Below, one piece after another: positions 1 to 64,000 of a stretch of DNA of 64,000 nucleotides. Position 1 is the first letter of the stretch. Every line of letters begins with the position of its first letter. Origin of the DNA: Streptomyces sp. PCS3-D2 (lineage in GTDB: Bacteria > Actinomycetota > Actinomycetes > Streptomycetales > Streptomycetaceae); contig NZ_CP097800.1 in assembly GCF_000612545.2 (NCBI RefSeq), positions 186,001 through 250,000 on the forward strand, read 5' to 3'. Made by a program: the position numbers and the translations under genes. A model generated the notes under the pieces. The model ran no database searches and was not told the origin of the DNA. It saw only the letters and a list, made by a program, of their open reading frames with translations.

Positions 1-2
1 CC

Positions 3-347
3 TCTCTCGGATACTCCGACGTGGTCGACCCGTTGGCACCGGCCGACGGTCTGCCGCTGCTCGCGGACGCCGAGTCGCACCGTGCGACGGAGTGGGAGGC
101 CGTCCTCCTCGTGGGTGACGCGGCGACGGTTGCGGCGGCACGGCGCTGGCACGAGACGATCTGGACCATACAGCTGCTGATCCGGGAGGACTCGGTCGAC
201 GGCGAGATGTGGACCAGGGCGCACCGGATGGCGAGCGCGGCGCGTGACGCCTTCTACGAGAGTGCGCGGCGCGACCTCGGCATCGAAGGCGCTCCCCCGC
301 CGCCGGGACAGTGGCCCCGCGAGTGGCGGGCCGAGCTGTCCGGCTGA
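3..347 (+). CDS. Conserved hypothetical protein, C-terminal fragment
   Basis: The reading frame is already open at the left edge of the window, so this is the 3' part of a longer gene; a GTG at 21 is in frame but has no ribosome binding site I can see. The visible 115 or so residues are mostly helical and charged, with a run around AARRWHETIWTIQLLIRED followed by a C-terminal RDAFYESARRDLGIEG segment. I recall similar tails in uncharacterised Streptomyces proteins but cannot name a domain or function. No transmembrane segment is visible. It ends about 400 bases before the NLR-type operon and is probably unrelated to it. Confidence 0.7.
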   Translation, partial: SLGYSDVVDPLAPADGLPLLADAESHRATEWEAVLLVGDAATVAAARRWHETIWTIQLLIREDSVDGEMWTRAHRMASAARDAFYESARRDLGIEGAPPPPGQWPREWRAELSG

Positions 348-744
348 ACGGGTCCCGGCCCGTGCCCTGGCGGACCGCTGCCCGGTAGCGGCCACACCGT
401 GGGAGCGACAGGCGCGTGGCCCGTAGAGGGCGGCCCATGGGCCGCACTCGGCGGACGTCTCGCGCCACTGGGCACTGGACCGGAACCTACGCGTCACGAC
501 CATCCTCCACCGGGGTTCCACCCCACGAAGAGGGCAGAACCCAGCACCTGCTCACGACATCACGCAGGCCCCCACCCTTCGGCCTCCAGGCAGGCCCGAA
601 GCTCCTGGCGGCCGGATCGGACATCGTTCCCGCCGGATTCCGGCGTTCTACCCCAGAAGATCCATGGGATCTCTAGGGTGGTTCCGCTGTCTTTTCGCGC
701 GGTCGGCCCCCCGGGGGCCGGCCCGTCACACAAGGGGGAGAACA
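348..744. other. Intergenic region before the NLR-type operon
   Basis: About 400 bases with no gene I can support: open frames here have poor codon bias. It must hold the promoter of the downstream two-gene unit. A GC-rich perfect hairpin (704-720, arms of 8) lies just upstream of the ribosome binding site GGGGGAG at 733-739. I see no convincing -35/-10 pair. Confidence 0.5.
704..720. repeat. Short perfect inverted repeat in the leader of the effector-like gene
   Basis: CGGCCCCC-C-GGGGGCCG, eight-base arms around one base, 25 bases ahead of the GTG start at 745. It could be a leader hairpin near the ribosome binding site or an operator, or simply a chance GC-rich palindrome. Confidence 0.4.
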
Positions 745-1275
745 GTGCTGGTCGAGACGTTGACAGCGTTGGCCGCCGCGGGTGGCGGCGCGGTCGTACA
801 GGCCGCCGGGACGGACGCCTGGCACGGAGTACGGCGCCGGGTGGCGGAGCTCTTCGGGCGCGGCGACGAGCAGCGGGAGCGGGCCGAGCTGGAACGGCTG
901 GACCGGACCTCCCGGGCGCTGGAACCCGGCGCGTCCGCGGACCCGGAGCGGGAGCGTGACCGGCAGAGCGGCATGTGGCAGGGGCGCTTTGAGTCCCTGC
1001 TGGAGAACGCGGACCCGCAGGATCAGCAGCGCGTGGCCGACGAGCTGCGGGCGCTGCTTCGCTGTGGCACCCTCCTCGAGGGCGACCTGGCCGTGTCCAC
1101 CGGAAAGGCCACGGCCACGGACGGGGGCCACGCCGTGACCGGTGTCGAGCGCACCGGCGGAGTGGACGGGCGGCCGGCGCGCGCGGTGAACACCGGGGAC
1201 GCGCAGGCCACCGGCCCGGGCTCCCGCGCCGTCAGCGGCATCACTGATTCCCGCCGTGACCCACGAGGCGCCTAG
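745..1275 (+). CDS. Small helical protein with duplicated C-terminal amyloid-like motif, candidate effector of the adjacent NLR
   Basis: A 176-residue protein from GTG 745, chosen because GGGGGAG lies 5 bases upstream; longer in-frame starts have no such site. Residues 2-22 form a hydrophobic, small-residue-rich stretch (LTALAAAGGGAVVQAAG), followed by a charged helical region to about 110. Residues 117-134 (VSTGKATATDGGHAVTGV) and 148-166 (VNTGDAQATGPGSRAVSGI) are two copies of one Gly/Ala/Val motif. A third copy is in the N-terminus of the next protein, 56 bases downstream in the same direction. In bacterial NLR systems, effectors with a C-terminal amyloid motif pair with NLRs bearing the matching N-terminal motif. 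The N-terminal part resembles membrane-targeting Bell/HeLo-type domains only in general character. Function is inferred. Confidence 0.75.
   Translation: MLVETLTALAAAGGGAVVQAAGTDAWHGVRRRVAELFGRGDEQRERAELERLDRTSRALEPGASADPERERDRQSGMWQGRFESLLENADPQDQQRVADELRALLRCGTLLEGDLAVSTGKATATDGGHAVTGVERTGGVDGRPARAVNTGDAQATGPGSRAVSGITDSRRDPRGA
1093..1242 (+). repeat. Tandem copies of an amyloid-like signalling motif within the effector-like gene
   Basis: Codons 117-166 of the small protein contain two diverged copies of a motif close to V-[ST]-T-G-x-A-x-A-x-[DG]-G-x-x-AV-[ST]-G-[IV]. The codons differ, so this is conservation of protein sequence rather than a recent DNA duplication. Confidence 0.65.
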
Positions 1276-1331
1276 GCACCGGACACCGTCCGAAGGCCGG
1301 AGAGCGACGAGGCGAGGGATCGGGAGCGGCC

Positions 1332-4300
1332 ATGGCGAAATGGCACTGGGGCAGGCGACGTGACGGGGGCGGGCGCAGCCTGGCCCGGGGCACCGCCGTC
1401 GAAGGGGTGCGCGTGACGGGGGACATCCCCTCGTCGCCCCCCGCCCAACAGGTGACAGGGTCCGGGAACGCTGTCGCCGACAACGGCGGCATCGCGGTCT
1501 CGGGTATCTACAACGACCATTCCAGCGTGCTGCTGCCTCCCGAGGTGTTGCGGGCGGCGGCCAAGGTGAAGGCCCCGCGGGGCATGGACGATCTGCCCTA
1601 CCTGCCCGGTCACTTCGTGGGCAGGGAATCCGAACTGCAGGCCCTGGACGCGGCGTTGAAAGGGTCAGGACAGGTGCGCCTGCAGGCGGTGCACGGACTC
1701 GGCGGAGTCGGAAAGAGCGCCCTGGCCGCCCACTGGGTGGCCACACGGGCCCACTCCCACAAGCTGAGGCCGGTCCGGTGGATCACCGCCGACAGTCCCG
1801 CCGGCGTCGAGCAGGGGCTCGCCGCCCTGGCCGTAGCACTGCAGCCGGCCCTGGCCAAGGTGCTCACCACGGCAGCCCTGGCCGAGTACGCCCTCCAATG
1901 GCTTGCGGGACACACTGGCTGGCTGCTGGTCCTGGACAACGTCACCGACCCGGCTGACATCGCCGCACTGCTCGCGCGCGCCCCCGGCGGCCGCTTCCTG
2001 ATCACCAGCCGGCTCGCCACGGTGTGGACCACCGCCACCACCGTCATCCGACTCGACGTCCTGGACCCGGCCGAGTCCCTGACCCTGCTCACTCGCGCCA
2101 CCACCGCAGCCGGGCCCCGGGACCTGGACGGCGCCGCCGAGCTGTGCGCCGAACTCGGCCATCTGCCCCTCGCGGTGGTCCAGGCGGCCGCTTACCTGGC
2201 GCAGAACCCACTCCTCACCCCAAGCAACTACGTCGGCCTCCTGCGCGAGGACCCGGCCGGGACCTATCAACAGGGAGGCGAGGGCCGCACCTCCGCCGAG
2301 CGCACCGTCGCCCGCGTCTGGCGCGTGACGCTGGACCGGATCAGCGAACTCCAGCCGTACGCGGCCCGCGTCCTGCGCGCCCTGGCCTGGTACGGCCCCG
2401 ATCGCATCCCCGTCGGCCTCCTCGACCGCATTCCCGACCATCCCTTCGAGTCGATGCCCACGCCTCGCCAGGTCGCCGACGCCGTCGGCCTCCTGAACGC
2501 GTACAGCATGATCGATGTCGCCCCGGCCACCCGCACCCTCGGCATGCACCGTCTCGTGCAGGGGCTGACCCGCACACCCGATCCCGCCGACCCCCACCGC
2601 GACCCGGTGCTCATCGAGATGGCCCGCATCCACGCGACCCTCGCCCTGCACGAGGACGTCATCCCCCTGTCCTGGCGGGACCCGGCCTTGTGGCCACAGT
2701 GGCGCAGCCTGATCCCGCACATCGATGCCCTGGCGAGCAACACGCCGACCGCCGATGACTCACCGCAGATGGCGGCACTGCTCAACCAGGCGGGGGGCTA
2801 CCTCCACGGCCAGGGGCTGGCGGGCCGGGCGGTCCCGCACCTCGAACGAGCCCTCGCGTACCGGGAGCGCAGCCAGGGCCGGGACCATCCGGACACCTCC
2901 GACATCGTCAACAACCTCGCCGCCACCCGGCTCGCGATCGGTGACCTGGCCGGGGCCGTCGCCCTGTCCGAGCGGGCCGTCGCGGCGACCGTGCGGCACA
3001 GGGGCAGGGATCATCCGCTCAGCATCGGAGCCCAGGTCAATCTCGCGGTGGTCCGCCTGGAGGCCGGGGAGGTGGACCGGGCGACGGCCATGATCGAGCA
3101 GGCCCTCGCCGACAGTCTCCGCCTGGGAGGTGAAGCGCACTACGCCACCATCATGGTCCGTTCCCATCTGGCAACCGCCTACCTGGCGGCCGGGCACTTC
3201 GACCGGGCGCTGGAACTACAGACGCGGAACGCCGCCATCAGCGCCCGGGTGCTCGGGGAGGACCACCCCGACACCCAGGCCGCCCGCATCATCCTCACCC
3301 AGGCCGCCCAGGCGGCGGGAGACCCGGCCAGAGCCGTCCCGTTGTACGAACGGCTCCGCCGACGCCAGGAGCGGGCCCTGGGCGAGGACCATCCGCACAC
3401 CCTCGCCACCCGTTCCAACCTCGCCTCCGCCCACCTGGCGTCCGGAAACCCAGGCCGGGCGATCGAGGAGAACGAGCAGGTGGTCGAAGACCGGATGCGC
3501 GTCCTCGGCGAGGACGATCCGCACACGCTTGCCGCCCAGGGCCTCCTCGCCGACGCCTACACCGAGGCCGGGGACACCGAGCGGTCGATCCCGCTCAGCG
3601 CGCGCGTCCTGGAGGACCGGCTGAGGGTCCTGGGAGAGGACCACCCCGACACCTTCACCGCCCGCGAGAGTCTGGCCGGGGCACACCGGGCGGCGGGAGA
3701 CCTCGACCGGGCGATCCTGCTCTGCACCCAGGTCCTCGACGACAGGCTGCGTGTACTCGGCCCGAACCACCCCGACACCCTCAACGCCCGGAACAACCTC
3801 GCTCTCCTCCAAGGGGGGCAAGGGGCAGAAGACAAGGCGATCGCCCTGCTCGAACACACCCTCGCCGAGAGCGTGCGCGCGCTGGGCGAGGACCACCCGC
3901 ACCTTGCCGCCACCCGCCACAACCTGGCGGCCGCGCACCTGGAGGCGGGAAATCCCGGCCGGGCGATACCCCTCCTGGAGCAGGCCGTCGCCACGAACAT
4001 CCGCACGCTGGGCCAGGACCATCCCCGCACGGTCGACTCCCTCCACGGACTGGCATCGGCCCACCGGGAGGCGGGGAACGCGGCCCAGGTCGCCCTGCTG
4101 TGCGAACGGATCCATGCCTCCCACAGCCGCACGCTCGGCGAGCACGACGCCCAGACCCTCACGTCCGCTTCCCACCTCGCGCTCGCCCGCCTGGAGGCGG
4201 GAGACCCCGAGCGCGCCCTCCCCCTGCTGAAAGCCGCCTTCCGCGCGCAGAAACGTCTCCTCGGCCCCGGGCACATCGACTTCCTCACGACCGCCCACAA

Positions 4301-4499
4301 CCTGGCCCTCGCCCACCACGCGCTGGGACACCTGGGCAAGGCCCTCCGGCTCTACCGGAAGGTCCTCATCCTCAGCACCTCTGTCCTGGGCGAGGACGAT
4401 CCCCTGACGCAGTCCGCCGCCGCGCACCACGCCGCCGCCTCCGCTGCGCGGGGCGCCCCTGAAGACCCCCACATCGATCACGCCCCCAAGAGAAGCTGA
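1332..4499 (+). CDS. NB-ARC/TPR STAND (NLR-like) ATPase with N-terminal amyloid-like motif
   Basis: A 1055-residue signal-transduction ATPase of the STAND class. Residues 41-59 (VTGSGNAVADNGGIAVSGI) match the duplicated motif of the preceding protein. An NB-ARC ATPase follows: P-loop GLGGVGKS at 122-129, Walker B LLVLD at 198-202, and a GLPLA-like HLPLAVVQ further on. From about 479 to 1040 there are roughly 13 kinesin-light-chain-type TPR units of about 42 residues, each with a LGxDHPxT-like turn. In such proteins TPRs act as the ligand sensor, NB-ARC oligomerises, and the N-terminus passes the signal to an effector. It probably forms an operon with the upstream gene. ATG 1332 follows GGGATCGGGAG, a weak ribosome binding site. 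The activating ligand is unknown. Confidence 0.9.
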   Translation: MAKWHWGRRRDGGGRSLARGTAVEGVRVTGDIPSSPPAQQVTGSGNAVADNGGIAVSGIYNDHSSVLLPPEVLRAAAKVKAPRGMDDLPYLPGHFVGRESELQALDAALKGSGQVRLQAVHGLGGVGKSALAAHWVATRAHSHKLRPVRWITADSPAGVEQGLAALAVALQPALAKVLTTAALAEYALQWLAGHTGWLLVLDNVTDPADIAALLARAPGGRFLITSRLATVWTTATTVIRLDVLDPAESLTLLTRATTAAGPRDLDGAAELCAELGHLPLAVVQAAAYLAQNPLLTPSNYVGLLREDPAGTYQQGGEGRTSAERTVARVWRVTLDRISELQPYAARVLRALAWYGPDRIPVGLLDRIPDHPFESMPTPRQVADAVGLLNAYSMIDVAPATRTLGMHRLVQGLTRTPDPADPHRDPVLIEMARIHATLALHEDVIPLSWRDPALWPQWRSLIPHIDALASNTPTADDSPQMAALLNQAGGYLHGQGLAGRAVPHLERALAYRERSQGRDHPDTSDIVNNLAATRLAIGDLAGAVALSERAVAATVRHRGRDHPLSIGAQVNLAVVRLEAGEVDRATAMIEQALADSLRLGGEAHYATIMVRSHLATAYLAAGHFDRALELQTRNAAISARVLGEDHPDTQAARIILTQAAQAAGDPARAVPLYERLRRRQERALGEDHPHTLATRSNLASAHLASGNPGRAIEENEQVVEDRMRVLGEDDPHTLAAQGLLADAYTEAGDTERSIPLSARVLEDRLRVLGEDHPDTFTARESLAGAHRAAGDLDRAILLCTQVLDDRLRVLGPNHPDTLNARNNLALLQGGQGAEDKAIALLEHTLAESVRALGEDHPHLAATRHNLAAAHLEAGNPGRAIPLLEQAVATNIRTLGQDHPRTVDSLHGLASAHREAGNAAQVALLCERIHASHSRTLGEHDAQTLTSASHLALARLEAGDPERALPLLKAAFRAQKRLLGPGHIDFLTTAHNLALAHHALGHLGKALRLYRKVLILSTSVLGEDDPLTQSAAAHHAAASAARGAPEDPHIDHAPKRS
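1452..1508 (+). other. N-terminal amyloid-like motif of the NLR (matches the upstream protein)
   Basis: Codons 41-59 encode VTGSGNAVADNGGIAVSGI, which aligns over its whole length with the two C-terminal copies in the upstream small protein (shared TG, small residues, GG and AV[ST]G[IV]). It lies in an otherwise disordered N-terminus ahead of the P-loop. Confidence 0.65.
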
Positions 4500-4533
4500 G
4501 GATCGGATCGGTCCGACGGCCGCTGCCGAGGTG

Positions 4534-5049
4534 TCAGGCAGCGGTGGAGCGGGCCTCCAGCTGTGACTTCAGGTTGCGCAGGGTCGTCCGGATGTTCTTC
4601 CGCTGGAACTCGGCGAAGGTGTGTCCCCTCGTCGCGATCCGGTCGAACGTGTGGGCCACCGCATCGGGCCAGCTCCGGCGGTCGTCGGTCCACGTCTCGG
4701 TCACCTCGGTGCCCCCGGGCACGGCGGCGAAGCGGTACTCCCAGGTGGCGATCGGGCCGGGCAGCCACGGGCGGCGGAAGCCTATGGCGTGGACCCTGAA
4801 CCGGAACAGCCGGTCCGGGTCGGCGGCCGTCACCGTGCAGCGGGTCGTCCAGCGCAGCGGGCCGCGTTTGTTGCGGCCGTCGAAGGCCATGCCGACCCGG
4901 GTCCGGGTGCCCGGCCCGTCGACCGGGGTCCCGCCGAGGTTCTCCGGGCTCCAACGCCCCATCAGGGCGGGGTCGGCGACGTGCTGGTAGACCGTCGACG
5001 GGTCGGCCGCGACGAAGACGGTGTCGTGGACGCTGAACGTACGGGGCAT
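4534..5049 (-). CDS. SRPBCC superfamily protein (polyketide cyclase/dehydrase-like)
   Basis: A 171-residue START/Bet v1-like protein beginning MPRTFSVHDTVFVAADPSTV, with the usual [VA]xAxPxxVWxxVADPxxMGRWSPE opening of this family, alternating strands and a long C-terminal helix. The ATG at 5049 is chosen over a GTG seven codons upstream because GGAGGG lies 5 bases before it. Members bind small hydrophobic ligands or act as cyclases; the substrate cannot be read from sequence. Its 3' end converges with the NLR gene (34 bases apart). It is the last gene of a minus-strand group with the ClC and reductase-like genes, 85 bases after the ClC stop. Confidence 0.85.
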   Translation of the reverse strand: MPRTFSVHDTVFVAADPSTVYQHVADPALMGRWSPENLGGTPVDGPGTRTRVGMAFDGRNKRGPLRWTTRCTVTAADPDRLFRFRVHAIGFRRPWLPGPIATWEYRFAAVPGGTEVTETWTDDRRSWPDAVAHTFDRIATRGHTFAEFQRKNIRTTLRNLKSQLEARSTAA

Positions 5050-5134
5050 GTGGCTCCCTCCTCGGAGCACGACGGTAGCGGCCGCCTCGCGGCACGGGTC
5101 CGGCGGGCCCCTCTCCAGCCGGCCCCCGCACCCG

Positions 5135-6418
5135 TCAGGCCCGTTCCAGCATGCGGCGGCGAAGAGTGTCGTAGAGGGGTGCGCTCCCCAGCCGGTCCGC
5201 CGTCACCGCCGCGGCGAAGCAGGCCGTCAGCAGCGGCAGCAGGAGCGCGCCGGTGCCGGTCATCTCCGTCACCAGGGCGACGCCGGTGAGCGGTGCCCGC
5301 ACCACGGCGGTGAAGACGGCGGCCATCCCCACGGCCGCGAACGCGGCGGGACCCGCCGTGCCGACCGGCAGCAGGGGGAAGGCGGCCGCGTGGGTGAGCG
5401 TCCCCCACAGGGCTCCCAGGGCCAGCAGTGGTGCGAACAGCCCGCCGGGAGTCGCGGCAGCGTAGCTGAGCGGGCCGGCCACGAAGCGCACGACGAGGCA
5501 GACCACCAGCGCCGCGCCGGTCAGGCTCCCGCCCGCCAGCAGGCGCTCGCTCAGCTGGTCGCCGCCGCCCGTGAGGAGCGGGTCGAAGGCCATCAGGGCG
5601 CCGACCAGGGCCCCGATCACGGCGGCCCGGACCACGAGGGGCACCTGGGTGAGGCGGTCGCACACCTCCAGAGTCCCCACGACCAGGGCGCTGTACCCGG
5701 CGCCCAGTGCCCCGGCCGTCACCCCACACAGGAGGAAGACCGGGAGCATCCACAGCGGCGGGGCGGGAACGGCCGGCATGGGAAGGACCAGCCCGTCGCC
5801 CACGATCAGCTGGGAGACGGACACCGCGGTGACGGTGCCGACGATCGTCAGCAGCACCAGGCGGGGCCGCACCGTGCCGGTCACCTCTTCGCAGACGAAC
5901 AGCAGCCCGCCCAGCGGGGCGGTGAAGGCCACCGCAAGACCGGCCCCGCCCAGCGCGGTGTGGAGCATGCGGGCGTCGCCGGCGTCCAGCCGGCCGCGGC
6001 GGCCCGCCACGGCTCCGATGGCGGCACCCATGTGGACGATCGGTCCCTCCCGGCCCAGGACCAGGCCCGAGCCGATCCCGACGACTCCGCCCGCGAACTT
6101 CGCGGGTAGCAGCCGGGCCGGGTGGCCCTGGGACTCCCCCCGCCACACGGCCTCCACGTGCTGGATGCCGCTGCCCGCGGCGTGCGGTACCCGCAGGGCG
6201 ATCGCACAGGCCGCCGCCGCGCCCGCCGCGGTGAGGGCGACGGGGATCAACCGGCCGGCCCCGCCCAGTGCGGCGGCCTCCTCCACGACCGAGGTGCGCA
6301 GCAGGTCGGCGTGTTCCAGGCACCACCGGAACGCGCCGCCGACCAGCCCGACCAGACCCCCCGCCAGCGCCGCCACCAGGAAGGCGCGGCCGTCTCCCCA
6401 CCTCCGCCCGGATGCCAT
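5135..6418 (-). CDS. ClC-family chloride/proton exchanger
   Basis: A 427-residue polytopic membrane protein with the ClC signature loops: GSGIQ at 82-86, GREGP at 122-126 and GGLFAP at 325-330. It has the gating glutamate (E124) and a second glutamate in LLFVCEEVT (E178) that aligns with the proton glutamate of the E. coli exchanger. The C-terminal APLYDTL tyrosine is also kept. These residues favour an H+/Cl- antiporter over a passive channel. No cytoplasmic CBS domains are present. It starts 3 bases after the stop of the reductase-like gene on the same strand, so the two are likely translationally coupled. Confidence 0.92.
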   Translation of the reverse strand: MASGRRWGDGRAFLVAALAGGLVGLVGGAFRWCLEHADLLRTSVVEEAAALGGAGRLIPVALTAAGAAAACAIALRVPHAAGSGIQHVEAVWRGESQGHPARLLPAKFAGGVVGIGSGLVLGREGPIVHMGAAIGAVAGRRGRLDAGDARMLHTALGGAGLAVAFTAPLGGLLFVCEEVTGTVRPRLVLLTIVGTVTAVSVSQLIVGDGLVLPMPAVPAPPLWMLPVFLLCGVTAGALGAGYSALVVGTLEVCDRLTQVPLVVRAAVIGALVGALMAFDPLLTGGGDQLSERLLAGGSLTGAALVVCLVVRFVAGPLSYAAATPGGLFAPLLALGALWGTLTHAAAFPLLPVGTAGPAAFAAVGMAAVFTAVVRAPLTGVALVTEMTGTGALLLPLLTACFAAAVTADRLGSAPLYDTLRRRMLERA

Positions 6419-6421
6419 GGC

Positions 6422-7036
6422 TCAGTGCTGGGGCAGGTGGGTCTTGGCGTCCTCGTACGTCGCCCCGCCGGGTGCGGGGGCCACGGCGTAGAAGAGGTTC
6501 AGCACACCGGTGCGGAAGGTCTCGGCGGACACCAGCTCCAGCGGCACCGCTGTGGGCTCCCGGTCGAACAGGCGCATGCCGCCGCGCACGGCGATCGGGT
6601 GCAGCAGGAGGTTCAGTTCGTCCAACAGCCCGGCGGCGATCAGCTGGCGCACGACGGAGACCGAGCCGCTGATCCATACCGGCGTGTCCGCCCCCGGCTG
6701 CTCCTTCAGGGCGGCGACGGCGGGGGCGAGGGCGCCGCCGAGCTGTTCGCAGTTGCGCCAGGTGAAGTCGAGCCGGCTGTTCGACACCACGATCTTGCGC
6801 GCGTCACCCAGCACCTTGGCGAACGGCGCGTCCCCCCCGCCCTCCGCCTCCCGCTGCGGCCAGGCGCCCGCGAAGCTGTCGTACGTCCTGCGCCCGAGCA
6901 GCAGGGTGTCGGCCCGGCCCAGGGTGGCATCCACGGCGGCGCCCATCTCGTCGTTGAAGTAGGGGAAGTGCCAGCGGTCGGGCGCCTCGACGACACCGTC
7001 GAGCGAAATGAACAACTGCGCCTTGATCTTCCTCAT
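6422..7036 (-). CDS. Dihydrofolate reductase family (RibD C-terminal domain) protein
   Basis: A 204-residue stand-alone RibD-C/DHFR-fold protein starting MRKIKAQLFISLDGVVEAP, followed by LLLGRRTYDSFAGAWP, KIVVSNSRLDFTWRN, ISGSVSVVRQLIAAGLLDEL and LLLHPIAVRGGMRLF, which are the usual NADPH-fold landmarks. Most members of this small family in actinobacteria have no assigned substrate; they are neither true DHFR nor complete RibD. It is the first gene of a minus-strand group with the ClC exchanger (3-base gap) and is divergent from the MMPL transporter. The 269-base divergent region shows no operator I can name. Confidence 0.88.
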   Translation of the reverse strand: MRKIKAQLFISLDGVVEAPDRWHFPYFNDEMGAAVDATLGRADTLLLGRRTYDSFAGAWPQREAEGGGDAPFAKVLGDARKIVVSNSRLDFTWRNCEQLGGALAPAVAALKEQPGADTPVWISGSVSVVRQLIAAGLLDELNLLLHPIAVRGGMRLFDREPTAVPLELVSAETFRTGVLNLFYAVAPAPGGATYEDAKTHLPQH

Positions 7037-7305
7037 GCCGGTCTCCGGGAGCTGGTGGTCGGTCCGTCCGCGTACGGGCCCATCCAAGGGCACGCGGGGG
7101 TCTGTACCCGGTGCATTCACCCGCACGGCGGCTGCGTCGACCGCTTGCGGACCCCGCCGACGGCGTGCGACTGCGGATCGGCGGCCGGGAACTGCAACCC
7201 GATCGGCCCCTCGGCCGGAAGTGGGGATGAGGGGCCGCCGCCGCGGACCCCCCGGGCACGGACGCTGTTCGCCCGACCTCCACCCATCACGGCCAAGGAC
7301 TCTCG

Positions 7306-9444
7306 TTGAGAAAGACACCGCGCGCAAAGGCATCGCGCCGGGCCCGCTGGATCGTTCCGCTCGCCCTGCTGGTCGTATGGCTCGGCATCGGTGGAACGCT
7401 GGGACCGTACGCGGGCAAGCTCCGCGAGGTCGCCACGAACGACCAGGCGGCGTTCCTGCCGCGCAGCGCCGAGTCGACGCGGGTCCTCGAAGCCCGCGGG
7501 GCCTTCGAGGAAGCGCAGTCCGTACCCGCCGTCGTGGTGTGGACGGCGAACGGGCCCCGGGTGACCGTCGGGCAGCAGGAGGCGGCCGCTCGGGCGGTCG
7601 GGGACCTCGTGGGACGGCCCGGGATCGCCACCACGCCCTCACCGCCCGTCGTCTCCGCCGACGGGCGGGCCCTGCAGGCCGTCGTACCGCTCGCGCCCGA
7701 CCTCGGCGAGGAGCTCCCGGCGGTCCTGGACGAGGTGCGGCAGGCGGCGCAGCGGGTGCCGGGCACCTCGGTCGGGATCGCCGGTCCGGCGGCCACCCAG
7801 GCGGACCTGTCCGAGGCGTTCGCGGGGATCGACGGGCTGCTGTTGGGAGTGGCCCTGGGAGCGGTCCTGCTGATCCTGCTGCTGGTCTACCGCAGTGTGC
7901 TGCTGCCCCTGGTGATCATCATCAGCGCGGTGTTCGCGCTGGGCCTGGCCTGCGCGGTGGTCTACGCGCTGGCGGCCCGGGGCGCCGTCCGCGTGGACGG
8001 CCAGGTGCAGGGAATCCTGTCGATCCTCGTGATCGGCGCCTCGACCGACTACGCCCTGCTGGTCGCCGCGCGCTTCCGGGAGGAGCTCGCCGTACGCGGC
8101 GACCGGGCGCACGCCGCGGCGGCAGCCGTGCGCCGGTCGGCCGGAGCGGTCACCGCCAGTGCGGCGACCGTGGCCCTGGGACTGCTGGCCCTGCTGGCGA
8201 GCGACCTGACGAACAACCGGGCACTCGGGCCCGTCGGCGCCATCGGGATCGTCTGCGCGGTGCTGAGCTCGCTGACCTTCCTGCCGGCCGTCCTGGTCCT
8301 GCTGGGCCGCACCGCGTACTGGCCGGCCATGCCCGGCCCGGCCGATGCCTCGGCCGAGGGGCACCGCGTGTGGCGCCGGATCGCCGCCCTGATCGACCGC
8401 TCTCCCCGCCGCGTGTGGGTCTCCACCTCCGTCCTGCTGGTGGTGCTGGCCGGCTTCTCCCCCGCGCTGTCCGCCAAGGGCGTGCCACTGGACGAGATCT
8501 TCGTGAACGACGCGCCCTCGGTGGGCGCCCAGCAGACGCTGGCCCGGCACTTCCCCGGCGGCTCGGGCAATCCCGCCGTCGTCATCGTGAACGCCGACCG
8601 GGCCGCCGAGGTACGGGTGGCCGCCGAAGGCACCGACGGGGTCGCCTCGGTCGCACCCTTCACCGCGGGTGGCGGCAGGCCGGGCCCGGGGGCTCCGCTC
8701 GTCGTGGACGGCCGCGTCCGTCTGGATGCCACGCTGGACGCGGCGACCGACAGCGACGCCGCCAAGAGGACGGTCCAGCGGCTGCGGGAGCGCGTGCACG
8801 CGGTGCCGGAGGCCGACGCGCTCGTCGGGGGCTACACCGCCCAGCAGTTCGACACCCAGCAGACCTCGGCCCGTGACCGCGCCGTCATCGTCCCGGTCGT
8901 CCTCGGCATCATCCTGCTCATCCTCGTCGCGCTCCTGCGCTCCGTGCTCGTGCCCGTCCTGCTGGTGGCGACGGTCGCACTGAACTTCCTCGCCACCCTG
9001 GGGGTGTCCGCGCTCGTCTTCGGACACCTGCTGGGCTTCAGCGGCACGGACGCCTCCGTACCGCTGTACGGATTCGTGTTCCTGGTCGCCCTCGGCGTCG
9101 ACTACAACATCTTCCTGATGTCCCGCGTACGCGAGGAGAGCCTCGCGCTGGGGACCCGTGCGGGCGTGCTGCGGGGGCTCGTCACCACGGGCGGGGTCAT
9201 CACCTCCGCCGGGGTGGTCCTCGCCGCGACCTTCGCCGCGCTGATGGTGATTCCGCTGGCCTTCCTCGTCCAGATCGCCTTCATCGTCGCCTTCGGCGTC
9301 CTGCTGGACACCCTCGTCGTGCGGTCTCTGCTGGTACCGGCCCTCATCATCGACATCGGCCCGCGCGTCTGGTGGCCCGGTGCGCTGGCCCGCCCGGGCA
9401 CGCGGGTCGGCCCGCGGACCGCACCGGCGGCGCGGACCGGGTGA
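7306..9444 (+). CDS. MMPL/RND family transporter
   Basis: A 712-residue membrane protein with two similar halves, each with a first transmembrane segment, a large extracellular loop and a cluster of five or six segments. The opening is RRARWIVPLALLVVWLGIGG, then GPYAGKLREVATNDQAAFLP. Paired SSD-like cores are at about 175-345 (SILVIGASTDYALLVAARFREEL) and 525-700 (LVALGVDYNIFLMSRVREES). The Asp-Tyr pairs are the proton-relay residues of the family. It likely exports a lipid or hydrophobic metabolite. The start is a TTG at 7306 preceded by AAGGA; no better start exists in frame. It converges with the hydrolase gene with no spacing between stops. Confidence 0.93.
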   Translation: MRKTPRAKASRRARWIVPLALLVVWLGIGGTLGPYAGKLREVATNDQAAFLPRSAESTRVLEARGAFEEAQSVPAVVVWTANGPRVTVGQQEAAARAVGDLVGRPGIATTPSPPVVSADGRALQAVVPLAPDLGEELPAVLDEVRQAAQRVPGTSVGIAGPAATQADLSEAFAGIDGLLLGVALGAVLLILLLVYRSVLLPLVIIISAVFALGLACAVVYALAARGAVRVDGQVQGILSILVIGASTDYALLVAARFREELAVRGDRAHAAAAAVRRSAGAVTASAATVALGLLALLASDLTNNRALGPVGAIGIVCAVLSSLTFLPAVLVLLGRTAYWPAMPGPADASAEGHRVWRRIAALIDRSPRRVWVSTSVLLVVLAGFSPALSAKGVPLDEIFVNDAPSVGAQQTLARHFPGGSGNPAVVIVNADRAAEVRVAAEGTDGVASVAPFTAGGGRPGPGAPLVVDGRVRLDATLDAATDSDAAKRTVQRLRERVHAVPEADALVGGYTAQQFDTQQTSARDRAVIVPVVLGIILLILVALLRSVLVPVLLVATVALNFLATLGVSALVFGHLLGFSGTDASVPLYGFVFLVALGVDYNIFLMSRVREESLALGTRAGVLRGLVTTGGVITSAGVVLAATFAALMVIPLAFLVQIAFIVAFGVLLDTLVVRSLLVPALIIDIGPRVWWPGALARPGTRVGPRTAPAARTG

Positions 9445-10224
9445 TCACCACTGCGGCCCCGGCGCGCCGGTCGCGTTCCCGTCGGCTCGCACCGGACCGA
9501 ACGGACCGTCGCCCCCGGGGAGGCCGCCGGGGAACGGGGCGATACCGAGGAGCGCCGCGGTGGCTTCGGCCGTGATCCGGTGCCACAGGCCGGCGTTGCC
9601 GATCATGGCGTGGCCGCCGCGGGGCATCCTGATGCCGCGGACCCGGGCTTCGGCCTTCCGGGCGCGTTCGAGGTAGGCCCAGGTGTCCGCCGCCCGGGTG
9701 ACACGGTCGTGTTCGTCATGGAGGGCGACAACCGTGCGAGCGCGCAGATGGGCGGCCGGTTCGGCCGGCGGGCACCACGGAGCGAGCGCCACGACCCCCT
9801 CGACCTGGGGATCGTCTGCGGCACGCAAGGCCGCACGCCCGCCCATGGAGTGCCCCACGAGGACGACGGGAACCGGTCCGGCGACGGCACGGAGCTCCTC
9901 CAGGGCGCGTCGGACGTCGGCGACCGGATGCGCGTGGTGGCCGTTCCAGCCCCGGTGCCGGTAGCGGACGTGTGCGACGAACACGCCGGCGTGGGCGGTG
10001 GCGCGCGTGACGGCCGTCGCAAAGGGTCGCATGCGCAGGGCCGGCAGGTTCAGCAGGGGCGGCGGCCGCAGGGCGTCCGCCCGACCGCCGTGCAGCAGCA
10101 GGACGGCCGCGGGCACCCCTTGGGACAGCCGGTGGGCGGGGGCGGGGATCAGGGCGGCCGGTACGGGCCGATCCCGGTGGGCGCCCCCTCCGGGGTGGTC
10201 GGCGGCCTCGGGCGAAGGGTCCAC
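9445..10224 (-). CDS. Alpha/beta hydrolase
   Basis: A 259-residue alpha/beta hydrolase with the nucleophile elbow GHSMGG, an early LLLHGG oxyanion loop, an acid-bearing loop near VVALHDEHDRVT and a late histidine in PRGGHAMIG. No signal peptide. The GTG at 10224 is supported by AGGAGG 6 bases upstream and begins 3 bases after the DUF1295 stop, so it is probably the last gene of the SigK-linked operon and may act on a lipid. The substrate is unknown. Confidence 0.85.
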   Translation of the reverse strand: MDPSPEAADHPGGGAHRDRPVPAALIPAPAHRLSQGVPAAVLLLHGGRADALRPPPLLNLPALRMRPFATAVTRATAHAGVFVAHVRYRHRGWNGHHAHPVADVRRALEELRAVAGPVPVVLVGHSMGGRAALRAADDPQVEGVVALAPWCPPAEPAAHLRARTVVALHDEHDRVTRAADTWAYLERARKAEARVRGIRMPRGGHAMIGNAGLWHRITAEATAALLGIAPFPGGLPGGDGPFGPVRADGNATGAPGPQW

Positions 10225-10227
10225 ACG

Positions 10228-11049
10228 TCACCTCCTGGGCTTCGAGGGGTGGTGGCGGGGCGGGAGCGGAAGGAATCCGCTGGTGCGGGCGGCGTACTCA
10301 GCGTAACCGGGGCGGTCGGCCATGTGTCTCTCCAGCAGTCGCTTGCCGCTGCCGACCGTCAGCAGGGCCGTCATGAGGACCGGGGAAACCAGGCTCAGCA
10401 GCGCCGAGGACACGCTGGTGCAGGCGAACAGGTACAGGCCCCACCAGACGAGGCTGTCGCCGAAGTAGTTGGGATGGCGGGTCCAGCCCCACAGTCCCCG
10501 GTCCATGATGCGGCCCCGGTTGGCCGGGTCCTCCTTGAACCGGGCCAGCTGGTGGTCGCCCACGGCCTCGAAGCACAGTCCTGCGGCCCACAGGGCCAGT
10601 CCGAGTGCGCCGAGCACGCCCACCGGGGCCGCCGCGTACGAGGCGGCCTGGACGGGCAGGGAGACGAGCCAGACCAGCGCGGCCTGGAGGAGGTACACGG
10701 TGCGCAGGGCGTACCAGGTCCGGTTTCCGGGTGCCTTGTCCAGGAGCGCGGTGTAGCGCGGGTCCTCCCCGTGGCCGCGGGCGCGCCGTGCGATGTGCGC
10801 CGACAGCCGCAGCCCCCACAGGATGGTTGCCGCGGCGACGAGCAGCCGTCTGACGGGGTCTCCCTGCCCGGCGGAGAGGACGTAGGTCGCGACGGCGACG
10901 GCGCTGAAGGCGACACCCCAGGCGACGTCGACGACGCGGTGCAGGCGCAGGCGTGTTCCGACGGCGAACGCGACGAGCAGTACGGCCGCCGAGACGGCTG
11001 CCGCGACCGCCAGGTTGGTGCCGAACGGGCCCCAGGCGGTGCCGTTCAC
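10228..11049 (-). CDS. DUF1295 membrane protein (steroid 5-alpha-reductase-like fold)
   Basis: A 273-residue polytopic protein of the DUF1295 family, with the C-terminal signature GLWGWTRHPNYFGDSLVWWG followed by GKRLLERHMADRPGYAEYAARTSGFLP. This family shares the fold of lipid reductases and methyltransferases such as steroid 5-alpha reductase and ICMT, and is usually found next to cyclopropane-synthase-like and DUF1365 genes, as here. The GTG at 11049 follows GGGGAGGGG. It lies 43 bases after the methyltransferase stop. A role in reducing or modifying the methylated acyl chain is likely but inferred. In M. tuberculosis the homologue (Rv0446c) is also next to sigK. Confidence 0.88.
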   Translation of the reverse strand: MNGTAWGPFGTNLAVAAAVSAAVLLVAFAVGTRLRLHRVVDVAWGVAFSAVAVATYVLSAGQGDPVRRLLVAAATILWGLRLSAHIARRARGHGEDPRYTALLDKAPGNRTWYALRTVYLLQAALVWLVSLPVQAASYAAAPVGVLGALGLALWAAGLCFEAVGDHQLARFKEDPANRGRIMDRGLWGWTRHPNYFGDSLVWWGLYLFACTSVSSALLSLVSPVLMTALLTVGSGKRLLERHMADRPGYAEYAARTSGFLPLPPRHHPSKPRR

Positions 11050-11092
11050 GGCCCCTCCCCGGCGGCGGACGCCCCGGCGGGCCCGACGGCCC

Positions 11093-12424
11093 TCACCGGA
11101 AGGTCCCGTCGGTCAGGACGATCTGGCGGACGTCCAGGTAGCGGGAGCGGAAGCCGGCTTCCGAGTAGGCCAGGTAGAAGTCCCACAGCCGCTGGAAGAC
11201 GGTGTCGAAGCCGAGTTCGGCGACGGTCGCCTGGTTCGCAGTGAACCGTTCCCGCCACAGCCGCAGGGTCTGCGCGTAGTGCTCGGCGAAGCCCATATCG
11301 GACTCGGTGCGCAGGCCTGCCGCCGCCGCGTGCTCGGTGATGGCGCGGCGGGAGGGGATCAGGCCGCCGGGGAAGACGTACTTGCTGATCCAGGTGTGGG
11401 TGGCCGCGGTGTTCAGCATCTGCCGGTGGCCCATGGTGATGGCCTGGAGGGCGACGCGGCCGCCGGGATGGAGCGCGGCCCGCAGGGCGGCGAAGTAGGA
11501 GGGCCAGTACTCGGCGCCGACCGCTTCGATCATCTCGACGCTGACCACGGCGTCGTAGCGGCCCTCCACGTCACGGTAGTCGCACAGCCGGACCTCGACG
11601 CGGTCGCCGAGCCCGGCGGCGTCGATCCGGGCGCGGGCGAGGGCGGCCTGTTCGGCGGACAGGGTGAGGGTGGTGACGCGGGCACCGCGGGCCGCCGCGC
11701 GCAGCGCGAGCTCTCCCCAGCCGGTGCCGATCTCCAGCAGCTCGGTACCGTCCGTGACGTGGGCGAGGTCCAGGAGTCGGTCGATCTTGCGGTGCTGGGC
11801 GGCAGGGAGGTCCTCGTAGCGCGCGGGGAAAGCGGTGAACACGGCGGAGGAGTAGGTGAGGGTCGGATCGAGGAAGGCGGCGAAGAGGTCGTTGGACAGG
11901 TCGTAGTGGCGGTGGATGTTCTCGCGTGCGCCGCGCCGGGTGTTGCGGTCGCGGCCTGGGCGGTGGGACACCCACAGCGGGCGGAGGCCGCGCAGCGGGG
12001 CCGGGACCAATTCGTCGACGTGGGTGGCGAGGACGGTCAGCAGGCCGGGCAGGTCGTCGCTGTCCCATTCGCCGGCCATGTACGACTCCCCGAAGCCGAT
12101 CAGGCCGGCGTGCCCGATGCGCTGGAAGAAGGCGTCCGGGTCGTGGAGGGTGATGTCCGGCCGGGGGCCGGTAGCGGCGTCGGTTCCGGTGCCGTCGCGT
12201 ACCTCCAGGGGGAGCCGCTTGAGAGCCCGGCCGACCAGGTGTGCGGCGACGGCGGTCCGGGCCGGACCGGCGGCCGGCAGCCGTGCCACGTCCGGCCAGC
12301 GTGCGGGGTCCGCGCCCCGGCCGGCAGCGGGGGTGCGGCCGGGCATACGCCGCTGCTCCGGCATCAGCGGCGGACGGCCGGACGGTGGTGCCTGGTGGTC
12401 GGGCGTGATGGCCGGGCGGGTCAC
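11093..12424 (-). CDS. Cyclopropane-fatty-acyl-phospholipid synthase-like methyltransferase
   Basis: A 443-residue SAM-dependent methyltransferase of the CFA synthase family. After a disordered Pro-rich start comes FGESYMAGEWDSDDL, then HYDLSNDLFAAFLDPTLTYSS, the SAM-binding motif LLEIGTGWGELALRAA, SVEMIEAVG and HTWISKYVFPGGLIPS, all diagnostic of the family. Enzymes of this type methylate the double bond of phospholipid-bound unsaturated acyl chains, giving cyclopropane or methyl-branched products. Its GTG start overlaps the DUF1365 stop (GTGA, 12421-12424), so translation is coupled. It corresponds to ufaA1 (Rv0447c) in the M. tuberculosis sigK locus. Confidence 0.93.
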   Translation of the reverse strand: MTRPAITPDHQAPPSGRPPLMPEQRRMPGRTPAAGRGADPARWPDVARLPAAGPARTAVAAHLVGRALKRLPLEVRDGTGTDAATGPRPDITLHDPDAFFQRIGHAGLIGFGESYMAGEWDSDDLPGLLTVLATHVDELVPAPLRGLRPLWVSHRPGRDRNTRRGARENIHRHYDLSNDLFAAFLDPTLTYSSAVFTAFPARYEDLPAAQHRKIDRLLDLAHVTDGTELLEIGTGWGELALRAAARGARVTTLTLSAEQAALARARIDAAGLGDRVEVRLCDYRDVEGRYDAVVSVEMIEAVGAEYWPSYFAALRAALHPGGRVALQAITMGHRQMLNTAATHTWISKYVFPGGLIPSRRAITEHAAAAGLRTESDMGFAEHYAQTLRLWRERFTANQATVAELGFDTVFQRLWDFYLAYSEAGFRSRYLDVRQIVLTDGTFR

Positions 12425-13167
12425 GGGACCATTCCCTTCTGCGGTATGTGCCGGGGGCGGGGTTGTAGGGGCAGGCCGCGCAGGAGCAGGCGGATCCCGT
12501 GGAAGCGGATCCCGGCCCAGACTGCGGCGGTGGACCAGGGCCTGCGGGCGGCGGCCCGCAGCAGGGCGCGGGGCGTGGCGGGGCGGGCACGGCCCCGTAC
12601 GGTCGCGGTGAACGGGCGGCCGGCCTCGGTGTGGAGGTGCACCGTCAGGTCGAGGCGTTCCCCGGGGCACGGCAGGCGCATCCGGTAGTGGCCCTCGATC
12701 GGGAAGAACGGCGAGACGTAGAACCGCTTCTCGGCCCTGGCCCGGCCGCCGGCGTCCGGATGGAGGAGGTAGCAGTGCCGCTGTCCGTAGGTGTTGTGGA
12801 CCTCCGCCACCACGCACACCAGGTTTCCGGACCGGTCGTGGCACCAGTAGACGCTCAGGGGGTTGAAGACGAACCCGAGGACCCGCGCGTGGGCGAGCAT
12901 CAGCACGCGCCCGCCCGCGAGGTCTATGTCGCGCGAGGCGAGGAACTCCTCCAGACCGGCGCGGATCGTGGGGGCGCGGCCCGCGAAGTGGTCGCGCGGG
13001 TCGAACCGGGCCAGGGGACGCAGCGGGCGGGGCAGGACCGGCAGCCGGTCGAGGTCCACGCACCACAGGTAGGTGCGGTGCCGGAGGTCGTGGCGCAGCG
13101 GCGCGGTGCGGGCGTGGACGACCAGGCACTCGTACAGCGCGGCGGCGGGGGCTGCCTCCCCGGTCAC
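12421..13167 (-). CDS. DUF1365 domain protein
   Basis: A 248-residue protein with the DUF1365 landmarks YECLVVHARTAPLRHDLRHR, LMLAHARVLGFVFNPLSVYW, HNTYGQRHCYLL and KRFYVSPFFPIEGHYRMRL. The family has no proven reaction but almost always sits between an FAD amine-oxidase-like gene and a CFA-synthase-like gene, as here, and is thought to act in acyl-chain modification. The GTG start at 13167 overlaps the stop of the upstream FAD gene by four bases, and its own stop overlaps the next start the same way. The homologue in M. tuberculosis is Rv0448c. Confidence 0.9.
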   Translation of the reverse strand: MTGEAAPAAALYECLVVHARTAPLRHDLRHRTYLWCVDLDRLPVLPRPLRPLARFDPRDHFAGRAPTIRAGLEEFLASRDIDLAGGRVLMLAHARVLGFVFNPLSVYWCHDRSGNLVCVVAEVHNTYGQRHCYLLHPDAGGRARAEKRFYVSPFFPIEGHYRMRLPCPGERLDLTVHLHTEAGRPFTATVRGRARPATPRALLRAAARRPWSTAAVWAGIRFHGIRLLLRGLPLQPRPRHIPQKGMVP

Positions 13168-14429
13168 CAGCGCACTCCCAGGGAGCGCGCGGCGGCCGCG
13201 CCGGAGCGGCAGCCGTCCTCGTGGAAGCCCCAGCCGTGCCATGCTCCGGCGTAGGCGGTCACGCCGGTGTTCAGGCGCGGCAGTTCCTTCTGCGCGGCGA
13301 CCGAGGCGGGGGTGTAGACCGGGTGCTCGTAGAGCATGCGGCGCACGACCCGGTCCGCGTCCACACGGTCGTCGGCGCCCAGGGTCACCACGTAGTCGGC
13401 GCCGTCGGGGAGCTTCTGCAGGCGCCGCATGTCGTAGCTGACGCGGACGGCCTCGGTGGAGGGGGCGCAGGCCGGCATGTGGTAGTTCCAGCAGGCCCGG
13501 GCGCGGGGTGAGCGGGGCAGGATCCCGGTGTCGGTGTGCAAGACGGTGGGGTTGGGCTCGTAGGTGAAGGCGCCCAGGAGCCTTCGTTCGTCCTCGGTGG
13601 GGTCGGCGAGCAGGCGGAGGGCCTGGTCGGGGTGGGTGGCGATGACGACGGCGTCGTAGCCGTCGGTGGCTCCGTTCTCGGTGGTTATCCAGGCGCCGGA
13701 GCCGCGTCCCGCCCGGTGGACGGCTTGCACGGGGCTGTCGGTACGGACCCGGTGCACGCTCTTGGCCGCGGCCTGCACGTAGGCGGCGGAGCCGCCGGTG
13801 ACGGTCTTCCACTGGGGGGAGCCCGTCACCGACAGGAGGCCGTGGTGGTGGAGGAAGGTGAAGAGGTGGGCGGCCGGGTAGGACAGCGCGGTACTCGCGG
13901 GACACGACCACACCGCGGAGACGAGCGGGAGGGCGAAGTGGCTGACGAAGTAGGGGGAGAACCGGCCCGCGCGCAGGAAGTCGCCGAAGGTGACGTGGTG
14001 GGAGGGCGGATCGGCGAGCAGCCGCCGGGCCCTGCGGTGGAAGACCGGAACCTGCGCGAGCAGGGCCAGGTAGCGGCCTCGCAGTGCGGGCCGGCCGGTG
14101 AAGAGGCCGGACGGGCCGCGGGCGCCCGCGTACTCCAGTCCGCAGCCGTCGCAGCGGACCGACATGCTCATCTCGGCGTCCTGGGTGGTGATCCCCAGCT
14201 CGCGGAAGAGCCTCAGCAGGGTGGGGTAGGTCCGCTCGTTGTGGACGATGAACCCCGAGTCCACACCCATGAGCCGCCCGTCGGGGCCGGGCAGTTCATG
14301 GGTGTGGGCGTGGCCGCCGAGGCGGCCGTCGGCCTCGTAGAGGGTGACCTCGTACGAGCGCGCGAGGATGTGGGCTGCCGTCAGGCCCGCGACCCCGGCG
14401 CCGACCACCGCCGCTTTCCGGTGTTCCAC
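13164..14429 (-). CDS. FAD-dependent oxidoreductase (amine oxidase-like, NAD/FAD-binding)
   Basis: A 421-residue flavoprotein with the N-terminal dinucleotide motif VVGAGVAGLTAAHILA and a following glutamate (LYEADGRLGGHAHT), and a C-terminal NTGVTAYAGAWHGWGFHEDG segment that completes the FAD site. It is the first gene of the DUF1365/CFA/DUF1295 operon and overlaps DUF1365 by four bases. A SigK-type promoter candidate lies 50 to 80 bases upstream (14481-14508). In other bacteria this protein acts with the CFA-like enzyme, probably oxidising or desaturating the modified lipid; the exact product here is unknown. It is the homologue of Rv0449c of the M. tuberculosis sigK locus. Confidence 0.9.
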   Translation of the reverse strand: MEHRKAAVVGAGVAGLTAAHILARSYEVTLYEADGRLGGHAHTHELPGPDGRLMGVDSGFIVHNERTYPTLLRLFRELGITTQDAEMSMSVRCDGCGLEYAGARGPSGLFTGRPALRGRYLALLAQVPVFHRRARRLLADPPSHHVTFGDFLRAGRFSPYFVSHFALPLVSAVWSCPASTALSYPAAHLFTFLHHHGLLSVTGSPQWKTVTGGSAAYVQAAAKSVHRVRTDSPVQAVHRAGRGSGAWITTENGATDGYDAVVIATHPDQALRLLADPTEDERRLLGAFTYEPNPTVLHTDTGILPRSPRARACWNYHMPACAPSTEAVRVSYDMRRLQKLPDGADYVVTLGADDRVDADRVVRRMLYEHPVYTPASVAAQKELPRLNTGVTAYAGAWHGWGFHEDGCRSGAAAARSLGVRW

Positions 14430-14480
14430 CTCAGCACTCCCGTCACTCGACGCGCCGCTGGGTGCGGTCGCTCACCCGTA

Positions 14481-14508
14481 CTTCGCAGCGGGCGGGCGGG
14501 CGGATTGG
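14481..14508 (-). promoter_or_regulatory. SigK-type ECF promoter candidate for the acyl-modification operon
   Basis: Read on the minus strand: CCAATCCG, then 15 bases, then CGAAGT. The same ATCC[GT]-N15-CGAA[GT] arrangement with exactly the same spacing occurs upstream of sigK and of the secreted His/Trp-rich gene. It resembles the CCATCC / CCGAAT elements known for mycobacterial SigK. Transcription would start about 45 bases before the FAD gene. Confidence 0.6.
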
Positions 14509-14552
14509 TGGCGGATGATTCCTGATGCGTACGGGGCGGGGGCGGTCCGGCG

Positions 14553-15305
14553 TCAGGTGGGCAGGGCCATGAGGAGGAGGGGGGCGGTGGTGGGGCTGGG
14601 GGAGCCTCCGGCGGGTTCGAGGGTGAGGCCGACGGCGCCTGCGCCGGCAGTGTCCCCGTCGATGAGGACGGTGCCGTCCTGGTGGATGAACCCGGCCGGG
14701 CGCATGGTGCCGTCGTGGTCGAGCCAGAGCTGGTAGGTCCTGCCGGGTGCGGGCGCGGGCAGTCCGGCGGCGGTGAAGGCGGCCCTGTTCTGCCGCTCGG
14801 AGGCGACGACCGTGGTGGTCGCTCCGTTGCTCGCCCGGCCGTGGACCGCACGTGCGTCGGGTGCCGCCAGGACGGCGCTGACGTCGTCGAGCCGCTGCTG
14901 GGCCTGGATCGCACGCTGCCGGTACTGGTCGCTCTGCTGGTTCTGCCAGGCTGCCAGACCGGCGAACGAGGCGGCCGCGGCCACACTGGCGGCGAGGGCG
15001 AGGGGGACGGCCCGGCGTCGCAGCACACTGCCGAAGCCGGCGGTCGGCGCGCTGTCGGTGACCCGCGGCGGCAGTTGGCGGACGCCGTCGACGGCGGCCA
15101 GGACGTGCTGCTTCATCCCCGGGGGCGGGCTCTGTGCGGCGGAGTCGGCCAGGCGCGCGGCGGTGGCCTCGAACTCGGCCACCTGCTCGCGGCACGTCGG
15201 GCAGTGCGGCAGGTGGTCGGCGAACGCCCGGCGCTCGGCAGGGTCCAGGGCGTTGAGGGCGTAGGCGGCGGCGAGGGCGTGTACGTCGGAGTGGTGTTGT
15301 TTCAT
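14553..15305 (-). CDS. rskA: RskA-family anti-sigma-K factor
   Basis: A 250-residue single-pass membrane anti-sigma factor. The cytoplasmic N-terminus has the zinc anti-sigma signature H31-x3-C35-x2-C38 (HLPHCPTC). A transmembrane segment at about 96-118 (VPLALAASVAAAASFAGLAAW) is followed by an extracellular RskA C-terminal domain (TYQLWLDHDGTMRPAGFI and AVGLTLEPAGGS). It should hold the adjacent SigK at the membrane until an external cue triggers proteolysis. Its ATG overlaps the sigK stop (ATGA), so the partners are coupled. In M. tuberculosis rskA (Rv0444c) also follows sigK. Confidence 0.93.
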   Translation of the reverse strand: MKQHHSDVHALAAAYALNALDPAERRAFADHLPHCPTCREQVAEFEATAARLADSAAQSPPPGMKQHVLAAVDGVRQLPPRVTDSAPTAGFGSVLRRRAVPLALAASVAAAASFAGLAAWQNQQSDQYRQRAIQAQQRLDDVSAVLAAPDARAVHGRASNGATTTVVASERQNRAAFTAAGLPAPAPGRTYQLWLDHDGTMRPAGFIHQDGTVLIDGDTAGAGAVGLTLEPAGGSPSPTTAPLLLMALPT

Positions 15306-15904
15306 GTGGTCACCCCCATGCAGTCGCGGAGCCGGATCAGTCCGTCGCGCATGCGTGTCTTGATGGTCGGAAGCGGTGTGCGCAGGGCTTCTGCGACCTC
15401 ACGGTAGGTCAGGCCGCGGTAGTAGGCCAGGGTCACGGCCTGGCGCTGTAGTTCGGTCAGGCCGCGCAGGCAGCGGCGCACCTGTTCGCTCTCCAGGCGG
15501 GTCTCGACCTGCTCGGAGACCTCGTCGAAGGCCGTCTGGTGCTCGCGGGCGGCCTGGGCGTGTTCCCGGTCGGAGGACGCCTGGGCGGAGCGGACCCGGT
15601 CCACCGCCCGCCGGTGGGCGATCGTCCCCGCCCACGTGGTGACGGCGCCGGACTCGGGCCGGTAGCGGGCGGCCTGCCGCCACAGGTCGATCATGACCTC
15701 CTGCGCGACCTCCTCCGCCTGGTGCCGGTCGCGTACGACCCGGACGACGATCCCGAAGACCATGGGCGCGAGTGCGTCGTAGAGGGTGGAGAAGGCCTGT
15801 TTGTCGCCGTGGGCGACCTTGTCCATGACCTCGGCGAGGTCGCTGCGGCCGGCGTGACTCGCCCGGCCGGTACGACCCGGCCCGAACGGGAGGGGTTGGT
15901 TCAC
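15302..15904 (-). CDS. sigK: ECF RNA polymerase sigma factor SigK
   Basis: A 200-residue ECF sigma factor. Region 2 reads AFSTLYDALAPMVFGIVVRV through EEVAQEVMIDLWRQA and TWAGTIAHRRAVDRVRS; region 4 reads LTELQRQAVTLAYYRGLTYR and VAEALRTPLPTIKTRMRDGL. The GTG at 15904 is the first usable in-frame start after the upstream promoter, leaving a leader of about 150 bases; its ribosome binding site is weak, so the exact start is uncertain. Overlap with rskA and the neighbouring FAD, DUF1365, CFA and DUF1295 genes match the mycobacterial SigK locus. A promoter of the same type as its proposed targets lies upstream, which suggests autoregulation. Confidence 0.92.
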   Translation of the reverse strand: MNQPLPFGPGRTGRASHAGRSDLAEVMDKVAHGDKQAFSTLYDALAPMVFGIVVRVVRDRHQAEEVAQEVMIDLWRQAARYRPESGAVTTWAGTIAHRRAVDRVRSAQASSDREHAQAAREHQTAFDEVSEQVETRLESEQVRRCLRGLTELQRQAVTLAYYRGLTYREVAEALRTPLPTIKTRMRDGLIRLRDCMGVTT

Positions 15905-16063
15905 TGGTCGGACCCCGGCTGCGGCGACAGGGGGCTGGGGCTGGGGCAGCCGGTGCCGGCCGGCCGGGGTCGGGGTGTCCGTCGCATGGTGGTCCTTGTC
16001 CTCGTCCTGGTCCTGGGTCGTGCTCTCGGGTTCGGCGCGGTGCCTGTGGTGTGTCCGAGGTTT

Positions 16064-16091
16064 CTTCGTAGCGGACGCGCGTACGGATGGC
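16064..16091 (-). promoter_or_regulatory. SigK-type ECF promoter candidate for sigK-rskA (autoregulation)
   Basis: Minus strand: GCCATCCG, 15 bases, CGAAGA. The -35-like and -10-like halves and their spacing equal those before the acyl-modification operon and the secreted gene. It lies just downstream of the terminator of the secreted gene, so it begins a new transcript. Confidence 0.6.
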
Positions 16092-16124
16092 CGGAAATTT
16101 GCCAAACGGATCAGATGAGCGGGT

Positions 16125-16159
16125 CGGCTGCGGCCCCTGATGTCCAGGGGCCGCAGCCG
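16125..16159. terminator. Intrinsic-type terminator hairpin after the secreted His/Trp-rich gene
   Basis: Perfect 15-base arms CGGCTGCGGCCCCTG / CAGGGGCCGCAGCCG around a 5-base loop, starting 20 bases past the stop of the minus-strand secreted gene and ahead of the sigK promoter. There is no T-run, which is normal for streptomycete terminators. Confidence 0.75.
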
Positions 16160-16179
16160 TCGTACTGCCCGGGCAGGCG

Positions 16180-16605
16180 CTACCACGTGTCGTGGCAGCT
16201 CCAGTGTCCGGGAACCCAGTGGTTCACCGGGTGTCCGGGCGCCCGGTGATCCTTCCCTTGGCCCTTGCTCCACCAGCCGTCGTGCCATGTGCCGTGGTGG
16301 TCGCGGTAGCCGTGGTGCCGGGTGCCGGCGTGCCACGTGCCGTCCCAGTGGCCCTTGGCCCACGTGCCGGTGACCCAGTGGCCCTCGGCCCACGTGCACC
16401 GGTCGTGGTGGCGACGGTGGTGCCGGTCGTCCCGGTCGTGACCGCGGTCGCGGTCCCGGTCGCTGGTGAGCGTGGGGTTCGGCGTGGCCGGCGCCGCCGT
16501 GGCGGCGCTCGCCGTACCGGACAGGCCCAGCAGCGGGCCACCGGCCAGCAGCCCTGCGGACACGACTCCGACGACCAGGCGCTTCTTGTGTGGTGAGGCG
16601 GTCAT
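16180..16605 (-). CDS. Secreted His/Trp/Gly-rich protein, predicted SigK target
   Basis: A 141-residue protein with a clear signal peptide (KKRLVVGVVSAGLLAGGPLL, cleavage near TASAAT) and an extracellular part dominated by His, Trp, Gly, Asp and Arg. It includes an HDR-rich spacer (DRDRGHDRDDRHHRRHHDR) and several spaced copies of GHW/GTW (EGHWVTGTWAKGHWDGTWH). Two cysteines (C in HDRCTW and WSCHDTW) could form a disulphide. ATG 16605 follows AGGAGG by 8 bases; a longer frame exists upstream but lacks such a site. The composition suggests metal or polysaccharide binding, with no named domain. The promoter candidate upstream makes it a likely SigK regulon member, as secreted MPT70/MPT83 are in M. 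tuberculosis. Confidence 0.82.
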   Translation of the reverse strand: MTASPHKKRLVVGVVSAGLLAGGPLLGLSGTASAATAAPATPNPTLTSDRDRDRGHDRDDRHHRRHHDRCTWAEGHWVTGTWAKGHWDGTWHAGTRHHGYRDHHGTWHDGWWSKGQGKDHRAPGHPVNHWVPGHWSCHDTW

Positions 16606-16686
16606 CGGGTTCACCTCCTGCCTTTCGTAGGGTTCGTCAAGCATGCGGTTTCACCTGCTCCTTCACCGTCTGGAGCGTCACCACCT

Positions 16687-16714
16687 ATTCGTGATGAACG
16701 GGGTGAAGGATTGG
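16687..16714 (-). promoter_or_regulatory. SigK-type ECF promoter candidate for the secreted His/Trp-rich gene
   Basis: Minus strand: CCAATCCT, 15 bases, CGAATA. This is the copy closest to the mycobacterial SigK -10 element (CGAAT). It would give a leader of roughly 75 bases ending in AGGAGG before ATG 16605. Confidence 0.6.
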
Positions 16715-16826
16715 CAAGACACTCAAACCGTCATGTCTCTCTCCCTTCGGAGTGCGTGCAGTGAACCCTGTCGCCCCTGCGCGGACCACCGTGCGCCGTG
16801 CGGCACCGGCTGCCGTGTCGGGTGCG

Positions 16827-18836
16827 CTACCTGAGCAGCGGCCGCTCCTCCCGGCTCCCCGAGCCGTCGGTCCGGCCCGACTGCCCTGGCCGGACCCCCT
16901 CGTCCCCCGTCTGACGGCCGGACTCCTGCCCCGGCCCGCGCCCCGCCCCCTCGTGACCCGACCGGACCGGACCGTCACCGCTGCCGGTGCCCTTGCCCGT
17001 CGCCTTGCCGGTCCCGGAGCCCTGGCCGGAGCCCTGGCCGGAGCCCTGGCCGGAGCCCTGGCCGGAGCTTTGGCCGGAGCTTTGGCCGGATCCCGTGCTC
17101 GCCTCCTCCCCCGAGCCCTGGACCGGTGCCTGGCCCGTGCCGCCGCCCGCGTCCTGCTGGGGCGCCTTGCCGGTTCCCGTGCCGCGGCCGGACCCTTCGA
17201 CCCCGCCCTGGTCGTCGCGCCGGCCCGCACCCTGGCCCGGTACCTCGCCGGTGCCAGGGCCGGATTCCCTCCCGGGAGCCTGGCCCGTGTCGGCGCCCGG
17301 ACCCCCATCCGTCTGCCGTCCTGGCTTCTTGCCGCCGCCGTCGCCGTCGCCCCGGCCGGCCCCTTCGCGCGTCTGCTGACCCGGCGCCCTGCCCGGCTCC
17401 TGGCCAGAGCTCTGGCCCGGTGTCTGGCCCGTACTCGTGTCGTGCCCACGGCCGTCCTTCCCGCCTCCGCCCTGGCCGGCCTCCCGGCCCGAGCCCTCAC
17501 CGGTCTCCCGGCCGGGGCCGCCCTCGTCCGGCTTTCCACCGGGCTCGTGCTCCGGGTCCTTCGCCCTTGACTTCTGCTCCGGCGCGCCGGGGGCGTGGTC
17601 CTGGCCTCTGCCCGGCTCCTGCGCCGGGTCCTTCCGCGGTGTCCGGTCCGCGCCCCGTGGCTTCGCAGGCGTGTCCGGCGCCTCGGTCGCGCCCTGCTCC
17701 CCGTGCCCCTCGCGGCCCGGGTCCTGAGCCGGGTCCGGCTTGCGACCCGGTGCGACACCCGGCGCCGGGTCCGGCACTTCGGGATTCCGCTGACGCGTCT
17801 GCGCGTCGTGTCCGGTCCGGACCGATCCCTGGCGGGCCGGTGGCAGAGCCGGGTACGGCGAGCCGGACGGGCGGCCCGGCGGCGGCTCGACCTCGCGGTC
17901 GGACCGCGCCCGCACGAGGCCGCTCGGGCGCTCGAACCACGCCTTGCGGTCCCGATCGAAGACCGTGACGGCCTTCACCGGTTTCGCGGCAGGCTTGACC
18001 GCGACCAGTTCGGCGGACCGGAACGAGGACCACTCCCCACCGCTGAGCCTGGCCTTCCCCGGGACCGCAACCGGTGGCGTCAAGGGGTTGCCGCACGCGC
18101 ACCGGACCCGCGGCACACCGCGCCCGTCGACCAGCACGGACGTACCGGCCTGCAGGATCGCCTGGTAGCCGGTCGGCGCGCTGTTGCGGTACCCGTGGTT
18201 GGTGACCCGGGTGTCCCAGCCCAGCCGGACCGGTGTGAGCGACCGCAAGTATGCGGGGATCCCGGCCCGGCGGACGCCGAGCGCGGCGGCGAAGGCGTTC
18301 CCCTTCTCCGCGTGCTCCGTGAGGAACGTGATCTGCTTCTCCACGTCACAGCTCGCGACGTTCCGGGTGCCCCCGTAGAGACCGGGGTGACCGCCGTCGA
18401 CCTCCAGGGTGCGCCCGCCGCCCGTATCGCCCCGCGGCGCGCCGGTATGCGCGGCCGGCACGGCGGCCCGGTTCGTCTCGGTGGCCGTCGACGGTGTGAA
18501 CGGATCGGGCCCGGCGGCCGAGGCGGCCTCCAGGAACACTTCGCCGCCGGCGGCGGTGTTGCCGCCGAGCGCGGTGAAGCCGAGGACGACCGCCGAGACC
18601 ACCACCGCCGCCGTGCTCGCACTGACCGCCGCCCTGCGGGACCGCCAGCGGTGTTCCGGCCGCCGCGCTCCGTCGGCGGGTGGCAAGGACGGCGCGGACG
18701 GGTGGGAGGGGGGCGGCGGCGGGGGCAGTGGTGGCGGAGCCTCGGACGCCGGCGGGGCCTGGGGTCGCGGCCCCCTGCCCGAGAGCGGACCGGGCGGCGG
18801 CCCCGAGGGGTGCCCGGAGGAGGACAGGGAACTCAT
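16827..18836 (-). CDS. DUF6777 domain membrane protein with long low-complexity C-terminal tail
   Basis: A 669-residue protein. The first 65 residues are Pro/Ser-rich and cytoplasmic-looking, then a transmembrane segment at about 69-90 (AAVSASTAAVVVSAVVLGF). An extracellular DUF6777 domain at roughly 95-310 begins GGEVFLEAASAAGPDPFTPS and contains CDVEKQITFLTEHAEKG, GYRNSAPTGYQAILQAGTSV and RVRCACGNPL. The last 330 or so residues are low-complexity Gly/Gln/Pro/Arg/Glu sequence with GQGS tandem repeats. ATG 18836 is preceded by GGGGGCGAAGG. DUF6777 has no known function. The tail may be a flexible wall-spanning spacer. It is flanked by the TetR gene (divergent) and the secreted SigK target. 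Confidence 0.85.
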   Translation of the reverse strand: MSSLSSSGHPSGPPPGPLSGRGPRPQAPPASEAPPPLPPPPPPSHPSAPSLPPADGARRPEHRWRSRRAAVSASTAAVVVSAVVLGFTALGGNTAAGGEVFLEAASAAGPDPFTPSTATETNRAAVPAAHTGAPRGDTGGGRTLEVDGGHPGLYGGTRNVASCDVEKQITFLTEHAEKGNAFAAALGVRRAGIPAYLRSLTPVRLGWDTRVTNHGYRNSAPTGYQAILQAGTSVLVDGRGVPRVRCACGNPLTPPVAVPGKARLSGGEWSSFRSAELVAVKPAAKPVKAVTVFDRDRKAWFERPSGLVRARSDREVEPPPGRPSGSPYPALPPARQGSVRTGHDAQTRQRNPEVPDPAPGVAPGRKPDPAQDPGREGHGEQGATEAPDTPAKPRGADRTPRKDPAQEPGRGQDHAPGAPEQKSRAKDPEHEPGGKPDEGGPGRETGEGSGREAGQGGGGKDGRGHDTSTGQTPGQSSGQEPGRAPGQQTREGAGRGDGDGGGKKPGRQTDGGPGADTGQAPGRESGPGTGEVPGQGAGRRDDQGGVEGSGRGTGTGKAPQQDAGGGTGQAPVQGSGEEASTGSGQSSGQSSGQGSGQGSGQGSGQGSGTGKATGKGTGSGDGPVRSGHEGAGRGPGQESGRQTGDEGVRPGQSGRTDGSGSREERPLLR
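17016..17087. repeat. Six tandem 12-base units in the DUF6777 gene
   Basis: Units of GGAGCCCTGGCC (four copies) and GGAGCTTTGGCC (two copies) in direct tandem. On the minus strand they encode GQGS and GQSS repeats, so copy number changes keep the frame and would only alter tail length. Confidence 0.85.
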
Positions 18837-19122
18837 GACCTTCGCCCCCTGACACGGGGCCCGCGGAAACCGTTGGTGGCTTTCATGCGCTCGCTCCTTC
18901 TGGCCGTCGACTCCTCCACATCCCGGAGGGGAACACCTCAACCGGTGGCACCGATGGGGTCACGCAGCGGGCGTGAACCGTGCCTCGAGTAAGCCCCCCG
19001 ATGCCCGGCCGCGTCATGTCGCGACCATTCGGGACTTGACAGAGCCCTGCTGCAGACCGCTTCCACGCCCGGGTGCGCCGCCGGGCGGGGGTCGGGAACC
19101 ACCGGCCGGATGACGCCGGACA
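18837..19122. other. Divergent intergenic region between DUF6777 and TetR genes
   Basis: With the adjacent operator region this is a 320-base divergent gap. It contains no coding frame I can support. The right end holds the TetR promoter and operator; the left end must carry the DUF6777 promoter, which I cannot place. Confidence 0.5.
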
Positions 19123-19157
19123 TTGACAGCCAAAAGTGTGAGTGGTTTATTACACAC
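19123..19157 (+). promoter_or_regulatory. TetR promoter with overlapping operator
   Basis: TTGACA (19123-19128), 17 bases, then TTTATT (19146-19151) make a good housekeeping-type promoter. The 20-base site GTGAGTGGTTTATTACACAC (19138-19157) covers the -10 and ends at the base before the ATG. It matches the operator before the MFS gene at 17 of 20 positions, so the repressor probably shuts off its own gene. Confidence 0.7.
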
Positions 19158-19724
19158 ATGAACACGGAACGACGACGCCAGCTCTCCTCGGCCGAGGAGC
19201 GCCGCGAGACCGTCCTGCGGACGGCGGTCGGAGCCTTCGCGGCCCGCGGCTACTTCGGCACGACGACGACCGAAGTGGCCAAGGCCGCGGGAATCTCCCA
19301 GGCCTACGTCTACCGGCTGTTCCCGAACAAGGAGGCGCTCTTCACCGCGGTCGTCGAGCACTGCTTCACCCGGGTGCGGACCAGCCTCGAAGAGGGCGCC
19401 GCGCAGGCCCGGGGCAGCAGCCCCGAGGCGGTCCTGCACACCATGGGCGACACGTACGCCCACCTGATCGCCGACAAGGACCTGCTGCTCGTCCTGACCC
19501 ACGCCCAGGCGGCGGCCGTGTCCGAGGTCGCCGTACGCGGGGCCGTGCGGGCCGGGTACGCCCGCATGGTCGAGTACGTGCGGGGCGCGTCCGGCGCGAC
19601 AGAGGCGGACGTCCAGCAGTTCTTCGCGACGGGAATGCTCTGCCACCTCCTCGTATCGCTGGATGCGCACGAGGTGGACGCACCCTGGTCCCGGACGCTC
19701 TCGGCCGGCATCCGGCACTACTGA
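19158..19724 (+). CDS. TetR family transcriptional repressor
   Basis: A 188-residue regulator. The N-terminal TetR helix-turn-helix at about 12-60 reads RRETVLRTAVGAFAARGYFG, TTTTEVAKAAGISQAYVYRL, FPNKEALFTAVV. A ligand-binding C-terminal domain follows (HTMGDTYAHLIADKDLLLVL, QFFATGMLCHLLVSL). ATG 19158 directly follows the operator, so the leader is very short. It precedes the MFS, SRPBCC and carotenoid oxygenase genes and most likely represses the MFS gene through the second operator copy at 19779-19798. The inducer is unknown, perhaps the exporter substrate. Confidence 0.9.
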   Translation: MNTERRRQLSSAEERRETVLRTAVGAFAARGYFGTTTTEVAKAAGISQAYVYRLFPNKEALFTAVVEHCFTRVRTSLEEGAAQARGSSPEAVLHTMGDTYAHLIADKDLLLVLTHAQAAAVSEVAVRGAVRAGYARMVEYVRGASGATEADVQQFFATGMLCHLLVSLDAHEVDAPWSRTLSAGIRHY

Positions 19725-19740
19725 CAGGCGACGACCGCCG

Positions 19741-19760
19741 GGCGGACCATGCGGTCCGCC
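19741..19760. terminator. Hairpin between TetR and MFS genes
   Basis: GGCGGACC-atgc-GGTCCGCC, perfect 8-base arms, 17 bases after the TetR stop. It is a candidate terminator that would separate the repressor transcript from the MFS transcript. Confidence 0.5.
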
Positions 19761-19778
19761 CCGCTTTCGAACCAAACA

Positions 19779-19798
19779 GTGAGTGGTTAACCACACAC
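19779..19798 (+). promoter_or_regulatory. Predicted TetR operator upstream of the MFS gene
   Basis: GTGAGTGGTTAACCACACAC is a near-perfect palindrome (central TGGTTAACCA exact, one mismatched position pair in the flanks). It is the better copy of the site found over the TetR promoter and lies 12 bases before the MFS start. Confidence 0.72.
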
Positions 19799-19810
19799 AG
19801 GAGATCGCGC

Positions 19811-21322
19811 ATGCACGCCCCACCGTCCGACCAAAAGACCACCGGGACCACCGGGACCACCGGGACCACCCTCGCGACGCTGGCCGCGGCCCAGTTCGCC
19901 GTCACCCTCAGCACCTCCATCGTCAACGTCGCCCTCCCTGCCGTGCGCGACGGGATCGGTCTGTCGGACACAGGCCTGTCATGGGTCGTCAACGCCTACG
20001 GCCTGGCCTTCGGGGCCCTGCTCCTGCTCGGCGGCCGAGCGGCCGACCTCCTGGGGCGGCGCCGCGTGCTGGCGGCCGGCCTCGCGCTCTTCTCCGCGGC
20101 GGCCGTCGCCGCCGGGCTGGCGAGCACCCCCTGGATGCTCATCGCCGCCCGTACGGCCCAGGGCGCCGGTGCGGCTGCGATCGCCCCCGCGGCGCTCTCG
20201 CTGACCATGCGACTCCATCCGCCCGGGCCGGCCCGCGCCAAGGCCCTCGGTGTCTGGGGTGCCGTGTCCGGTGCGGGCGGAGCGGCCGGAGTCCTGCTCG
20301 GCGGAGTCCTCACCCAAGGCCCCGGCTGGCCCTGGGTGTTCCACGCCTCCGGCATCGGCGCGGGGGCGGTCCTGGCAGCGACCCTGCGCCTCGTCCCCGC
20401 CGACCCGAAGGAGGCAGGCGGGCCCCGTCCGCGGCTCGACCTGGCCGGGTCCCTCACCGCCACGGCCGGCCTGGTCTCGCTCGTGTACGGGCTCACCGCC
20501 GCGGGCCGCGCCGGCTGGACCGACCCTCTGGTATTCGGCCCCCTCGGTGCGGCGGCGGCCCTGCTCGCCCTCTTCGCGCTGGTCGAACGCCGCCACCCGG
20601 CACCCCTCCTGCCGCCCGGACTCCTGACCCGGGGAGCCGTGGCTCCGGCCAACCTCGTCATGGCGCTGCTCGGCGCGGTCTGGGTGGGCTTGTTCTTCTT
20701 CCTCCCCCTCTACCAGCAGCAGGTCCTCGGCGCCGGCCCGCTGGAAGCGGGACTCTCCCAACTGCCGCTGGCGGCGGCGAACATGCTCGGGTCCGGCCTG
20801 GCACCCGTACTCGCCCGGCGCATCGGCCCGCACCGGACCCTGCTCGCGGGGCTGGCGACCCAGGCCGCCGGATTCCTGTGGCTGGCCAGGATCCCGGCCG
20901 ACGGCACCTTCCTCATCCACCTCCTGGGCCCGGTGCTCCTGATCGGGGTCGGCCTCGGCGTGGCCTTCGTCCAGCTCACCGGCTCGGCCGTGAGCGGGGT
21001 GGAGCCCTCCGATGCGGGACTGGCCGGCGGCCTGGTCAACACCACCCGCCAGATCGGCGGCGCCGTGGGCCTCGCCGTACTGGGCACCCTCGCCGCCGCC
21101 CGCACCGCGTCCGCCCCGCCCGGCCTGCCGCACGCCGCGGCCCTCACCGAGGGATACCGCGCCGCCTTCCTCCTCTCGGCCGCCGTGCTGGCCCTCGGAG
21201 CGACCCTCACCCCGCTCCTCGCCCGCGGAACCCGGCGCGCGCCGGAGTCCGTCCCCACTCCCCCACCGTTCGCCGCCCCCTGCCCGTCCCACCGAACCCA
21301 CCGAACCCACCGAACCCGCTGA
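19811..21322 (+). CDS. MFS drug/metabolite exporter (DHA2/EmrB-like)
   Basis: A 503-residue major facilitator with about 14 transmembrane segments, typical of the DHA2 drug:H+ antiporter family. It has the loop motif GGRAADLLGRRRVLAAG (motif A), ARTAQGAGAAAIAPAALSL (family C-like) and VWGAVSGAGGAAGVLLGGVL. The N-terminus carries TTGTTGTTGTT encoded by tandem ACCACCGGG repeats, and the C-terminal tail ends HRTHRTHRTR, also repeat-encoded; neither is likely to matter for transport. ATG 19811 follows GGAGATCGCGC. It is controlled by the adjacent TetR operator and is 31 bases from the SRPBCC gene, so probably co-transcribed with it. Confidence 0.92.
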   Translation: MHAPPSDQKTTGTTGTTGTTLATLAAAQFAVTLSTSIVNVALPAVRDGIGLSDTGLSWVVNAYGLAFGALLLLGGRAADLLGRRRVLAAGLALFSAAAVAAGLASTPWMLIAARTAQGAGAAAIAPAALSLTMRLHPPGPARAKALGVWGAVSGAGGAAGVLLGGVLTQGPGWPWVFHASGIGAGAVLAATLRLVPADPKEAGGPRPRLDLAGSLTATAGLVSLVYGLTAAGRAGWTDPLVFGPLGAAAALLALFALVERRHPAPLLPPGLLTRGAVAPANLVMALLGAVWVGLFFFLPLYQQQVLGAGPLEAGLSQLPLAAANMLGSGLAPVLARRIGPHRTLLAGLATQAAGFLWLARIPADGTFLIHLLGPVLLIGVGLGVAFVQLTGSAVSGVEPSDAGLAGGLVNTTRQIGGAVGLAVLGTLAAARTASAPPGLPHAAALTEGYRAAFLLSAAVLALGATLTPLLARGTRRAPESVPTPPPFAAPCPSHRTHRTHRTR

Positions 21323-21332
21323 TCAGCTGATC
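21321..21332. repeat. Perfect 12-base palindrome over the MFS stop codon
   Basis: GATCAGCTGATC, overlapping the MFS stop and 9 bases ahead of the next ribosome binding site (GAAGGAG). It could be an internal regulatory site or chance. Confidence 0.35.
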
Positions 21333-21353
21333 GCGCCATCGAAGGAGCACCTC

Positions 21354-21824
21354 ATGACCACGCACCCCACCGCCGTCGACGCCGAGGCCCCGGTCGTCGT
21401 CCGCCTCGAGACCACCGTGCGCGCCCCGCTCGCCACCGTCTGGGACCTGCACACCGACGTCGCCGCCTGGGCCGACTGGAACGAGGGCGTCGACCGTGTG
21501 GAATACGCCGGTCCGCTCGCCCCCGGCTCCTCCTTCCGCTGGCTCACCCACGGCCTGGACATCACCTCCACCGTCCACCAGGTCGTCCCCGGCGAGCGGA
21601 TCGTCTGGGGCGGTCCGGCGCACGGCATCGACGGCATCCACGTCTGGACGTTCCAGGAGACGGCGCAGAACACGGTGACGGTGCGCACCGAGGAGTCCTG
21701 GAGCGGCGAGCCCGTGGAGGCACGGCCCGCGGAGCTGCAAGAGGTGCTGCGGCAGTCGCTGGAAGCCTGGCTCGCCGCCCTGAAGGCCCGCGCCGAGACG
21801 GCTGCCGGGACCGGACGCGTCTGA
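21354..21824 (+). CDS. SRPBCC family protein
   Basis: A 156-residue START-like protein with VVVRLETTVRAPLATVWDL, WADWNEGVDRVEYAGPLAPG and ERIVWGGPAHGIDGIHVWTF, a ligand-binding fold used by small aromatic or polyketide-binding proteins. ATG 21354 has GAAGGAG 7 bases upstream. It sits between the MFS exporter and the carotenoid oxygenase in one direction with short gaps (31 and 92 bases), so it probably serves the same pathway. No catalytic residues can be assigned. Confidence 0.87.
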   Translation: MTTHPTAVDAEAPVVVRLETTVRAPLATVWDLHTDVAAWADWNEGVDRVEYAGPLAPGSSFRWLTHGLDITSTVHQVVPGERIVWGGPAHGIDGIHVWTFQETAQNTVTVRTEESWSGEPVEARPAELQEVLRQSLEAWLAALKARAETAAGTGRV

Positions 21825-21916
21825 CCGGACGGTGCCGACCGCCCGCGAAGCCCCACACCCGCACCGCCGCCCGCCCCCCTCTTGCCGCCATCGTCGAAAA
21901 GGTCCAGGACATCGTT

Positions 21917-23290
21917 ATGAGCAGCCCCGCCAAGCCCTACCTGACCGGCCACTACACCCCCGTGGCCGACGAGATCACCGCCACCGGCCTCACCGTCGAG
22001 GGCGCCATTCCGCCCGAGCTGACCGGCCGGCTCATCCGCAACAGCCACAACCCCAAGCCCGGTGTCACCCCCACCCACTGGTTCAAGGGCAGCGGCATGG
22101 TCCACGGCATCCGCCTGCGGGACGGCCGCGCCGAGTGGTACCGCAACCGCTGGGTCCACACCCCCGCCCTCGACGGCGCCCCCTACATGACCGAGAAGGG
22201 CCCCGACCTCACCGCCAGCACGGCGGGCACCCATGTCATCGAGCACGCCGGCCGGCTCCTCGCCCTGAGCGAAGCGGCGTTGCCCTTCGAGCTGACGGCG
22301 GATCTGGAAACCGTCGGGGCCTACGACTTCGAGGGCAGGCTGACCTCGGCGATGACCGCCCACCCCAAGGAGGATCCGGTCACCGGCGAGCTCCACTTCT
22401 TCGCCTCCTCCCCCTTCCCCCCGTACCTGGTCCACCACGTCGCCTCCGCCGACGGGAAGGTGCTGGAGAGCCAGGAGGTCCCGGGCGCGAGTGCGGCACT
22501 CAAGCACGATTTTGCGATCACCGAGCACTACGTGGTGTTCCTCGAAGGCTCGGTGACCTTCGACCCGGCCGAGCACTCGGGCATCCCGTACCGCTGGAAC
22601 GACGAGCAGATCTGCCGGATCGGCGTCATGCCGCGCACCACGGCGGGCTCGGGCGGCCGGGCCCACGCGATCCGCTGGTTCGAGATCGGGCAGGGCTACG
22701 GCATGCACGTCGCCAACGCCTACGAGGACCCGTACGGGCGGATCGTCGTCGAGGGCCCCTCCGTGGGCCGGGACGGCTGGCAGCGCTCCTGGAACTGGTG
22801 GGTCGGTGCCGAGGACCGCGGGGCCGAGCCGAACTGCGGATCGCGTAGCACCCGCTGGACCGTCGACCTGGCGGCCGGATCAGTCAGGCAGGACGTGACC
22901 GACGACCTCACCGTGGAATTCCCGACCGTCAACGACGCCTTCCTCGGCATCGAACACCGCTACCAGTACGCCCTGGCCTTCCCCGACGACAGGGGGATCG
23001 ACGCCCACACCCTCGTCAAGTACGACCGCACCACCGGCGCCCGACAACTGCTGCCGTTCGGGGCCGGCCGGCTCCCGAGCGAAGCCGTGTTCGTGCCCGC
23101 CGACGGCGCGAGCCCGTCGCAGGAGGACGCCGGGTACCTGCTGACGGTGGTCAGCGACGTCAGGGCGAACGCCTCTCAGCTGCTCGTGCTGGACGCCTCC
23201 GACCTGACCCTCCCGCCGGTGGCCACCGTCCACCTGCCACGCCGTGTCCCGGCCATGATCCACGGCTCCTGGATCCCCGACGCCGCCTGA
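21917..23290 (+). CDS. Carotenoid oxygenase family protein (carotenoid cleavage dioxygenase)
   Basis: A 457-residue iron-dependent dioxygenase of the RPE65/CCD family. The four iron-ligand histidines are all visible in their usual contexts: H149 (MTAHPKEDP), H197 (LKHDFAITEHY), H264 (YGMHVANAYED) and H449 (MIHGSWIP). The N-terminal RNSHNPKPG and HWFKGSGMVHGIRL also fit. Such enzymes cleave a carotenoid or stilbene double bond to aldehydes. No carotenoid biosynthesis genes are in the window, so the substrate may be supplied from elsewhere. Likely the third gene of the TetR-controlled group. Confidence 0.93.
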   Translation: MSSPAKPYLTGHYTPVADEITATGLTVEGAIPPELTGRLIRNSHNPKPGVTPTHWFKGSGMVHGIRLRDGRAEWYRNRWVHTPALDGAPYMTEKGPDLTASTAGTHVIEHAGRLLALSEAALPFELTADLETVGAYDFEGRLTSAMTAHPKEDPVTGELHFFASSPFPPYLVHHVASADGKVLESQEVPGASAALKHDFAITEHYVVFLEGSVTFDPAEHSGIPYRWNDEQICRIGVMPRTTAGSGGRAHAIRWFEIGQGYGMHVANAYEDPYGRIVVEGPSVGRDGWQRSWNWWVGAEDRGAEPNCGSRSTRWTVDLAAGSVRQDVTDDLTVEFPTVNDAFLGIEHRYQYALAFPDDRGIDAHTLVKYDRTTGARQLLPFGAGRLPSEAVFVPADGASPSQEDAGYLLTVVSDVRANASQLLVLDASDLTLPPVATVHLPRRVPAMIHGSWIPDAA

Positions 23291-23436
23291 TCCCGCCCCT
23301 CGGGCAGGCGGCTCCTTACCAAGCCCCGAACGCGCGACCCCGCGCGCTCGGGGCGCGCGGCCGCTCGGGCCCCTGCGGGCCACTCCCCCGACGCCCGCGG
23401 GGGTGAGCCGCGTCTCACCTGTGGACCACCGCTTGT

Positions 23437-23456
23437 CTATGCAACAAATTGCATAG
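23437..23456. promoter_or_regulatory. Predicted PadR operator
   Basis: CTATGCAACAAATTGCATAG, perfect 8-base arms around CAAA, 12 bases before the PadR start. PadR regulators typically bind such AT-rich palindromes over their own promoters. It is the most AT-rich patch nearby, so it probably contains promoter elements as well. Confidence 0.7.
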
Positions 23457-23468
23457 CAGGATCGAAGC

Positions 23469-24044
23469 ATGGCGCTCGAACACGCGATCCTCGTCTCCCT
23501 GCTGGAGAAGCCGGGTTCCGGCTATGAGCTGGCCCGCAGGTTCGAACGGTCGATCGGTTACTTCTGGACCGCGACGCACCAGCAGATCTACCGCGTGCTC
23601 AAGCGCATGGAGAACGACGGGATGCTGGCCGTCCGTACGGTCCCGCAGCAAGGCCGTCCCGACAAGAAGGAATATTCGGCCGCGGCCCCCGGCCGGACCG
23701 CGCTCGCGCGGTGGCTGCACGAGCCAATCGAACCGGAGAGCCTGCGGCACGATCTCGCCGTGAAGATCCGCGGAGCGGCCTTCGACGACCCGGCCGCCCT
23801 CATCCACGAGGTCGAACGGCACCAGCAGGCCCACCGGGACCGTCTCGCCCGCTACCTCGCCGGCGAACTGCGCGACTTCACCGGCCCCGACGCCCCCGCA
23901 CCGCTCGACCCCGGTCAGGAACTCCAGCACGTCGTACTGCGCGGGGGGATCGCGCAGGAGCGGATGACGATCGCCTGGCTCGACGACGTCCTGAGCACCC
24001 TCCACCGGCTCAGCCGGCCGGCACCGCCGCCCGCGACCGCCTGA
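23469..24044 (+). CDS. PadR family transcriptional regulator
   Basis: A 191-residue regulator. The winged helix at about 1-85 reads MALEHAILVSLLEKPGSGYE, FERSIGYFWTATHQQIYRVL, KRMENDGMLAVRTVPQQGRP, followed by the C-terminal dimerisation helices of the PadR/Vir family (EVERHQQAHRDRLARYLAGE). ATG 23469 lies 12 bases after the perfect palindrome, which points to autoregulation. It is followed at 113 bases by the acyl-CoA dehydrogenase gene on the same strand, the most likely target. Confidence 0.92.
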   Translation: MALEHAILVSLLEKPGSGYELARRFERSIGYFWTATHQQIYRVLKRMENDGMLAVRTVPQQGRPDKKEYSAAAPGRTALARWLHEPIEPESLRHDLAVKIRGAAFDDPAALIHEVERHQQAHRDRLARYLAGELRDFTGPDAPAPLDPGQELQHVVLRGGIAQERMTIAWLDDVLSTLHRLSRPAPPPATA

Positions 24045-24157
24045 GCGTACGGCCGTCCCGGGCCCGCCGTACGGTCCGGCGCCCCCTCCGCTCCCCTTCT
24101 CCTCCCTCCGCGCACCCGCGCGGACTTCGAACCCGACCCCTCGGAAGGTGATCCGCC

Positions 24158-25882
24158 GTGTCCGACCCCCTGCTGTTCCACCCGCACACCTACGACCCCG
24201 CCCACTTCGACCCGGAGACGCGCAGGCTGCTGCGCGCCACCGTCGACTGGTTCGAGGCCCGTGGCAAGCAGCGGATCATCGAGGACTACCGCACGCGTGC
24301 CTGGCTGGCCGACTTCCTCGCTTTCTCCGCCAAGGAAGGTCTCTTCGAGACCTTCCTGACCCCCGCCTCCGCCGCCGGTGAGGCGGAGCCGGACAAGCGC
24401 TGGGACACCGCACGGATCGCGGCCCTGAACGAGATCTTCGGCTTCTACGGCCTCGACTACTGGTACGCCTGGCAGGTCACCATCCTCGGCCTCGGCCCGG
24501 TGTGGCAGAGCGGCAACGCCGCCGCCCGCGAGCGTGCGGCGCGACTGCTGTCGGAGGGCGAGGTGTTCGCCTTCGGCCTGTCCGAGAAGACCCACGGCGC
24601 CGACATCTACTCCACCGACATGCTGCTGGAGCCCGACGGCGCCGGCGGCTTCCGCGCCACCGGCTCCAAGTACTACATCGGCAACGGCAACGCCGCCGGG
24701 CTCGTCTCGGTCTTCGGCCGCCGCACCGACGTCGAGGGGCCCGACGGGTACGTCTTCTTCGCCGCCGACAGCCGCCACCCGGCGTACCGGCTCGTGAAGA
24801 ACGTCGTCGACTCCTCCAAGTACGTCAGCGAGTTCCGCCTGGAGGACTACCCGGTGGCGGCCGAGGACGTCCTGCACACCGGGCGTGCCGCCTTCGACGC
24901 GGCGCTCAACACCGTCAACGTCGGCAAGTTCAATCTCTGCACCGCCTCGATCGGCATCTGCGAGCACGCGATGTACGAGGCCGTCACACACGCGCACAAC
25001 CGGATTCTGTACGGCCGGCCCGTCACCGCCTTCCCGCACGTGCGCCGGGAGCTGGCCGACGCCTACGTCCGCCTCGTCGGGATGAAGCTGTTCAGCGACC
25101 GCGCCGTCGACTACTTCCGCTCCGCCGGCCCCGACGACCGCCGTTACCTGCTCTTCAACCCGATGACCAAGATGAAGGTCACGACGGAGGGCGAGAAGGT
25201 CATCGACCTGATGTGGGACGTCATCGCCGCCAAGGGCTTCGAGAAGGACAACTACTTCGCCCAGGCGGCCGTCGAGATCCGCGGGCTGCCGAAGCTGGAG
25301 GGGACGGTCCATGTCAACCTCGCGCTGATCCTCAAGTTCATGCGCAACCACCTGCTGGAGCCTGCCGAGTACGCGCCCGTCCCCACGCGCCGGGACGCGG
25401 CCGACGACGGCTTCCTGTTCCGGCAGGGCCCGGCCCGCGGTCTGGGCTCCGTACGCTTCCACGACTGGCGCCCGGCGTACGACGCCTACGCCGCCGTGCC
25501 GAACGTCGCCCGCTTCCGCGAACAGGCCGACGCGCTGGCCGAGTTCGCCGCCACCATCGCGCCCGACGAGGCCCAGGGCCGCGACCTCGACTTCCTCCTC
25601 GCGGTGGGGCAGCTGTTCGCCCTGGTCGTGCACGGACAGCTGATCCTGGAGCAGGCCCGCCTCACGAACCTGGACGAGTCCGTGCTGGACGAGCTGTTCT
25701 CGGTGCTCGTGCGGGACTTCTCCCAGCACGCCGTCGAACTGCACGGCAAGGACTCCAGCACGCCGGAGCAGCAGGCCTGGGCCCTCGCCGCCGTCCGCCG
25801 CCCGGTCGTCGACGAGGCCCGCGCGGCCCGCGTCTGGGCCCGCGTCGAGGCCCTCTCCGGCGCCTACGAGATGGCGCGGTAG
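24158..25882 (+). CDS. Acyl-CoA dehydrogenase family protein
   Basis: A 574-residue flavoenzyme of the acyl-CoA dehydrogenase fold. The FAD/substrate loop reads VFAFGLSEKTHGADIYSTDM in place of the usual LTEPxAGSD, and is followed by GSKYYIGNGNAAGLVSVFG. The helical C-terminal half includes ALNTVNVGKFNLCTASIGIC and VIDLMWDVIAAKGFEKDNYF. At 574 residues it is longer than standard (about 380-400), because of N- and C-terminal extensions of the large-ACAD type. GTG 24158 is supported by GGAAGG. Substrate unknown, perhaps an acyl or aryl-CoA ester. It lies downstream of the PadR regulator. Confidence 0.9.
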   Translation: MSDPLLFHPHTYDPAHFDPETRRLLRATVDWFEARGKQRIIEDYRTRAWLADFLAFSAKEGLFETFLTPASAAGEAEPDKRWDTARIAALNEIFGFYGLDYWYAWQVTILGLGPVWQSGNAAARERAARLLSEGEVFAFGLSEKTHGADIYSTDMLLEPDGAGGFRATGSKYYIGNGNAAGLVSVFGRRTDVEGPDGYVFFAADSRHPAYRLVKNVVDSSKYVSEFRLEDYPVAAEDVLHTGRAAFDAALNTVNVGKFNLCTASIGICEHAMYEAVTHAHNRILYGRPVTAFPHVRRELADAYVRLVGMKLFSDRAVDYFRSAGPDDRRYLLFNPMTKMKVTTEGEKVIDLMWDVIAAKGFEKDNYFAQAAVEIRGLPKLEGTVHVNLALILKFMRNHLLEPAEYAPVPTRRDAADDGFLFRQGPARGLGSVRFHDWRPAYDAYAAVPNVARFREQADALAEFAATIAPDEAQGRDLDFLLAVGQLFALVVHGQLILEQARLTNLDESVLDELFSVLVRDFSQHAVELHGKDSSTPEQQAWALAAVRRPVVDEARAARVWARVEALSGAYEMAR

Positions 25883-26027
25883 CGGCACCCCGCCGTCCCG
25901 GCGGTCCGGACCCCGACACCGTACGGGCCGACCGGGACCTCGCCCGCCACCAGGGCGGCCGCAGGCCGCGCGGGACCGGCCGTCCCGGCGGGACCCCCGC
26001 CGCCGCCCGCCGCGTAGGCTCGACCCC

Positions 26028-26984
26028 GTGCAAGCCTCTCGTCTCCACCGCGTCGCCGTCCTCGTCCTCGAAGGTGCGAAGCCGCTCGACGTCGGCATTC
26101 CGGCGCAGGTCTTCACGACCCGTGCGAGCATGCCGTACGAGGTACGGGTGTGCGGTGCGGCGCCCGGGCTGGTGGCCGGCGGCGACGGCCTGTCCTACCA
26201 CGTGACGCACGGGCTCGACGCGCTGGCGTGGGCCGACGTCGTCTTCGTCCCCGGCTACCGCTTCCCGGACCGTGAGGACCCGCCCCGGCCGGTCCTCGAC
26301 GCGCTGGTCGCCGCCCACGAGCGCGGGGCGCGGCTCGCCGCCATCTCGACGGGTGCGTTCGCGCTCGCCGCGACGGGCCTGCTCGACGGCAAGCGCGCCA
26401 CGACGCACTGGCACTACGCCCGGGCCCTCGCGGCCAAGCACCCGCTGGTCCGGGTCGACGAGAACGTCCTGTTCGTCGACGAGGGCAGCGTCCTCACCTC
26501 GGCCGGCGCCGCCTCCGGCATCGACCTGTGCCTGCACATCCTGCGCGGCGACCTCGGGGTGGCGGCGTCCAACCACGCGGCACGCCGCCTGGTCGCCGCC
26601 CCGTACCGCAGCGGCGGCCAGGCCCAGTACGTTCCGCGCAGCGTGCCCGAGCCGCTCGGCGAGCGGTTCGCCGCCACGCGGGAGTGGGCGCTGATCCGGC
26701 TCGGGGAGCCCCTGACCCTGGAGTCGCTGGCCCGGCACGCCGGGGTGTCGCCCCGTACGTTCTCGCGGCGGTTCGCGGAGGACACCGGGTACACGCCGAT
26801 GCAGTGGGTCATGCGCGCCCGCGTCGACGTGGCGCGTGAGCTGCTCGAACGCTCCCAGCGCGGCGTCGAGCAGATCGCCGATGACGTGGGCCTGGGCACG
26901 GGGGCGAACCTGCGGCTGCACTTCCAGCGGATCCTGGGCACCACCCCGACCGAGTACCGGCGCACCTTCACGAAGGGCGAATAG
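26028..26984 (+). CDS. GlxA-type AraC family regulator (DJ-1/PfpI domain plus HTH)
   Basis: A 318-residue regulator. Residues 1-190 form a DJ-1/PfpI class I amidotransferase-like domain (VAVLVLEGAKPLDVGIPAQV, GLLDGKRATTHWHYARALAA, VLTSAGAASGIDLCLHILRG); residues about 220-315 form the AraC double helix-turn-helix (LTLESLARHAGVSPRTFSRR, GVEQIADDVGLGTGANLRLH). The nucleophile elbow reads AISTGAFAL with serine where many homologues have cysteine, so the domain is probably a ligand sensor without enzyme activity. The start is GTG 26028 without a strong ribosome binding site. Target genes are not obvious. Confidence 0.9.
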   Translation: MQASRLHRVAVLVLEGAKPLDVGIPAQVFTTRASMPYEVRVCGAAPGLVAGGDGLSYHVTHGLDALAWADVVFVPGYRFPDREDPPRPVLDALVAAHERGARLAAISTGAFALAATGLLDGKRATTHWHYARALAAKHPLVRVDENVLFVDEGSVLTSAGAASGIDLCLHILRGDLGVAASNHAARRLVAAPYRSGGQAQYVPRSVPEPLGERFAATREWALIRLGEPLTLESLARHAGVSPRTFSRRFAEDTGYTPMQWVMRARVDVARELLERSQRGVEQIADDVGLGTGANLRLHFQRILGTTPTEYRRTFTKGE

Positions 26985-27120
26985 GCCGGTGGGAGGCGCG
27001 CAGGGGCCGTGAGGATCCCGCCACCCCCGTTGGCGAGATCCTTTTGAACAGTGGCGATCACGCCGCTGTCGTGGGTGGGCGCGGGCGGCGAACCTGATGG
27101 CGAACGAAAGGGACTCGCTC

Positions 27121-28119
27121 ATGACTCGCATCGCCATCAACGGATTCGGCCGCATCGGACGCAACGTGCTGCGCGCGCTGCTCGAACGCGACAGCGACCT
27201 CGAGGTCGTCGCCGTCAACGACCTCACCGAGCCGAAGGCCCTCGCGCGGCTGCTGGCGTACGACAGCACCTCCGGCCGCCTCGGCCGCCCGGTGAGCGTC
27301 GACGGGAACACCCTGGTCGTCGACGGCCGCCGCATCACGGTGCTGGCCGAGCGCGAGCCGAAGCAGCTGCCGTGGGCCGAGCTGGGCATCGACATCGTGC
27401 TGGAGGCCACCGGCCGCTTCACCTCGGCCGACGCCGCCCGCGCCCACCTGGCGGCAGGAGCGAAGAAGGTCCTCGTCAGCGCGCCCTCGGACGGCGCCGA
27501 CGTCACGCTGGCGTACGGCGTCAACACCGACGCCTACGACCCGGCCGTGCACACCATCGTCTCGAACGCGTCGTGCACCACCAACGCGCTGGCCCCGCTG
27601 GCCGCGGTCCTCGACGAGCTCGCGGGCATCGAGCACGGCTTCATGACGACGGTGCACGCCTACACGCAGGAGCAGAACCTGCAGGACGGTCCGCACCGCG
27701 ACCCCCGCCGTGCCCGGGCCGCCGGCGTCAACATCGTCCCGACCTCGACGGGCGCCGCGAAGGCGATCGGCCTGGTGCTGCCGCAGCTCGACGGCAAGCT
27801 GTCGGGCGACTCGATCCGCGTGCCGGTCCCGGTCGGCTCCATCGTGGAGCTCAACACGACCGTGTCCCGCGAGGTGACCCGCGAGGAGATCCTGGAGGCC
27901 TACCGCGCCGCCGCCGCGGGGCCCCTGGCCGGTGTCCTGGAGTACTCCGACGACCCGCTGGTGTCCTCCGACATCACGGGCAACCCCGCGTCGTCGATCT
28001 TCGACTCGGAGCTCACCCGGGTCGACGGCCGCCACGTCAAGGTCGTCGCCTGGTACGACAACGAGTGGGGCTTCTCGAACCGCGTGATCGACACCCTCAC
28101 GCTCCTGGCCGCGGGCTGA
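27121..28119 (+). CDS. gap: Glyceraldehyde-3-phosphate dehydrogenase, type I
   Basis: A 332-residue GAPDH. NAD-binding GFGRIGRNVLRAL at 8-20, aspartate/asparagine VNDLTEP at 32-38 (NAD preference), catalytic Cys152 in SNASCTTN and its partner His179 in TTVHAYTQEQN, and C-terminal WYDNEWGFSNRV. It converts glyceraldehyde-3-phosphate to 1,3-bisphosphoglycerate. It is not next to pgk and tpi, so it is probably a second, stand-alone paralogue of the glycolytic enzyme. ATG 27121 has AAAGGGA upstream. A strong hairpin follows the stop at 28146-28178. Confidence 0.96.
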   Translation: MTRIAINGFGRIGRNVLRALLERDSDLEVVAVNDLTEPKALARLLAYDSTSGRLGRPVSVDGNTLVVDGRRITVLAEREPKQLPWAELGIDIVLEATGRFTSADAARAHLAAGAKKVLVSAPSDGADVTLAYGVNTDAYDPAVHTIVSNASCTTNALAPLAAVLDELAGIEHGFMTTVHAYTQEQNLQDGPHRDPRRARAAGVNIVPTSTGAAKAIGLVLPQLDGKLSGDSIRVPVPVGSIVELNTTVSREVTREEILEAYRAAAAGPLAGVLEYSDDPLVSSDITGNPASSIFDSELTRVDGRHVKVVAWYDNEWGFSNRVIDTLTLLAAG

Positions 28120-28145
28120 GCAGCAGCCCCGCCGTCAGTGACCCG

Positions 28146-28178
28146 CGCTCCGGCCGGCCCCTCGGGCCGGCCGGAGCG
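28146..28178. terminator. Bidirectional terminator between gap and gltD
   Basis: GCTCCGGCCGGCCC / GGGCCGGCCGGAGC, perfect 14-base arms around CTC (28147-28177), extended by one more pair at 28146/28178. It lies 27 bases after the gap stop and 9 after the gltD stop on the other strand. Confidence 0.9.
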
Positions 28179-28186
28179 TGCCGTCG

Positions 28187-29731
28187 TCAGCGGTCCCCGT
28201 AGCGCATCCGCCCCAGGGCGGTCATCGGCCGGTCGTGGGCCGCGACCGGGGCCGGCAGGCACGTGGAGCCCGTGAGGTAGCGGTCCACTGCCGCGGCCGC
28301 CGCCCGGCCCTCGGCGATGGCCCACACCACGAGCGACTGGCCGCGGCCCGCGTCGCCGGCGACGAACACCCCCGGTGCCCGCCCACCGCGGGCGGCGAAG
28401 CCGGCGTCCCGTGCGTAGTTGCCGCGCTCGTCGTACTCCAGACCCAGCTGCTCGCACAGGCCGCCGGCCCGCTCGGGGCCGGAGAAGCCGAGGGCAAGGA
28501 GGACCAGCCCGGCCGGAATGACCCGCTCCGTGCCCGCCAGCGGGCGGCGGCCCACCGGTTCGACGGCGGTCAGGTGGAGGGCGCGTACCCGGCCCGAGGC
28601 GTCCCCCTCGAAGCGCAGGGTGGCGCAGGCGAACAGCCGGGGGTCGCGGCCCTCGCGGCCACGGGCTTCGTCGTGGGCGTGGGAGATCCGGTACGTCCTC
28701 GGGTACACCGGCCAGGGCTCGTCGTCGGTGCGGCCCGGTCCGGGCTCCGGGTTGATGTCGAGCTGGACCACCGAGACCGCGCCCTGGCGCAGAGCCGTGC
28801 CCATGCAGTCGGATCCGGTGTCGCCGCCTCCGACGATGACCACGTGCCGGCCCTCGGCGGTGATGGGCGACTCGGCCCAGTCGCCCTCCCGCACCCGGTT
28901 CGCACAGGTCAGGTACTCCATGGCCTGGTGGATGCCGTGCAGCTCACGGCCCGGGACCGGCAGTTCCCTGCGCTCCCCGGCCCCGGTGGCGACGACGACG
29001 GCGTCGCACGCGCCACGCAGCGCGGCGGCATCGGTTTCGGCCGCCGCACCGGTGGCGGCCGCGGGGCCGCTCGTGCCTCCGACGTCGTGGCCCGTGACGA
29101 ACACCGTCCCCTCGGCGCGCATCTGCTCGATGCGCCGGTCCAGGTGCGCCTTCTCCATCTTGAACTCGGGAATGCCGTAGCGCAGCAGGCCGCCGATCCG
29201 GTCGGCCCGCTCGTGGACCGTGACCGCGTGCCCGGCGCGGGTCAGCTGCTGGGCGGCGGCGAGTCCGGCCGGTCCGGAGCCTATGACGGCCACGGCCTTG
29301 CCGCTGTGCCGCTCCGGGGGACAGGGCCGCATCCAGCCTCGGCGCAGGCCTTCGTCCACGATGGCCTGCTCGACGTTCTTGATGGTCACCGGCTCCGCGT
29401 TGATCGTGAGGACGCAGGCATCCTCACAGGGGGCTGGGCAGAGCCTTCCGGTGGCCTCCGGGAAGTTGTCGGTCGCATGGAGCCGCTCGTACGCCGCGCG
29501 CCAGTCGGCGTGGGCGGCGTAGGCGTTCCACTCGGGTATGAGGTTGCCGAGGGGGCAGCCGGTGTGGCAGAACGGGATCCCGCAGTCCATGCAGCGGTCG
29601 GCCTGCCGGGAGACGAGCGGGAGCAGGGCCTGCCCGGCGTGGACCTCCTGCCAGTCGCCGAGCCGTTCCTCGACGGGCCGGGCCGGGACGGGCTCGCGGG
29701 GGATCTTGAGGAAGCCGAAGGGATCGGTCAC
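28187..29731 (-). CDS. gltD: Glutamate synthase small (beta) subunit
   Basis: A 514-residue GltD. The N-terminal iron-sulphur segment has DRCMDCGIPFCHTGCPLGN, then the FAD motif VIGSGPAGLAAAQQLTRAGH and the NADPH motif VIVGGGDTGSDCMG, ending GVFVAGDAGRGQSLVVWAIA. The subunit passes electrons from NADPH to the GltB large subunit for glutamate formation from glutamine and 2-oxoglutarate. No gltB is adjacent: the upstream neighbour is a serine hydrolase gene transcribed the same way. It may serve a distant gltB or act as a separate GltD-like NADPH donor. It contains a Gly/Ala insert of about 25 residues around TSGPAAATGAAAETDAAALR. Confidence 0.94.
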   Translation of the reverse strand: MTDPFGFLKIPREPVPARPVEERLGDWQEVHAGQALLPLVSRQADRCMDCGIPFCHTGCPLGNLIPEWNAYAAHADWRAAYERLHATDNFPEATGRLCPAPCEDACVLTINAEPVTIKNVEQAIVDEGLRRGWMRPCPPERHSGKAVAVIGSGPAGLAAAQQLTRAGHAVTVHERADRIGGLLRYGIPEFKMEKAHLDRRIEQMRAEGTVFVTGHDVGGTSGPAAATGAAAETDAAALRGACDAVVVATGAGERRELPVPGRELHGIHQAMEYLTCANRVREGDWAESPITAEGRHVVIVGGGDTGSDCMGTALRQGAVSVVQLDINPEPGPGRTDDEPWPVYPRTYRISHAHDEARGREGRDPRLFACATLRFEGDASGRVRALHLTAVEPVGRRPLAGTERVIPAGLVLLALGFSGPERAGGLCEQLGLEYDERGNYARDAGFAARGGRAPGVFVAGDAGRGQSLVVWAIAEGRAAAAAVDRYLTGSTCLPAPVAAHDRPMTALGRMRYGDR

Positions 29732-29837
29732 TCGCCGCCTCCCTGGATCGTTCGCGGCGGGGTGTGCGGGGTGCGCACGCCGGCCCCGGCGCGCGCTGTC
29801 AGTGGCGGTCCGACCAGGTTACGCCGCCCGTGTCGCG

Positions 29838-29867
29838 GGCGCCCGGGGCCGCGCGGCCCCGGGCGCC
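29838..29867. terminator. Terminator hairpin after the serine hydrolase gene
   Basis: GGCGCCCGGGGCC / GGCCCCGGGCGCC, perfect 13-base arms around GCGC, 8 bases beyond the minus-strand hydrolase stop and upstream of gltD. Confidence 0.85.
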
Positions 29868-29875
29868 GGTCGTGG

Positions 29876-31072
29876 TCAACCGCGGAGCAGAGCGCAGACG
29901 AAGTCCTCCTGGACCTCCCGGACCCGCTCCAGCAGCCCGGGGTTGTCGGTCAGGGACGTCTGGGTGGTGAGGGAGAAGGTCAGCGAGCGCCGGCCGTCGG
30001 CCGTGGCGGCCGCCAGCTGTGTGTAGCCGGGTGTGTTGCCGGTGTGGCCGTACACGGTGCCGCAGCGGGTGGCGTAGCGGTAGACGGCGAGGCCCGCCGA
30101 AGTGCGGCCGGGGCCGGGGGGCTGGGAGAGCGCGCCCGGGATGAACCGGAACTGCTGGCGGCGGGTGCGGTCGGAGACGAGAGCTCCGCCCACGTAGCCG
30201 CGGATGAAGGCGGTCAGGTCCTGGGGGGTCGACACGATGCCCCCTGCGGCCCAGGCTCCCGAGGCGCTCACCGCCTCGCTGACGTCGACGGGGCCGGCCT
30301 GCGGGTCGATCTGGTAGCCGTGCAGGTAGGGCTCGGGAAGCCGGTAGCCCTGCGGCAGGCTGGTGGCGGTGAGGCCGAGCGGCCGGTACACGAGCTCACG
30401 CAGCAGCGTCTCGTATCGGCGCCCGGTGGTGGCCTCGGCCATCAGGGCGACGGCGATGTTGTCCGAGTTGGAGTACTGGTAGCGGCTGCCCGGCCGGAAC
30501 GCGAGGTCCTCGTCGGCGACGAAGTCCAGCAGGTGCCGGGAGTCGAAGTGGTGGCGGGGGTCCGCGGAGACGATGTCGAGGAACCCTGGGGAGGCCGAGT
30601 AGTCGGGCAGCCCACTGGTGTGGTTCAGGAGTTGACGTAGCGTCACTTTGTGCCACCGGTACGGCTGGCCGGGCAGCACCTCGCCGATCGTGGCGTCCAG
30701 GCTCAATCGGCCCCGGTCGACGAGGCTCAGGGCCACCGCACCGCTGAAGGCCTTGGCCACGCTGGCGATCCGCATGTGGTCGGTGGCGCCCGGCGGCCTG
30801 CCGCCGTCCACGTCGGCGACGCCTGCGCGGTAGACCTCCGTACGGTCCCCGTCGCGCAGGACGGCGATGACTCCGGGGGGCCCGTCGGGGCGCTCGACGA
30901 GTTCCCGGAGCTCCTGGCGGAGGAACGCTGCGCGGTCCGGCGGCGGGTTGCGGTCCGCCGCCTGCGCGGGCAGTACGGAGGCGCCGAGCAGGGCGCCGCA
31001 CACGGCGGTGGCGGCGGCCAGGCGCAGCAGCCGGCGGATCCGGCGGGATTGGCCGTAGGGGCGTGGGGACAC
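29876..31072 (-). CDS. Secreted serine hydrolase (beta-lactamase/D-alanyl-D-alanine carboxypeptidase family)
   Basis: A 398-residue penicillin-recognising enzyme fold. An arginine-containing signal peptide (RRIRRLLRLAAATAVCGALL, cleavage near AQAADR) is followed by the catalytic S104-x-x-K107 (SVAK), the YSN motif in YQYSNSDNIAVAL, and the HTG triad in VYGHTGNTPGYTQ. These define class C-like beta-lactamase/DD-peptidase/esterase family members; which activity applies is not readable. GTG 31072 is chosen over one 8 codons upstream because GGAGG lies 7 bases before it. It is transcribed towards gltD and terminated by a strong hairpin. Confidence 0.92.
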   Translation of the reverse strand: MSPRPYGQSRRIRRLLRLAAATAVCGALLGASVLPAQAADRNPPPDRAAFLRQELRELVERPDGPPGVIAVLRDGDRTEVYRAGVADVDGGRPPGATDHMRIASVAKAFSGAVALSLVDRGRLSLDATIGEVLPGQPYRWHKVTLRQLLNHTSGLPDYSASPGFLDIVSADPRHHFDSRHLLDFVADEDLAFRPGSRYQYSNSDNIAVALMAEATTGRRYETLLRELVYRPLGLTATSLPQGYRLPEPYLHGYQIDPQAGPVDVSEAVSASGAWAAGGIVSTPQDLTAFIRGYVGGALVSDRTRRQQFRFIPGALSQPPGPGRTSAGLAVYRYATRCGTVYGHTGNTPGYTQLAAATADGRRSLTFSLTTQTSLTDNPGLLERVREVQEDFVCALLRG

Positions 31073-31302
31073 GGCGGAACCTCCAGGAGACGACACGGAG
31101 CGCGGCGGCCCACGATGGCAGGGGGCGCCGCGGTGCCGGTGCCGACACGGCCGGGAGCGGGCGGCCCGTGGCCCGTACGGCCGTGGCGGGCGTCCTCGGA
31201 GCGCGCCCGGGATCGCGTCCGCACCCGCCGGACGGCAGGTTTCAGGCCTCGGCCAGCGAGCAGGCGCCAGGTGACGGAACCCCGATCGAGGAGGCGTGCC
31301 GC

Positions 31303-31803
31303 ATGGCGGACGAGGGCAAGGACCAGGACGTGGTCGCGGTGATTCTCAAGGACCACCGGACGATGGAGGAGCTGCTGCGCCGGATGCGGAGCGTCGAGGC
31401 CGACCGAGCGGCCGCCCGGGCGCAGTTCTCGGCACTGCTCGTCGCGCACGGCGAGGCCGAGGAGGCCAGGGTCTACGGCGCGCTCAAGCGGTTCAGCGAC
31501 ATCGACGACGACGAGGTGGAGCATGGTGAGGAGGAGCACGCCGAGGGCAACGAGGCGCTCCTGAGGCTCCTGGAGGTCGACGACGTCGGCTCCGGGCAGT
31601 GGGACGAGCGCCTGGAGGAGCTGGTCAAGGCGGTCACCCACCACCTGGACGAGGAGGAGCGCACCATCCTCAACGGCGCCCGGGAGAACGTCCCCGACGA
31701 GCGCAGGGCCCAACTGGGGGCCGCCTTCCTGGAGGAGCGGGAGAAGCAGCTCGCGTCGGACTGCGGCAGCATCGGCAACGTGCGCAGGATCGTGGGCGGG
31801 TAG
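31303..31803 (+). CDS. Hemerythrin HHE domain protein
   Basis: A 166-residue four-helix protein with hemerythrin-type histidine/acid pairs: VVAVILKDHRTMEELLRRM, LLVAHGEAEEARVYGALKR, VEHGEEEHAEGNEALL and VTHHLDEEERTIL. Such domains bind a di-iron centre that senses or stores oxygen, NO or iron. ATG 31303 has GAGGAG 8 bases upstream. It is divergent from the serine hydrolase and convergent with anmK, so it is a single-gene transcript. Confidence 0.9.
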   Translation: MADEGKDQDVVAVILKDHRTMEELLRRMRSVEADRAAARAQFSALLVAHGEAEEARVYGALKRFSDIDDDEVEHGEEEHAEGNEALLRLLEVDDVGSGQWDERLEELVKAVTHHLDEEERTILNGARENVPDERRAQLGAAFLEEREKQLASDCGSIGNVRRIVGG

Positions 31804-31925
31804 GATCGGGGACCCGCCGCGCAGGCGGGACGGCCGGCGGAGGAAGGCTCGGGAGGTCCCCCGGAGCCCGCGCGGGGCCGGAGGGTCGTCCACCCGGATG
31901 ATCCGGCCCGCGCGGCCGAAGGGAC

Positions 31926-33134
31926 CTACGGGCTGGCGCATGTCCGCACGTCGGCGCCGTCCGCCCGCACGGCGAGGGAGCGCGGGGCGACCGGCGGCGG
32001 CCCGGGCAGCCGGAGCGGGCGGCGGCCCGGGGTGATCGATCCCAGGACGCGGGGGCCGACGGCGCCGGTGCAGCCGGGAGCGTTGCCCGGAAGGCCGTGC
32101 AGGGTGAGGTACCCGAGCACCGCGAAGGCGTACGCCTCCTTCGCCGCGGCGGGCAGCCCGAGCTCGTCGGTGGTGCGCAGCGGCGTACCGGCCAGCTCGG
32201 CCCGGAGCATCGCCGTGAGGACCGGATTGCGCACCCCGCCTCCGGAGGCGAAGACCTCGGTGGCGCCCAGCGGCCGCAGCGCGTCGGCCACGGTCCGGGC
32301 GGTGAGGCGCGTGAGCGTGGCGACGAGGTCCTGGGGCGGGAGTTGCGCGAACTCCGCCAGGTGTGAGCGGAGATACCCTTCGTGGAAGAGTTCCCTGCCG
32401 GTCGTCCTCGGTGCGGGCAGCCGGTAGTACGGCTCTTCGAGCATCCGCCGCAGCAGGCCTTCGTGCACCCGCCCGGCGGCCGCGAGCGCGCCGTCCTCGT
32501 CGTACGCGAGCCGGCCGGCGCTGAGTTCGCGTACCGCGGCGTCGATCAGGGCGTTACCCGGGCCGGTGTCGAAGGCCACGGGGTCCGCGCGCCGGGGCAC
32601 GACGGTGACGTTGGCGATTCCCCCGATGTTGAGGGCGGCCGGTACTCCTGGACGGCCGCGCAGCAGCATCAGGTCGACGAGGCCGACCAGTGGTGCGCCC
32701 TGCCCGCCCGCCGCGACGTCGCGCGGCCTGAAGCCGGAGACGACCGTGCGACCGGTGGCCTCGGCGATCCAGGCGGGTTCGCCGAGCTGCAGGGTGCCGT
32801 GGACCTGTCCGCCCGCCGCCCAGTGGTACACGGTCTGTCCGTGCGAGGCGACCAACTCGGCTCGGCCACAGCACAGTTCGCGGTCGGCGCGGACGGCGAT
32901 CCGTCCGAAGGCCTGCCCAATGCGGGTGTCCAGGCGGCAGACGTCGGCGAGTGTGGTGCGGGCGGGCGGCAGGGCCTCGGCGAGCTCGGCCCGCAAGGGC
33001 TCCGGATACGGCTCGCTGACCATGCCCAGCGGGATCAGGTGCAGTGCGCCGTCCGCGGGCCCCTGGACGAGATCGCAGGCGGCGGCGTCCACGGCGTCGC
33101 AGGAGGTCCCGGACATGAGGCCGATCACTCTCAT
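31926..33134 (-). CDS. anmK: Anhydro-N-acetylmuramic acid kinase
   Basis: A 402-residue ASKHA-fold sugar kinase: MRVIGLMSGTSCDAVDAAAC at the start, ELVASHGQTVYHW, NIGGIANVTVV and VAFDTGPGNALIDAAV, with the late FASGGGVRNPVL phosphate loop. AnmK hydrolyses and phosphorylates 1,6-anhydro-MurNAc from cell-wall turnover to MurNAc-6-phosphate. Its ATG overlaps the stop of the upstream transporter gene by four bases (ATGA), so the two are co-translated. The C-terminus is extended by about 30 Pro/Arg-rich residues. No MurQ etherase gene is nearby. Confidence 0.94.
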   Translation of the reverse strand: MRVIGLMSGTSCDAVDAAACDLVQGPADGALHLIPLGMVSEPYPEPLRAELAEALPPARTTLADVCRLDTRIGQAFGRIAVRADRELCCGRAELVASHGQTVYHWAAGGQVHGTLQLGEPAWIAEATGRTVVSGFRPRDVAAGGQGAPLVGLVDLMLLRGRPGVPAALNIGGIANVTVVPRRADPVAFDTGPGNALIDAAVRELSAGRLAYDEDGALAAAGRVHEGLLRRMLEEPYYRLPAPRTTGRELFHEGYLRSHLAEFAQLPPQDLVATLTRLTARTVADALRPLGATEVFASGGGVRNPVLTAMLRAELAGTPLRTTDELGLPAAAKEAYAFAVLGYLTLHGLPGNAPGCTGAVGPRVLGSITPGRRPLRLPGPPPVAPRSLAVRADGADVRTCASP

Positions 33135-34474
33135 CTCAGCGGCTCCCGGTGGTCGTTGCCGCGCAGGCTCAGCAGCGCCGGCACGCTGAGGGCACAGGCC
33201 GCGGCGGCGTAGTGGGCGGGTACGGCGGTGTCTCCGGTCCGGGCGGTGAGCGCGGTGACGATGAGCCCGGCACAGCCGGAGAAGACGGCGTTGGCCAGGG
33301 CATAGGAGAGGCCGAGTCCGGTGCAGCGGACGCGTCTTGGGAACATCTCGGCGAGCATGGCCGGCCCCGGTCCGGCGAGCAGGCCGACCAGTGCGCCCGC
33401 CGTGAGCACGGCCGCGACCCGGGCCGGTGCGGGCGCCCCCGGCGCTTGGAGCACATGCAGGAGGGGGATGGCGAGCACGGCGACACCGGCCGCACCACCG
33501 AGCATGACGGGGCGCCGCCCGATGCGGTCGCTGAGCAGTCCTGCGGGCAGGATCGCCGCGGCGAAGCCGAGGTTGACGAGGGTGGTGGCCAGCAGTGCGT
33601 CCCGGAGGGATGCTCCCCGTGCGGACTGGAGGTGGGACGGCAGCACGACCAGGAAGGCGTACCCGGCCGCCGACCAGCCCATGATCCGCCCGATGCCGAG
33701 GACGACGGCGCGGGCCTGCTCCCGCAGGCCGGCCGTGGCGGCGCGGTACGTCGCGACGGGCTCGGCCGGGGGCTCGGCCGGGGGCTCGGCCGGCGCCTCC
33801 TCCAGCGCCGTGCGCAGGCACAGCGCGACCGCCCCGAGGGGCAGGGCCAGCAGGAACGGGATCCGCCATCCCCACGCGTTGAGGGCCTCGGCGGGCAGGA
33901 CCGCGGCCAGGGCGGCCGCGGTGGCGGCGGCGGTCAGCAGGCCGAGGGCGACGGTGAAGGACTGCCACGCGCCGTAGAGGCCTCGGCGTCCGGGCGGGGC
34001 ATGCTCCGCCATCAGGGACACCGCGCCGCCGAACTCGCCGCCCGCGGAGAGTCCTTGGAGCACGCGCAGCAGCGTGAGCAGCCAGGGGGCGGCGACGCCG
34101 ATGTCGGCGCGCGTGGGCAGGAGTCCGATCAGCGTGGTCGCCAGCGTCATCAGGCCGATGACCAGGACGAGGACGGGACGGCGCCCGAACCGGTCGCCGA
34201 TGCGCCCGAACACGAGGGCGCCGACGGGCCGGAAGAAGAAGGCCAGGGCGAACGAGGCGTACGTGGCGACCAGTGCTTCGGCACCGCCCTGGGGTCCCGC
34301 TCCCGGGGCCGTTCCCGCCTGCGGGGTGAAGAAGTTGGCGGCGATGACGGTGGCGAAGCAGCCGTAGACGCCGAACTCGTACCACTCGACCAGGTTGCCG
34401 GCCGAACCGGCGAGCAGGGCCCGGCGGGCCGCGGCGCGCGAGGCCGGCGCCGGGAGCAGGTCGGTCGTGGTCAC
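33131..34474 (-). CDS. MFS transporter, metabolite:H+ symporter (MHS) family
   Basis: A 447-residue 12-segment major facilitator of the MHS type, opening LLAGSAGNLVEWYEFGVYGC, then FFRPVGALVFGRIGDRFGRR, RVLQGLSAGGEFGGAVSLMA and WGWRIPFLLALPLGAV, all standard MHS signatures. Known members import dicarboxylates, proline/betaine or shikimate. Here it overlaps anmK by four bases, so a cell-wall sugar or its derivative is a plausible cargo, though not shown. A Pro-Ala-Glu repeat (PPAEPPAEPPAEP) in the central loop is encoded by a 12-base tandem repeat near 33760-33795. Confidence 0.92.
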   Translation of the reverse strand: MTTTDLLPAPASRAAARRALLAGSAGNLVEWYEFGVYGCFATVIAANFFTPQAGTAPGAGPQGGAEALVATYASFALAFFFRPVGALVFGRIGDRFGRRPVLVLVIGLMTLATTLIGLLPTRADIGVAAPWLLTLLRVLQGLSAGGEFGGAVSLMAEHAPPGRRGLYGAWQSFTVALGLLTAAATAAALAAVLPAEALNAWGWRIPFLLALPLGAVALCLRTALEEAPAEPPAEPPAEPVATYRAATAGLREQARAVVLGIGRIMGWSAAGYAFLVVLPSHLQSARGASLRDALLATTLVNLGFAAAILPAGLLSDRIGRRPVMLGGAAGVAVLAIPLLHVLQAPGAPAPARVAAVLTAGALVGLLAGPGPAMLAEMFPRRVRCTGLGLSYALANAVFSGCAGLIVTALTARTGDTAVPAHYAAAACALSVPALLSLRGNDHREPLR

Positions 34475-34758
34475 CCGTGCTGCGTGCCCGTTCCGCGGCG
34501 CGCCGATACCTGTCGGTGCGCCGATTCAGCACATCGGCGGTGGCACCGCCGCCGAGCCGTGGCCGGTGCGTACATCATCCCTACTTATCATCTCGAATCG
34601 AACGCAAAATCGGGACAAATCACTCCGTGTCCGATGCGGCCACGACGGGACGTCCGGGAAAACTGGTCCGCCGTCAGAGCCAAGACGACTGCCACCGAGA
34701 ACAGGACCAGGCCGCTGAACTGAACTGTCGCCTGCCAACCGATTGCGGAGGTGTCACG
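34475..34758. other. Divergent region between the MHS transporter and NlpC/P60 genes
   Basis: Contains an unusually AT-rich patch (about 34570-34640) that likely carries both promoters. The NlpC side has a leader of 100 or more bases ending in GCGGAGG. I looked for a ydaO-type (c-di-AMP) riboswitch, common before streptomycete cell-wall hydrolase genes, and did not find its conserved blocks. Confidence 0.45.
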
Positions 34759-35256
34759 ATGTCCTGCTCCAGGACCGACTTCCGAAAGGCCCTCAAGGGC
34801 ACTTGTCCGACGTGCTGTTGCCCGAGAGTGCGAGCCGTCTTCCTCATACTGCTCCTCGCGGCCGGCGCACTGACCGGCCCCACGGATCCGGCTCACGCGG
34901 CACCGTCGTACGGCGAGAAGGCCGTCGCGGTGGCCGCCTCCAAACAGGGCGCGCCGTACGCATACGGCGCCACCGGCCCGAAACGCTTCGACTGCTCAGG
35001 ACTGACCCTCTACGCCTTCCAGAAGGCCGGCAAGCGCCTCCCGCGCACGGCCGAGCAGCAGTACAAGCACACGCACCACATCCCCAAGGCCGCTCGCACG
35101 GCCGGTGACCTGGTCTTCTTCCCCCGGGGAGCGACCATGGCACACGTCGGTATCTACGCCGGCGACAACAGGATCTGGCACGCTCCCCGTCCCGGCACGA
35201 GAGTGCGTCTGGAGCGCATCTGGAGCGAAGCGGTCCGCTACGGACGCGCCACCTGA
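34759..35256 (+). CDS. Secreted NlpC/P60 family peptidoglycan endopeptidase
   Basis: A 165-residue exported cysteine peptidase. The signal region (about 1-48) holds the hydrophobic VFLILLLAAGALTG and ends near AHAAPS. The single NlpC/P60 domain has GAPYAYGATGPKRFDCSGLT with the catalytic cysteine, PRTAEQQYKH, GDLVFFPRGATMAHVGIYAG with the catalytic histidine, and IWHAPRPGTRVRLERI. Such enzymes cut peptide stems of peptidoglycan (usually D-Glu-diaminopimelate bonds). It has no LysM or coiled-coil part. The N-terminus before the hydrophobic core carries a CPTCCC cluster. ATG 34759 follows GCGGAGG. Confidence 0.93.
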   Translation: MSCSRTDFRKALKGTCPTCCCPRVRAVFLILLLAAGALTGPTDPAHAAPSYGEKAVAVAASKQGAPYAYGATGPKRFDCSGLTLYAFQKAGKRLPRTAEQQYKHTHHIPKAARTAGDLVFFPRGATMAHVGIYAGDNRIWHAPRPGTRVRLERIWSEAVRYGRAT

Positions 35257-35420
35257 TCGGCAACCATCCCCGTCCGCGTCCGCGCTCACCGCCGGACCGT
35301 CGGTGGCATCCGCACGCGCGCGTGCCGGTCGGCCGTACCCGGGTCACCGGTCCCTTCTCGGTGGTACGTGTGACCCGGAAGCGGGCGACGGCACCGCGCG
35401 GCCGCCCGGCACGGCCCTCC

Positions 35421-35657
35421 CTAGTGCAGCCGCCAGGTGAGTTTCCCGCCGCCGACCCAGCGGACGGCGTCCGGATCGTCGAGGTCGTGGATGGTGATTC
35501 CCGCCTCCGCGGCAGCCAGGATCACATCGGTCATGGACGTCGCCATGCGGACCACCTCACCGTCGATCTCGACGATCCGGAAGGGTGGGTCGCCGGGCTG
35601 GACCCCCAGGACGGTGACCCGCGGCGAGGACATGTACGGGCTCATGCTCTCTGTCAT
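35421..35657 (-). CDS. Small conserved hypothetical protein
   Basis: A 78-residue protein starting MTESMSPYMSSPRVTVLGVQ; an ATG four codons later is equally possible because neither has a clear ribosome binding site. It reads as a compact alpha/beta fold: VTVLGVQPGDPPFRIVEIDG, MATSMTDVILAAAEAGITIH, DLDDPDAVRWVGGGKLTWRL. I recall close relatives in many Streptomyces genomes but no assigned function. Codon bias is strong, supporting a real gene. It is divergent from the 63-residue protein at 35927. Confidence 0.7.
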   Translation of the reverse strand: MTESMSPYMSSPRVTVLGVQPGDPPFRIVEIDGEVVRMATSMTDVILAAAEAGITIHDLDDPDAVRWVGGGKLTWRLH

Positions 35658-35926
35658 GCGGAGATCGTTCCATGCCGAGCCCCGTGTCCCGCCGATTGGC
35701 AGCGCGTCGGCCGTCCGCAATGACACTCCCGCGGGGTGCGCGCACCGTCGCCGTGCCGCCGGCGTCCCGGGACGGGATCGTCCCTGCCGTACGTCGGGGT
35801 TCGCCCCGCGCCGGCCTCGGACCGCGTCGATGTGACCGGCGTCCCCGCAGGTCCGAGGCTCGCGGATGCGACCCGGGCGATCATCGGGAACCCTTGCCGT
35901 GGGGGACGGACGCAAAGGAGACCGTC

Positions 35927-36118
35927 GTGTCGATGATGGACAAGCTCAAGCAGATGCTGCGCGGCCACGAGAGCCAGGCCGAACAGGGCATCGACAAGGC
36001 CGGCGACTACGTCGACGGCAGGACCCAGGGCAAGTACAGCAGCCAGATCGACACCGCCCAGGACAAGCTGAAGGAGCAGGTCCGCCGCGACCAGGGGAAC
36101 CCGCCGCCCACCGCCTGA
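35927..36118 (+). CDS. Small Rv0909/MT0933-like antitoxin-family protein
   Basis: A 63-residue, highly charged helical protein: MSMMDKLKQMLRGHESQAEQ, then GIDKAGDYVDGRTQGKYSSQ and IDTAQDKLKEQVRRDQ. This matches the MT0933-type antitoxin family (also CsbD-like in appearance), which in actinobacteria is often solitary and without a toxin. GTG 35927 follows AAAGGAG by 6 bases. No toxin-like gene is adjacent, so a stress-related or structural role is as likely as an antitoxin role. Confidence 0.8.
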   Translation: MSMMDKLKQMLRGHESQAEQGIDKAGDYVDGRTQGKYSSQIDTAQDKLKEQVRRDQGNPPPTA

Positions 36119-36241
36119 CTCCCCCGCGCCCGCCGCCGGCCGGTGCCGTGCCGGCCGATCCGCCGCCGGGGCGGACCGGCCCCCCGCGTTCCCCGGGCGT
36201 TCCCGGCCCGGCGGCGGGGCTCGCGCCCGGCGGAAACGGGA

Positions 36242-36847
36242 TCACGGCTCCGACCAGGCGGCGGTTCCCGTGCCCAGGCCGATCACGGCACGCGGCCGCA
36301 TCGGCCCGTCACCCCGACGGGACAGCAGTACGACCTCGTCGACCCGTGCCGCCGTGCTGCCCAGCCGGGCTGCGCAGGCCGCGGCCAGTCCCCGCGGGTC
36401 GTGCGTGCGGCCGAGCGAAAGGTGCGGGGTGAACTCCGGGTACCGGCCGCGACAGGCGGGGAAGGGCTCCGCCAGGCTCTCGTGGAGGGCCGTCCACGGG
36501 GCGAGGCCGCCCGCGGCGGGGTCCAGCCACACGGTGGCGCGGACGCCGTGGCGGAAGGCGCGCACCCCGCTGAGCCTGATGGCGAAGGGCTCGCTGCCGC
36601 CCGCCGCCGCGGCCAGCAGCGGGAGGGCACGGTCGAAGTGGACCTCCGGGACGAAGCCGAAGATCAGGTTCACGTGCGGGGGCCAGCGGCGGATCTGGGG
36701 ATCGTGTTCGGCACGGATGCCCTGGATCTCAGGCCACAGTCCGTCCGGCGGAAGCCACACGACGGCGGTCCGGGGCGTGGGGGCCACGGCGAGGAATCCG
36801 AGTGCGGCTCCGGGTCCGCCACCGGCTGCGGCCGAGGACGCGTTCAC
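36242..36847 (-). CDS. 2'-5' RNA ligase family (2H phosphoesterase) protein
   Basis: A 201-residue two-histidine phosphoesterase-like protein. The two half-motifs are [13 protein letters not shown] and [12 protein letters not shown]; the second fits HxT/S, but the first has asparagine (HVN) where a Thr or Ser is usual, so activity may be altered. Family members act on cyclic phosphates or 2'-5' bonds in RNA or nucleotides. GTG 36847 is the first in-frame start downstream of a stop-free but uncharacteristic stretch. It follows the enoyl-CoA hydratase gene by 73 bases on the same strand. Confidence 0.85.
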
Positions 36848-36920
36848 AGGGCCATGATGCCTCCGAACACCCCCGCAGCGCCCCGGCCCTCGCCCCAGCC
36901 GACCGGCCGGCCCCGCTGCC

Positions 36921-37745
36921 TCAGCCGGTGAAGCGGCCGTGGCGGCCCGCGCCGGCCACGAACCGGTCGGCACCCGCCCGGGTCTCTCCGGCCGTGAGCG
37001 GAACGAGCCCGTGCCGGTACTCCGCGGCCAGCCCCTCACGCTCTCCCAGACCGTGCTGTTCCCGGACGGAGAGCCGGTCGTGCCGCAGGCACAGCTGCGG
37101 GAATCCGGCCGTCTCGTGCGCCAGGCGTTCCGCCGCACGGCGGGCTTCGCCGGGCGGTACGAGGCGGTTGACCAGACCGATCGCATGCGCTTCGACGGCG
37201 GCGACGGGACGGCCGGTGAGGATCAGGTCCAGGGCGCGGCTCTCGCCGATGAGGCGGGGCAGCCGTACCGTGCCGCCGTCGATCAGGGGCACGCCCCAGC
37301 GGCGGCAGAACACGCCGAGGACCGCATCCTCCTCGGCCACCCGCAGATCGCACCACAGGGCCAGTTCGAGGCCGCCCGCCACCGCGTGACCGCTGATCGC
37401 GGCGATGACCGGCTTGGTCAGCTCCATCCGCGTCGGCCCCATGGGTCCGTCCCCCTCGGCCGACACCCGGTTGCCACGCCCGGTCCCGACAGCCTTCAGG
37501 TCCGCGCCGGCGCAGAACGTACCGCCCTCGCCCCACAGGACGGCGACGGACGCGTCGTCGTCCGCTTCGAACGCGCGGAAGGCCTCGGCGAGCAGGGCCG
37601 CCGTCGGCCCGTCGACCGCGTTGCGGACCTCTGGGCGGGCGAGGATCACCGTGGTGACGGGTCCGTCCCGTTCGATCCGTACGGAGGCCGGTTCCGCCGG
37701 CGGGGTCGCAGAGGTCGTACCGGGCGGTTCGGAGGTCGTGGGCAC
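36921..37745 (-). CDS. Enoyl-CoA hydratase/isomerase family protein
   Basis: A 274-residue crotonase: [38 protein letters not shown], oxyanion-hole segments [13 protein letters not shown] and [20 protein letters not shown], then [20 protein letters not shown]. It acts on a CoA thioester, typically hydrating an enoyl-CoA. GTG 37745 is preceded by AAGGAG at 7 bases. There are no other beta-oxidation genes next to it. Confidence 0.93.
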
Positions 37746-37944
37746 GTCGGATCTCCTTGGGACGGGCGGGCCTGTCGGATGCGCGGAAGGTACGGACGAC
37801 ACTCTGGAGCAATCACGGCACGAGCACGAGGGGGCCCGACCCACGGGACCGACACCCATCCGGGGCACACATGTTCGGATCGGGGCGAACCGGGTATACG
37901 CCCTGTCCGGACCCGATGAAGCGACCCAGGCGGTGAGACCCGTG

Positions 37945-38166
37945 ATGTCCCAGTGCAAGATCCCCGACTACCGCACCGGCCACCGCGGCCGCCACTGGAC
38001 CCATGCGCTGCGCAGTGCCCAGCGGGCCGGGGCCGTGATCGTCACCGACGACTCCCGTGAACCGGTGACCTACGCCCACGACGGCACCGGACCCGGTCGC
38101 TTCCGGCCGTGGATCACGGCCGCCGGAGACCGCTACGACAGCCACGACGTCCACCCGGAGTGGTAG
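37945..38166 (+). CDS. Small hypothetical protein
   Basis: A 73-residue protein: MSQCKIPDYRTGHRGRHWTH, ALRSAQRAGAVIVTDDSREP, then VTYAHDGTGPGRFRPWITAA. It is polar, with no membrane segment and no domain I recognise. Codon bias supports coding. The start could be the GTG three bases upstream. A TATACG box about 55 bases upstream may be its -10. It is divergent from the enoyl-CoA hydratase gene and convergent with the Fur gene. Confidence 0.6.
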   Translation: MSQCKIPDYRTGHRGRHWTHALRSAQRAGAVIVTDDSREPVTYAHDGTGPGRFRPWITAAGDRYDSHDVHPEW

Positions 38167-38248
38167 CCCCGGGGCGGGAGGCCCCCTGTCACCGCGCCCA
38201 GGCCGCCGCGCTCGGGCCGCCAGGACTTGAGCGTGCAGGCCCCCGCGT

Positions 38249-41177
<2,929 letters not shown>

Positions 41178-41179
41178 CG

Positions 41180-41224
41180 CCGGTGTCCCGGCCGGCCTTT
41201 CACGGAGGCCGGCCGGGACACCGG
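41180..41224. terminator. Strong terminator after katG
   Basis: CCGGTGTCCCGGCCGGCCT / AGGCCGGCCGGGACACCGG, perfect 19-base arms around a 7-base loop, starting 2 bases past the katG stop. It also serves the convergent gene that ends at 41245. Confidence 0.93.
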
Positions 41225-41244
41225 ACGGTGCGTCAGGATGCGTG

Positions 41245-41775
41245 TCAGAGTGCGCTCTTGGACGCGGTGGAGACGACGCACTCCTTGTACTCGCTGCCGT
41301 CGCCCTTGGCGGTGTACAGGGCGGTGGCCTCGGTCTGCTGGGACGCGCCGGCCTTGACCTTGAGGCCGTTGACCCTTGCGGTGGCCGCCACCGCGCTCGA
41401 CCCGGCGGCCGGCTTGAACGTCATGGTGATGTTGTAGGTGTACTCCACCGAACCGCTGTTGGTGACGGTCAGGCGGGCGACCAGGTTCTTGCCGGCACCG
41501 TCCAGCTTGCAGCTGTCGATCTTGATGTCGCGCTCGGCCCTGTCCCGGCCGGAACCGCCCGTGGTGGTGCCGCCGGTACCGCCGGTCGTGCCGCTGCTGC
41601 TGTGGCCGCTGTCGCTCCCGCCGGTGCCGCTGCCCCCGCTGCTGCCACCCGAGCTGCTGGAGCTCGAGCTGGAGTGGCCGCCGCCGCAGCTCCCGCCGTG
41701 GGACCCACGGGCACCGGTGAGCGCGACGATGGCGATGCCGAAGACGGCTATCGCACGGACATGACGAAACTTCAC
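41245..41775 (-). CDS. Secreted protein with Ser/Gly linker and C-terminal beta domain
   Basis: A 176-residue exported protein: signal peptide KFRHVRAIAVFGIAIVALTG, a Ser/Gly/Thr linker to about residue 80, then a beta-rich domain beginning DIKIDSCKLDGAGKNLVARL and VTNSGSVEYTYNITMTFKPA, ending YKECVVSTASKSAL. The two late cysteines (CKLDG and ECVV) probably form a disulphide, as in small FxLYD-like immunoglobulin-type domains. No lipobox is present. Function unknown; likely displayed on or released from the cell wall. Confidence 0.8.
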   Translation of the reverse strand: MKFRHVRAIAVFGIAIVALTGARGSHGGSCGGGHSSSSSSSSGGSSGGSGTGGSDSGHSSSGTTGGTGGTTTGGSGRDRAERDIKIDSCKLDGAGKNLVARLTVTNSGSVEYTYNITMTFKPAAGSSAVAATARVNGLKVKAGASQQTEATALYTAKGDGSEYKECVVSTASKSAL

Positions 41776-41901
41776 GTTCTACCCCGTTGGAATGTCAGGA
41801 AACGAAGAGCGCCCGTTTTGACGAGCACACGTCACCCTAACAGCGCATTCGGACAACCCGATTGCGCCACGCCGACCGCCCTTTCGGACGACGGGACGAC
41901 C

Positions 41902-42528
41902 TCAGCCGGGATCGACGACGAGGTCGGCGCGGTGGCGGCCGGGCGCGACGAGGCGGGCGTTCGCCTCGTCGGAGCGGCCCACCCACTCGCGTGCGTGGGC
42001 CGGCTCCCTGCCGTACCGCACGTGCCGCTCGACCAGCCGCCGGATCCGGGTGTCCTCGTCCGGAGCGCAGTACCAGGCCTCGTCGAGCAGCGGCCGCACT
42101 CCGGCCCACTCCCCCTCGTCGTGCAGCAGGTAGTTCCCCTCGGTGATCACCAGCGGCACGTCCGGATACACGGGAATGCGGCCCGCGATCGGCTCCTCGA
42201 TGCTCCGGTCGAAGGCGGGCGCGTAGACCGCGGCGTCCCTGGATCCGGGCGTGCGCAGCCTCGCCAGCAGGGACACGTAACCGGCCACGTCGAAGGTGTC
42301 CGGGGCGCCCTTGCGGTCGGCCCGGCCGAGCCGGTCCAACTCGGCCTGCGCGAGGTGGAAGCCGTCCATCGGGACCACCACGGCCGTCCGCGGGCCGAGC
42401 GCATCGGCCAGCCGGTCGGCCAGGGTCGACTTTCCCGCGCCCGGCGGCCCGGCCACGCCGAGGATCCGCCGACCGCCCCGGACGGCCAGCCGGGCCGCCC
42501 TCTCCACCAGCTCCGTGGTCGTCCGCAC
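41902..42528 (-). CDS. Uridine kinase-like nucleoside/nucleotide kinase family protein
   Basis: A 208-residue P-loop kinase of the uridine/panthothenate-kinase-like group: ILGVAGPPGAGKSTLADRLA, AVVVPMDGFHLAQAELDRLG, RKGAPDTFDVAGYVSLLARL, YAPAFDRSIEEPIAG and LVITEGNYLLHDEGEWAGV. This subfamily (also called fructose-transport-like or YggC-like kinases) has no fixed substrate. The start at GTG 42528 lacks a ribosome binding site but has CAAGAT about 8 bases upstream, so the message may be leaderless. It follows a methyltransferase gene by 77 bases on the same strand. Confidence 0.88.
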   Translation of the reverse strand: MRTTTELVERAARLAVRGGRRILGVAGPPGAGKSTLADRLADALGPRTAVVVPMDGFHLAQAELDRLGRADRKGAPDTFDVAGYVSLLARLRTPGSRDAAVYAPAFDRSIEEPIAGRIPVYPDVPLVITEGNYLLHDEGEWAGVRPLLDEAWYCAPDEDTRIRRLVERHVRYGREPAHAREWVGRSDEANARLVAPGRHRADLVVDPG

Positions 42529-42605
42529 GGGCGTATCTTGCCCGACCGACACGTACCGCGGGAGACGGTCCGGGCCGGGGGCAGGCGGGAGGTTCGCGAC
42601 ACGCC

Positions 42606-43436
42606 TCAGGCAGGCGACTTCCAGCCCCAGGCCGTGAGCATGCCCGGCGACAGCCCGGTGCACCGGGACGACGCCAGACAGCGCACCGCTTCGTCCAGCT
42701 CTGCGTCGTCGACGAGGCCGGTTCCCACCATCGCCCCGCGGGCCCGTTCCCAGGTGTCGGCCCAGAACCTGCTGATCGGGCTTCCCGGCAGGAGGGGTGG
42801 TACGTGGATCTCGGCGGCCACGCCTTCCAGCCCGGCCTCCCGCAGGAGCTCCGGATGCCGCGGCACCAGGGAGACGTCCGTGCCGATGCTGTCGCGCAGT
42901 CCCTCCCACATGGCCCGCATGGCACGGGTGTACGGAGTGCGGGGCGCGGAGGCCGTGGTCAGGTCGACCGCGTCGCTGACGACGAGGACGCCGCCGGGGG
43001 CGAGGAGGCGGCTGAGCCTGGCGACCATGCGCTGCGGGGAGGGCAGGTGCATGAGGACGAAACGGGCGTGGACCAGACGGAAGAGGCCCGGGGCGAAGTC
43101 GCCGGCGGTGACGTCCGCCTGGAGCACGGTCAGTCCGGGCACGGGGTGCGAGGCAAGGAACCGTACGTCACGGTCCACCGCGAGGACCCCGGCTACTTCG
43201 GCTTCCGCCAGCAGGCGGCGGGCCACCGTGCCCGTTCCCGCTCCGACGTCGAGGCAGGTCCAGCCGGGGCCCGCACCCAGTGCCCGCAGCCGGGCCATGG
43301 TGGTGTCGTCGTAGGCGAGGGCGCCGAGGTCGATGCGGTCGGCCTCGCCCTGCCGGTCGGGCCGGAAGACCTGCTCGCCGTAGCGTCCCCTGCCCGGCGA
43401 GCCGGCGCCGTCCGGCGAAGGGACGGTGTCAGCCAT
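42606..43436 (-). CDS. Class I SAM-dependent methyltransferase
   Basis: A 276-residue methyltransferase with motif I TCLDVGAGTGTVARRLL, the acidic VLAVDRDVRF, LTVLQADVTAGDFAPGLFRL, HARFVLMHLPSPQRMVARLS and LLAPGGVLVVSDA, typical of UbiE/small-molecule methyltransferases. The start is ATG 43436. It lies upstream of the kinase gene on the same strand and divergent from the endonuclease/phosphatase gene. No product can be inferred. Confidence 0.9.
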   Translation of the reverse strand: MADTVPSPDGAGSPGRGRYGEQVFRPDRQGEADRIDLGALAYDDTTMARLRALGAGPGWTCLDVGAGTGTVARRLLAEAEVAGVLAVDRDVRFLASHPVPGLTVLQADVTAGDFAPGLFRLVHARFVLMHLPSPQRMVARLSRLLAPGGVLVVSDAVDLTTASAPRTPYTRAMRAMWEGLRDSIGTDVSLVPRHPELLREAGLEGVAAEIHVPPLLPGSPISRFWADTWERARGAMVGTGLVDDAELDEAVRCLASSRCTGLSPGMLTAWGWKSPA

Positions 43437-43583
43437 GGTGCCATTGTCCCCTCGATCGGCCGCGCGCGCGTGGCGCCCCGGGCCGGCGGGCGAGCGGGCG
43501 GTGCATCGCCGCCCACGCTCGTCCGGCCCATCCGGGGCCGGTGTCGCGTTGCCGGGGGCTCCCCGCGGGAAAGCGTCACGGGT

Positions 43584-44477
43584 GTGCGCCGATCCCCTGC
43601 CTCCCTGGCCGTTCTGGCCCTCACTGCCGCCCTGTCCTGCGTCCTCGGACCGGCCGCGCCTCGTGCGGCCGCGGCCGGGACGGTCCGGCTGACGAGCTAC
43701 AACATCTGCGGCAACATGTGCGCCGCTCCCCCGTACGATCGTGCGCGCAGGATCGCGGCCGTGGTCGCCGAGGCCGACCCCGGAGGCTGGGCCGCCGACC
43801 AACTCTTCCTCCAGGAGGTGTGCGAACACCAGTACCGCGAGGTCCTCGACCGCCTGGGCCCGCTGGGCTACACGGGGTCCCACTCGGCCACTCTGCCCGG
43901 CGGGAACCCCGCCGTCTGCGAGGGCCACGCGTACGGGAACGCCGTCCTCGTGCGCGGCACGGTCTCGGACACGGCCGAACTGGTCCTGACGGTGGGTGGC
44001 GAGCGTGAGCCGATCACCGCGCCCTGCGTCCTGGCACCCCTCGCGGACCGGCCCACCTGGTCCTGTTCGGTCCACCTCTACTGGGACGACGGCACCCTCG
44101 CGGTGCCGGAGGCGGACGCGTTGGCGGCGCAGGCCCGCCGGTGGCTGGACGACGGGTTCGCCGTCGTACTCGGTGGCGACTTCAACCACTCCCCGCGCAC
44201 GGACACGTTGTCGCGCTTCTACCTGCCGGAACGGGGTGACGGCGCCCACGGGTCCTTCATCGAGGCCGACGAGAGCGATGCGGAGTTCTTCGACCCGGCC
44301 GTCTGCCCGCCGACGGCCACCGTCGCCTGCCGGTCGGGCGAGACGACTTTCGGCCCGAAGAAGCTCGACTACGTCTTCCTCAGCGCCCGGCACGTCCGAA
44401 CGGCGGCGGCCGACGCCCTGCCCCTCGACACGGCGGTCTCGGACCACAGCCTCCTGCGGGCCACGGCCACCACCTGA
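43584..44477 (+). CDS. Secreted endonuclease/exonuclease/phosphatase family protein
   Basis: A 297-residue DNase-I-fold enzyme with a signal peptide (SLAVLALTAALSCVLGPAAP, cleavage near RAAAAG). Active-site elements are visible in order: RLTSYNICGN, LFLQEVCEHQ (metal-binding Glu), CSVHLYW, VVLGGDFNHSPR (Asp/Asn) and LDTAVSDHSLLRA (Asp/His). The fold cleaves phosphodiester bonds of nucleic acids or phosphoinositides/sphingomyelin. Several cysteines suggest extracellular disulphides. GTG 43584 is used, with GGGAAAG upstream; a GTG two bases earlier is out of frame. Confidence 0.9.
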   Translation: MRRSPASLAVLALTAALSCVLGPAAPRAAAAGTVRLTSYNICGNMCAAPPYDRARRIAAVVAEADPGGWAADQLFLQEVCEHQYREVLDRLGPLGYTGSHSATLPGGNPAVCEGHAYGNAVLVRGTVSDTAELVLTVGGEREPITAPCVLAPLADRPTWSCSVHLYWDDGTLAVPEADALAAQARRWLDDGFAVVLGGDFNHSPRTDTLSRFYLPERGDGAHGSFIEADESDAEFFDPAVCPPTATVACRSGETTFGPKKLDYVFLSARHVRTAAADALPLDTAVSDHSLLRATATT

Positions 44478-44536
44478 CCCGGAACGACCGGAGGCGATCC
44501 GCCGAGCCGGGGGGCGGCGGGATCAGCCGGCCGCTG

Positions 44537-45697
44537 TCACGGCTGGTCGGGCGACGGCGCCTCGGCCGGGGGCGGGGGCGGGGGCGGGATGGGAGTCGTC
44601 GCGGCACCGGCGGCGGTCGGGTGCGGGGCCGGGGGCGCGGCGGCGATCAGGGTCTCCGCGAAGTTCTCCTTGCGCATCCGGAGGTCGACGTAGAGCAGCG
44701 CGCAGAGCAACGGTGGGAAGCCGAACTGGAAGAGCCCGCTGATCAGGCCGCCGACCAGGATGCAGATCAGGTACACACCGAGGCCGGCGATCGCCGCGCC
44801 CGGGTTCGGGTCAGCCCCGCCCGCATCCAGCATGGTCGGAAGGAACGCGGCCATACCGACGAGGGTGAACGGCATCTGGATGACGTAGCCCACGCCCGCC
44901 GCCACGAAGTAGCCGAGCATGGTGACGCCGAAGACGCGCCACCAGCCGTCCTTGACCAGGTGTGCGGAGCGCCGCAGCGCGGCGACGGCGCCGAGTTGCT
45001 CGCACACCGCGGCGGCCGGCGCGAGGCTGAGGCGCATCGCGAGCCAGACCGAGACGGGCAGGCAGACCAACACGAAAAGGAACAGCACGAACAGGGCGGT
45101 CGGCGGTCCGGATCCGTCGGCGGACATGAGGACGAGCGGGACACAGATCGCGTAGACCAGGACCATCGGCCCACCTGCGATCAGCCCGGCGAGTAGCACG
45201 GTGCCGAGCACCGAGGGCAGCCGGGACCAGCTGCGGCGCCACATCGCGCCGAACGTCGTGGGACGCCCCAGCACGGCCTCCTGGACGACGGCCGGACCGA
45301 GCGCGCTGATCAGCGCCGCGCCCACCAGCACCGTGAGCAAAAGGAGTACCGCGGCCGGCACGAAGGCGAGGAGCAGGGCGAGCACGTCCTCGGCGGCGAC
45401 GCTTTCGCCCGGTGCAAGGTCGAAGACGGCGGAGAACCGGTCGGACACGACCACGACCGCGATGCCGATCGCAAGGGCCACGAGCAGGATTCCGATGCCC
45501 TGTACGGCGAGCATGATCCCGACCAGGGGCTTCCAGTACCGGCGGAACGACGAGAACGCACCCCCCAGCAGGTCGCCCACGCTGAGCGGCTGGAGGGGTA
45601 TGACCCCCGGTTTCGGCGCCGACGGCGGCACCCAGCCGCCTCCCCACTGTGGCGTGGGCTGTCCCGGGTGGTGTGCCCACCCCGTGTTCTGCGACAT
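44537..45697 (-). CDS. Polytopic membrane protein with Pro-rich termini
   Basis: A 386-residue integral membrane protein with about seven hydrophobic segments, including LVGIMLAVQGIGILLVALAI, VLALLLAFVPAAVLLLLTVL, AALFVLFLFVLVCLPVSVW-like stretches, and a WWRVFGVTMLGYFVAAGVGY block. It resembles the glycerophosphodiester phosphodiesterase membrane-domain family found widely in actinobacteria. The N-terminus (SQNTGWAHHPGQPTPQWGGG) and the C-terminus (PPPPPPPAEAPSPDQP) are proline-rich. ATG 45697 has GGGGGAGA upstream. No catalytic motif. It converges with the endonuclease gene (59 bases apart). Confidence 0.85.
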   Translation of the reverse strand: MSQNTGWAHHPGQPTPQWGGGWVPPSAPKPGVIPLQPLSVGDLLGGAFSSFRRYWKPLVGIMLAVQGIGILLVALAIGIAVVVVSDRFSAVFDLAPGESVAAEDVLALLLAFVPAAVLLLLTVLVGAALISALGPAVVQEAVLGRPTTFGAMWRRSWSRLPSVLGTVLLAGLIAGGPMVLVYAICVPLVLMSADGSGPPTALFVLFLFVLVCLPVSVWLAMRLSLAPAAAVCEQLGAVAALRRSAHLVKDGWWRVFGVTMLGYFVAAGVGYVIQMPFTLVGMAAFLPTMLDAGGADPNPGAAIAGLGVYLICILVGGLISGLFQFGFPPLLCALLYVDLRMRKENFAETLIAAAPPAPHPTAAGAATTPIPPPPPPPAEAPSPDQP

Positions 45698-45868
45698 CTG
45701 TCTCCCCCTCGGATCAGGGGATACCGTAGCCCGCCGCAGGTCGCGGCCGTGCACGGGCCCCGGCCCGGCCGCGACGCATCCCTCGCAGGTCGGCCGGCGG
45801 GTCCCGGCTGCCGGAGGCCTCCGCCCCGCCCTCCGGCTCGGCGGAGCCTCCGACAACGGGCGCGCGTC

Positions 45869-46552
45869 CTAGTGGGGGCGCGGCCGGGGGGCGGGGCAGG
45901 CCTGCCAGGCGAGGTGGTAGAGCGTGCTCACGCTGGCGTCGGTGGAGTCCATCGTCATGAAGCTGGTGACGGCCTGCGGGTTGGACGTCCCCGCGTTCAC
46001 CCGCAGTTCTGTGTTGATGTTGAAATTGCGTTTCTCGCCGCACGGCGCCCAGACGAGATCCGCGTACTCCGTCCTGTCGGTCGCCTGCCAGTTGTCATTG
46101 AGCGGACCGTTGAACGTATGGGTGCGCTGGGTGGTCGTCGGCATTCCCTGGAAGTAGTAGTTCGCCTTCTCCTGGCCCCATGCGCCGGGTTGGAGGAATG
46201 CGAATCCGCGGTAGTCCGCCTGGACAATGGCATAGGTGAATCCCGAAGGAACGTGCACCCGAAGATTGAGCTGGCAGTTCTTCCGGAATCCGGTCGGCGG
46301 TGCTCCCGGCCCCACTTCCGCGAGGTAGTCACTGTAGGTCACGGTGAAGGCCGTGTTGTCGGGTGCGACGGCCACTTCTGCGGTGCCCTCCCGACAGCCT
46401 GAGCCGTTCACCGTGGCGAGTTCGATCACGATCTTGTCGGGCGGTGCGGTGATCTGCGGTGTGGGGCCGGCGGCTCCGGCCGGGGTTGCGGTGACCACCA
46501 GGGCAGCGGCCGCGGCGCCCGTGAACAGAGCGCGGGGCAAGGAATGGGACAT
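45869..46552 (-). CDS. Secreted DUF4360 family protein (copy 1)
   Basis: A 227-residue secreted protein: signal peptide LPRALFTGAAAAALVVTATP, then the DUF4360 landmarks VNGSGCREGTAEVAVAPDNT, FTVTYSDYLAEVGPG, KNCQLNLRVHVPSGFTYAIV, DYRGFAFLQPG and WAPCGEKRNFNINTELRV. Four conserved cysteines probably form two disulphides. ATG 46552 follows AGGAG. It lies 48 bases after a close paralogue, so the pair came from a tandem duplication. DUF4360 proteins are widespread secreted proteins of fungi and actinobacteria without a proven function. Confidence 0.9.
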   Translation of the reverse strand: MSHSLPRALFTGAAAAALVVTATPAGAAGPTPQITAPPDKIVIELATVNGSGCREGTAEVAVAPDNTAFTVTYSDYLAEVGPGAPPTGFRKNCQLNLRVHVPSGFTYAIVQADYRGFAFLQPGAWGQEKANYYFQGMPTTTQRTHTFNGPLNDNWQATDRTEYADLVWAPCGEKRNFNINTELRVNAGTSNPQAVTSFMTMDSTDASVSTLYHLAWQACPAPRPRPH

Positions 46553-46600
46553 CGTTGTCACTCCTGACCGTGAGGTGCGGGTTGCGAGGCTCACGCCGTG

Positions 46601-47245
46601 TCAGACCGCGGGACACTCCTTCCACGCGAAGTGGTAGACCGTGCTGACGCTGCCGTCCGTGGAGTCCATGCTCATGAAGCTCAGGGCCTGTGGGCTCGAC
46701 GTTCCGGCGTACACCCGCAGTTCGCTGTTGACGTTGAGGTTGCGCTCCTCGCCGCACGGCGCCCAGACCAGGTCGGCGTACTCGGTCTGGTCGCTCGCCT
46801 GCCAGTTGTCGGAGTAGGGGCCGTTGAACTGGTGCGTCCTGCGGGTGGTCTGGGCCATGCCCTGGAAGTAGTAGTTGGCGCGCTCCTGACCAAAGGCCCC
46901 GCGCTGGAGGTGGGCGTAGCCGCGGTAGTCCGCCCGGGCGATGGCGTACGTGAAGCCCTGCGGCACGTGGATCTGCAGGGCCAGCTGGCAGTTCTTGCGG
47001 AATTCGGTCCCGCCCGAGCCGGCTCCGGTCTGGGCGAGATAGTCGCTGTAGGTGACCGTGAACGAGGTGTTGTCGGAGGCAGCGGCGACACTCGCCGTCC
47101 CCTGGGGACATCCCGAACCGTTCACGCCGACGACGTCGACGGTGATTCTCCCGGGCGGGTACGTGGCGTTGTGGGCTTGTGCCGGCATCGCCAGGGAAGA
47201 CAGCGCCACCACCGCCGCGCCGACTGTGAGCCTGCGGAGCAACAT
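46601..47245 (-). CDS. Secreted DUF4360 family protein (copy 2)
   Basis: Roughly 214 residues, clearly homologous to the following gene product over its full length: VNGSGCPQGTASVAAASDNT, TVTYSDYLAQTGAGSGG, KNCQLALQIHVPQGFTYAIA, YRGYAHLQRGAFGQERANYY and ending VYHFAWKECP. A signal peptide (LTVGAAVVALSSLAMPAQAH) precedes. I place the start at ATG 47245 because GGAG lies 9 bases before it; an ATG five codons upstream (47260) is possible but has no such site. It is the first gene of the tandem pair. Confidence 0.88.
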   Translation of the reverse strand: MLLRRLTVGAAVVALSSLAMPAQAHNATYPPGRITVDVVGVNGSGCPQGTASVAAASDNTSFTVTYSDYLAQTGAGSGGTEFRKNCQLALQIHVPQGFTYAIARADYRGYAHLQRGAFGQERANYYFQGMAQTTRRTHQFNGPYSDNWQASDQTEYADLVWAPCGEERNLNVNSELRVYAGTSSPQALSFMSMDSTDGSVSTVYHFAWKECPAV

Positions 47246-47937
47246 CCTTCTCTTCTCCATTCATCGGGGCCGCCGATTTCGGCATGGACATGCCACCACG
47301 CGTCCACGGCCGAAGAAAGGACGGGATACGGACAACCGCCCCGGAACCGTGCGCGCAACCGTTCGCTGGCCGAATTCCGTTGCGCCCGCGAGGCGCCGGT
47401 GCCCACCGCCGCTCCGGTGGCGCGACCATCGACGCAACCTGCCCGCGATGGACCGGAAAGGCCGGTTTGGGTGGAGCAGGCACCGGCCACCCCGGCCTCA
47501 CCGGGCCCAGCGGACCCTGGAGTTCCACGCCCTCCCGGTCCGCACCCGTCGCCCCGGCCCCGCACCCGCAGCCGGTACCGCGTCCACCTCCGAGGCGCCG
47601 CGACGCAGGTGGGGCGGCGGGGCGCGACGCGGTCCCGGACAGGCCCACCACCGTGCGCCGGGTGCACAACTTGGCCGGACCGGACGTGATGGCGGGCCCG
47701 GAACCGGCCCGGCACCGCGCCCGCTCCGGTCGGCGCGGTCCGGAAAACGGGTGCGGATGCCTGGGGCGGCCGCCGGACCGGGTCCGGCCCCCTCGCCGAA
47801 CGTGCCCGAACCGGTGAGGGACCGCTCCCGCTCCGCCTCCGCGCGGGTGAGCGCCGTCTCGGCGGACGCAGCCGCGGCCACACGTTCGGCGAGCGCGGAC
47901 TCGATCCCGCTCCCTCAACCACACTTGAGGTTAAGCG
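47246..47937. other. Long divergent intergenic region without a supported gene
   Basis: About 700 bases between the DUF4360 pair and the flavoprotein gene. Several frames stay open in it but none shows strong third-position GC bias on one strand, a ribosome binding site and a recognisable protein together. It should hold the DUF4360 promoter. I see no RNA gene or repeat array. Confidence 0.5.
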
Positions 47938-47949
47938 ATATGATCATAT
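47938..47949. promoter_or_regulatory. AT-rich palindrome over the flavoprotein promoter
   Basis: ATATGATCATAT, perfect 12-base palindrome ending 6 bases before the ATG. It contains TATGAT, which would be a good -10 box, with TTGAGG in front (47925-47930). Such a layout suggests a repressor-controlled, nearly leaderless promoter. Confidence 0.5.
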
Positions 47950-47955
47950 GGCTGC

Positions 47956-48483
47956 ATGACCATGAAGACCCTCTACCTGCTCTGCTCCGCCGCCCCACCC
48001 GTGTTCGACGTCGCCCATGTCATCGAAGACGCCCAGGCCCGCGGCTGGAACGTCTGCCTCGGGCTGAGCCCCACCGCCGCGCACTGGCTCGCGGAGAGCC
48101 TCGACGGGCTCGCCGCCCTCACCGGCCACCCCGTCCTGTGGCAGTACCCGCTTCCCGGCGAACCGGAGCAGTGGCCGGCGGCCGACGCACTGCTCTACGC
48201 CCCCGCCACCTTCAACACCGTCAACGCCTGGGCGCTCGGCCTCACCGACACACTCACCGTCGGCCTCGCCACCGAGGCCCTCGGCAACGGCACCCCCGTC
48301 ACCGCCGTCTCCTGCACCAACAGCGCCCTCGCCGCGCACCCCCGGTACGAGACGTCCCTCGCCACCCTGCGCGGCGCCGGGGTCCAGCTCCTTCTTCACG
48401 ACAACACCCCCATGCAGGCTCCGGCCCATTTCCCCTGGGCCACGGCCCTGAACGGCCTTGGCCACACCGCTCCCCAGCACTGA
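47956..48483 (+). CDS. Flavoprotein (HFCD superfamily, PPC decarboxylase-like)
   Basis: A 175-residue Rossmann-like flavoprotein: MKTLYLLCSAAPPVFDVAHV, LLYAPATFNTVNAWALGLTD (equivalent of the PASANT motif), VSCTNSALAAHPRYETSLAT and LRGAGVQLLLHDN. HFCD proteins bind FMN and oxidatively decarboxylate cysteine-like groups in CoA or lanthipeptide synthesis, but stand-alone forms also exist with unknown roles. The histidine of the classic catalytic site is not obvious in the N-terminal part. It is followed at 81 bases by a PLP decarboxylase gene on the same strand. Confidence 0.88.
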   Translation: MTMKTLYLLCSAAPPVFDVAHVIEDAQARGWNVCLGLSPTAAHWLAESLDGLAALTGHPVLWQYPLPGEPEQWPAADALLYAPATFNTVNAWALGLTDTLTVGLATEALGNGTPVTAVSCTNSALAAHPRYETSLATLRGAGVQLLLHDNTPMQAPAHFPWATALNGLGHTAPQH

Positions 48484-48564
48484 CGGCGCACACCACCACT
48501 CGGGGGGAAGAAACGTTCGATCCGCCGCTTGCGGGGCGTCGGCTCCTGCCCCATAGTCCGAGGT

Positions 48565-49932
48565 ATGGACGCGCGCGAGGCCGCGCTCCGGCGGGCGCAC
48601 GAGCATGCCGTGCGATGGCTCGCGAGCCTGTCCGAACGCCGGGTTCCCGCACGCGCCTCGGTCGAGGAGATCGTGCGCGCGCTCGGCACCGAACTGCCCG
48701 ACGCCCCCGGCACTCCGGCGGACGTCGTCGACCTTATGGCCGCGGCCTGCGAGCCGGGACTGACGGCGTTCCCCAGCGGCCGCTTCTTCGGTTTCGTGGT
48801 CGGTGGCGCGGAACCTGCCGCGCTGGCCGCGGACTGGCTGGTCAGCGCCTGGGACCAGAACTCCGTGATGCGGGCCGCCTCGCCCGCGTACGCGGCGGTG
48901 GAAGAGGTGGCCGGCGCGTGGCTGCTCGATCTGCTCGGTCTGCCCGACGAGAGCGCCGTCGGATTCACCACCGGTGCCACCATGGCGAACTTCACCTGCC
49001 TCGCCGCCGCGCGCGACGAACTGCTGCGCCGCACCGGCTGGAACGTCGCCCGTGACGGACTGCCAGGCGCTCCGCCCGTACGCGCCGTCGCCGGCCGGGA
49101 CCGCCACATGGCCGTCGACCTGGCACTGCGCTATCTGGGTCTCGGCGCTCCCGTCCTGGTGAAGGCGGACGCCCAGGGGCGCATGGAGGCGGAGGCCTTG
49201 CGGGACGCCCTGGCGGACGGCTCCGAGGGCCCGACCATCGTGGTCCTGCAGGCCGGAGACATCCACTCCGGTGCTTTCGACCCGTTCACCGAGGCCGTCC
49301 GCGCCGCTCGCGCAGCGGACGCGTGGGTACACGTCGACGGCGCCTTCGGCCTGTGGGCGGCCGCCTCACCCCGCCACGCACATCTGACCGCGGGCTGCGC
49401 ACGCGCCGACTCCTGGGCGACCGACGCGCACAAGACCCTGAACGTCCCCTACGACTGCGGCCTCGCCGTCGTACGTGACGCCTCCGCGCTCCGGGCCGCG
49501 ATGGGACAGCGCGGCGACTACCTCATCCAGCACGAACACGGCGACCCCGTCGACACGGTGCCCGAGCTGTCCAGGCGAGGGCGGGCCTTCACCGTGTGGG
49601 CGGTCCTCAGGTCCCTCGGCCGCTCGGGCGTGACCGACCTGGTCGACCGGCTGTGCCGGCACGCCGCCGCGTTCGCCGACGGCATCGCCGCGATCGACGG
49701 CGCCCGGGTGCTCAACGAGGTGGTGTTCACCCAGGTGTGCGCCGCGTTCGGCGACGACGAACGCACCGAGCGGGTGCTCGCCCGGCTGCTCGACGACGGT
49801 ACGACGTGGATCAGCGGCTCCACCTGGCACGGCCGGCGCGTGATGCGCATCTCGGTGAGCAACTGGTCGACGACCGACGTCGACGTACGGCGCGCACTGG
49901 ACTCGATCCGGCGCGCCGCGGCCGGAACCTGA
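48565..49932 (+). CDS. PLP-dependent group II decarboxylase/aminotransferase-fold protein
   Basis: A 455-residue fold-type I PLP enzyme. Key elements: SAWDQNSVMRAASPAYAAVE, VGFTTGATMANFTCLAAARD (PLP phosphate site), AWVHVDGAFGLWAAASPRH (PLP-ring aspartate), and SWATDAHKTLNVPYDCGLAV with the Schiff-base lysine. This pattern fits aromatic amino acid/glutamate decarboxylase-like enzymes. ATG 48565 is chosen over one 12 codons upstream because CGAGG precedes it. It follows the flavoprotein gene by 81 bases; whether they act together is unproven. Confidence 0.9.
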   Translation: MDAREAALRRAHEHAVRWLASLSERRVPARASVEEIVRALGTELPDAPGTPADVVDLMAAACEPGLTAFPSGRFFGFVVGGAEPAALAADWLVSAWDQNSVMRAASPAYAAVEEVAGAWLLDLLGLPDESAVGFTTGATMANFTCLAAARDELLRRTGWNVARDGLPGAPPVRAVAGRDRHMAVDLALRYLGLGAPVLVKADAQGRMEAEALRDALADGSEGPTIVVLQAGDIHSGAFDPFTEAVRAARAADAWVHVDGAFGLWAAASPRHAHLTAGCARADSWATDAHKTLNVPYDCGLAVVRDASALRAAMGQRGDYLIQHEHGDPVDTVPELSRRGRAFTVWAVLRSLGRSGVTDLVDRLCRHAAAFADGIAAIDGARVLNEVVFTQVCAAFGDDERTERVLARLLDDGTTWISGSTWHGRRVMRISVSNWSTTDVDVRRALDSIRRAAAGT

Positions 49933-50008
49933 CAGGAGCCCCTGCCCGGGAACGTGACCGGGAACCCGCGCCGTACGGCGTCGCCGCCGCCGCGGCCGGG
50001 TGTACGCG

Positions 50009-50362
50009 TCAGTGGACCACGCTGAAGCTCCGCCAGGGACGGGTCCGGGGGGCCGTGACGTTCGAGAGCGTCGTCGCCACGTAGATCTCGTTGTTCGGCT
50101 CGTCGGACTGCTTGCAGTCGAAGTTCTGGTAGAGGATGACGTCGACGAGGGTGTTGTTCTCGACGTGGGTGGCCCCGTCGGGGATGGCGATCCGGTGGCA
50201 GCCCGTGACGAGGGTGTTGGAGTAGCTGATCTCGACCGGCGAGTCGTGGCCGCGGAAGCTGAGCTGGCCGACGGTGCTCCGCCCCAGACCCGAGCAAGCG
50301 GTGCCGCCGAGCAGCAGCGCTGCGGCCCCCGCGATGATGCCGATACGTCGCCTGTGGGACAT
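50009..50362 (-). CDS. Small predicted lipoprotein
   Basis: A 117-residue exported protein: MSHRRRIGIIAGAAALLLGG, then TACSGLGRSTVGQLSFRGHD and a beta-rich tail with IPDGATHVENNTLVDVILYQ. The cysteine after LGGTA is a plausible lipidation site, though the -3 position is not the ideal Leu. ATG 50362 follows GAGGA. Function unknown; no domain recognised. It converges with the PLP decarboxylase gene. Confidence 0.78.
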   Translation of the reverse strand: MSHRRRIGIIAGAAALLLGGTACSGLGRSTVGQLSFRGHDSPVEISYSNTLVTGCHRIAIPDGATHVENNTLVDVILYQNFDCKQSDEPNNEIYVATTLSNVTAPRTRPWRSFSVVH

Positions 50363-50571
50363 GGTGCGGTCCTCGTCTGTGCGGTGGTGTCGGTCGGTCC
50401 TTGCCCACAGCGTGGCCCGGCGTGGCGCGGGTGGCCCGCTGTGCTCGGCCGACCGGATGAACGCGGGTGCGGGAGGGCCACCGGCGGCCGGCGCACGCCC
50501 CGGAAACCGCAGCGTGGAGAGCGCACCCGAGTGCGGCGGCCGGGGAGCGCCTGCGCCCGCCCGGGGCGAGG
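50363..50571. other. Divergent region upstream of the SpoIIE phosphatase
   Basis: Part of a 336-base gap. Left half presumably contains the lipoprotein promoter. No operator or conserved RNA is evident. A possible small ORF begins at 50572. Confidence 0.4.
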
Positions 50572-50706
50572 ATGAAGGTGATGAACGGGATCGAGCGCGG
50601 CCGCGGCGCGCACCGGGCGAGCGGCCGGCGCGGGCTGCGCCGCACCCCGGAGCCGCCGCGCGGCGAAGCCGGGTCCGCCCGGAAGGAGCGGGTGCGGGAT
50701 GCATGA
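50572..50706 (+). CDS. Possible 44-residue basic peptide overlapping the phosphatase start
   Basis: A short frame (MKVMNGIERGRGAHRASGRR...) with strong third-position GC bias, ending in TGA that overlaps the ATG of the SpoIIE phosphatase (ATGA). The overlap is what a translationally coupled leader peptide would look like. There is only a weak ribosome binding site (GGCGAGG), and arginine-rich frames arise easily at this GC content, so it is doubtful. Confidence 0.25.
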   Translation: MKVMNGIERGRGAHRASGRRGLRRTPEPPRGEAGSARKERVRDA

Positions 50707-52783
50707 GGAGATGCCGCTGCAGGACCTGGTCAGCAGCGCCGCCCAGGACGCCGGCGGGTGGCTGGGCACCCTCCCGGTGGCGCTCATGGCCACCAGCGGC
50801 GACGGAACGATCGTGCGCTGGAACCACGGCGCGCAGGAGCTGCTGGGCTACGACCCGCCCCAGGTGCTCGGACGGCACATCGCGGACCTCCTCCACCCCG
50901 GCGCGGACCGCAGCCTGGGCCGTTCGCTCTGGGAGACGGCCGCCACCGGTCACGGGGTGATGGGGACGGTCACCGCCTGGCACCGGGACGGTCACCCGCT
51001 GGAACTGGAGATCTGGGCCTGCCCCGTTCCCGACCGCCGCCACGGTGCATCGGCCGTGCTGGTGTTCGCCGCGGACGCGCATGCGGCGCGCCGGATCCGG
51101 GGGGCCTCCGCGGTGTGGGACGGTCTGTTCGCCCGCTCGCCCGTCGGGATCGCCGTCCTCGACACCCAGTTGCGCTTCCTCCAGGTCAATGCGGCGCTGG
51201 AGGCGATGAACGGCCTGCCGGAGTCCGCCCACGTGGTCCGGCGGCTCGCCGAGCTGCTGCCGGAGGTGAACGGGGGCGAGATGGAAACGGCCATGCGCCA
51301 GGTACTGGAGACCGGCGAACCGGTCCTCAACCGCCGGCGCAGCGGCCGCACCCCCGCCGACCCGGACCACGACCACGTGTGGGCCTGCTCGTACGTGCGG
51401 GTGGAGGACCCCGGCGGCCGGCCGATCGGCGTGATCGCCTCCCTGCTCGACATCACCACGCAGCAGCGCGACCACACCGAGGCCGAGGCCGGGCGGCGCC
51501 GACTCGCCCTGCTCACCGAGGCCAGTTCCCGGATCGGCGCCAGCCTCGACCTCGAACGCACCGCCCAGGAGCTGGCCGACCTCGCCGTCCCGCACCTCGC
51601 CAGCGCCGTCACGGTGGACGTGCTGGACTCGCTCGCTCAGGGCAACGAACCGGGCATGGGGCTGACCGGGGGCGTCGCGCTGCGACGGCTCGGCAAGGCC
51701 CCGCTGGCCGGGACCGCGGTCACCCGGATCCTCGCTCCGCTCGGCCGGACGCTCACCTTCCCGGCGACCGCGCCGTACACCCAGGCTCTCGCGGCCCGCC
51801 AGCCCTTCCTGGTAGCCCACCTCGACTCGATGGCCGTCGCGACCGCCGGCCGGCACAGCCCCATACCCGCGCAGCTGGTCGAGACGGGCGTGCACTCGTT
51901 CCTGAAGGTTCCGCTCATCGCGCGCGGTCTCGTGCTCGGTGTGGCCTCCTTCTACCGCACCCGGCCCTTCGAGTCCTTCGGATCCGACGACGTCGCGCTC
52001 GCCGGCGAACTCGCCGCGCGGGCCGCCATCAGCATCGACAACGCCCGCCTGTACCACCACGAGCACGAAACGGCGGTCGTCCTGCAGCGCAGCATGCTGC
52101 CCCAGCATGTGACGCCGCCCCCGGGCATCGAGATCGCCCACCGGTACCTGCCGGCCAGTGACGTCAACGAGGTCGGCGGGGACTGGTACGACGTCGTCCC
52201 CCTGGCCGGGGGCAGGGCCGGCCTGCTCATGGGCGACGTGATGGGGCACGGCATCGCGGCCGCGGCGGTGATGGGGCGCCTGTCCGCGACCGTCCGCGCC
52301 CTCGCGCGCCTCGACATGCCGCCGACGGCGCTGCTCCACCAGCTGGAGGCGACCCTCGCCGATCTGGCGGAGCCGATGCTCGCGACCTTCCTGTACGTGG
52401 TCTGCGACCCGGCCACCGGGCACTGCACGATCACCCGGGCCGGTCACCCGCCGCCCGCCGTGGCCGAGCCCGACGGCACCGTCTACCTGGTCAGGTCCCC
52501 GCCCGGGGCCCCGCTGGGCGTCGGCGGGGTCACCTTCACCACGACCGAGGTCACGCTCCCGCCGGGGAGCCTCCTCGTCCTGTACACGGACGGGCTGATC
52601 GAAGCCCGCAACCGTGACATCGACGAGCGCCTCGGCGAGCTCACCGGTCTCCTCACCGAGCCCCTGCAACCGCTCGACCACCTCTGCGACTCGCTGATCG
52701 CGCACCTCGTCCCGGCGTCCGCCGACGACGACATCGCCCTGCTCACGGCCCGTATCGGCACGAACCAGGGGGGCGCCCGGTGA
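50699..52783 (+). CDS. PAS/GAF-domain SpoIIE-type protein serine phosphatase
   Basis: A 694-residue soluble signalling protein. Two PAS-like domains (about 20-130, LMATSGDGTIVRWNHGAQEL; and 140-255, SPVGIAVLDTQLRFLQVNAA), a GAF domain (about 275-440, ASSRIGASLDLERTAQELAD) and a C-terminal PP2C/SpoIIE phosphatase (about 465-690) with DVNEVGGDWYDVVPL, GDVMGHG, YTDGLIEAR and DDIALL, the metal-binding acidic motifs. Enzymes of this type dephosphorylate anti-anti-sigma proteins. There is no HATPase part. ATG 50699 has GGAAGGAG about 10 bases upstream. It converges with a second SpoIIE phosphatase (18 bases apart). Confidence 0.93.
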   Translation: MHEEMPLQDLVSSAAQDAGGWLGTLPVALMATSGDGTIVRWNHGAQELLGYDPPQVLGRHIADLLHPGADRSLGRSLWETAATGHGVMGTVTAWHRDGHPLELEIWACPVPDRRHGASAVLVFAADAHAARRIRGASAVWDGLFARSPVGIAVLDTQLRFLQVNAALEAMNGLPESAHVVRRLAELLPEVNGGEMETAMRQVLETGEPVLNRRRSGRTPADPDHDHVWACSYVRVEDPGGRPIGVIASLLDITTQQRDHTEAEAGRRRLALLTEASSRIGASLDLERTAQELADLAVPHLASAVTVDVLDSLAQGNEPGMGLTGGVALRRLGKAPLAGTAVTRILAPLGRTLTFPATAPYTQALAARQPFLVAHLDSMAVATAGRHSPIPAQLVETGVHSFLKVPLIARGLVLGVASFYRTRPFESFGSDDVALAGELAARAAISIDNARLYHHEHETAVVLQRSMLPQHVTPPPGIEIAHRYLPASDVNEVGGDWYDVVPLAGGRAGLLMGDVMGHGIAAAAVMGRLSATVRALARLDMPPTALLHQLEATLADLAEPMLATFLYVVCDPATGHCTITRAGHPPPAVAEPDGTVYLVRSPPGAPLGVGGVTFTTTEVTLPPGSLLVLYTDGLIEARNRDIDERLGELTGLLTEPLQPLDHLCDSLIAHLVPASADDDIALLTARIGTNQGGAR

Positions 52784-52801
52784 GCCCCGGCCGCGGCACG
52801 G

Positions 52802-55564
52802 TCAGAGGGGGTCCACGTCCAGGAAGGCCGTCAGGACGGCCTCGCCGCCGCCCGCGGTGCCCGGCAGGGCCAGTTCCGCCCAGATGACCTTCCCCTCGGG
52901 GGTGTAGCGGGTGCCCCAGTGCTCGCTGAGCTGGGCGACCAGGAACAGTCCGCGGCCTCCCTCGTCCGTGGTGGCGGCGTACCGCAGGTGGGGCGCGGTG
53001 CTGCTGCCGTCCCACACCTCACAGGTCAGGTTGTGGTCGCGCAGGAGCCGCACCCGCACGGGCCCGCTCCCGTGCCGCAGGGCGTTCGTGATGAGCTCGC
53101 TGAGGATCAGTTCCGCCGCGAAGCCGAGTTCCGTCAGGTCCCATTCCTCCAGCTTCTTGGCGGCGACGCTGCGCATCGCTCCGACGGCGCTCGGTTCGAA
53201 GGCCACGTCCCATTGGGCGACCCGGTCGGGCCCGAGGGTCCGGGTCCGGGCGATGAGCAGCGCCACGTCGTCGGTCGGCCGGGCGGGGAGCATCATGTCG
53301 AGCACGGCCCGGCAGCTGTCATGGGGATCCCGGTCGGGATGGCTGAGCGCCGCCCGGAGCAGTTCGAGGCCCTCGCCGATGTCCCGGGTCCGCTCCTCCA
53401 CCAGGCCGTCGGTGTAGAGGACCAGCTGGCTGCCTTCGGTCAGCTCCAGCTCCGCGGTCTCGAACGGCATGCCGCCCAGGCCCAGCGGGGGGCCCGCGGG
53501 CAGCTCGACGATCTGCGTCCTGCCGTCGGGGGCCACCACGAGCGGCGGCAGGTGCCCCGCACGGGCCATCGTGCAGCGCTGCGACACCGGGTCGTAGACG
53601 GCGTACAGGCAGGTGGCCCCGAGCACGCCGCCGTCGCTGTCGTCGGCGTCCCCGTTGTGGTCGTGGTCGATGCGCTGTACGAGGTCGTCCAGGCGGGCGA
53701 GGATCTCGTCGGGCGGCAGATCGAGGGAGGAGAAGTTGTGCACGGCGGTGCGCAACCGGCCCATGGTGGCCGCGGCGTGCAGGCCGTGGCCGACGACGTC
53801 TCCGACGACCAGGGCGACGCGGCTGCCGGGCAGCGGGATGACGTCGAACCAGTCACCGCCCACCCCGGACTGGGCGGGCAGATAGAAGTGCGCGACGTCC
53901 ATGGCGCTCTGCTCGGGCAGGGCGCGCGGCAGCAGGCTGCGCTGGAGCGTCACGGCGAGGGCGTGTTCGCGGGTGTAGCGGCGGGCGTTGTCCATGCTGA
54001 CCGCCGCGCGGGCGACGAGTTCCTCGGCGAGGGACAGTTCGTCCTCGTCGAAGGGCTCCTGCTTCTGCGACCGCCAGAAGTTGACCACACCGAGGACGAC
54101 GCCCCGGGCCATGAGGGGGGCCGCGATGAGCGAGTGGATGCCGTAGTCGACGATGGCGCGGGCCCGCGGCGGGTCCTGGGCCTGCCAGCCGGGCGCCTGC
54201 GACAGGTCCGGGACGAGTTCCGCCCGGCCGGTGCCGTAGCCGCGGGCCTGCGGGGTGGACGGCAGGAAGTCGATCAGCCGGCCGACGGGGTAGAGGGGGT
54301 GGTCGGAGCGGATGCCGCTGATCGCCGTGCGGCGCATGTCGGCGCCCGGGGCGGGCTCGTCGCCGTCGATGACCTGGTCGGCGAGGTCGACGGTGACGAA
54401 GTCCGCGAAGCGGGGCACGGCGACGGCGGCGAGCTCCTCGGCCGTGCGGACCACGTCAAGGGAGGTGCCGACGTCGCCGCCCGCGTCGTACAGCAGTTTG
54501 AGACGCCTGCGGGCCGTCTCGGCCCGGGTGGTCAGGATCTGCATCTCGGTCGAGTCGCGGATGGTGGCCGCCGCGCCCTCGGGCCGGCCGCGGGGGTGGG
54601 TGGGCCGCTGGTTCACGACGAGCAGGCGGTCGCCGGAGCCGATCACCTCATCGGTGGCCTCGCGGCCGGAAAGCAGCAGGTCCGCCATCCGGCGCTCCAG
54701 GCCGGGCACGTCACCGATGTGCCTGCCTTCGGCGTCCTCGGGCAGGCCCAGGAGGCGTTTGGCCTCGTCGTTGGCCAGCAGTAGCTGCCCGTCGCCGTCG
54801 GTGATCAGGACCCCTTCGCGGACGGCGTGGAGCACGGCATCGTGGTGCTCGTACATGCGGGTCATCTCCTGCGTGCCGAGCCCGTGGGTCTGGCGGCGCA
54901 GGCGTCTGCTGATCAGCCAGGTGCCGACGGTCGCCAGGGCCAGGCCGGTGGCGATGGCCAGGAGGATGACGGGGAGCTGGCGGTCGAGGGCGCCGGTGAC
55001 GTTCTCGACGGTCAGGCCGGCGGACACCAGGGCGACGACCTCGCCGTCGGGTCCCTTGACGGGGACCACCGCCTGGATCTCCTTGCCGAGGGGGCCGTCC
55101 ACGCTCTCGGTGTGGACCTTGCCCTGCAGCGAGGGCTCGATGGTCCCGACGAATCGTTTCCCGATGCGGTCCGGCTGCGGGTGGCTGTAGCGGATGCCGT
55201 TGGTGTCCATCACCACGATGAAGTCGACCCCGGCGGCCTTGCGCGTCTGTTCGGCGAGGGGCTGCAGGACCGCGGAGGGGTCGGACGTCTTCAGCGCGGG
55301 CTGGAGGCCCAGCTGGTGCGCGAAGGTCTCGGCGACGGCCACCGAGCGGTTGCGCGCCTCGCGGTCGATGTCGTGGCGCGACTGCAGCACCAGGGCCAGC
55401 AGGGACCCGGCTGCGAGCAGGACCACGATCGCCACCTGGAGGACGAATACCTGGCCGGCGACGCTTCTGAATCGGTTGCCTAGAGGTGACCGCACCGACG
55501 TGCCCGGCACGGGTGGCGGCGAGGAATGGTCACGAACCCAGTTGTAGCACTTCCGGGCCGCCAT
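52802..55564 (-). CDS. Membrane-bound sensor SpoIIE phosphatase with C-terminal HATPase (anti-sigma kinase-like) domain
   Basis: A 920-residue multidomain protein: transmembrane segment at about 40-60 (VLQVAIVVLLAAGSLLALVL), an extracellular single-Cache sensor (about 65-190; FIVVMDTNGIRYSHPQPDRI), a second transmembrane segment near 200-220, a PAS domain (ITDGDGQLLLANDEAKRLLG), a GAF domain (LLYDAGGDVGTSLDVVRTAE), a PP2C/SpoIIE domain (GVGGDWFDVIPLPG, GDVVGHG, YTDGLVEERT, DDVALL) and a C-terminal HATPase_c of the RsbW type (ELITNALRHGSGPV, DEGGRGLFLVAQLSEHWG). The fusion of phosphatase and kinase-like parts is common in streptomycetes and lets one protein control sigma or anti-sigma partners. 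The start is uncertain; ATG 55564 is used. Confidence 0.92.
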   Translation of the reverse strand: MAARKCYNWVRDHSSPPPVPGTSVRSPLGNRFRSVAGQVFVLQVAIVVLLAAGSLLALVLQSRHDIDREARNRSVAVAETFAHQLGLQPALKTSDPSAVLQPLAEQTRKAAGVDFIVVMDTNGIRYSHPQPDRIGKRFVGTIEPSLQGKVHTESVDGPLGKEIQAVVPVKGPDGEVVALVSAGLTVENVTGALDRQLPVILLAIATGLALATVGTWLISRRLRRQTHGLGTQEMTRMYEHHDAVLHAVREGVLITDGDGQLLLANDEAKRLLGLPEDAEGRHIGDVPGLERRMADLLLSGREATDEVIGSGDRLLVVNQRPTHPRGRPEGAAATIRDSTEMQILTTRAETARRRLKLLYDAGGDVGTSLDVVRTAEELAAVAVPRFADFVTVDLADQVIDGDEPAPGADMRRTAISGIRSDHPLYPVGRLIDFLPSTPQARGYGTGRAELVPDLSQAPGWQAQDPPRARAIVDYGIHSLIAAPLMARGVVLGVVNFWRSQKQEPFDEDELSLAEELVARAAVSMDNARRYTREHALAVTLQRSLLPRALPEQSAMDVAHFYLPAQSGVGGDWFDVIPLPGSRVALVVGDVVGHGLHAAATMGRLRTAVHNFSSLDLPPDEILARLDDLVQRIDHDHNGDADDSDGGVLGATCLYAVYDPVSQRCTMARAGHLPPLVVAPDGRTQIVELPAGPPLGLGGMPFETAELELTEGSQLVLYTDGLVEERTRDIGEGLELLRAALSHPDRDPHDSCRAVLDMMLPARPTDDVALLIARTRTLGPDRVAQWDVAFEPSAVGAMRSVAAKKLEEWDLTELGFAAELILSELITNALRHGSGPVRVRLLRDHNLTCEVWDGSSTAPHLRYAATTDEGGRGLFLVAQLSEHWGTRYTPEGKVIWAELALPGTAGGGEAVLTAFLDVDPL

Positions 55565-55621
55565 GGCTCCCGGCGTGCACAATGCGCGCCGGGAGTGTCA
55601 CCCCTCGTCCCGGGTCGCCGC

Positions 55622-57478
55622 TCAGGACGCGCGGGGGGCGCCGGCGGCGCCGGAGGTCCCGGCGGGGGCGGAGTCGGCCTGCGCCGTGCGCGCGGATCCG
55701 GGAGCGGTGGGGGCCGTCGGAGCGGCGGGGGCGGTCGGGACCAGGGCTCCCTCCGGCGCCTCCGGGGCGCAGACGACCTCGTCGCGCGGAGTGTAGTGGG
55801 TCCTGAACTCCTCGCTGCGGACTTCCCTGCCGCCCTGGACGAAGACCCGGCCGACGGTCACGTCGAAGCCCTCCAGCGGGGTCTGGACCTCACAGGCCGG
55901 GCCGTTCCCGGTGCGCTTCGCGGGCTGCGTGACGTTGGTGCGGGGCCCCTTGGTGGCCCGTATCTCGTCGTACTTCTTGGTCCCGAGGAGCGTGATGGTC
56001 AGCGAGGTGTCGGTGGACTCGGCCTGTATGTAGACGGCGTGCCCGGAGTCGTTGATCCAACGCAGGTCGAGGGTGCCCCACGCGACGGTGGCCTCGCGGC
56101 CCTCGGGATAACGCTCGATGTAGAAGGAGTGCGCACCGTGCTCGACGGGCTTGAGGCCCGCGAAGAAGACGGCGTTGTACATGGTCGTGGCGACCGCGGA
56201 CACGCCCCCGCCCGGCGACTTCACGTACTGGCCGTCGTTGATCATGATGCCGTCGACGAAGCCGTTCTCCTTGGTGCGCTCACCGACCGTGCGGTTGAAG
56301 CTCCACTCCTTGCCGGGCTGGACCACGGAGCCGTTGATGAGCTCCACTGCGCGTCCGATGTTGGTGCTGCGGTACGGGGCGGCCGGGAACTCGACCGTGA
56401 AGGAGGAGATCTTCTCCTTGATCCCGATCCGGCGCGCCTCCTCGCCGGTCAGCTCGGGTTGCACGGCGACCGTGGCGATCTCACCGCTGCGGGCGGCGCC
56501 CGTGCGGGTCAGGAGCGGCAGCACGGCCTCGCCGAGCGCCTCCTCGGTGACCTTCCGGCCGGCACGGCTCTGCTGGGCCATGACCACGGTGCCGTCGGGG
56601 TTGACGTGGGGCGTCGCGTCGAGCGGCGGCCGGCTGGCCTCCGCGATCGGGCGGGCCACGGCGGGTTCGGCCAGCAGCCCCTTGGAGTCGAGCGCGGGCA
56701 CGAGGCGGCCCTGGGCGTCGGGCCGCATCTTCAGGTGCTCGCCGAGCACGGCGGGGGTGATGGACACGCGCTCGCCGGCGACGGTGAGCGCGACGGGACC
56801 CGACATGGCGGGCTGGGCGAACTGCCTCAGGGCCCGACCGGTCTCCTCGGCGCCGACGGCCGGCTCGGTGGTCTCGACCGGCAGCACGACCGGGGCCTGG
56901 TCCTTCCGCAGGTAGGCGTCGCGAAGGGTGTCGAGAGCCCGGTCCGCCACGAGGGCGGTGCCGGGGAGCGGGGTGACGGCCTTCGCCGTGCCCTTCTCGA
57001 AGGCGATGGCGCCGTCGCGGGGGGTGCGGGCGGTGTCCTCGGCGATCCGGTCGACCGCGGCGCGGCCCTTCTGCTCGTCCGCGCGGACCACCGGTTCGAC
57101 GTCGCGCCGGCCGGACGCGAAGAGGGAGCCGATGACGGTGACGGGGTCGTAGCCCTTGCGCACGGCGCGGTCGACGGTCGCGGTGGTGTCGAGCGACAGT
57201 CCGAGCGCGGCCGGATCCGCCTTCTCGACGCGGTCGCCGATCTTCATCGCGACGGGCGCGGCGGCGATGGGGCCGAGCTCCCGGTCCAGTGCCCGGCGGG
57301 CCTGCGCGGCGGTCATCCCGCCGATGTCGACGCCGCGCACGCTCGTGCCCGGGTCGATGTCACCGCCGGCCACGAGACCCGTGACGTAGAGGCCGCCCAG
57401 CCCGAGGACGACGGCTCCACCCGCCATCATCGGCAGGGCCGTCCGCCGGTTGCCCGTCCAGCCGCGCACGCGTCCCAT
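55622..57478 (-). CDS. VanW family protein with peptidoglycan-binding and G5-like domains
   Basis: A 618-residue cell-envelope protein. One transmembrane/signal anchor near 17-38 (LPMMAGGAVVLGLGGLYVTG), repeated PG_binding_4-type domains up to about 300 (VRGVDIGGMTAAQARRALDR), the VanW domain (about 370-510; AVELINGSVVQPGKEWSFNR, GGGVSAVATTMYNAVFFAGL) and a late G5-like segment (FDVTVGRVFVQGGREVRSEE), then an Ala/Pro-rich tail. VanW proteins are linked to the cell wall and some to glycopeptide resistance loci; function is not settled. ATG 57478 follows GGGAG. No vanHAX genes are nearby, so resistance is not implied. Confidence 0.92.
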   Translation of the reverse strand: MGRVRGWTGNRRTALPMMAGGAVVLGLGGLYVTGLVAGGDIDPGTSVRGVDIGGMTAAQARRALDRELGPIAAAPVAMKIGDRVEKADPAALGLSLDTTATVDRAVRKGYDPVTVIGSLFASGRRDVEPVVRADEQKGRAAVDRIAEDTARTPRDGAIAFEKGTAKAVTPLPGTALVADRALDTLRDAYLRKDQAPVVLPVETTEPAVGAEETGRALRQFAQPAMSGPVALTVAGERVSITPAVLGEHLKMRPDAQGRLVPALDSKGLLAEPAVARPIAEASRPPLDATPHVNPDGTVVMAQQSRAGRKVTEEALGEAVLPLLTRTGAARSGEIATVAVQPELTGEEARRIGIKEKISSFTVEFPAAPYRSTNIGRAVELINGSVVQPGKEWSFNRTVGERTKENGFVDGIMINDGQYVKSPGGGVSAVATTMYNAVFFAGLKPVEHGAHSFYIERYPEGREATVAWGTLDLRWINDSGHAVYIQAESTDTSLTITLLGTKKYDEIRATKGPRTNVTQPAKRTGNGPACEVQTPLEGFDVTVGRVFVQGGREVRSEEFRTHYTPRDEVVCAPEAPEGALVPTAPAAPTAPTAPGSARTAQADSAPAGTSGAAGAPRAS

Positions 57479-57772
57479 GTCACTCCCAGTGGCGCCGACC
57501 GTTCCCGGGCGACGCGGGCCGCTCAGCGCGGCACATAGACGACAGATAACGCGAACCATGATTGCCGCAAAAGTGGCAATTGAGGGATGAATGTAACGGT
57601 TCTCACGATCTCACCGCGCCGCCCCGCCCCGATGATTCGGGGTGCGGCCGATCCCGGTCGCGGACCCCTCCCCCGACGGCGCCCGAACGCCCTCCCGCGA
57701 CCGTCCACCGGATCCGCGACCCCCGGTGCGGCAGCCGACTGGGAACCTCAACTCCACTACCCCACAGGCTCG

Positions 57773-57801
57773 TTGCTCTTGCCGGATGATCGGGATAGAT
57801 T
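57773..57801 (+). promoter_or_regulatory. Promoter of the Ser/Thr kinase gene
   Basis: TTGCTC, 17 bases, TAGATT. The -10 hexamer is a very common streptomycete housekeeping form. Transcription would begin near 57808, so the in-frame ATG at 57786 would be untranscribed. This supports the GTG at 57840 as the real start. Confidence 0.6.
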
Positions 57802-57839
57802 CCTCGGGACCCGTATTCGATCCGAGCAGGGCAGGCGAC

Positions 57840-59720
<1,881 letters not shown>

Positions 59721-59817
59721 AGCCGGTGACCGGTACGCCCGCGGCCGGTGCCGCCTCAAGATCGACGGGGTGGCAGACTGGCCGGCCGTGCAACGAACCG
59801 AGAGGACGGACACCATC

Positions 59818-60324
59818 GTGCGACGGCAGCGCAGGCGCGCAGCTCTGGCGGCCCTGGCCATGGCGGCTTCGGTCACGGCGTCGGCCGCGGCGTGCGGGGC
59901 GCCGCTGCGGGACCTCGGTCCGCTGCCCCCGCGCTTCTCGGGCCCCCCGCTGACTGCGGACGCCGCGGTGTCGGAGATGACGTCGGCGCTGGCGGCGGAG
60001 GGCATCACGGTGGACAGGGAGCCCTCGGGCTCCACGGGCCGGTGCGCCGAACGGCTGACGGGCCTGCACGCCCCCGAGACGGTGGACGCCGCTCTCCAGG
60101 CCGCCTTCGCGCGGGCCCGTTCCGAGCACGGCTGGCAGGCCGGCCCCGACGTGGGCGAGGGAACGCTGACCCTCACGAAGGGGAACTGGACGGCCCTGTC
60201 GGTGCTCCCGTCCCCGGAGCCGGGCCGCGGCGCCGATTCCCTGGTGATCATGTCTCTGAGCTGCGTGGACCCAGGCACCCCCGCCGCGTCCCCGACGCTC
60301 ACCCCGGCGCCGGGATCCTCCTGA
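59818..60324 (+). CDS. Small predicted lipoprotein, hypothetical
   Basis: A 168-residue exported protein: RRQRRRAALAALAMAASVTA, then SAAACGAPLRDLGPLPPRFS with a cysteine in a lipobox-like AAAC context, then a mixed alpha/beta region (DAAVSEMTSALAAEGITVDR, WQAGPDVGEGTLTLTKGNWT). I place the start at GTG 59818, which gives a normal-length signal peptide and has GAGGA upstream; a GTG at 59770 would add a long non-signal stretch. It follows the kinase gene by 97 bases. Function unknown. Confidence 0.7.
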   Translation: MRRQRRRAALAALAMAASVTASAAACGAPLRDLGPLPPRFSGPPLTADAAVSEMTSALAAEGITVDREPSGSTGRCAERLTGLHAPETVDAALQAAFARARSEHGWQAGPDVGEGTLTLTKGNWTALSVLPSPEPGRGADSLVIMSLSCVDPGTPAASPTLTPAPGSS

Positions 60325-60401
60325 ACCCGAGCCGGTGGGGTCCGGGGCAGGGCGCCGGAGCCGTGCGGAACGGCCGGGCAGCGGGACGGGCCGCTGGGCA
60401 G

Positions 60402-60436
60402 CGCCTGCCGGAGCGGGGGTTCCGCTCCGGCAGGCG
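60402..60436. terminator. Bidirectional terminator hairpin
   Basis: CGCCTGCCGGAGCGG / CCGCTCCGGCAGGCG, perfect 15-base arms around a 5-base loop, between the convergent lipoprotein and three-repeat genes. Confidence 0.9.
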
Positions 60437-60455
60437 TCCGGGAGCCGGGCCCGGG

Positions 60456-60941
60456 TCAGAAGGCCCGCAGCAGGAACTTGGTACGGAAGCCGCCGCTCGT
60501 CGAGCAGTCGAGCGTGTTCTGCGTGCTCGTGTAGGTGAAACCGGACGGGACGGTGCACGCCCACAGACCGGTCTTCGGAGTGCGCAGCAGGTACTTGGTG
60601 CGGAAGCCGCCGCTCGTCGAGCAGTCGAGGGTGTTCTGGGTGGCGGAGTAGGTGAAGCCGGTGCCCACGGTGCAGGCCCACAGGCCGTCGGAGGGCGGCT
60701 GGACCAGATAGTAGGTGCGGAAGCCGGTGCCCCCGCAGCTCAGGGTGTTCGTCGTCGCCGTGTAGGTGTAGCCGGGCGGGACGGTACAGGACCAGAAGCC
60801 GGCGGCCGCGCCGGTAGCCTGGCGGGCCTCGGGGGCGGGTGAGGCGGACGCGGTGGCGGGGGCGAGGGCGAGGGCGGCGGCCAGCATGACGGCCGCACTG
60901 CCGCCACTGAGCAGCAGCGTACGCAGTTTCGATCGGATCAC
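60456..60941 (-). CDS. Secreted protein with three near-identical Cys-containing repeats
   Basis: A 161-residue secreted protein. A signal peptide (TLLLSGGSAAVMLAAALALA, cleavage near TASASP) is followed by three repeats of 37-39 residues, each beginning G[FL]W[SA]CTV and running through G[YF]TY[TS] and TLxC to GFRT[YK][YF]LL. Each repeat has two cysteines, suggesting one disulphide per unit. The second and third repeats are nearly the same at DNA level, which marks a recent duplication. GTG 60941 is chosen because AGGAG lies 8 bases upstream. The repeats resemble short tandem modules seen on secreted actinobacterial enzymes, perhaps wall- or substrate-binding. It has no catalytic part of its own. 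Confidence 0.85.
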   Translation of the reverse strand: MIRSKLRTLLLSGGSAAVMLAAALALAPATASASPAPEARQATGAAAGFWSCTVPPGYTYTATTNTLSCGGTGFRTYYLVQPPSDGLWACTVGTGFTYSATQNTLDCSTSGGFRTKYLLRTPKTGLWACTVPSGFTYTSTQNTLDCSTSGGFRTKFLLRAF

Positions 60942-61175
60942 GGAATGCACTCCTGGCTCGTTGTTCACCGGACGGAACCGTGCGAAGGGAGGCTGCGGGA
61001 TCTGCTCCGTCCCCGGGCCTCCGCGGGGCGCGCGCTGGAATGCTGACAGCCGCATAGTCCCCGGGCAAGGGCCACCCGGCCGCTCCCCGTCCACTTCCGG
61101 CCGCCTGGGACAGGGCCCTGACCAGCGTGATCATCAAGAACGGGTGGACCGGGACCGCTGCAAACCGTCCGGAAA

Positions 61176-62498
61176 CTACCCGGGCAGGGGCGGCAGCGGC
61201 GCCTCGTAGAGCCAGGCCGAGTACAGGTCGTCCAGCGGATCGGACGCGTAGCGGGCGGCGTGGGCGGTGAAGGCGGCGGTACTGACGACGCCGTGGCGGT
61301 GCACGGCGGCCCAGTCCCGCAGCATGCGGAAGAAGGCCTCCTCCCCCAGGGCGCGCCGGACGGCGTGGACCGCGAGGCCCCCGCGCTGGTACAGACGGTC
61401 GTCGAACATCAGTTTCCGCCCGGGGTCCACCAGCCGGAGGTCCTGGGGCCGTGAGGTCAGCGACCGGTGCGCGGCGGCCGCCTGCTCATGGGCGGTCCGG
61501 CCGCCGGAGCGCTCCGACCAGAGCCATTCTGCATACTTCGCGAAGCCCTCGTTGAGCCAGATGTGGCGCCAGTCGGCGATGGTCACGCTGTTGCCGAACC
61601 ACTGGTGGGCGAGCTCGTGGGCGATGAGGCGCTCCGAACCGCGTACGCCGTCCAGGTGGTTGGCCCCGAAGAGGGAGAGCCCCTGGGCTTCCACCGGAAC
61701 GTCCAGTTCCTCGTCCGCGACCACCACCGCGTACTCGCCGAAGGGGTAGGCGCCGAAGAGCTCCTCGAACAGCTGCATCATGGCCGGCTGCCGGGCGAAG
61801 TCGCGGGCGAACCGAGGCAGCAGGTGGGCGGGCACATGGGCGCTCTGCGTCACGCCTCCGGGTCCGGGGGTGCCCAGGAGCACCGTCTGGTACATGCCGA
61901 TGGACAGGCCGACCAGGTAGCTGGAGGTCGGCGCGGGCTGCTCGTAGACCCAGGTGGTGGTGCTGGCCCTGGTGGTACGGGTGAGCAGGCGGCCGCCGGC
62001 CACGACGGTGTAGGCGGACGGTGTGTTGACGGAGATCTGGTAGGAGGCCTTGTCGGCCGGGCGATCGTTGCACGGGTACCAGGAGGGGGCACCCACGGGC
62101 TGGCTGGCCACGAGCGCGCCGTCGGTCAGCTCCTCCCAGCCGAGACCGCCCCACGGGCTGCGCACCGGCTTGGGGTTACCCGACCAGTGCACGTCGACGG
62201 TGAAGGCGGCACCGGCGGGCAGCGGCTTGGCCGGCCGGATGCGCAGCCTGCCGCCCCGATGGGTGTACTGCGGTGCCCGCCCGTTGACCAGGACACGGCC
62301 CAGCTTGAAATCGGCCAGGTTCAGGTGGAACTCGGTGAGCGGCGCACGCCCGGCGATCGCGCTGAGGCGGCCGGTGCCGGCCAGCCGATTGGGGCCGGGA
62401 CGGTAGTCCAGGGCGAGCTCGTACCGGTGCACACGGTAACGGGAGTCGCCGTTGGCCGGAAAGTACGGATCCGATACCGCTGTGGTCTGGCCGCTCAC
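61176..62498 (-). CDS. M1 family metallopeptidase
   Basis: A 440-residue zinc aminopeptidase of the M1 family: N-terminal beta domain (VHRYELALDYRPGPNRLAGT), a short substrate-anchoring segment VEAQGLSLFG in place of GAMEN, and the zinc motif HELAH at 294-298 with the third ligand E317 in WLNEGFAKYAEW (18 residues spacing, as expected). It lacks a classic signal peptide and the large C-terminal helical domain, so it is a compact member. GTG 62498 starts 95 bases after the stop of the Pls/PosA-type synthetase gene, so they are likely one operon. In S. albulus an M1-type enzyme degrades epsilon-poly-L-lysine, which would fit. Confidence 0.93.
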   Translation of the reverse strand: MSGQTTAVSDPYFPANGDSRYRVHRYELALDYRPGPNRLAGTGRLSAIAGRAPLTEFHLNLADFKLGRVLVNGRAPQYTHRGGRLRIRPAKPLPAGAAFTVDVHWSGNPKPVRSPWGGLGWEELTDGALVASQPVGAPSWYPCNDRPADKASYQISVNTPSAYTVVAGGRLLTRTTRASTTTWVYEQPAPTSSYLVGLSIGMYQTVLLGTPGPGGVTQSAHVPAHLLPRFARDFARQPAMMQLFEELFGAYPFGEYAVVVADEELDVPVEAQGLSLFGANHLDGVRGSERLIAHELAHQWFGNSVTIADWRHIWLNEGFAKYAEWLWSERSGGRTAHEQAAAAHRSLTSRPQDLRLVDPGRKLMFDDRLYQRGGLAVHAVRRALGEEAFFRMLRDWAAVHRHGVVSTAAFTAHAARYASDPLDDLYSAWLYEAPLPPLPG

Positions 62499-62593
62499 TG
62501 CCGCATCCGCTCCCTGCGCCGTGCTCGTACGCCGTGCTGGTGTGCCCCTGCCGATCCTGCTGCCGCTCCCGGCCCGGCCGGCGCCACCGCCCC

Positions 62594-64000
62594 TCAGGGC
62601 CGCCACGCCTCGATCGGGTTGCCCAGCCAGCGGGTGTCGGCGGGGACGGACTCCCCGGCCATCACCAGGGAGGCGGGACCCAGGGTGCTGCGTGCCCCGA
62701 CCGTACTGCCGGGCAGGACGATTCCGCCCGGGCCCAGAGTGGCGCCCTCGCGGAGGACCACAGTATCCGTCCTCAAGATCCGGTCGTGGAAGAGGTGTGT
62801 CTGCAGCACGCAGCCCCGGTTCACGCTCACCCCGTCGCCCAGTGTGACCAGGTCGCTCTCGGGCAGCCAGTAGCTCTCGCACCACACGCCGCGGCCGATC
62901 CGGGCACCGAGCCCCCGCAGCCACAGGGTCATCAGCGCAGTGCCCGGCACGGATCCGGCCAACCAGGGGACGGCCAGGACCTCGACGAAGGTGTCGGCGA
63001 GCTCGTTGCGCCACACGAAGCCGCTCCACAGCGGGTGCTCTCCCGGCCGGTGCCGGCCCACCAGGAGCCACTTCGCGCCGACCGCCACGCAGCAGGCGGC
63101 CGTTCCGGCGGCCAGCAGGACGGCGCCCGAGAGCAGTACGGCGCCCCAAACGCCCAGGCCGCTCCACGCGGTCAGCGCGCTCAGCGCCGCCACGGCCAGT
63201 ACGGCCAGGGCGGCCGAACAGAACACGGGGACGAGGCGGCACAGCTCCACGAGGCCGCGCGCCCACAGCAGGCGCGCCGGCGGGTCGTAGGTCCGGCTGC
63301 GGTCGGTGTCGGCGCTGGAACGGGGCAGCCTGACCGGCGGCAGGCCCAGGTACGAGCTGCCCTTCTTGGCCTTCTTCGGTGCCGCGGAGAGCACGCCGAC
63401 CAGGCCGTCGTCCGGCACCGCGCGGCCGGGTGCGGCCATGCCGGAATTGCCCAGGAAGGCTCGGCGGCCGATCGCGGAGTGTCCGATCCGCACCCAGCCG
63501 CCGCCCAGCTCGAAGGGGGCGGTGAGGGTGTCGTCGGCCAGGAAGGCGCCTTCGCCCACCGTGGTGAGGCTCGGCAGCGCCAGTACGGTGGAGACCTCGG
63601 CGCCGCGGCCGATCTTCATGCCGAGCAGGCGCAGCCAGACCGGTGTGATCAGCCCGGCGTAGAGCGGGAAGAGGGTCTCCCTGGCCAGGTCCATCAGTTG
63701 GGTGACCGTCCAGGCCTGCCAGCCGATCCGGCTGTGCGTCGGATGGTTCCCGGCGCGCAGGCCGAGGCTGAGCAGGCGTACGGCGGCCAGTAGGAGCAGT
63801 GCGTAGGCGAGGCCGAAGGCGAGGGCCGCGGGCACTACGGCGCACAGCGCTCCGCGCAGGGCCGCGGCGAGTCCGGCGTCCGCGGGCACGAAGCTGCTCA
63901 GCACCAGCAGGGCGGGCACCGTGGCGAGGACGGGCAGCGCCGTGAGGCCGAAGCCGGTGATCCCGTACATGGCCCGCCAGTGGACGGCCCGCGGCGGGCG
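62594..64000 (-). CDS. C-terminal part of a Pls/PosA-family single-module peptide synthetase
   Basis: The frame is open to the right edge, so the N-terminal adenylation and thiolation domains lie outside the window. About 468 residues are visible. They alternate hydrophobic segments (VPALLVLSSFVPADAGLAAA, FGLAYALLLLAAVRLLSLGL, SAALAVLAVAALSALTAWSG) with acyltransferase-like left-handed beta-helix segments (STVLALPSLTTVGEGAFLAD, LGDGVSVNRGCVLQTHLFHD, REGATLGPGGIVLPGSTVGA). This pattern of membrane regions with tandem hexapeptide-like domains is diagnostic of Pls, the epsilon-poly-L-lysine synthetase, and its relatives. Only the last two of the usual three C-terminal tandem units are seen. The monomer cannot be predicted without the adenylation domain. 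Confidence 0.88.
   Translation of the reverse strand, partial: RPPRAVHWRAMYGITGFGLTALPVLATVPALLVLSSFVPADAGLAAALRGALCAVVPAALAFGLAYALLLLAAVRLLSLGLRAGNHPTHSRIGWQAWTVTQLMDLARETLFPLYAGLITPVWLRLLGMKIGRGAEVSTVLALPSLTTVGEGAFLADDTLTAPFELGGGWVRIGHSAIGRRAFLGNSGMAAPGRAVPDDGLVGVLSAAPKKAKKGSSYLGLPPVRLPRSSADTDRSRTYDPPARLLWARGLVELCRLVPVFCSAALAVLAVAALSALTAWSGLGVWGAVLLSGAVLLAAGTAACCVAVGAKWLLVGRHRPGEHPLWSGFVWRNELADTFVEVLAVPWLAGSVPGTALMTLWLRGLGARIGRGVWCESYWLPESDLVTLGDGVSVNRGCVLQTHLFHDRILRTDTVVLREGATLGPGGIVLPGSTVGARSTLGPASLVMAGESVPADTRWLGNPIEAWRP

Follow-up and report, generated by a model that had tools for sequence, protein, structure and literature searches.

A Streptomyces gene pair for a suspected NLR-type immune receptor and a small, putatively cell-killing protein that share a motif

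Two adjoining genes in the window (the whole 64,000-nucleotide stretch of Streptomyces sp. PCS3-D2 DNA analysed here) encode a small, suspected cell-killing protein and a suspected immune receptor of the NLR type. They share a sequence motif, motif A, which occurs twice at the C-terminus of the small protein (the effector) and once at the N-terminus of the NLR. The gene pair, its three motif copies and, across loci, the joint switching of motif family by effector and receptor are established here. The effector is predicted to consist of a helical N-domain followed by two β-arch-like elements, and the common motif looks like a “zipper” by which a receptor activates its partner, by analogy with fungal and bacterial cell-death switches. 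We consider the pair to be probably (at roughly 0.7) a two-gene NLR signalosome, in which motif templating would be followed by attack of the helical N-domain on the membrane.

The gene pair and its shared motif

The effector gene lies upstream, separated by a gap of 56 bp from the NLR gene; both starts are preceded by a purine-rich sequence of the ribosome-binding type, and the limits assigned to both genes in the first-pass annotation are correct. Relatives of the effector protein are present in 205 of 393 genomes of the genus. Among the neighbours of the pair, the eight genes scanned (window 21–12346) are ordinary or unnamed. The features of the pair are:

734..740, + strand: GGGGGAG, ribosome-binding-type sequence 5' of the effector start (from the sequence)
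745..1275, + strand: effector gene, small, 176 aa, GTG start
745..1059, + strand: effector N-domain, residues 1–105, Bell-like, five predicted helices (conserved block in relatives; AlphaFold2)
1099..1146, + strand: motif copy 1, effector residues 119–134, TGKATATDGGHAVTGV (39.7 bits; predicted strands 122–125 and 129–132)
1192..1242, + strand: motif copy 2, effector residues 150–166, TGDAQATGPGSRAVSGI (42.2 bits; predicted strands 153–156 and 161–164)
1332..4499, + strand: NLR gene encoding motif, NB-ARC and TPR repeats, 1055 aa, ATG start
1461..1508, + strand: NLR-side motif copy, residues 44–59, SGNAVADNGGIAVSGI (30.8 bits with the effector-only profile)
1626..2204, + strand: NB-ARC ATPase domain, residues 99–291 (PF00931, 33.2 bits, cut-off 23.5)
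2748..4373, + strand: tetratricopeptide repeats, presumed sensor half (TPR_10, 249 bits; TPR_12, 235 bits)

The three copies follow the consensus (T/S)GxAxAxx(x)G(G/S)xAV(T/S)G(I/V), in which T, G, A, A, G, A, G and I/V are near-invariant; the composition is Ala/Gly/Thr-rich, and the two effector motifs start 31 residues apart. The motif-A profile was built from 59 first and 59 second copies of 63 distinct effectors, including the window's own, with zero NLR copies, and the best other score in the six frames of the window (ORFs of at least 30 codons) was 10.9 bits. The first-pass annotation had postulated an NLR–effector pair joined by a motif common to the effector C-terminus and the NLR N-terminus. 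Profile matches at all three sites bear this out: the segments originally delineated (117–134, 148–166 and 41–59) contain the 16–17-residue cores, and the NLR copy does precede the P-loop, which begins at residue 122. Within the raw window alone the similarity is moderate, as the alignment of the effector tail to the NLR N-terminus (SW 56) was matched by 11 of 5000 shuffles; shuffles were as good in 21 of 5000 for copy 1 alone and 407 of 5000 for copy 2 alone against the NLR N-terminus, and in 1 of 5000 for copy 1 against copy 2. Doubling of the motif, originally regarded as unusual, is the usual state in the motif-A family, since two copies are found in all 14 of 14 Bell-type motif-A effectors retrieved by their N-domain alone. 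Two copies also occur in the effectors of all 53 motif-A partners counted below, a set whose retrieval used a two-copy profile.

Effector and receptor motifs switch together

At 53 of the 63 distinct motif-A effectors, motif A recurs in a forward frame of the 1 kb that follows, while control windows yielded 0 of 59 and 0 of 60. The count was made on forward frames; gene calls gave 41/63, the gene finder having overlooked partners such as that of L099. For four further effectors (L046, L101, L167 and L144) the motif-A NLR lies in a different orientation; four have a degenerate partner only, scoring 8.7 bits at L112 and 10.1 bits at L141 and judged by eye at L109 and L120. No motif-A partner was found at L159, where the next gene on a 6 kb contig looks resolvase-like by eye, or at L130. 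A plasmid-borne motif-A pair kept out of profile building (L266) supports the pairing.

The N-domain of the window's effector is combined with varied C-terminal motifs at other loci. Among 112 Bell-type loci (distinct tails), a downstream motif was detected at 40 and always matched the tail: A at 12, B at 22, C at 5 and D at 1, with 0 off-diagonal, where L182, a D tail, is counted as A both here and in the Fisher test of the 63-effector set. Detection required at least 12 bits for A and E<1e-3 for B, C and D; control stretches gave 0/106. The true A tails of this type number 14, with a downstream A at 12, a convergent motif-A NLR at L046 and none at L159. The downstream partner of tail family D mostly went undetected (1/62 at E<1e-3, 9/62 at E<0.1). 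Blind alignment of each tail to its own downstream N-terminus, over 65 non-redundant loci out of 142 records, gave a mean of 46.2 against 32.7 for permuted pairs (0/20000), while alignment to the second gene downstream gave 23.6 against 23.4.

Covariation of the two motifs, which the first-pass annotation had suggested looking for, therefore takes the form of a joint switch of motif family in both partners; it does not extend to pair-level tuning inside family A, where true partners resemble each other no more than non-partners do (identity 0.559 vs 0.554).

The motif-A pair also crosses effector types. It is carried by at least three groups of N-domains that BLASTP does not connect with one another (43, 15 and 3 proteins, plus two singletons); the N-domains of L130, L132 and L145 join the large membrane group by BLASTP linkage. 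At L046, L101 and L167 a single NLR is accompanied by two different executioners with motif A, one a small membrane protein and the other Bell-like, and the window's genome itself contains three motif-A pairs (the window pair, L099 and L100).

Exchange of the motif on similar receptors

The 12 NLRs next-closest to the window NLR carry another motif, which is also present in each upstream gene. NLR bodies 60–67% identical to P0002 bear this second type, motif E, and have a motif-E gene upstream; on the NB-ARC tree, A and E have switched at least twice. A search profile made from paired NLRs ranked 22 loci after eight strong matches, of which 20 were fetched. Motif E is present in both NLR and upstream gene at 13 of the 20 (L246–L257 and L263), as counted by pattern. 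Five others (L258, L260, L261, L264 and L265) have an E-like N-terminus with no upstream E by pattern, the effector of L259 looks E-like only on inspection by eye, and L262 carries no motif.

Structure of the partners and alternative explanations

AlphaFold2 predicts effector helices at residues 2–21, 23–38, 42–58, 67–88 and 91–112, with block pLDDT of 92–97 for residues 31–100 and 54–60 for residues 1–20. Each motif copy is modelled as strand-turn-strand at low confidence (block pLDDT 53–72 in the motif region), and the NLR N-terminus as disordered (pLDDT about 25–45, a poor model from 9 sequences). The effector N-terminus had been described as helical and hydrophobic at its start; the helices are supported by the model, while the hydrophobicity of the first helix is borderline (hydropathy 1.45). 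A Pfam scan of the N-domain gave no family above cut-off; DUF6611 matches weakly in 11 of 18 N-domain members (best E 0.0014), and the Pfam matches include no Bell profile.

These properties bear on what the effector does once engaged. The pair could be motif-linked and yet have signalling or the control of development as its output, and not cell death through membrane attack, in keeping with an N-domain that has no significant solved-fold match and whose hydropathy is negative across most of its length past the first helix. However, the largest effector group with the same motif pair begins with hydrophobic segments (by eye; L099, the sole one computed, has a hydropathy of 2.2), which points to a shared target, the membrane, and we regard a non-lethal output as unlikely, though it is the best-surviving alternative.

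Nearly as improbable in our judgement is a second alternative, that the motif serves as a docking peptide for homotypic contact without amyloid, acting by β-arch pairing or through a common binding surface, with stoichiometric recruitment and no fibre growth. Any homotypic contact would fit all of the covariation evidence, and motif A is Gly/Ala/Thr-rich, not N/Q-rich. Against this, the sibling tail family B is RHIM-like: in 25 of its 28 tails two Q are spaced by seven residues, as Q113 and Q120 are in the BASS3 motif of S. atratus (PMC9815663), and one N-domain bears both kinds of motif.

The receptor body raises a further possibility. Its repeat half matches 16 solved sequences at E<=1e-10, TPR proteins by name and mostly kinesin light chains. 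The NLR also matches the NCBIfam FxsT model NF040586 at 509 bits (cut-off 300), which would fit a receptor that is part of an FxSxx-COOH peptide system, with the small gene incidental. This is very improbable and was rejected: despite the match, no FxSxx partner is named among the eight neighbouring proteins scanned, and the motif of the small gene co-switches with that of the NLR. The remaining explanation, low-complexity Gly/Ala linkers alike through high-GC codon bias, draws on the moderate raw similarity and the high GC of the sequence and is rejected, with negligible probability, on the position-specific pattern, the count of 53/63 against 0/119 control windows and the diagonal co-switching table, which contradict plain linkers lacking covariation.

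A model for the pair

The data presented above have led us to propose a model for the NLR signalosome whereby the TPR/NB-ARC receptor would be closed at rest and the effector soluble or loosely membrane-bound. On sensing of a trigger by the TPR half, for which phage is plausible, the NB-ARC domain would oligomerise and gather several N-terminal motifs. The gathered motifs may then stack as β-arches and template both effector motifs into the same stack in cross-β fashion. Clustering of the effector would drive membrane disruption by its helical N-domain, and the cell would be killed or arrested.

Motif A may, more tentatively and at somewhat less than even odds, be an exchangeable adaptor that connects several executioner domains to differing NLR bodies with specificity at the level of the motif family. 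Because specificity would then be family-level and not pair-level, the three pairs of the same genome could cross-talk in a cell-death network of several sensors and executioners. The motif-A family is clear and doubly repeated, three of its pairs coexist in one genome of the Streptomyces type, and natural motif exchanges occur on similar receptor bodies. Two questions thereby become testable: amyloid templating in bacterial NLR signalling and the separation of coexisting amyloid pathways. The exchange series, in which similar NLR bodies carry either motif A or motif E, amounts to an experiment already set up by nature.

Comparison with known systems

Bacterial STAND/NLR antiphage systems such as Avs and bNACHT combine a STAND ATPase receptor with repeats; Kibby 2023 is among the references of PMC12881547. 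The window NLR is likewise a STAND ATPase receptor with repeats, but its effector is encoded separately, as a small protein linked to it through a motif. Among PADLOC models the best match to the effector was LeoA (E 0.03) and the NLR had none; the portions of the literature available contained nothing direct on an antiphage role of such pairs.

HET-s of Podospora has motif copies r1 and r2 in the effector and r0 in the neighbouring NLR (PMC8086366), the same division of two effector copies and one receptor copy as in the window pair. In contrast, no sequence kinship is seen for motif A, whose profile had no match among PDB sequences, and the fold searches did not recover HeLo/MLKL for the N-domain of the window's effector, a result that shows little. 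Tail family B, carried on the window's type of N-domain, is RHIM-like and in this resembles the RHIM/PP/BASS3 group of motifs, whereas motif A is Gly/Ala/Thr-based without a Q-x-G core and, unlike RHIM, without an N/Q ladder.

The closest likeness is to the Bell/BASS-NLR bacterial amyloid signalosomes, BASS1–10 (Dyrka et al. 2020 J Mol Biol, as relayed in PMC7889193, PMC8086366 and PMC9815663). The literature describes Bell/BASS gene pairs and, for BASS3, foci and fibrils (PMC7889193, PMC9815663, PMC7885112), foci of an S. atratus BASS3 motif–GFP fusion that proline changes abolish (PMC9815663), and a BASS4 motif that, like that of HET-s, is often repeated in the Bell partner (PMC8086366). Because BASS4 is so described, one guess is that motif A is BASS4, a likeness of description (repetition) alone. 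Judged by its sequence architecture, the window pair is a member of this known kind: (i) a small helical N-domain with a C-terminal motif adjoins an NLR with an N-terminal copy; (ii) the NLR has an NTPase and repeats (NB-ARC 33.2 bits, TPR up to 249 bits); (iii) the host is a multicellular actinobacterium; and (iv) the motifs of the partners switch jointly across loci. The N-domain of the window's effector also occurs with a BASS3-like tail, and motif A differs from the Bell/BASS arrangement in being shared by at least three N-domain groups.

Gene pair and shared motif

The window (G000:C1:186001-250000) belongs to a 3-contig genome of 7.6 Mb; in it, the NLR gene follows the effector gene after a 56 bp gap. 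The genes, domain and motif copies (the latter scored with an effector-only profile) are as follows:

745-1275, + strand, small effector gene, 176 aa
1332-4499, + strand, same strand as the effector, NLR gene, 1055 aa
NLR residues 99-291, NB-ARC domain, 33.2 bits (cut-off 23.5)
Effector residues 119-134, motif copy 1, 39.7 bits
Effector residues 150-166, motif copy 2, 42.2 bits
NLR residues 44-59, NLR motif copy, 30.8 bits

Besides the NB-ARC domain, the NLR contains many TPRs. For the effector, no hit in Pfam, NCBIfam or PADLOC was better than E 0.03; DUF6611 was weakly matched by 11 of 18 relatives of its N-domain (best E 0.0014). Effector relatives occur in 205 of 393 genomes of the genus, many matching in the N-domain only; named records carrying them are chiefly from Streptomyces with a few other actinobacteria (80 kept among the matches listed). 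Elsewhere in the window, two DUF4360 genes adjoin on the - strand (45869-46552 and 46601-47245).

The motif, designated A, was modeled as a two-block profile trained solely on the effector side, with 59 examples of the first copy and 59 of the second taken from 63 distinct effectors. In a six-frame scan of the whole window, the next-highest score was 10.9. Near-invariant effector-side positions read T, G, x, A, x, A, x, G, G, S/G, x, A, x, T/S, G, I/V; small and variable residues alternate in the two stretches flanking a glycine turn, a layout that would be expected of a beta-arch. The AlphaFold2 model of the effector (54 sequences; mean pLDDT 75.2, with blocks of 53-72 over the motif region) predicts helices at 2-21, 23-38, 42-58, 67-88 and 91-112, followed by strands 122-125/129-132 and 153-156/161-164, which give each motif copy its own strand-turn-strand. 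Fold searches with this model returned nothing significant. The NLR N-terminus is predicted to be disordered and its model is poor.

The motif recurs in the downstream partner

The motif-A pair, as a profile, is present in 58 of 393 genomes of the genus. A phylum-wide draw of 396 genomes contained it in 4: the window's own, one more of the genus, one of another family (G589), where a divergent receptor also carries motif A, and one weak match. Fetched regions yielded 68 effector-type frames with the motif pair, 63 of them distinct. The first-pass annotation had proposed an NLR-effector pair linked by a common motif, and this is borne out both by the three copies in the window and by the forward frames of the 1000 bases that follow each effector: motif A recurs there for 53/63 distinct effectors, versus 0/59 control windows 1.6-2.6 kb upstream and 0/60 windows 3-4 kb downstream. 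Among the other ten, a motif-A NLR adjoins in a different orientation at three loci (L046, L101, L167) and is convergent at L144, four (L109, L112, L120, L141) have a partner copy that is degenerate by eye or below 12 bits, and no partner motif A was found at L159 and L130. A plasmid pair outside the profile training (L266, Streptomyces sp. HUAS 14-6) carries the motif twice in the effector and once in the receptor. At L266 5001-5226, the annotated NLR start excludes the in-frame receptor motif; receptors of this sort would be overlooked in a scan limited to annotated proteins.

Motif doubling in the effector had been regarded as unusual, a view that does not hold for this motif family: two copies are present in 14/14 Bell-type motif-A effectors identified solely through their N-domain, as in 53/53 pairs whose effectors were found with a two-copy profile. 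Receptors have one copy in 12/12 Bell-type partners; those of other effector types have one in 26 and two in 15. Within family A, partner motifs are not more alike than non-partners (identity 0.559 vs 0.554, 53 pairs).

Tail families switch together with the receptor motif

The N-domain of the window effector is also found with other C-terminal motifs. Its 112 distinct tails comprise 15 labelled A (L182 wrongly), 28 B, 5 C, 62 D and 2 other, the B tail being RHIM-like (GNTFxGPTAxQxGxxNxQ). The downstream kilobase was scanned using profiles trained on effectors, with thresholds of 12 bits for A and E<1e-3 for the others, and the matching family was detected for A in 12/15, B in 22/28, C in 5/5 and D in 1/62; partners of family D went mostly undetected (9/62 at E<0.1). 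Covariation over homologous pairs, which had been put forward as a check, is observed at the level of motif family: every detected downstream motif was of the matching family, a wrong-family motif never occurring downstream of the 112 tails, and 0/106 control stretches 3-4 kb downstream contained any tail motif. Label-free alignment gave 46.2 for tails against their own downstream N-terminus vs 32.7 against others (0/20000 permutations; 65 non-redundant loci), and no signal for the second gene downstream (23.6 vs 23.4). The 65 loci derive from 142 records, 50 removed for tail length, a missing, short or opposite-strand neighbour, or distance, and 27 as redundant.

Effector types and probable exchange

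BLASTP linkage grouped the N-domains of the 63 motif-A effectors into a membrane-type group of 43 (including L099 of the same genome), a Bell-like group of 15 (including the window effector), a soluble-looking group of 3 (L129, L135, L136) and singletons L137 and L143. The NLRs of L046 and L101 have a membrane-type effector upstream and a convergent Bell-type effector, whose gene is broken in L101. At L167, the membrane-type effector is divergent to a Bell-type effector and its NLR. A single motif-A NLR stands with two different motif-A effectors, one small membrane and one Bell-like, at L046 1151-6908, L101 4199-10391 and L167 5398-8520.

The window's genome contains three motif-A pairs (window, L099, L100); at 8 of its other 16 NB-ARC places, those read (L153-L158), the NB-ARC protein has no motif-A copy. 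Short secreted-looking peptides occur there at L153 1601-1792, L155 4179-4385 and L156 1489-1653, by eye divergent from AfsR/SARP-like NB-ARC regulators, and at L154 986-1177 an NB-ARC gene adjoins a 63-aa peptide with repeated DNHASG.

The receptors ranking next in likeness to the motif-A set (L246-L257) carry a motif E (RSxAIGGDNxGxLSTGD), which is present in the upstream gene of 12/12 and doubled in 10; in the two read, L248 and L254, this gene encodes a different membrane-type protein. NB-ARC identity to the window's NLR is 60-67% for motif-E receptors and 59-65% for motif-A receptors. On an NB-ARC tree of 31 rows the A/E character takes 4 changes, of which well-supported branches require 2. 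A quick tree of 71 Bell domains, based on few columns, places the 9 motif-A ones in a single clade. Together, these trees suggest that receptor bodies have swapped motif and effector jointly. In three NLRs near recR by eye (L260, L264, L265) the N-terminus is E-like, and no effector was found next to them; possibly they are orphans that work in trans or whose motif has decayed.

Relation to known systems

In L047, L048, L049 and L052, a Bell-like domain and RHIM-like motif are followed by a conserved extension at the C-terminus, and no adjacent NLR was called. A single 951-aa frame at L068 (from 5976) joins a Bell-like domain to motif D and additional sequence; it may represent the two genes of the system fused into one.

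Published accounts report Bell genes paired with NLR genes, their motifs falling into ten BASS families, chiefly from actinobacteria and cyanobacteria; for the RHIM-like BASS3 there is evidence of foci and fibrils (PMC7889193, PMC8086366, PMC12261475, PMC9815663, PMC7885112); BASS4 is noted there as frequently repeated on the Bell side (PMC8086366). In 25/28 of the RHIM-like B tails, a pair of Q stands at a distance of seven residues, the same spacing as Q113/Q120 of the tested S. atratus BASS3 (PMC9815663), which ties the N-domain indirectly to Bell proteins. Membership of the window pair in the known Bell/BASS-NLR kind is well supported. By analogy with these systems, amyloid templating is the best reading of its mechanism. 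The effector may attack membranes, and the pair may serve in defence.
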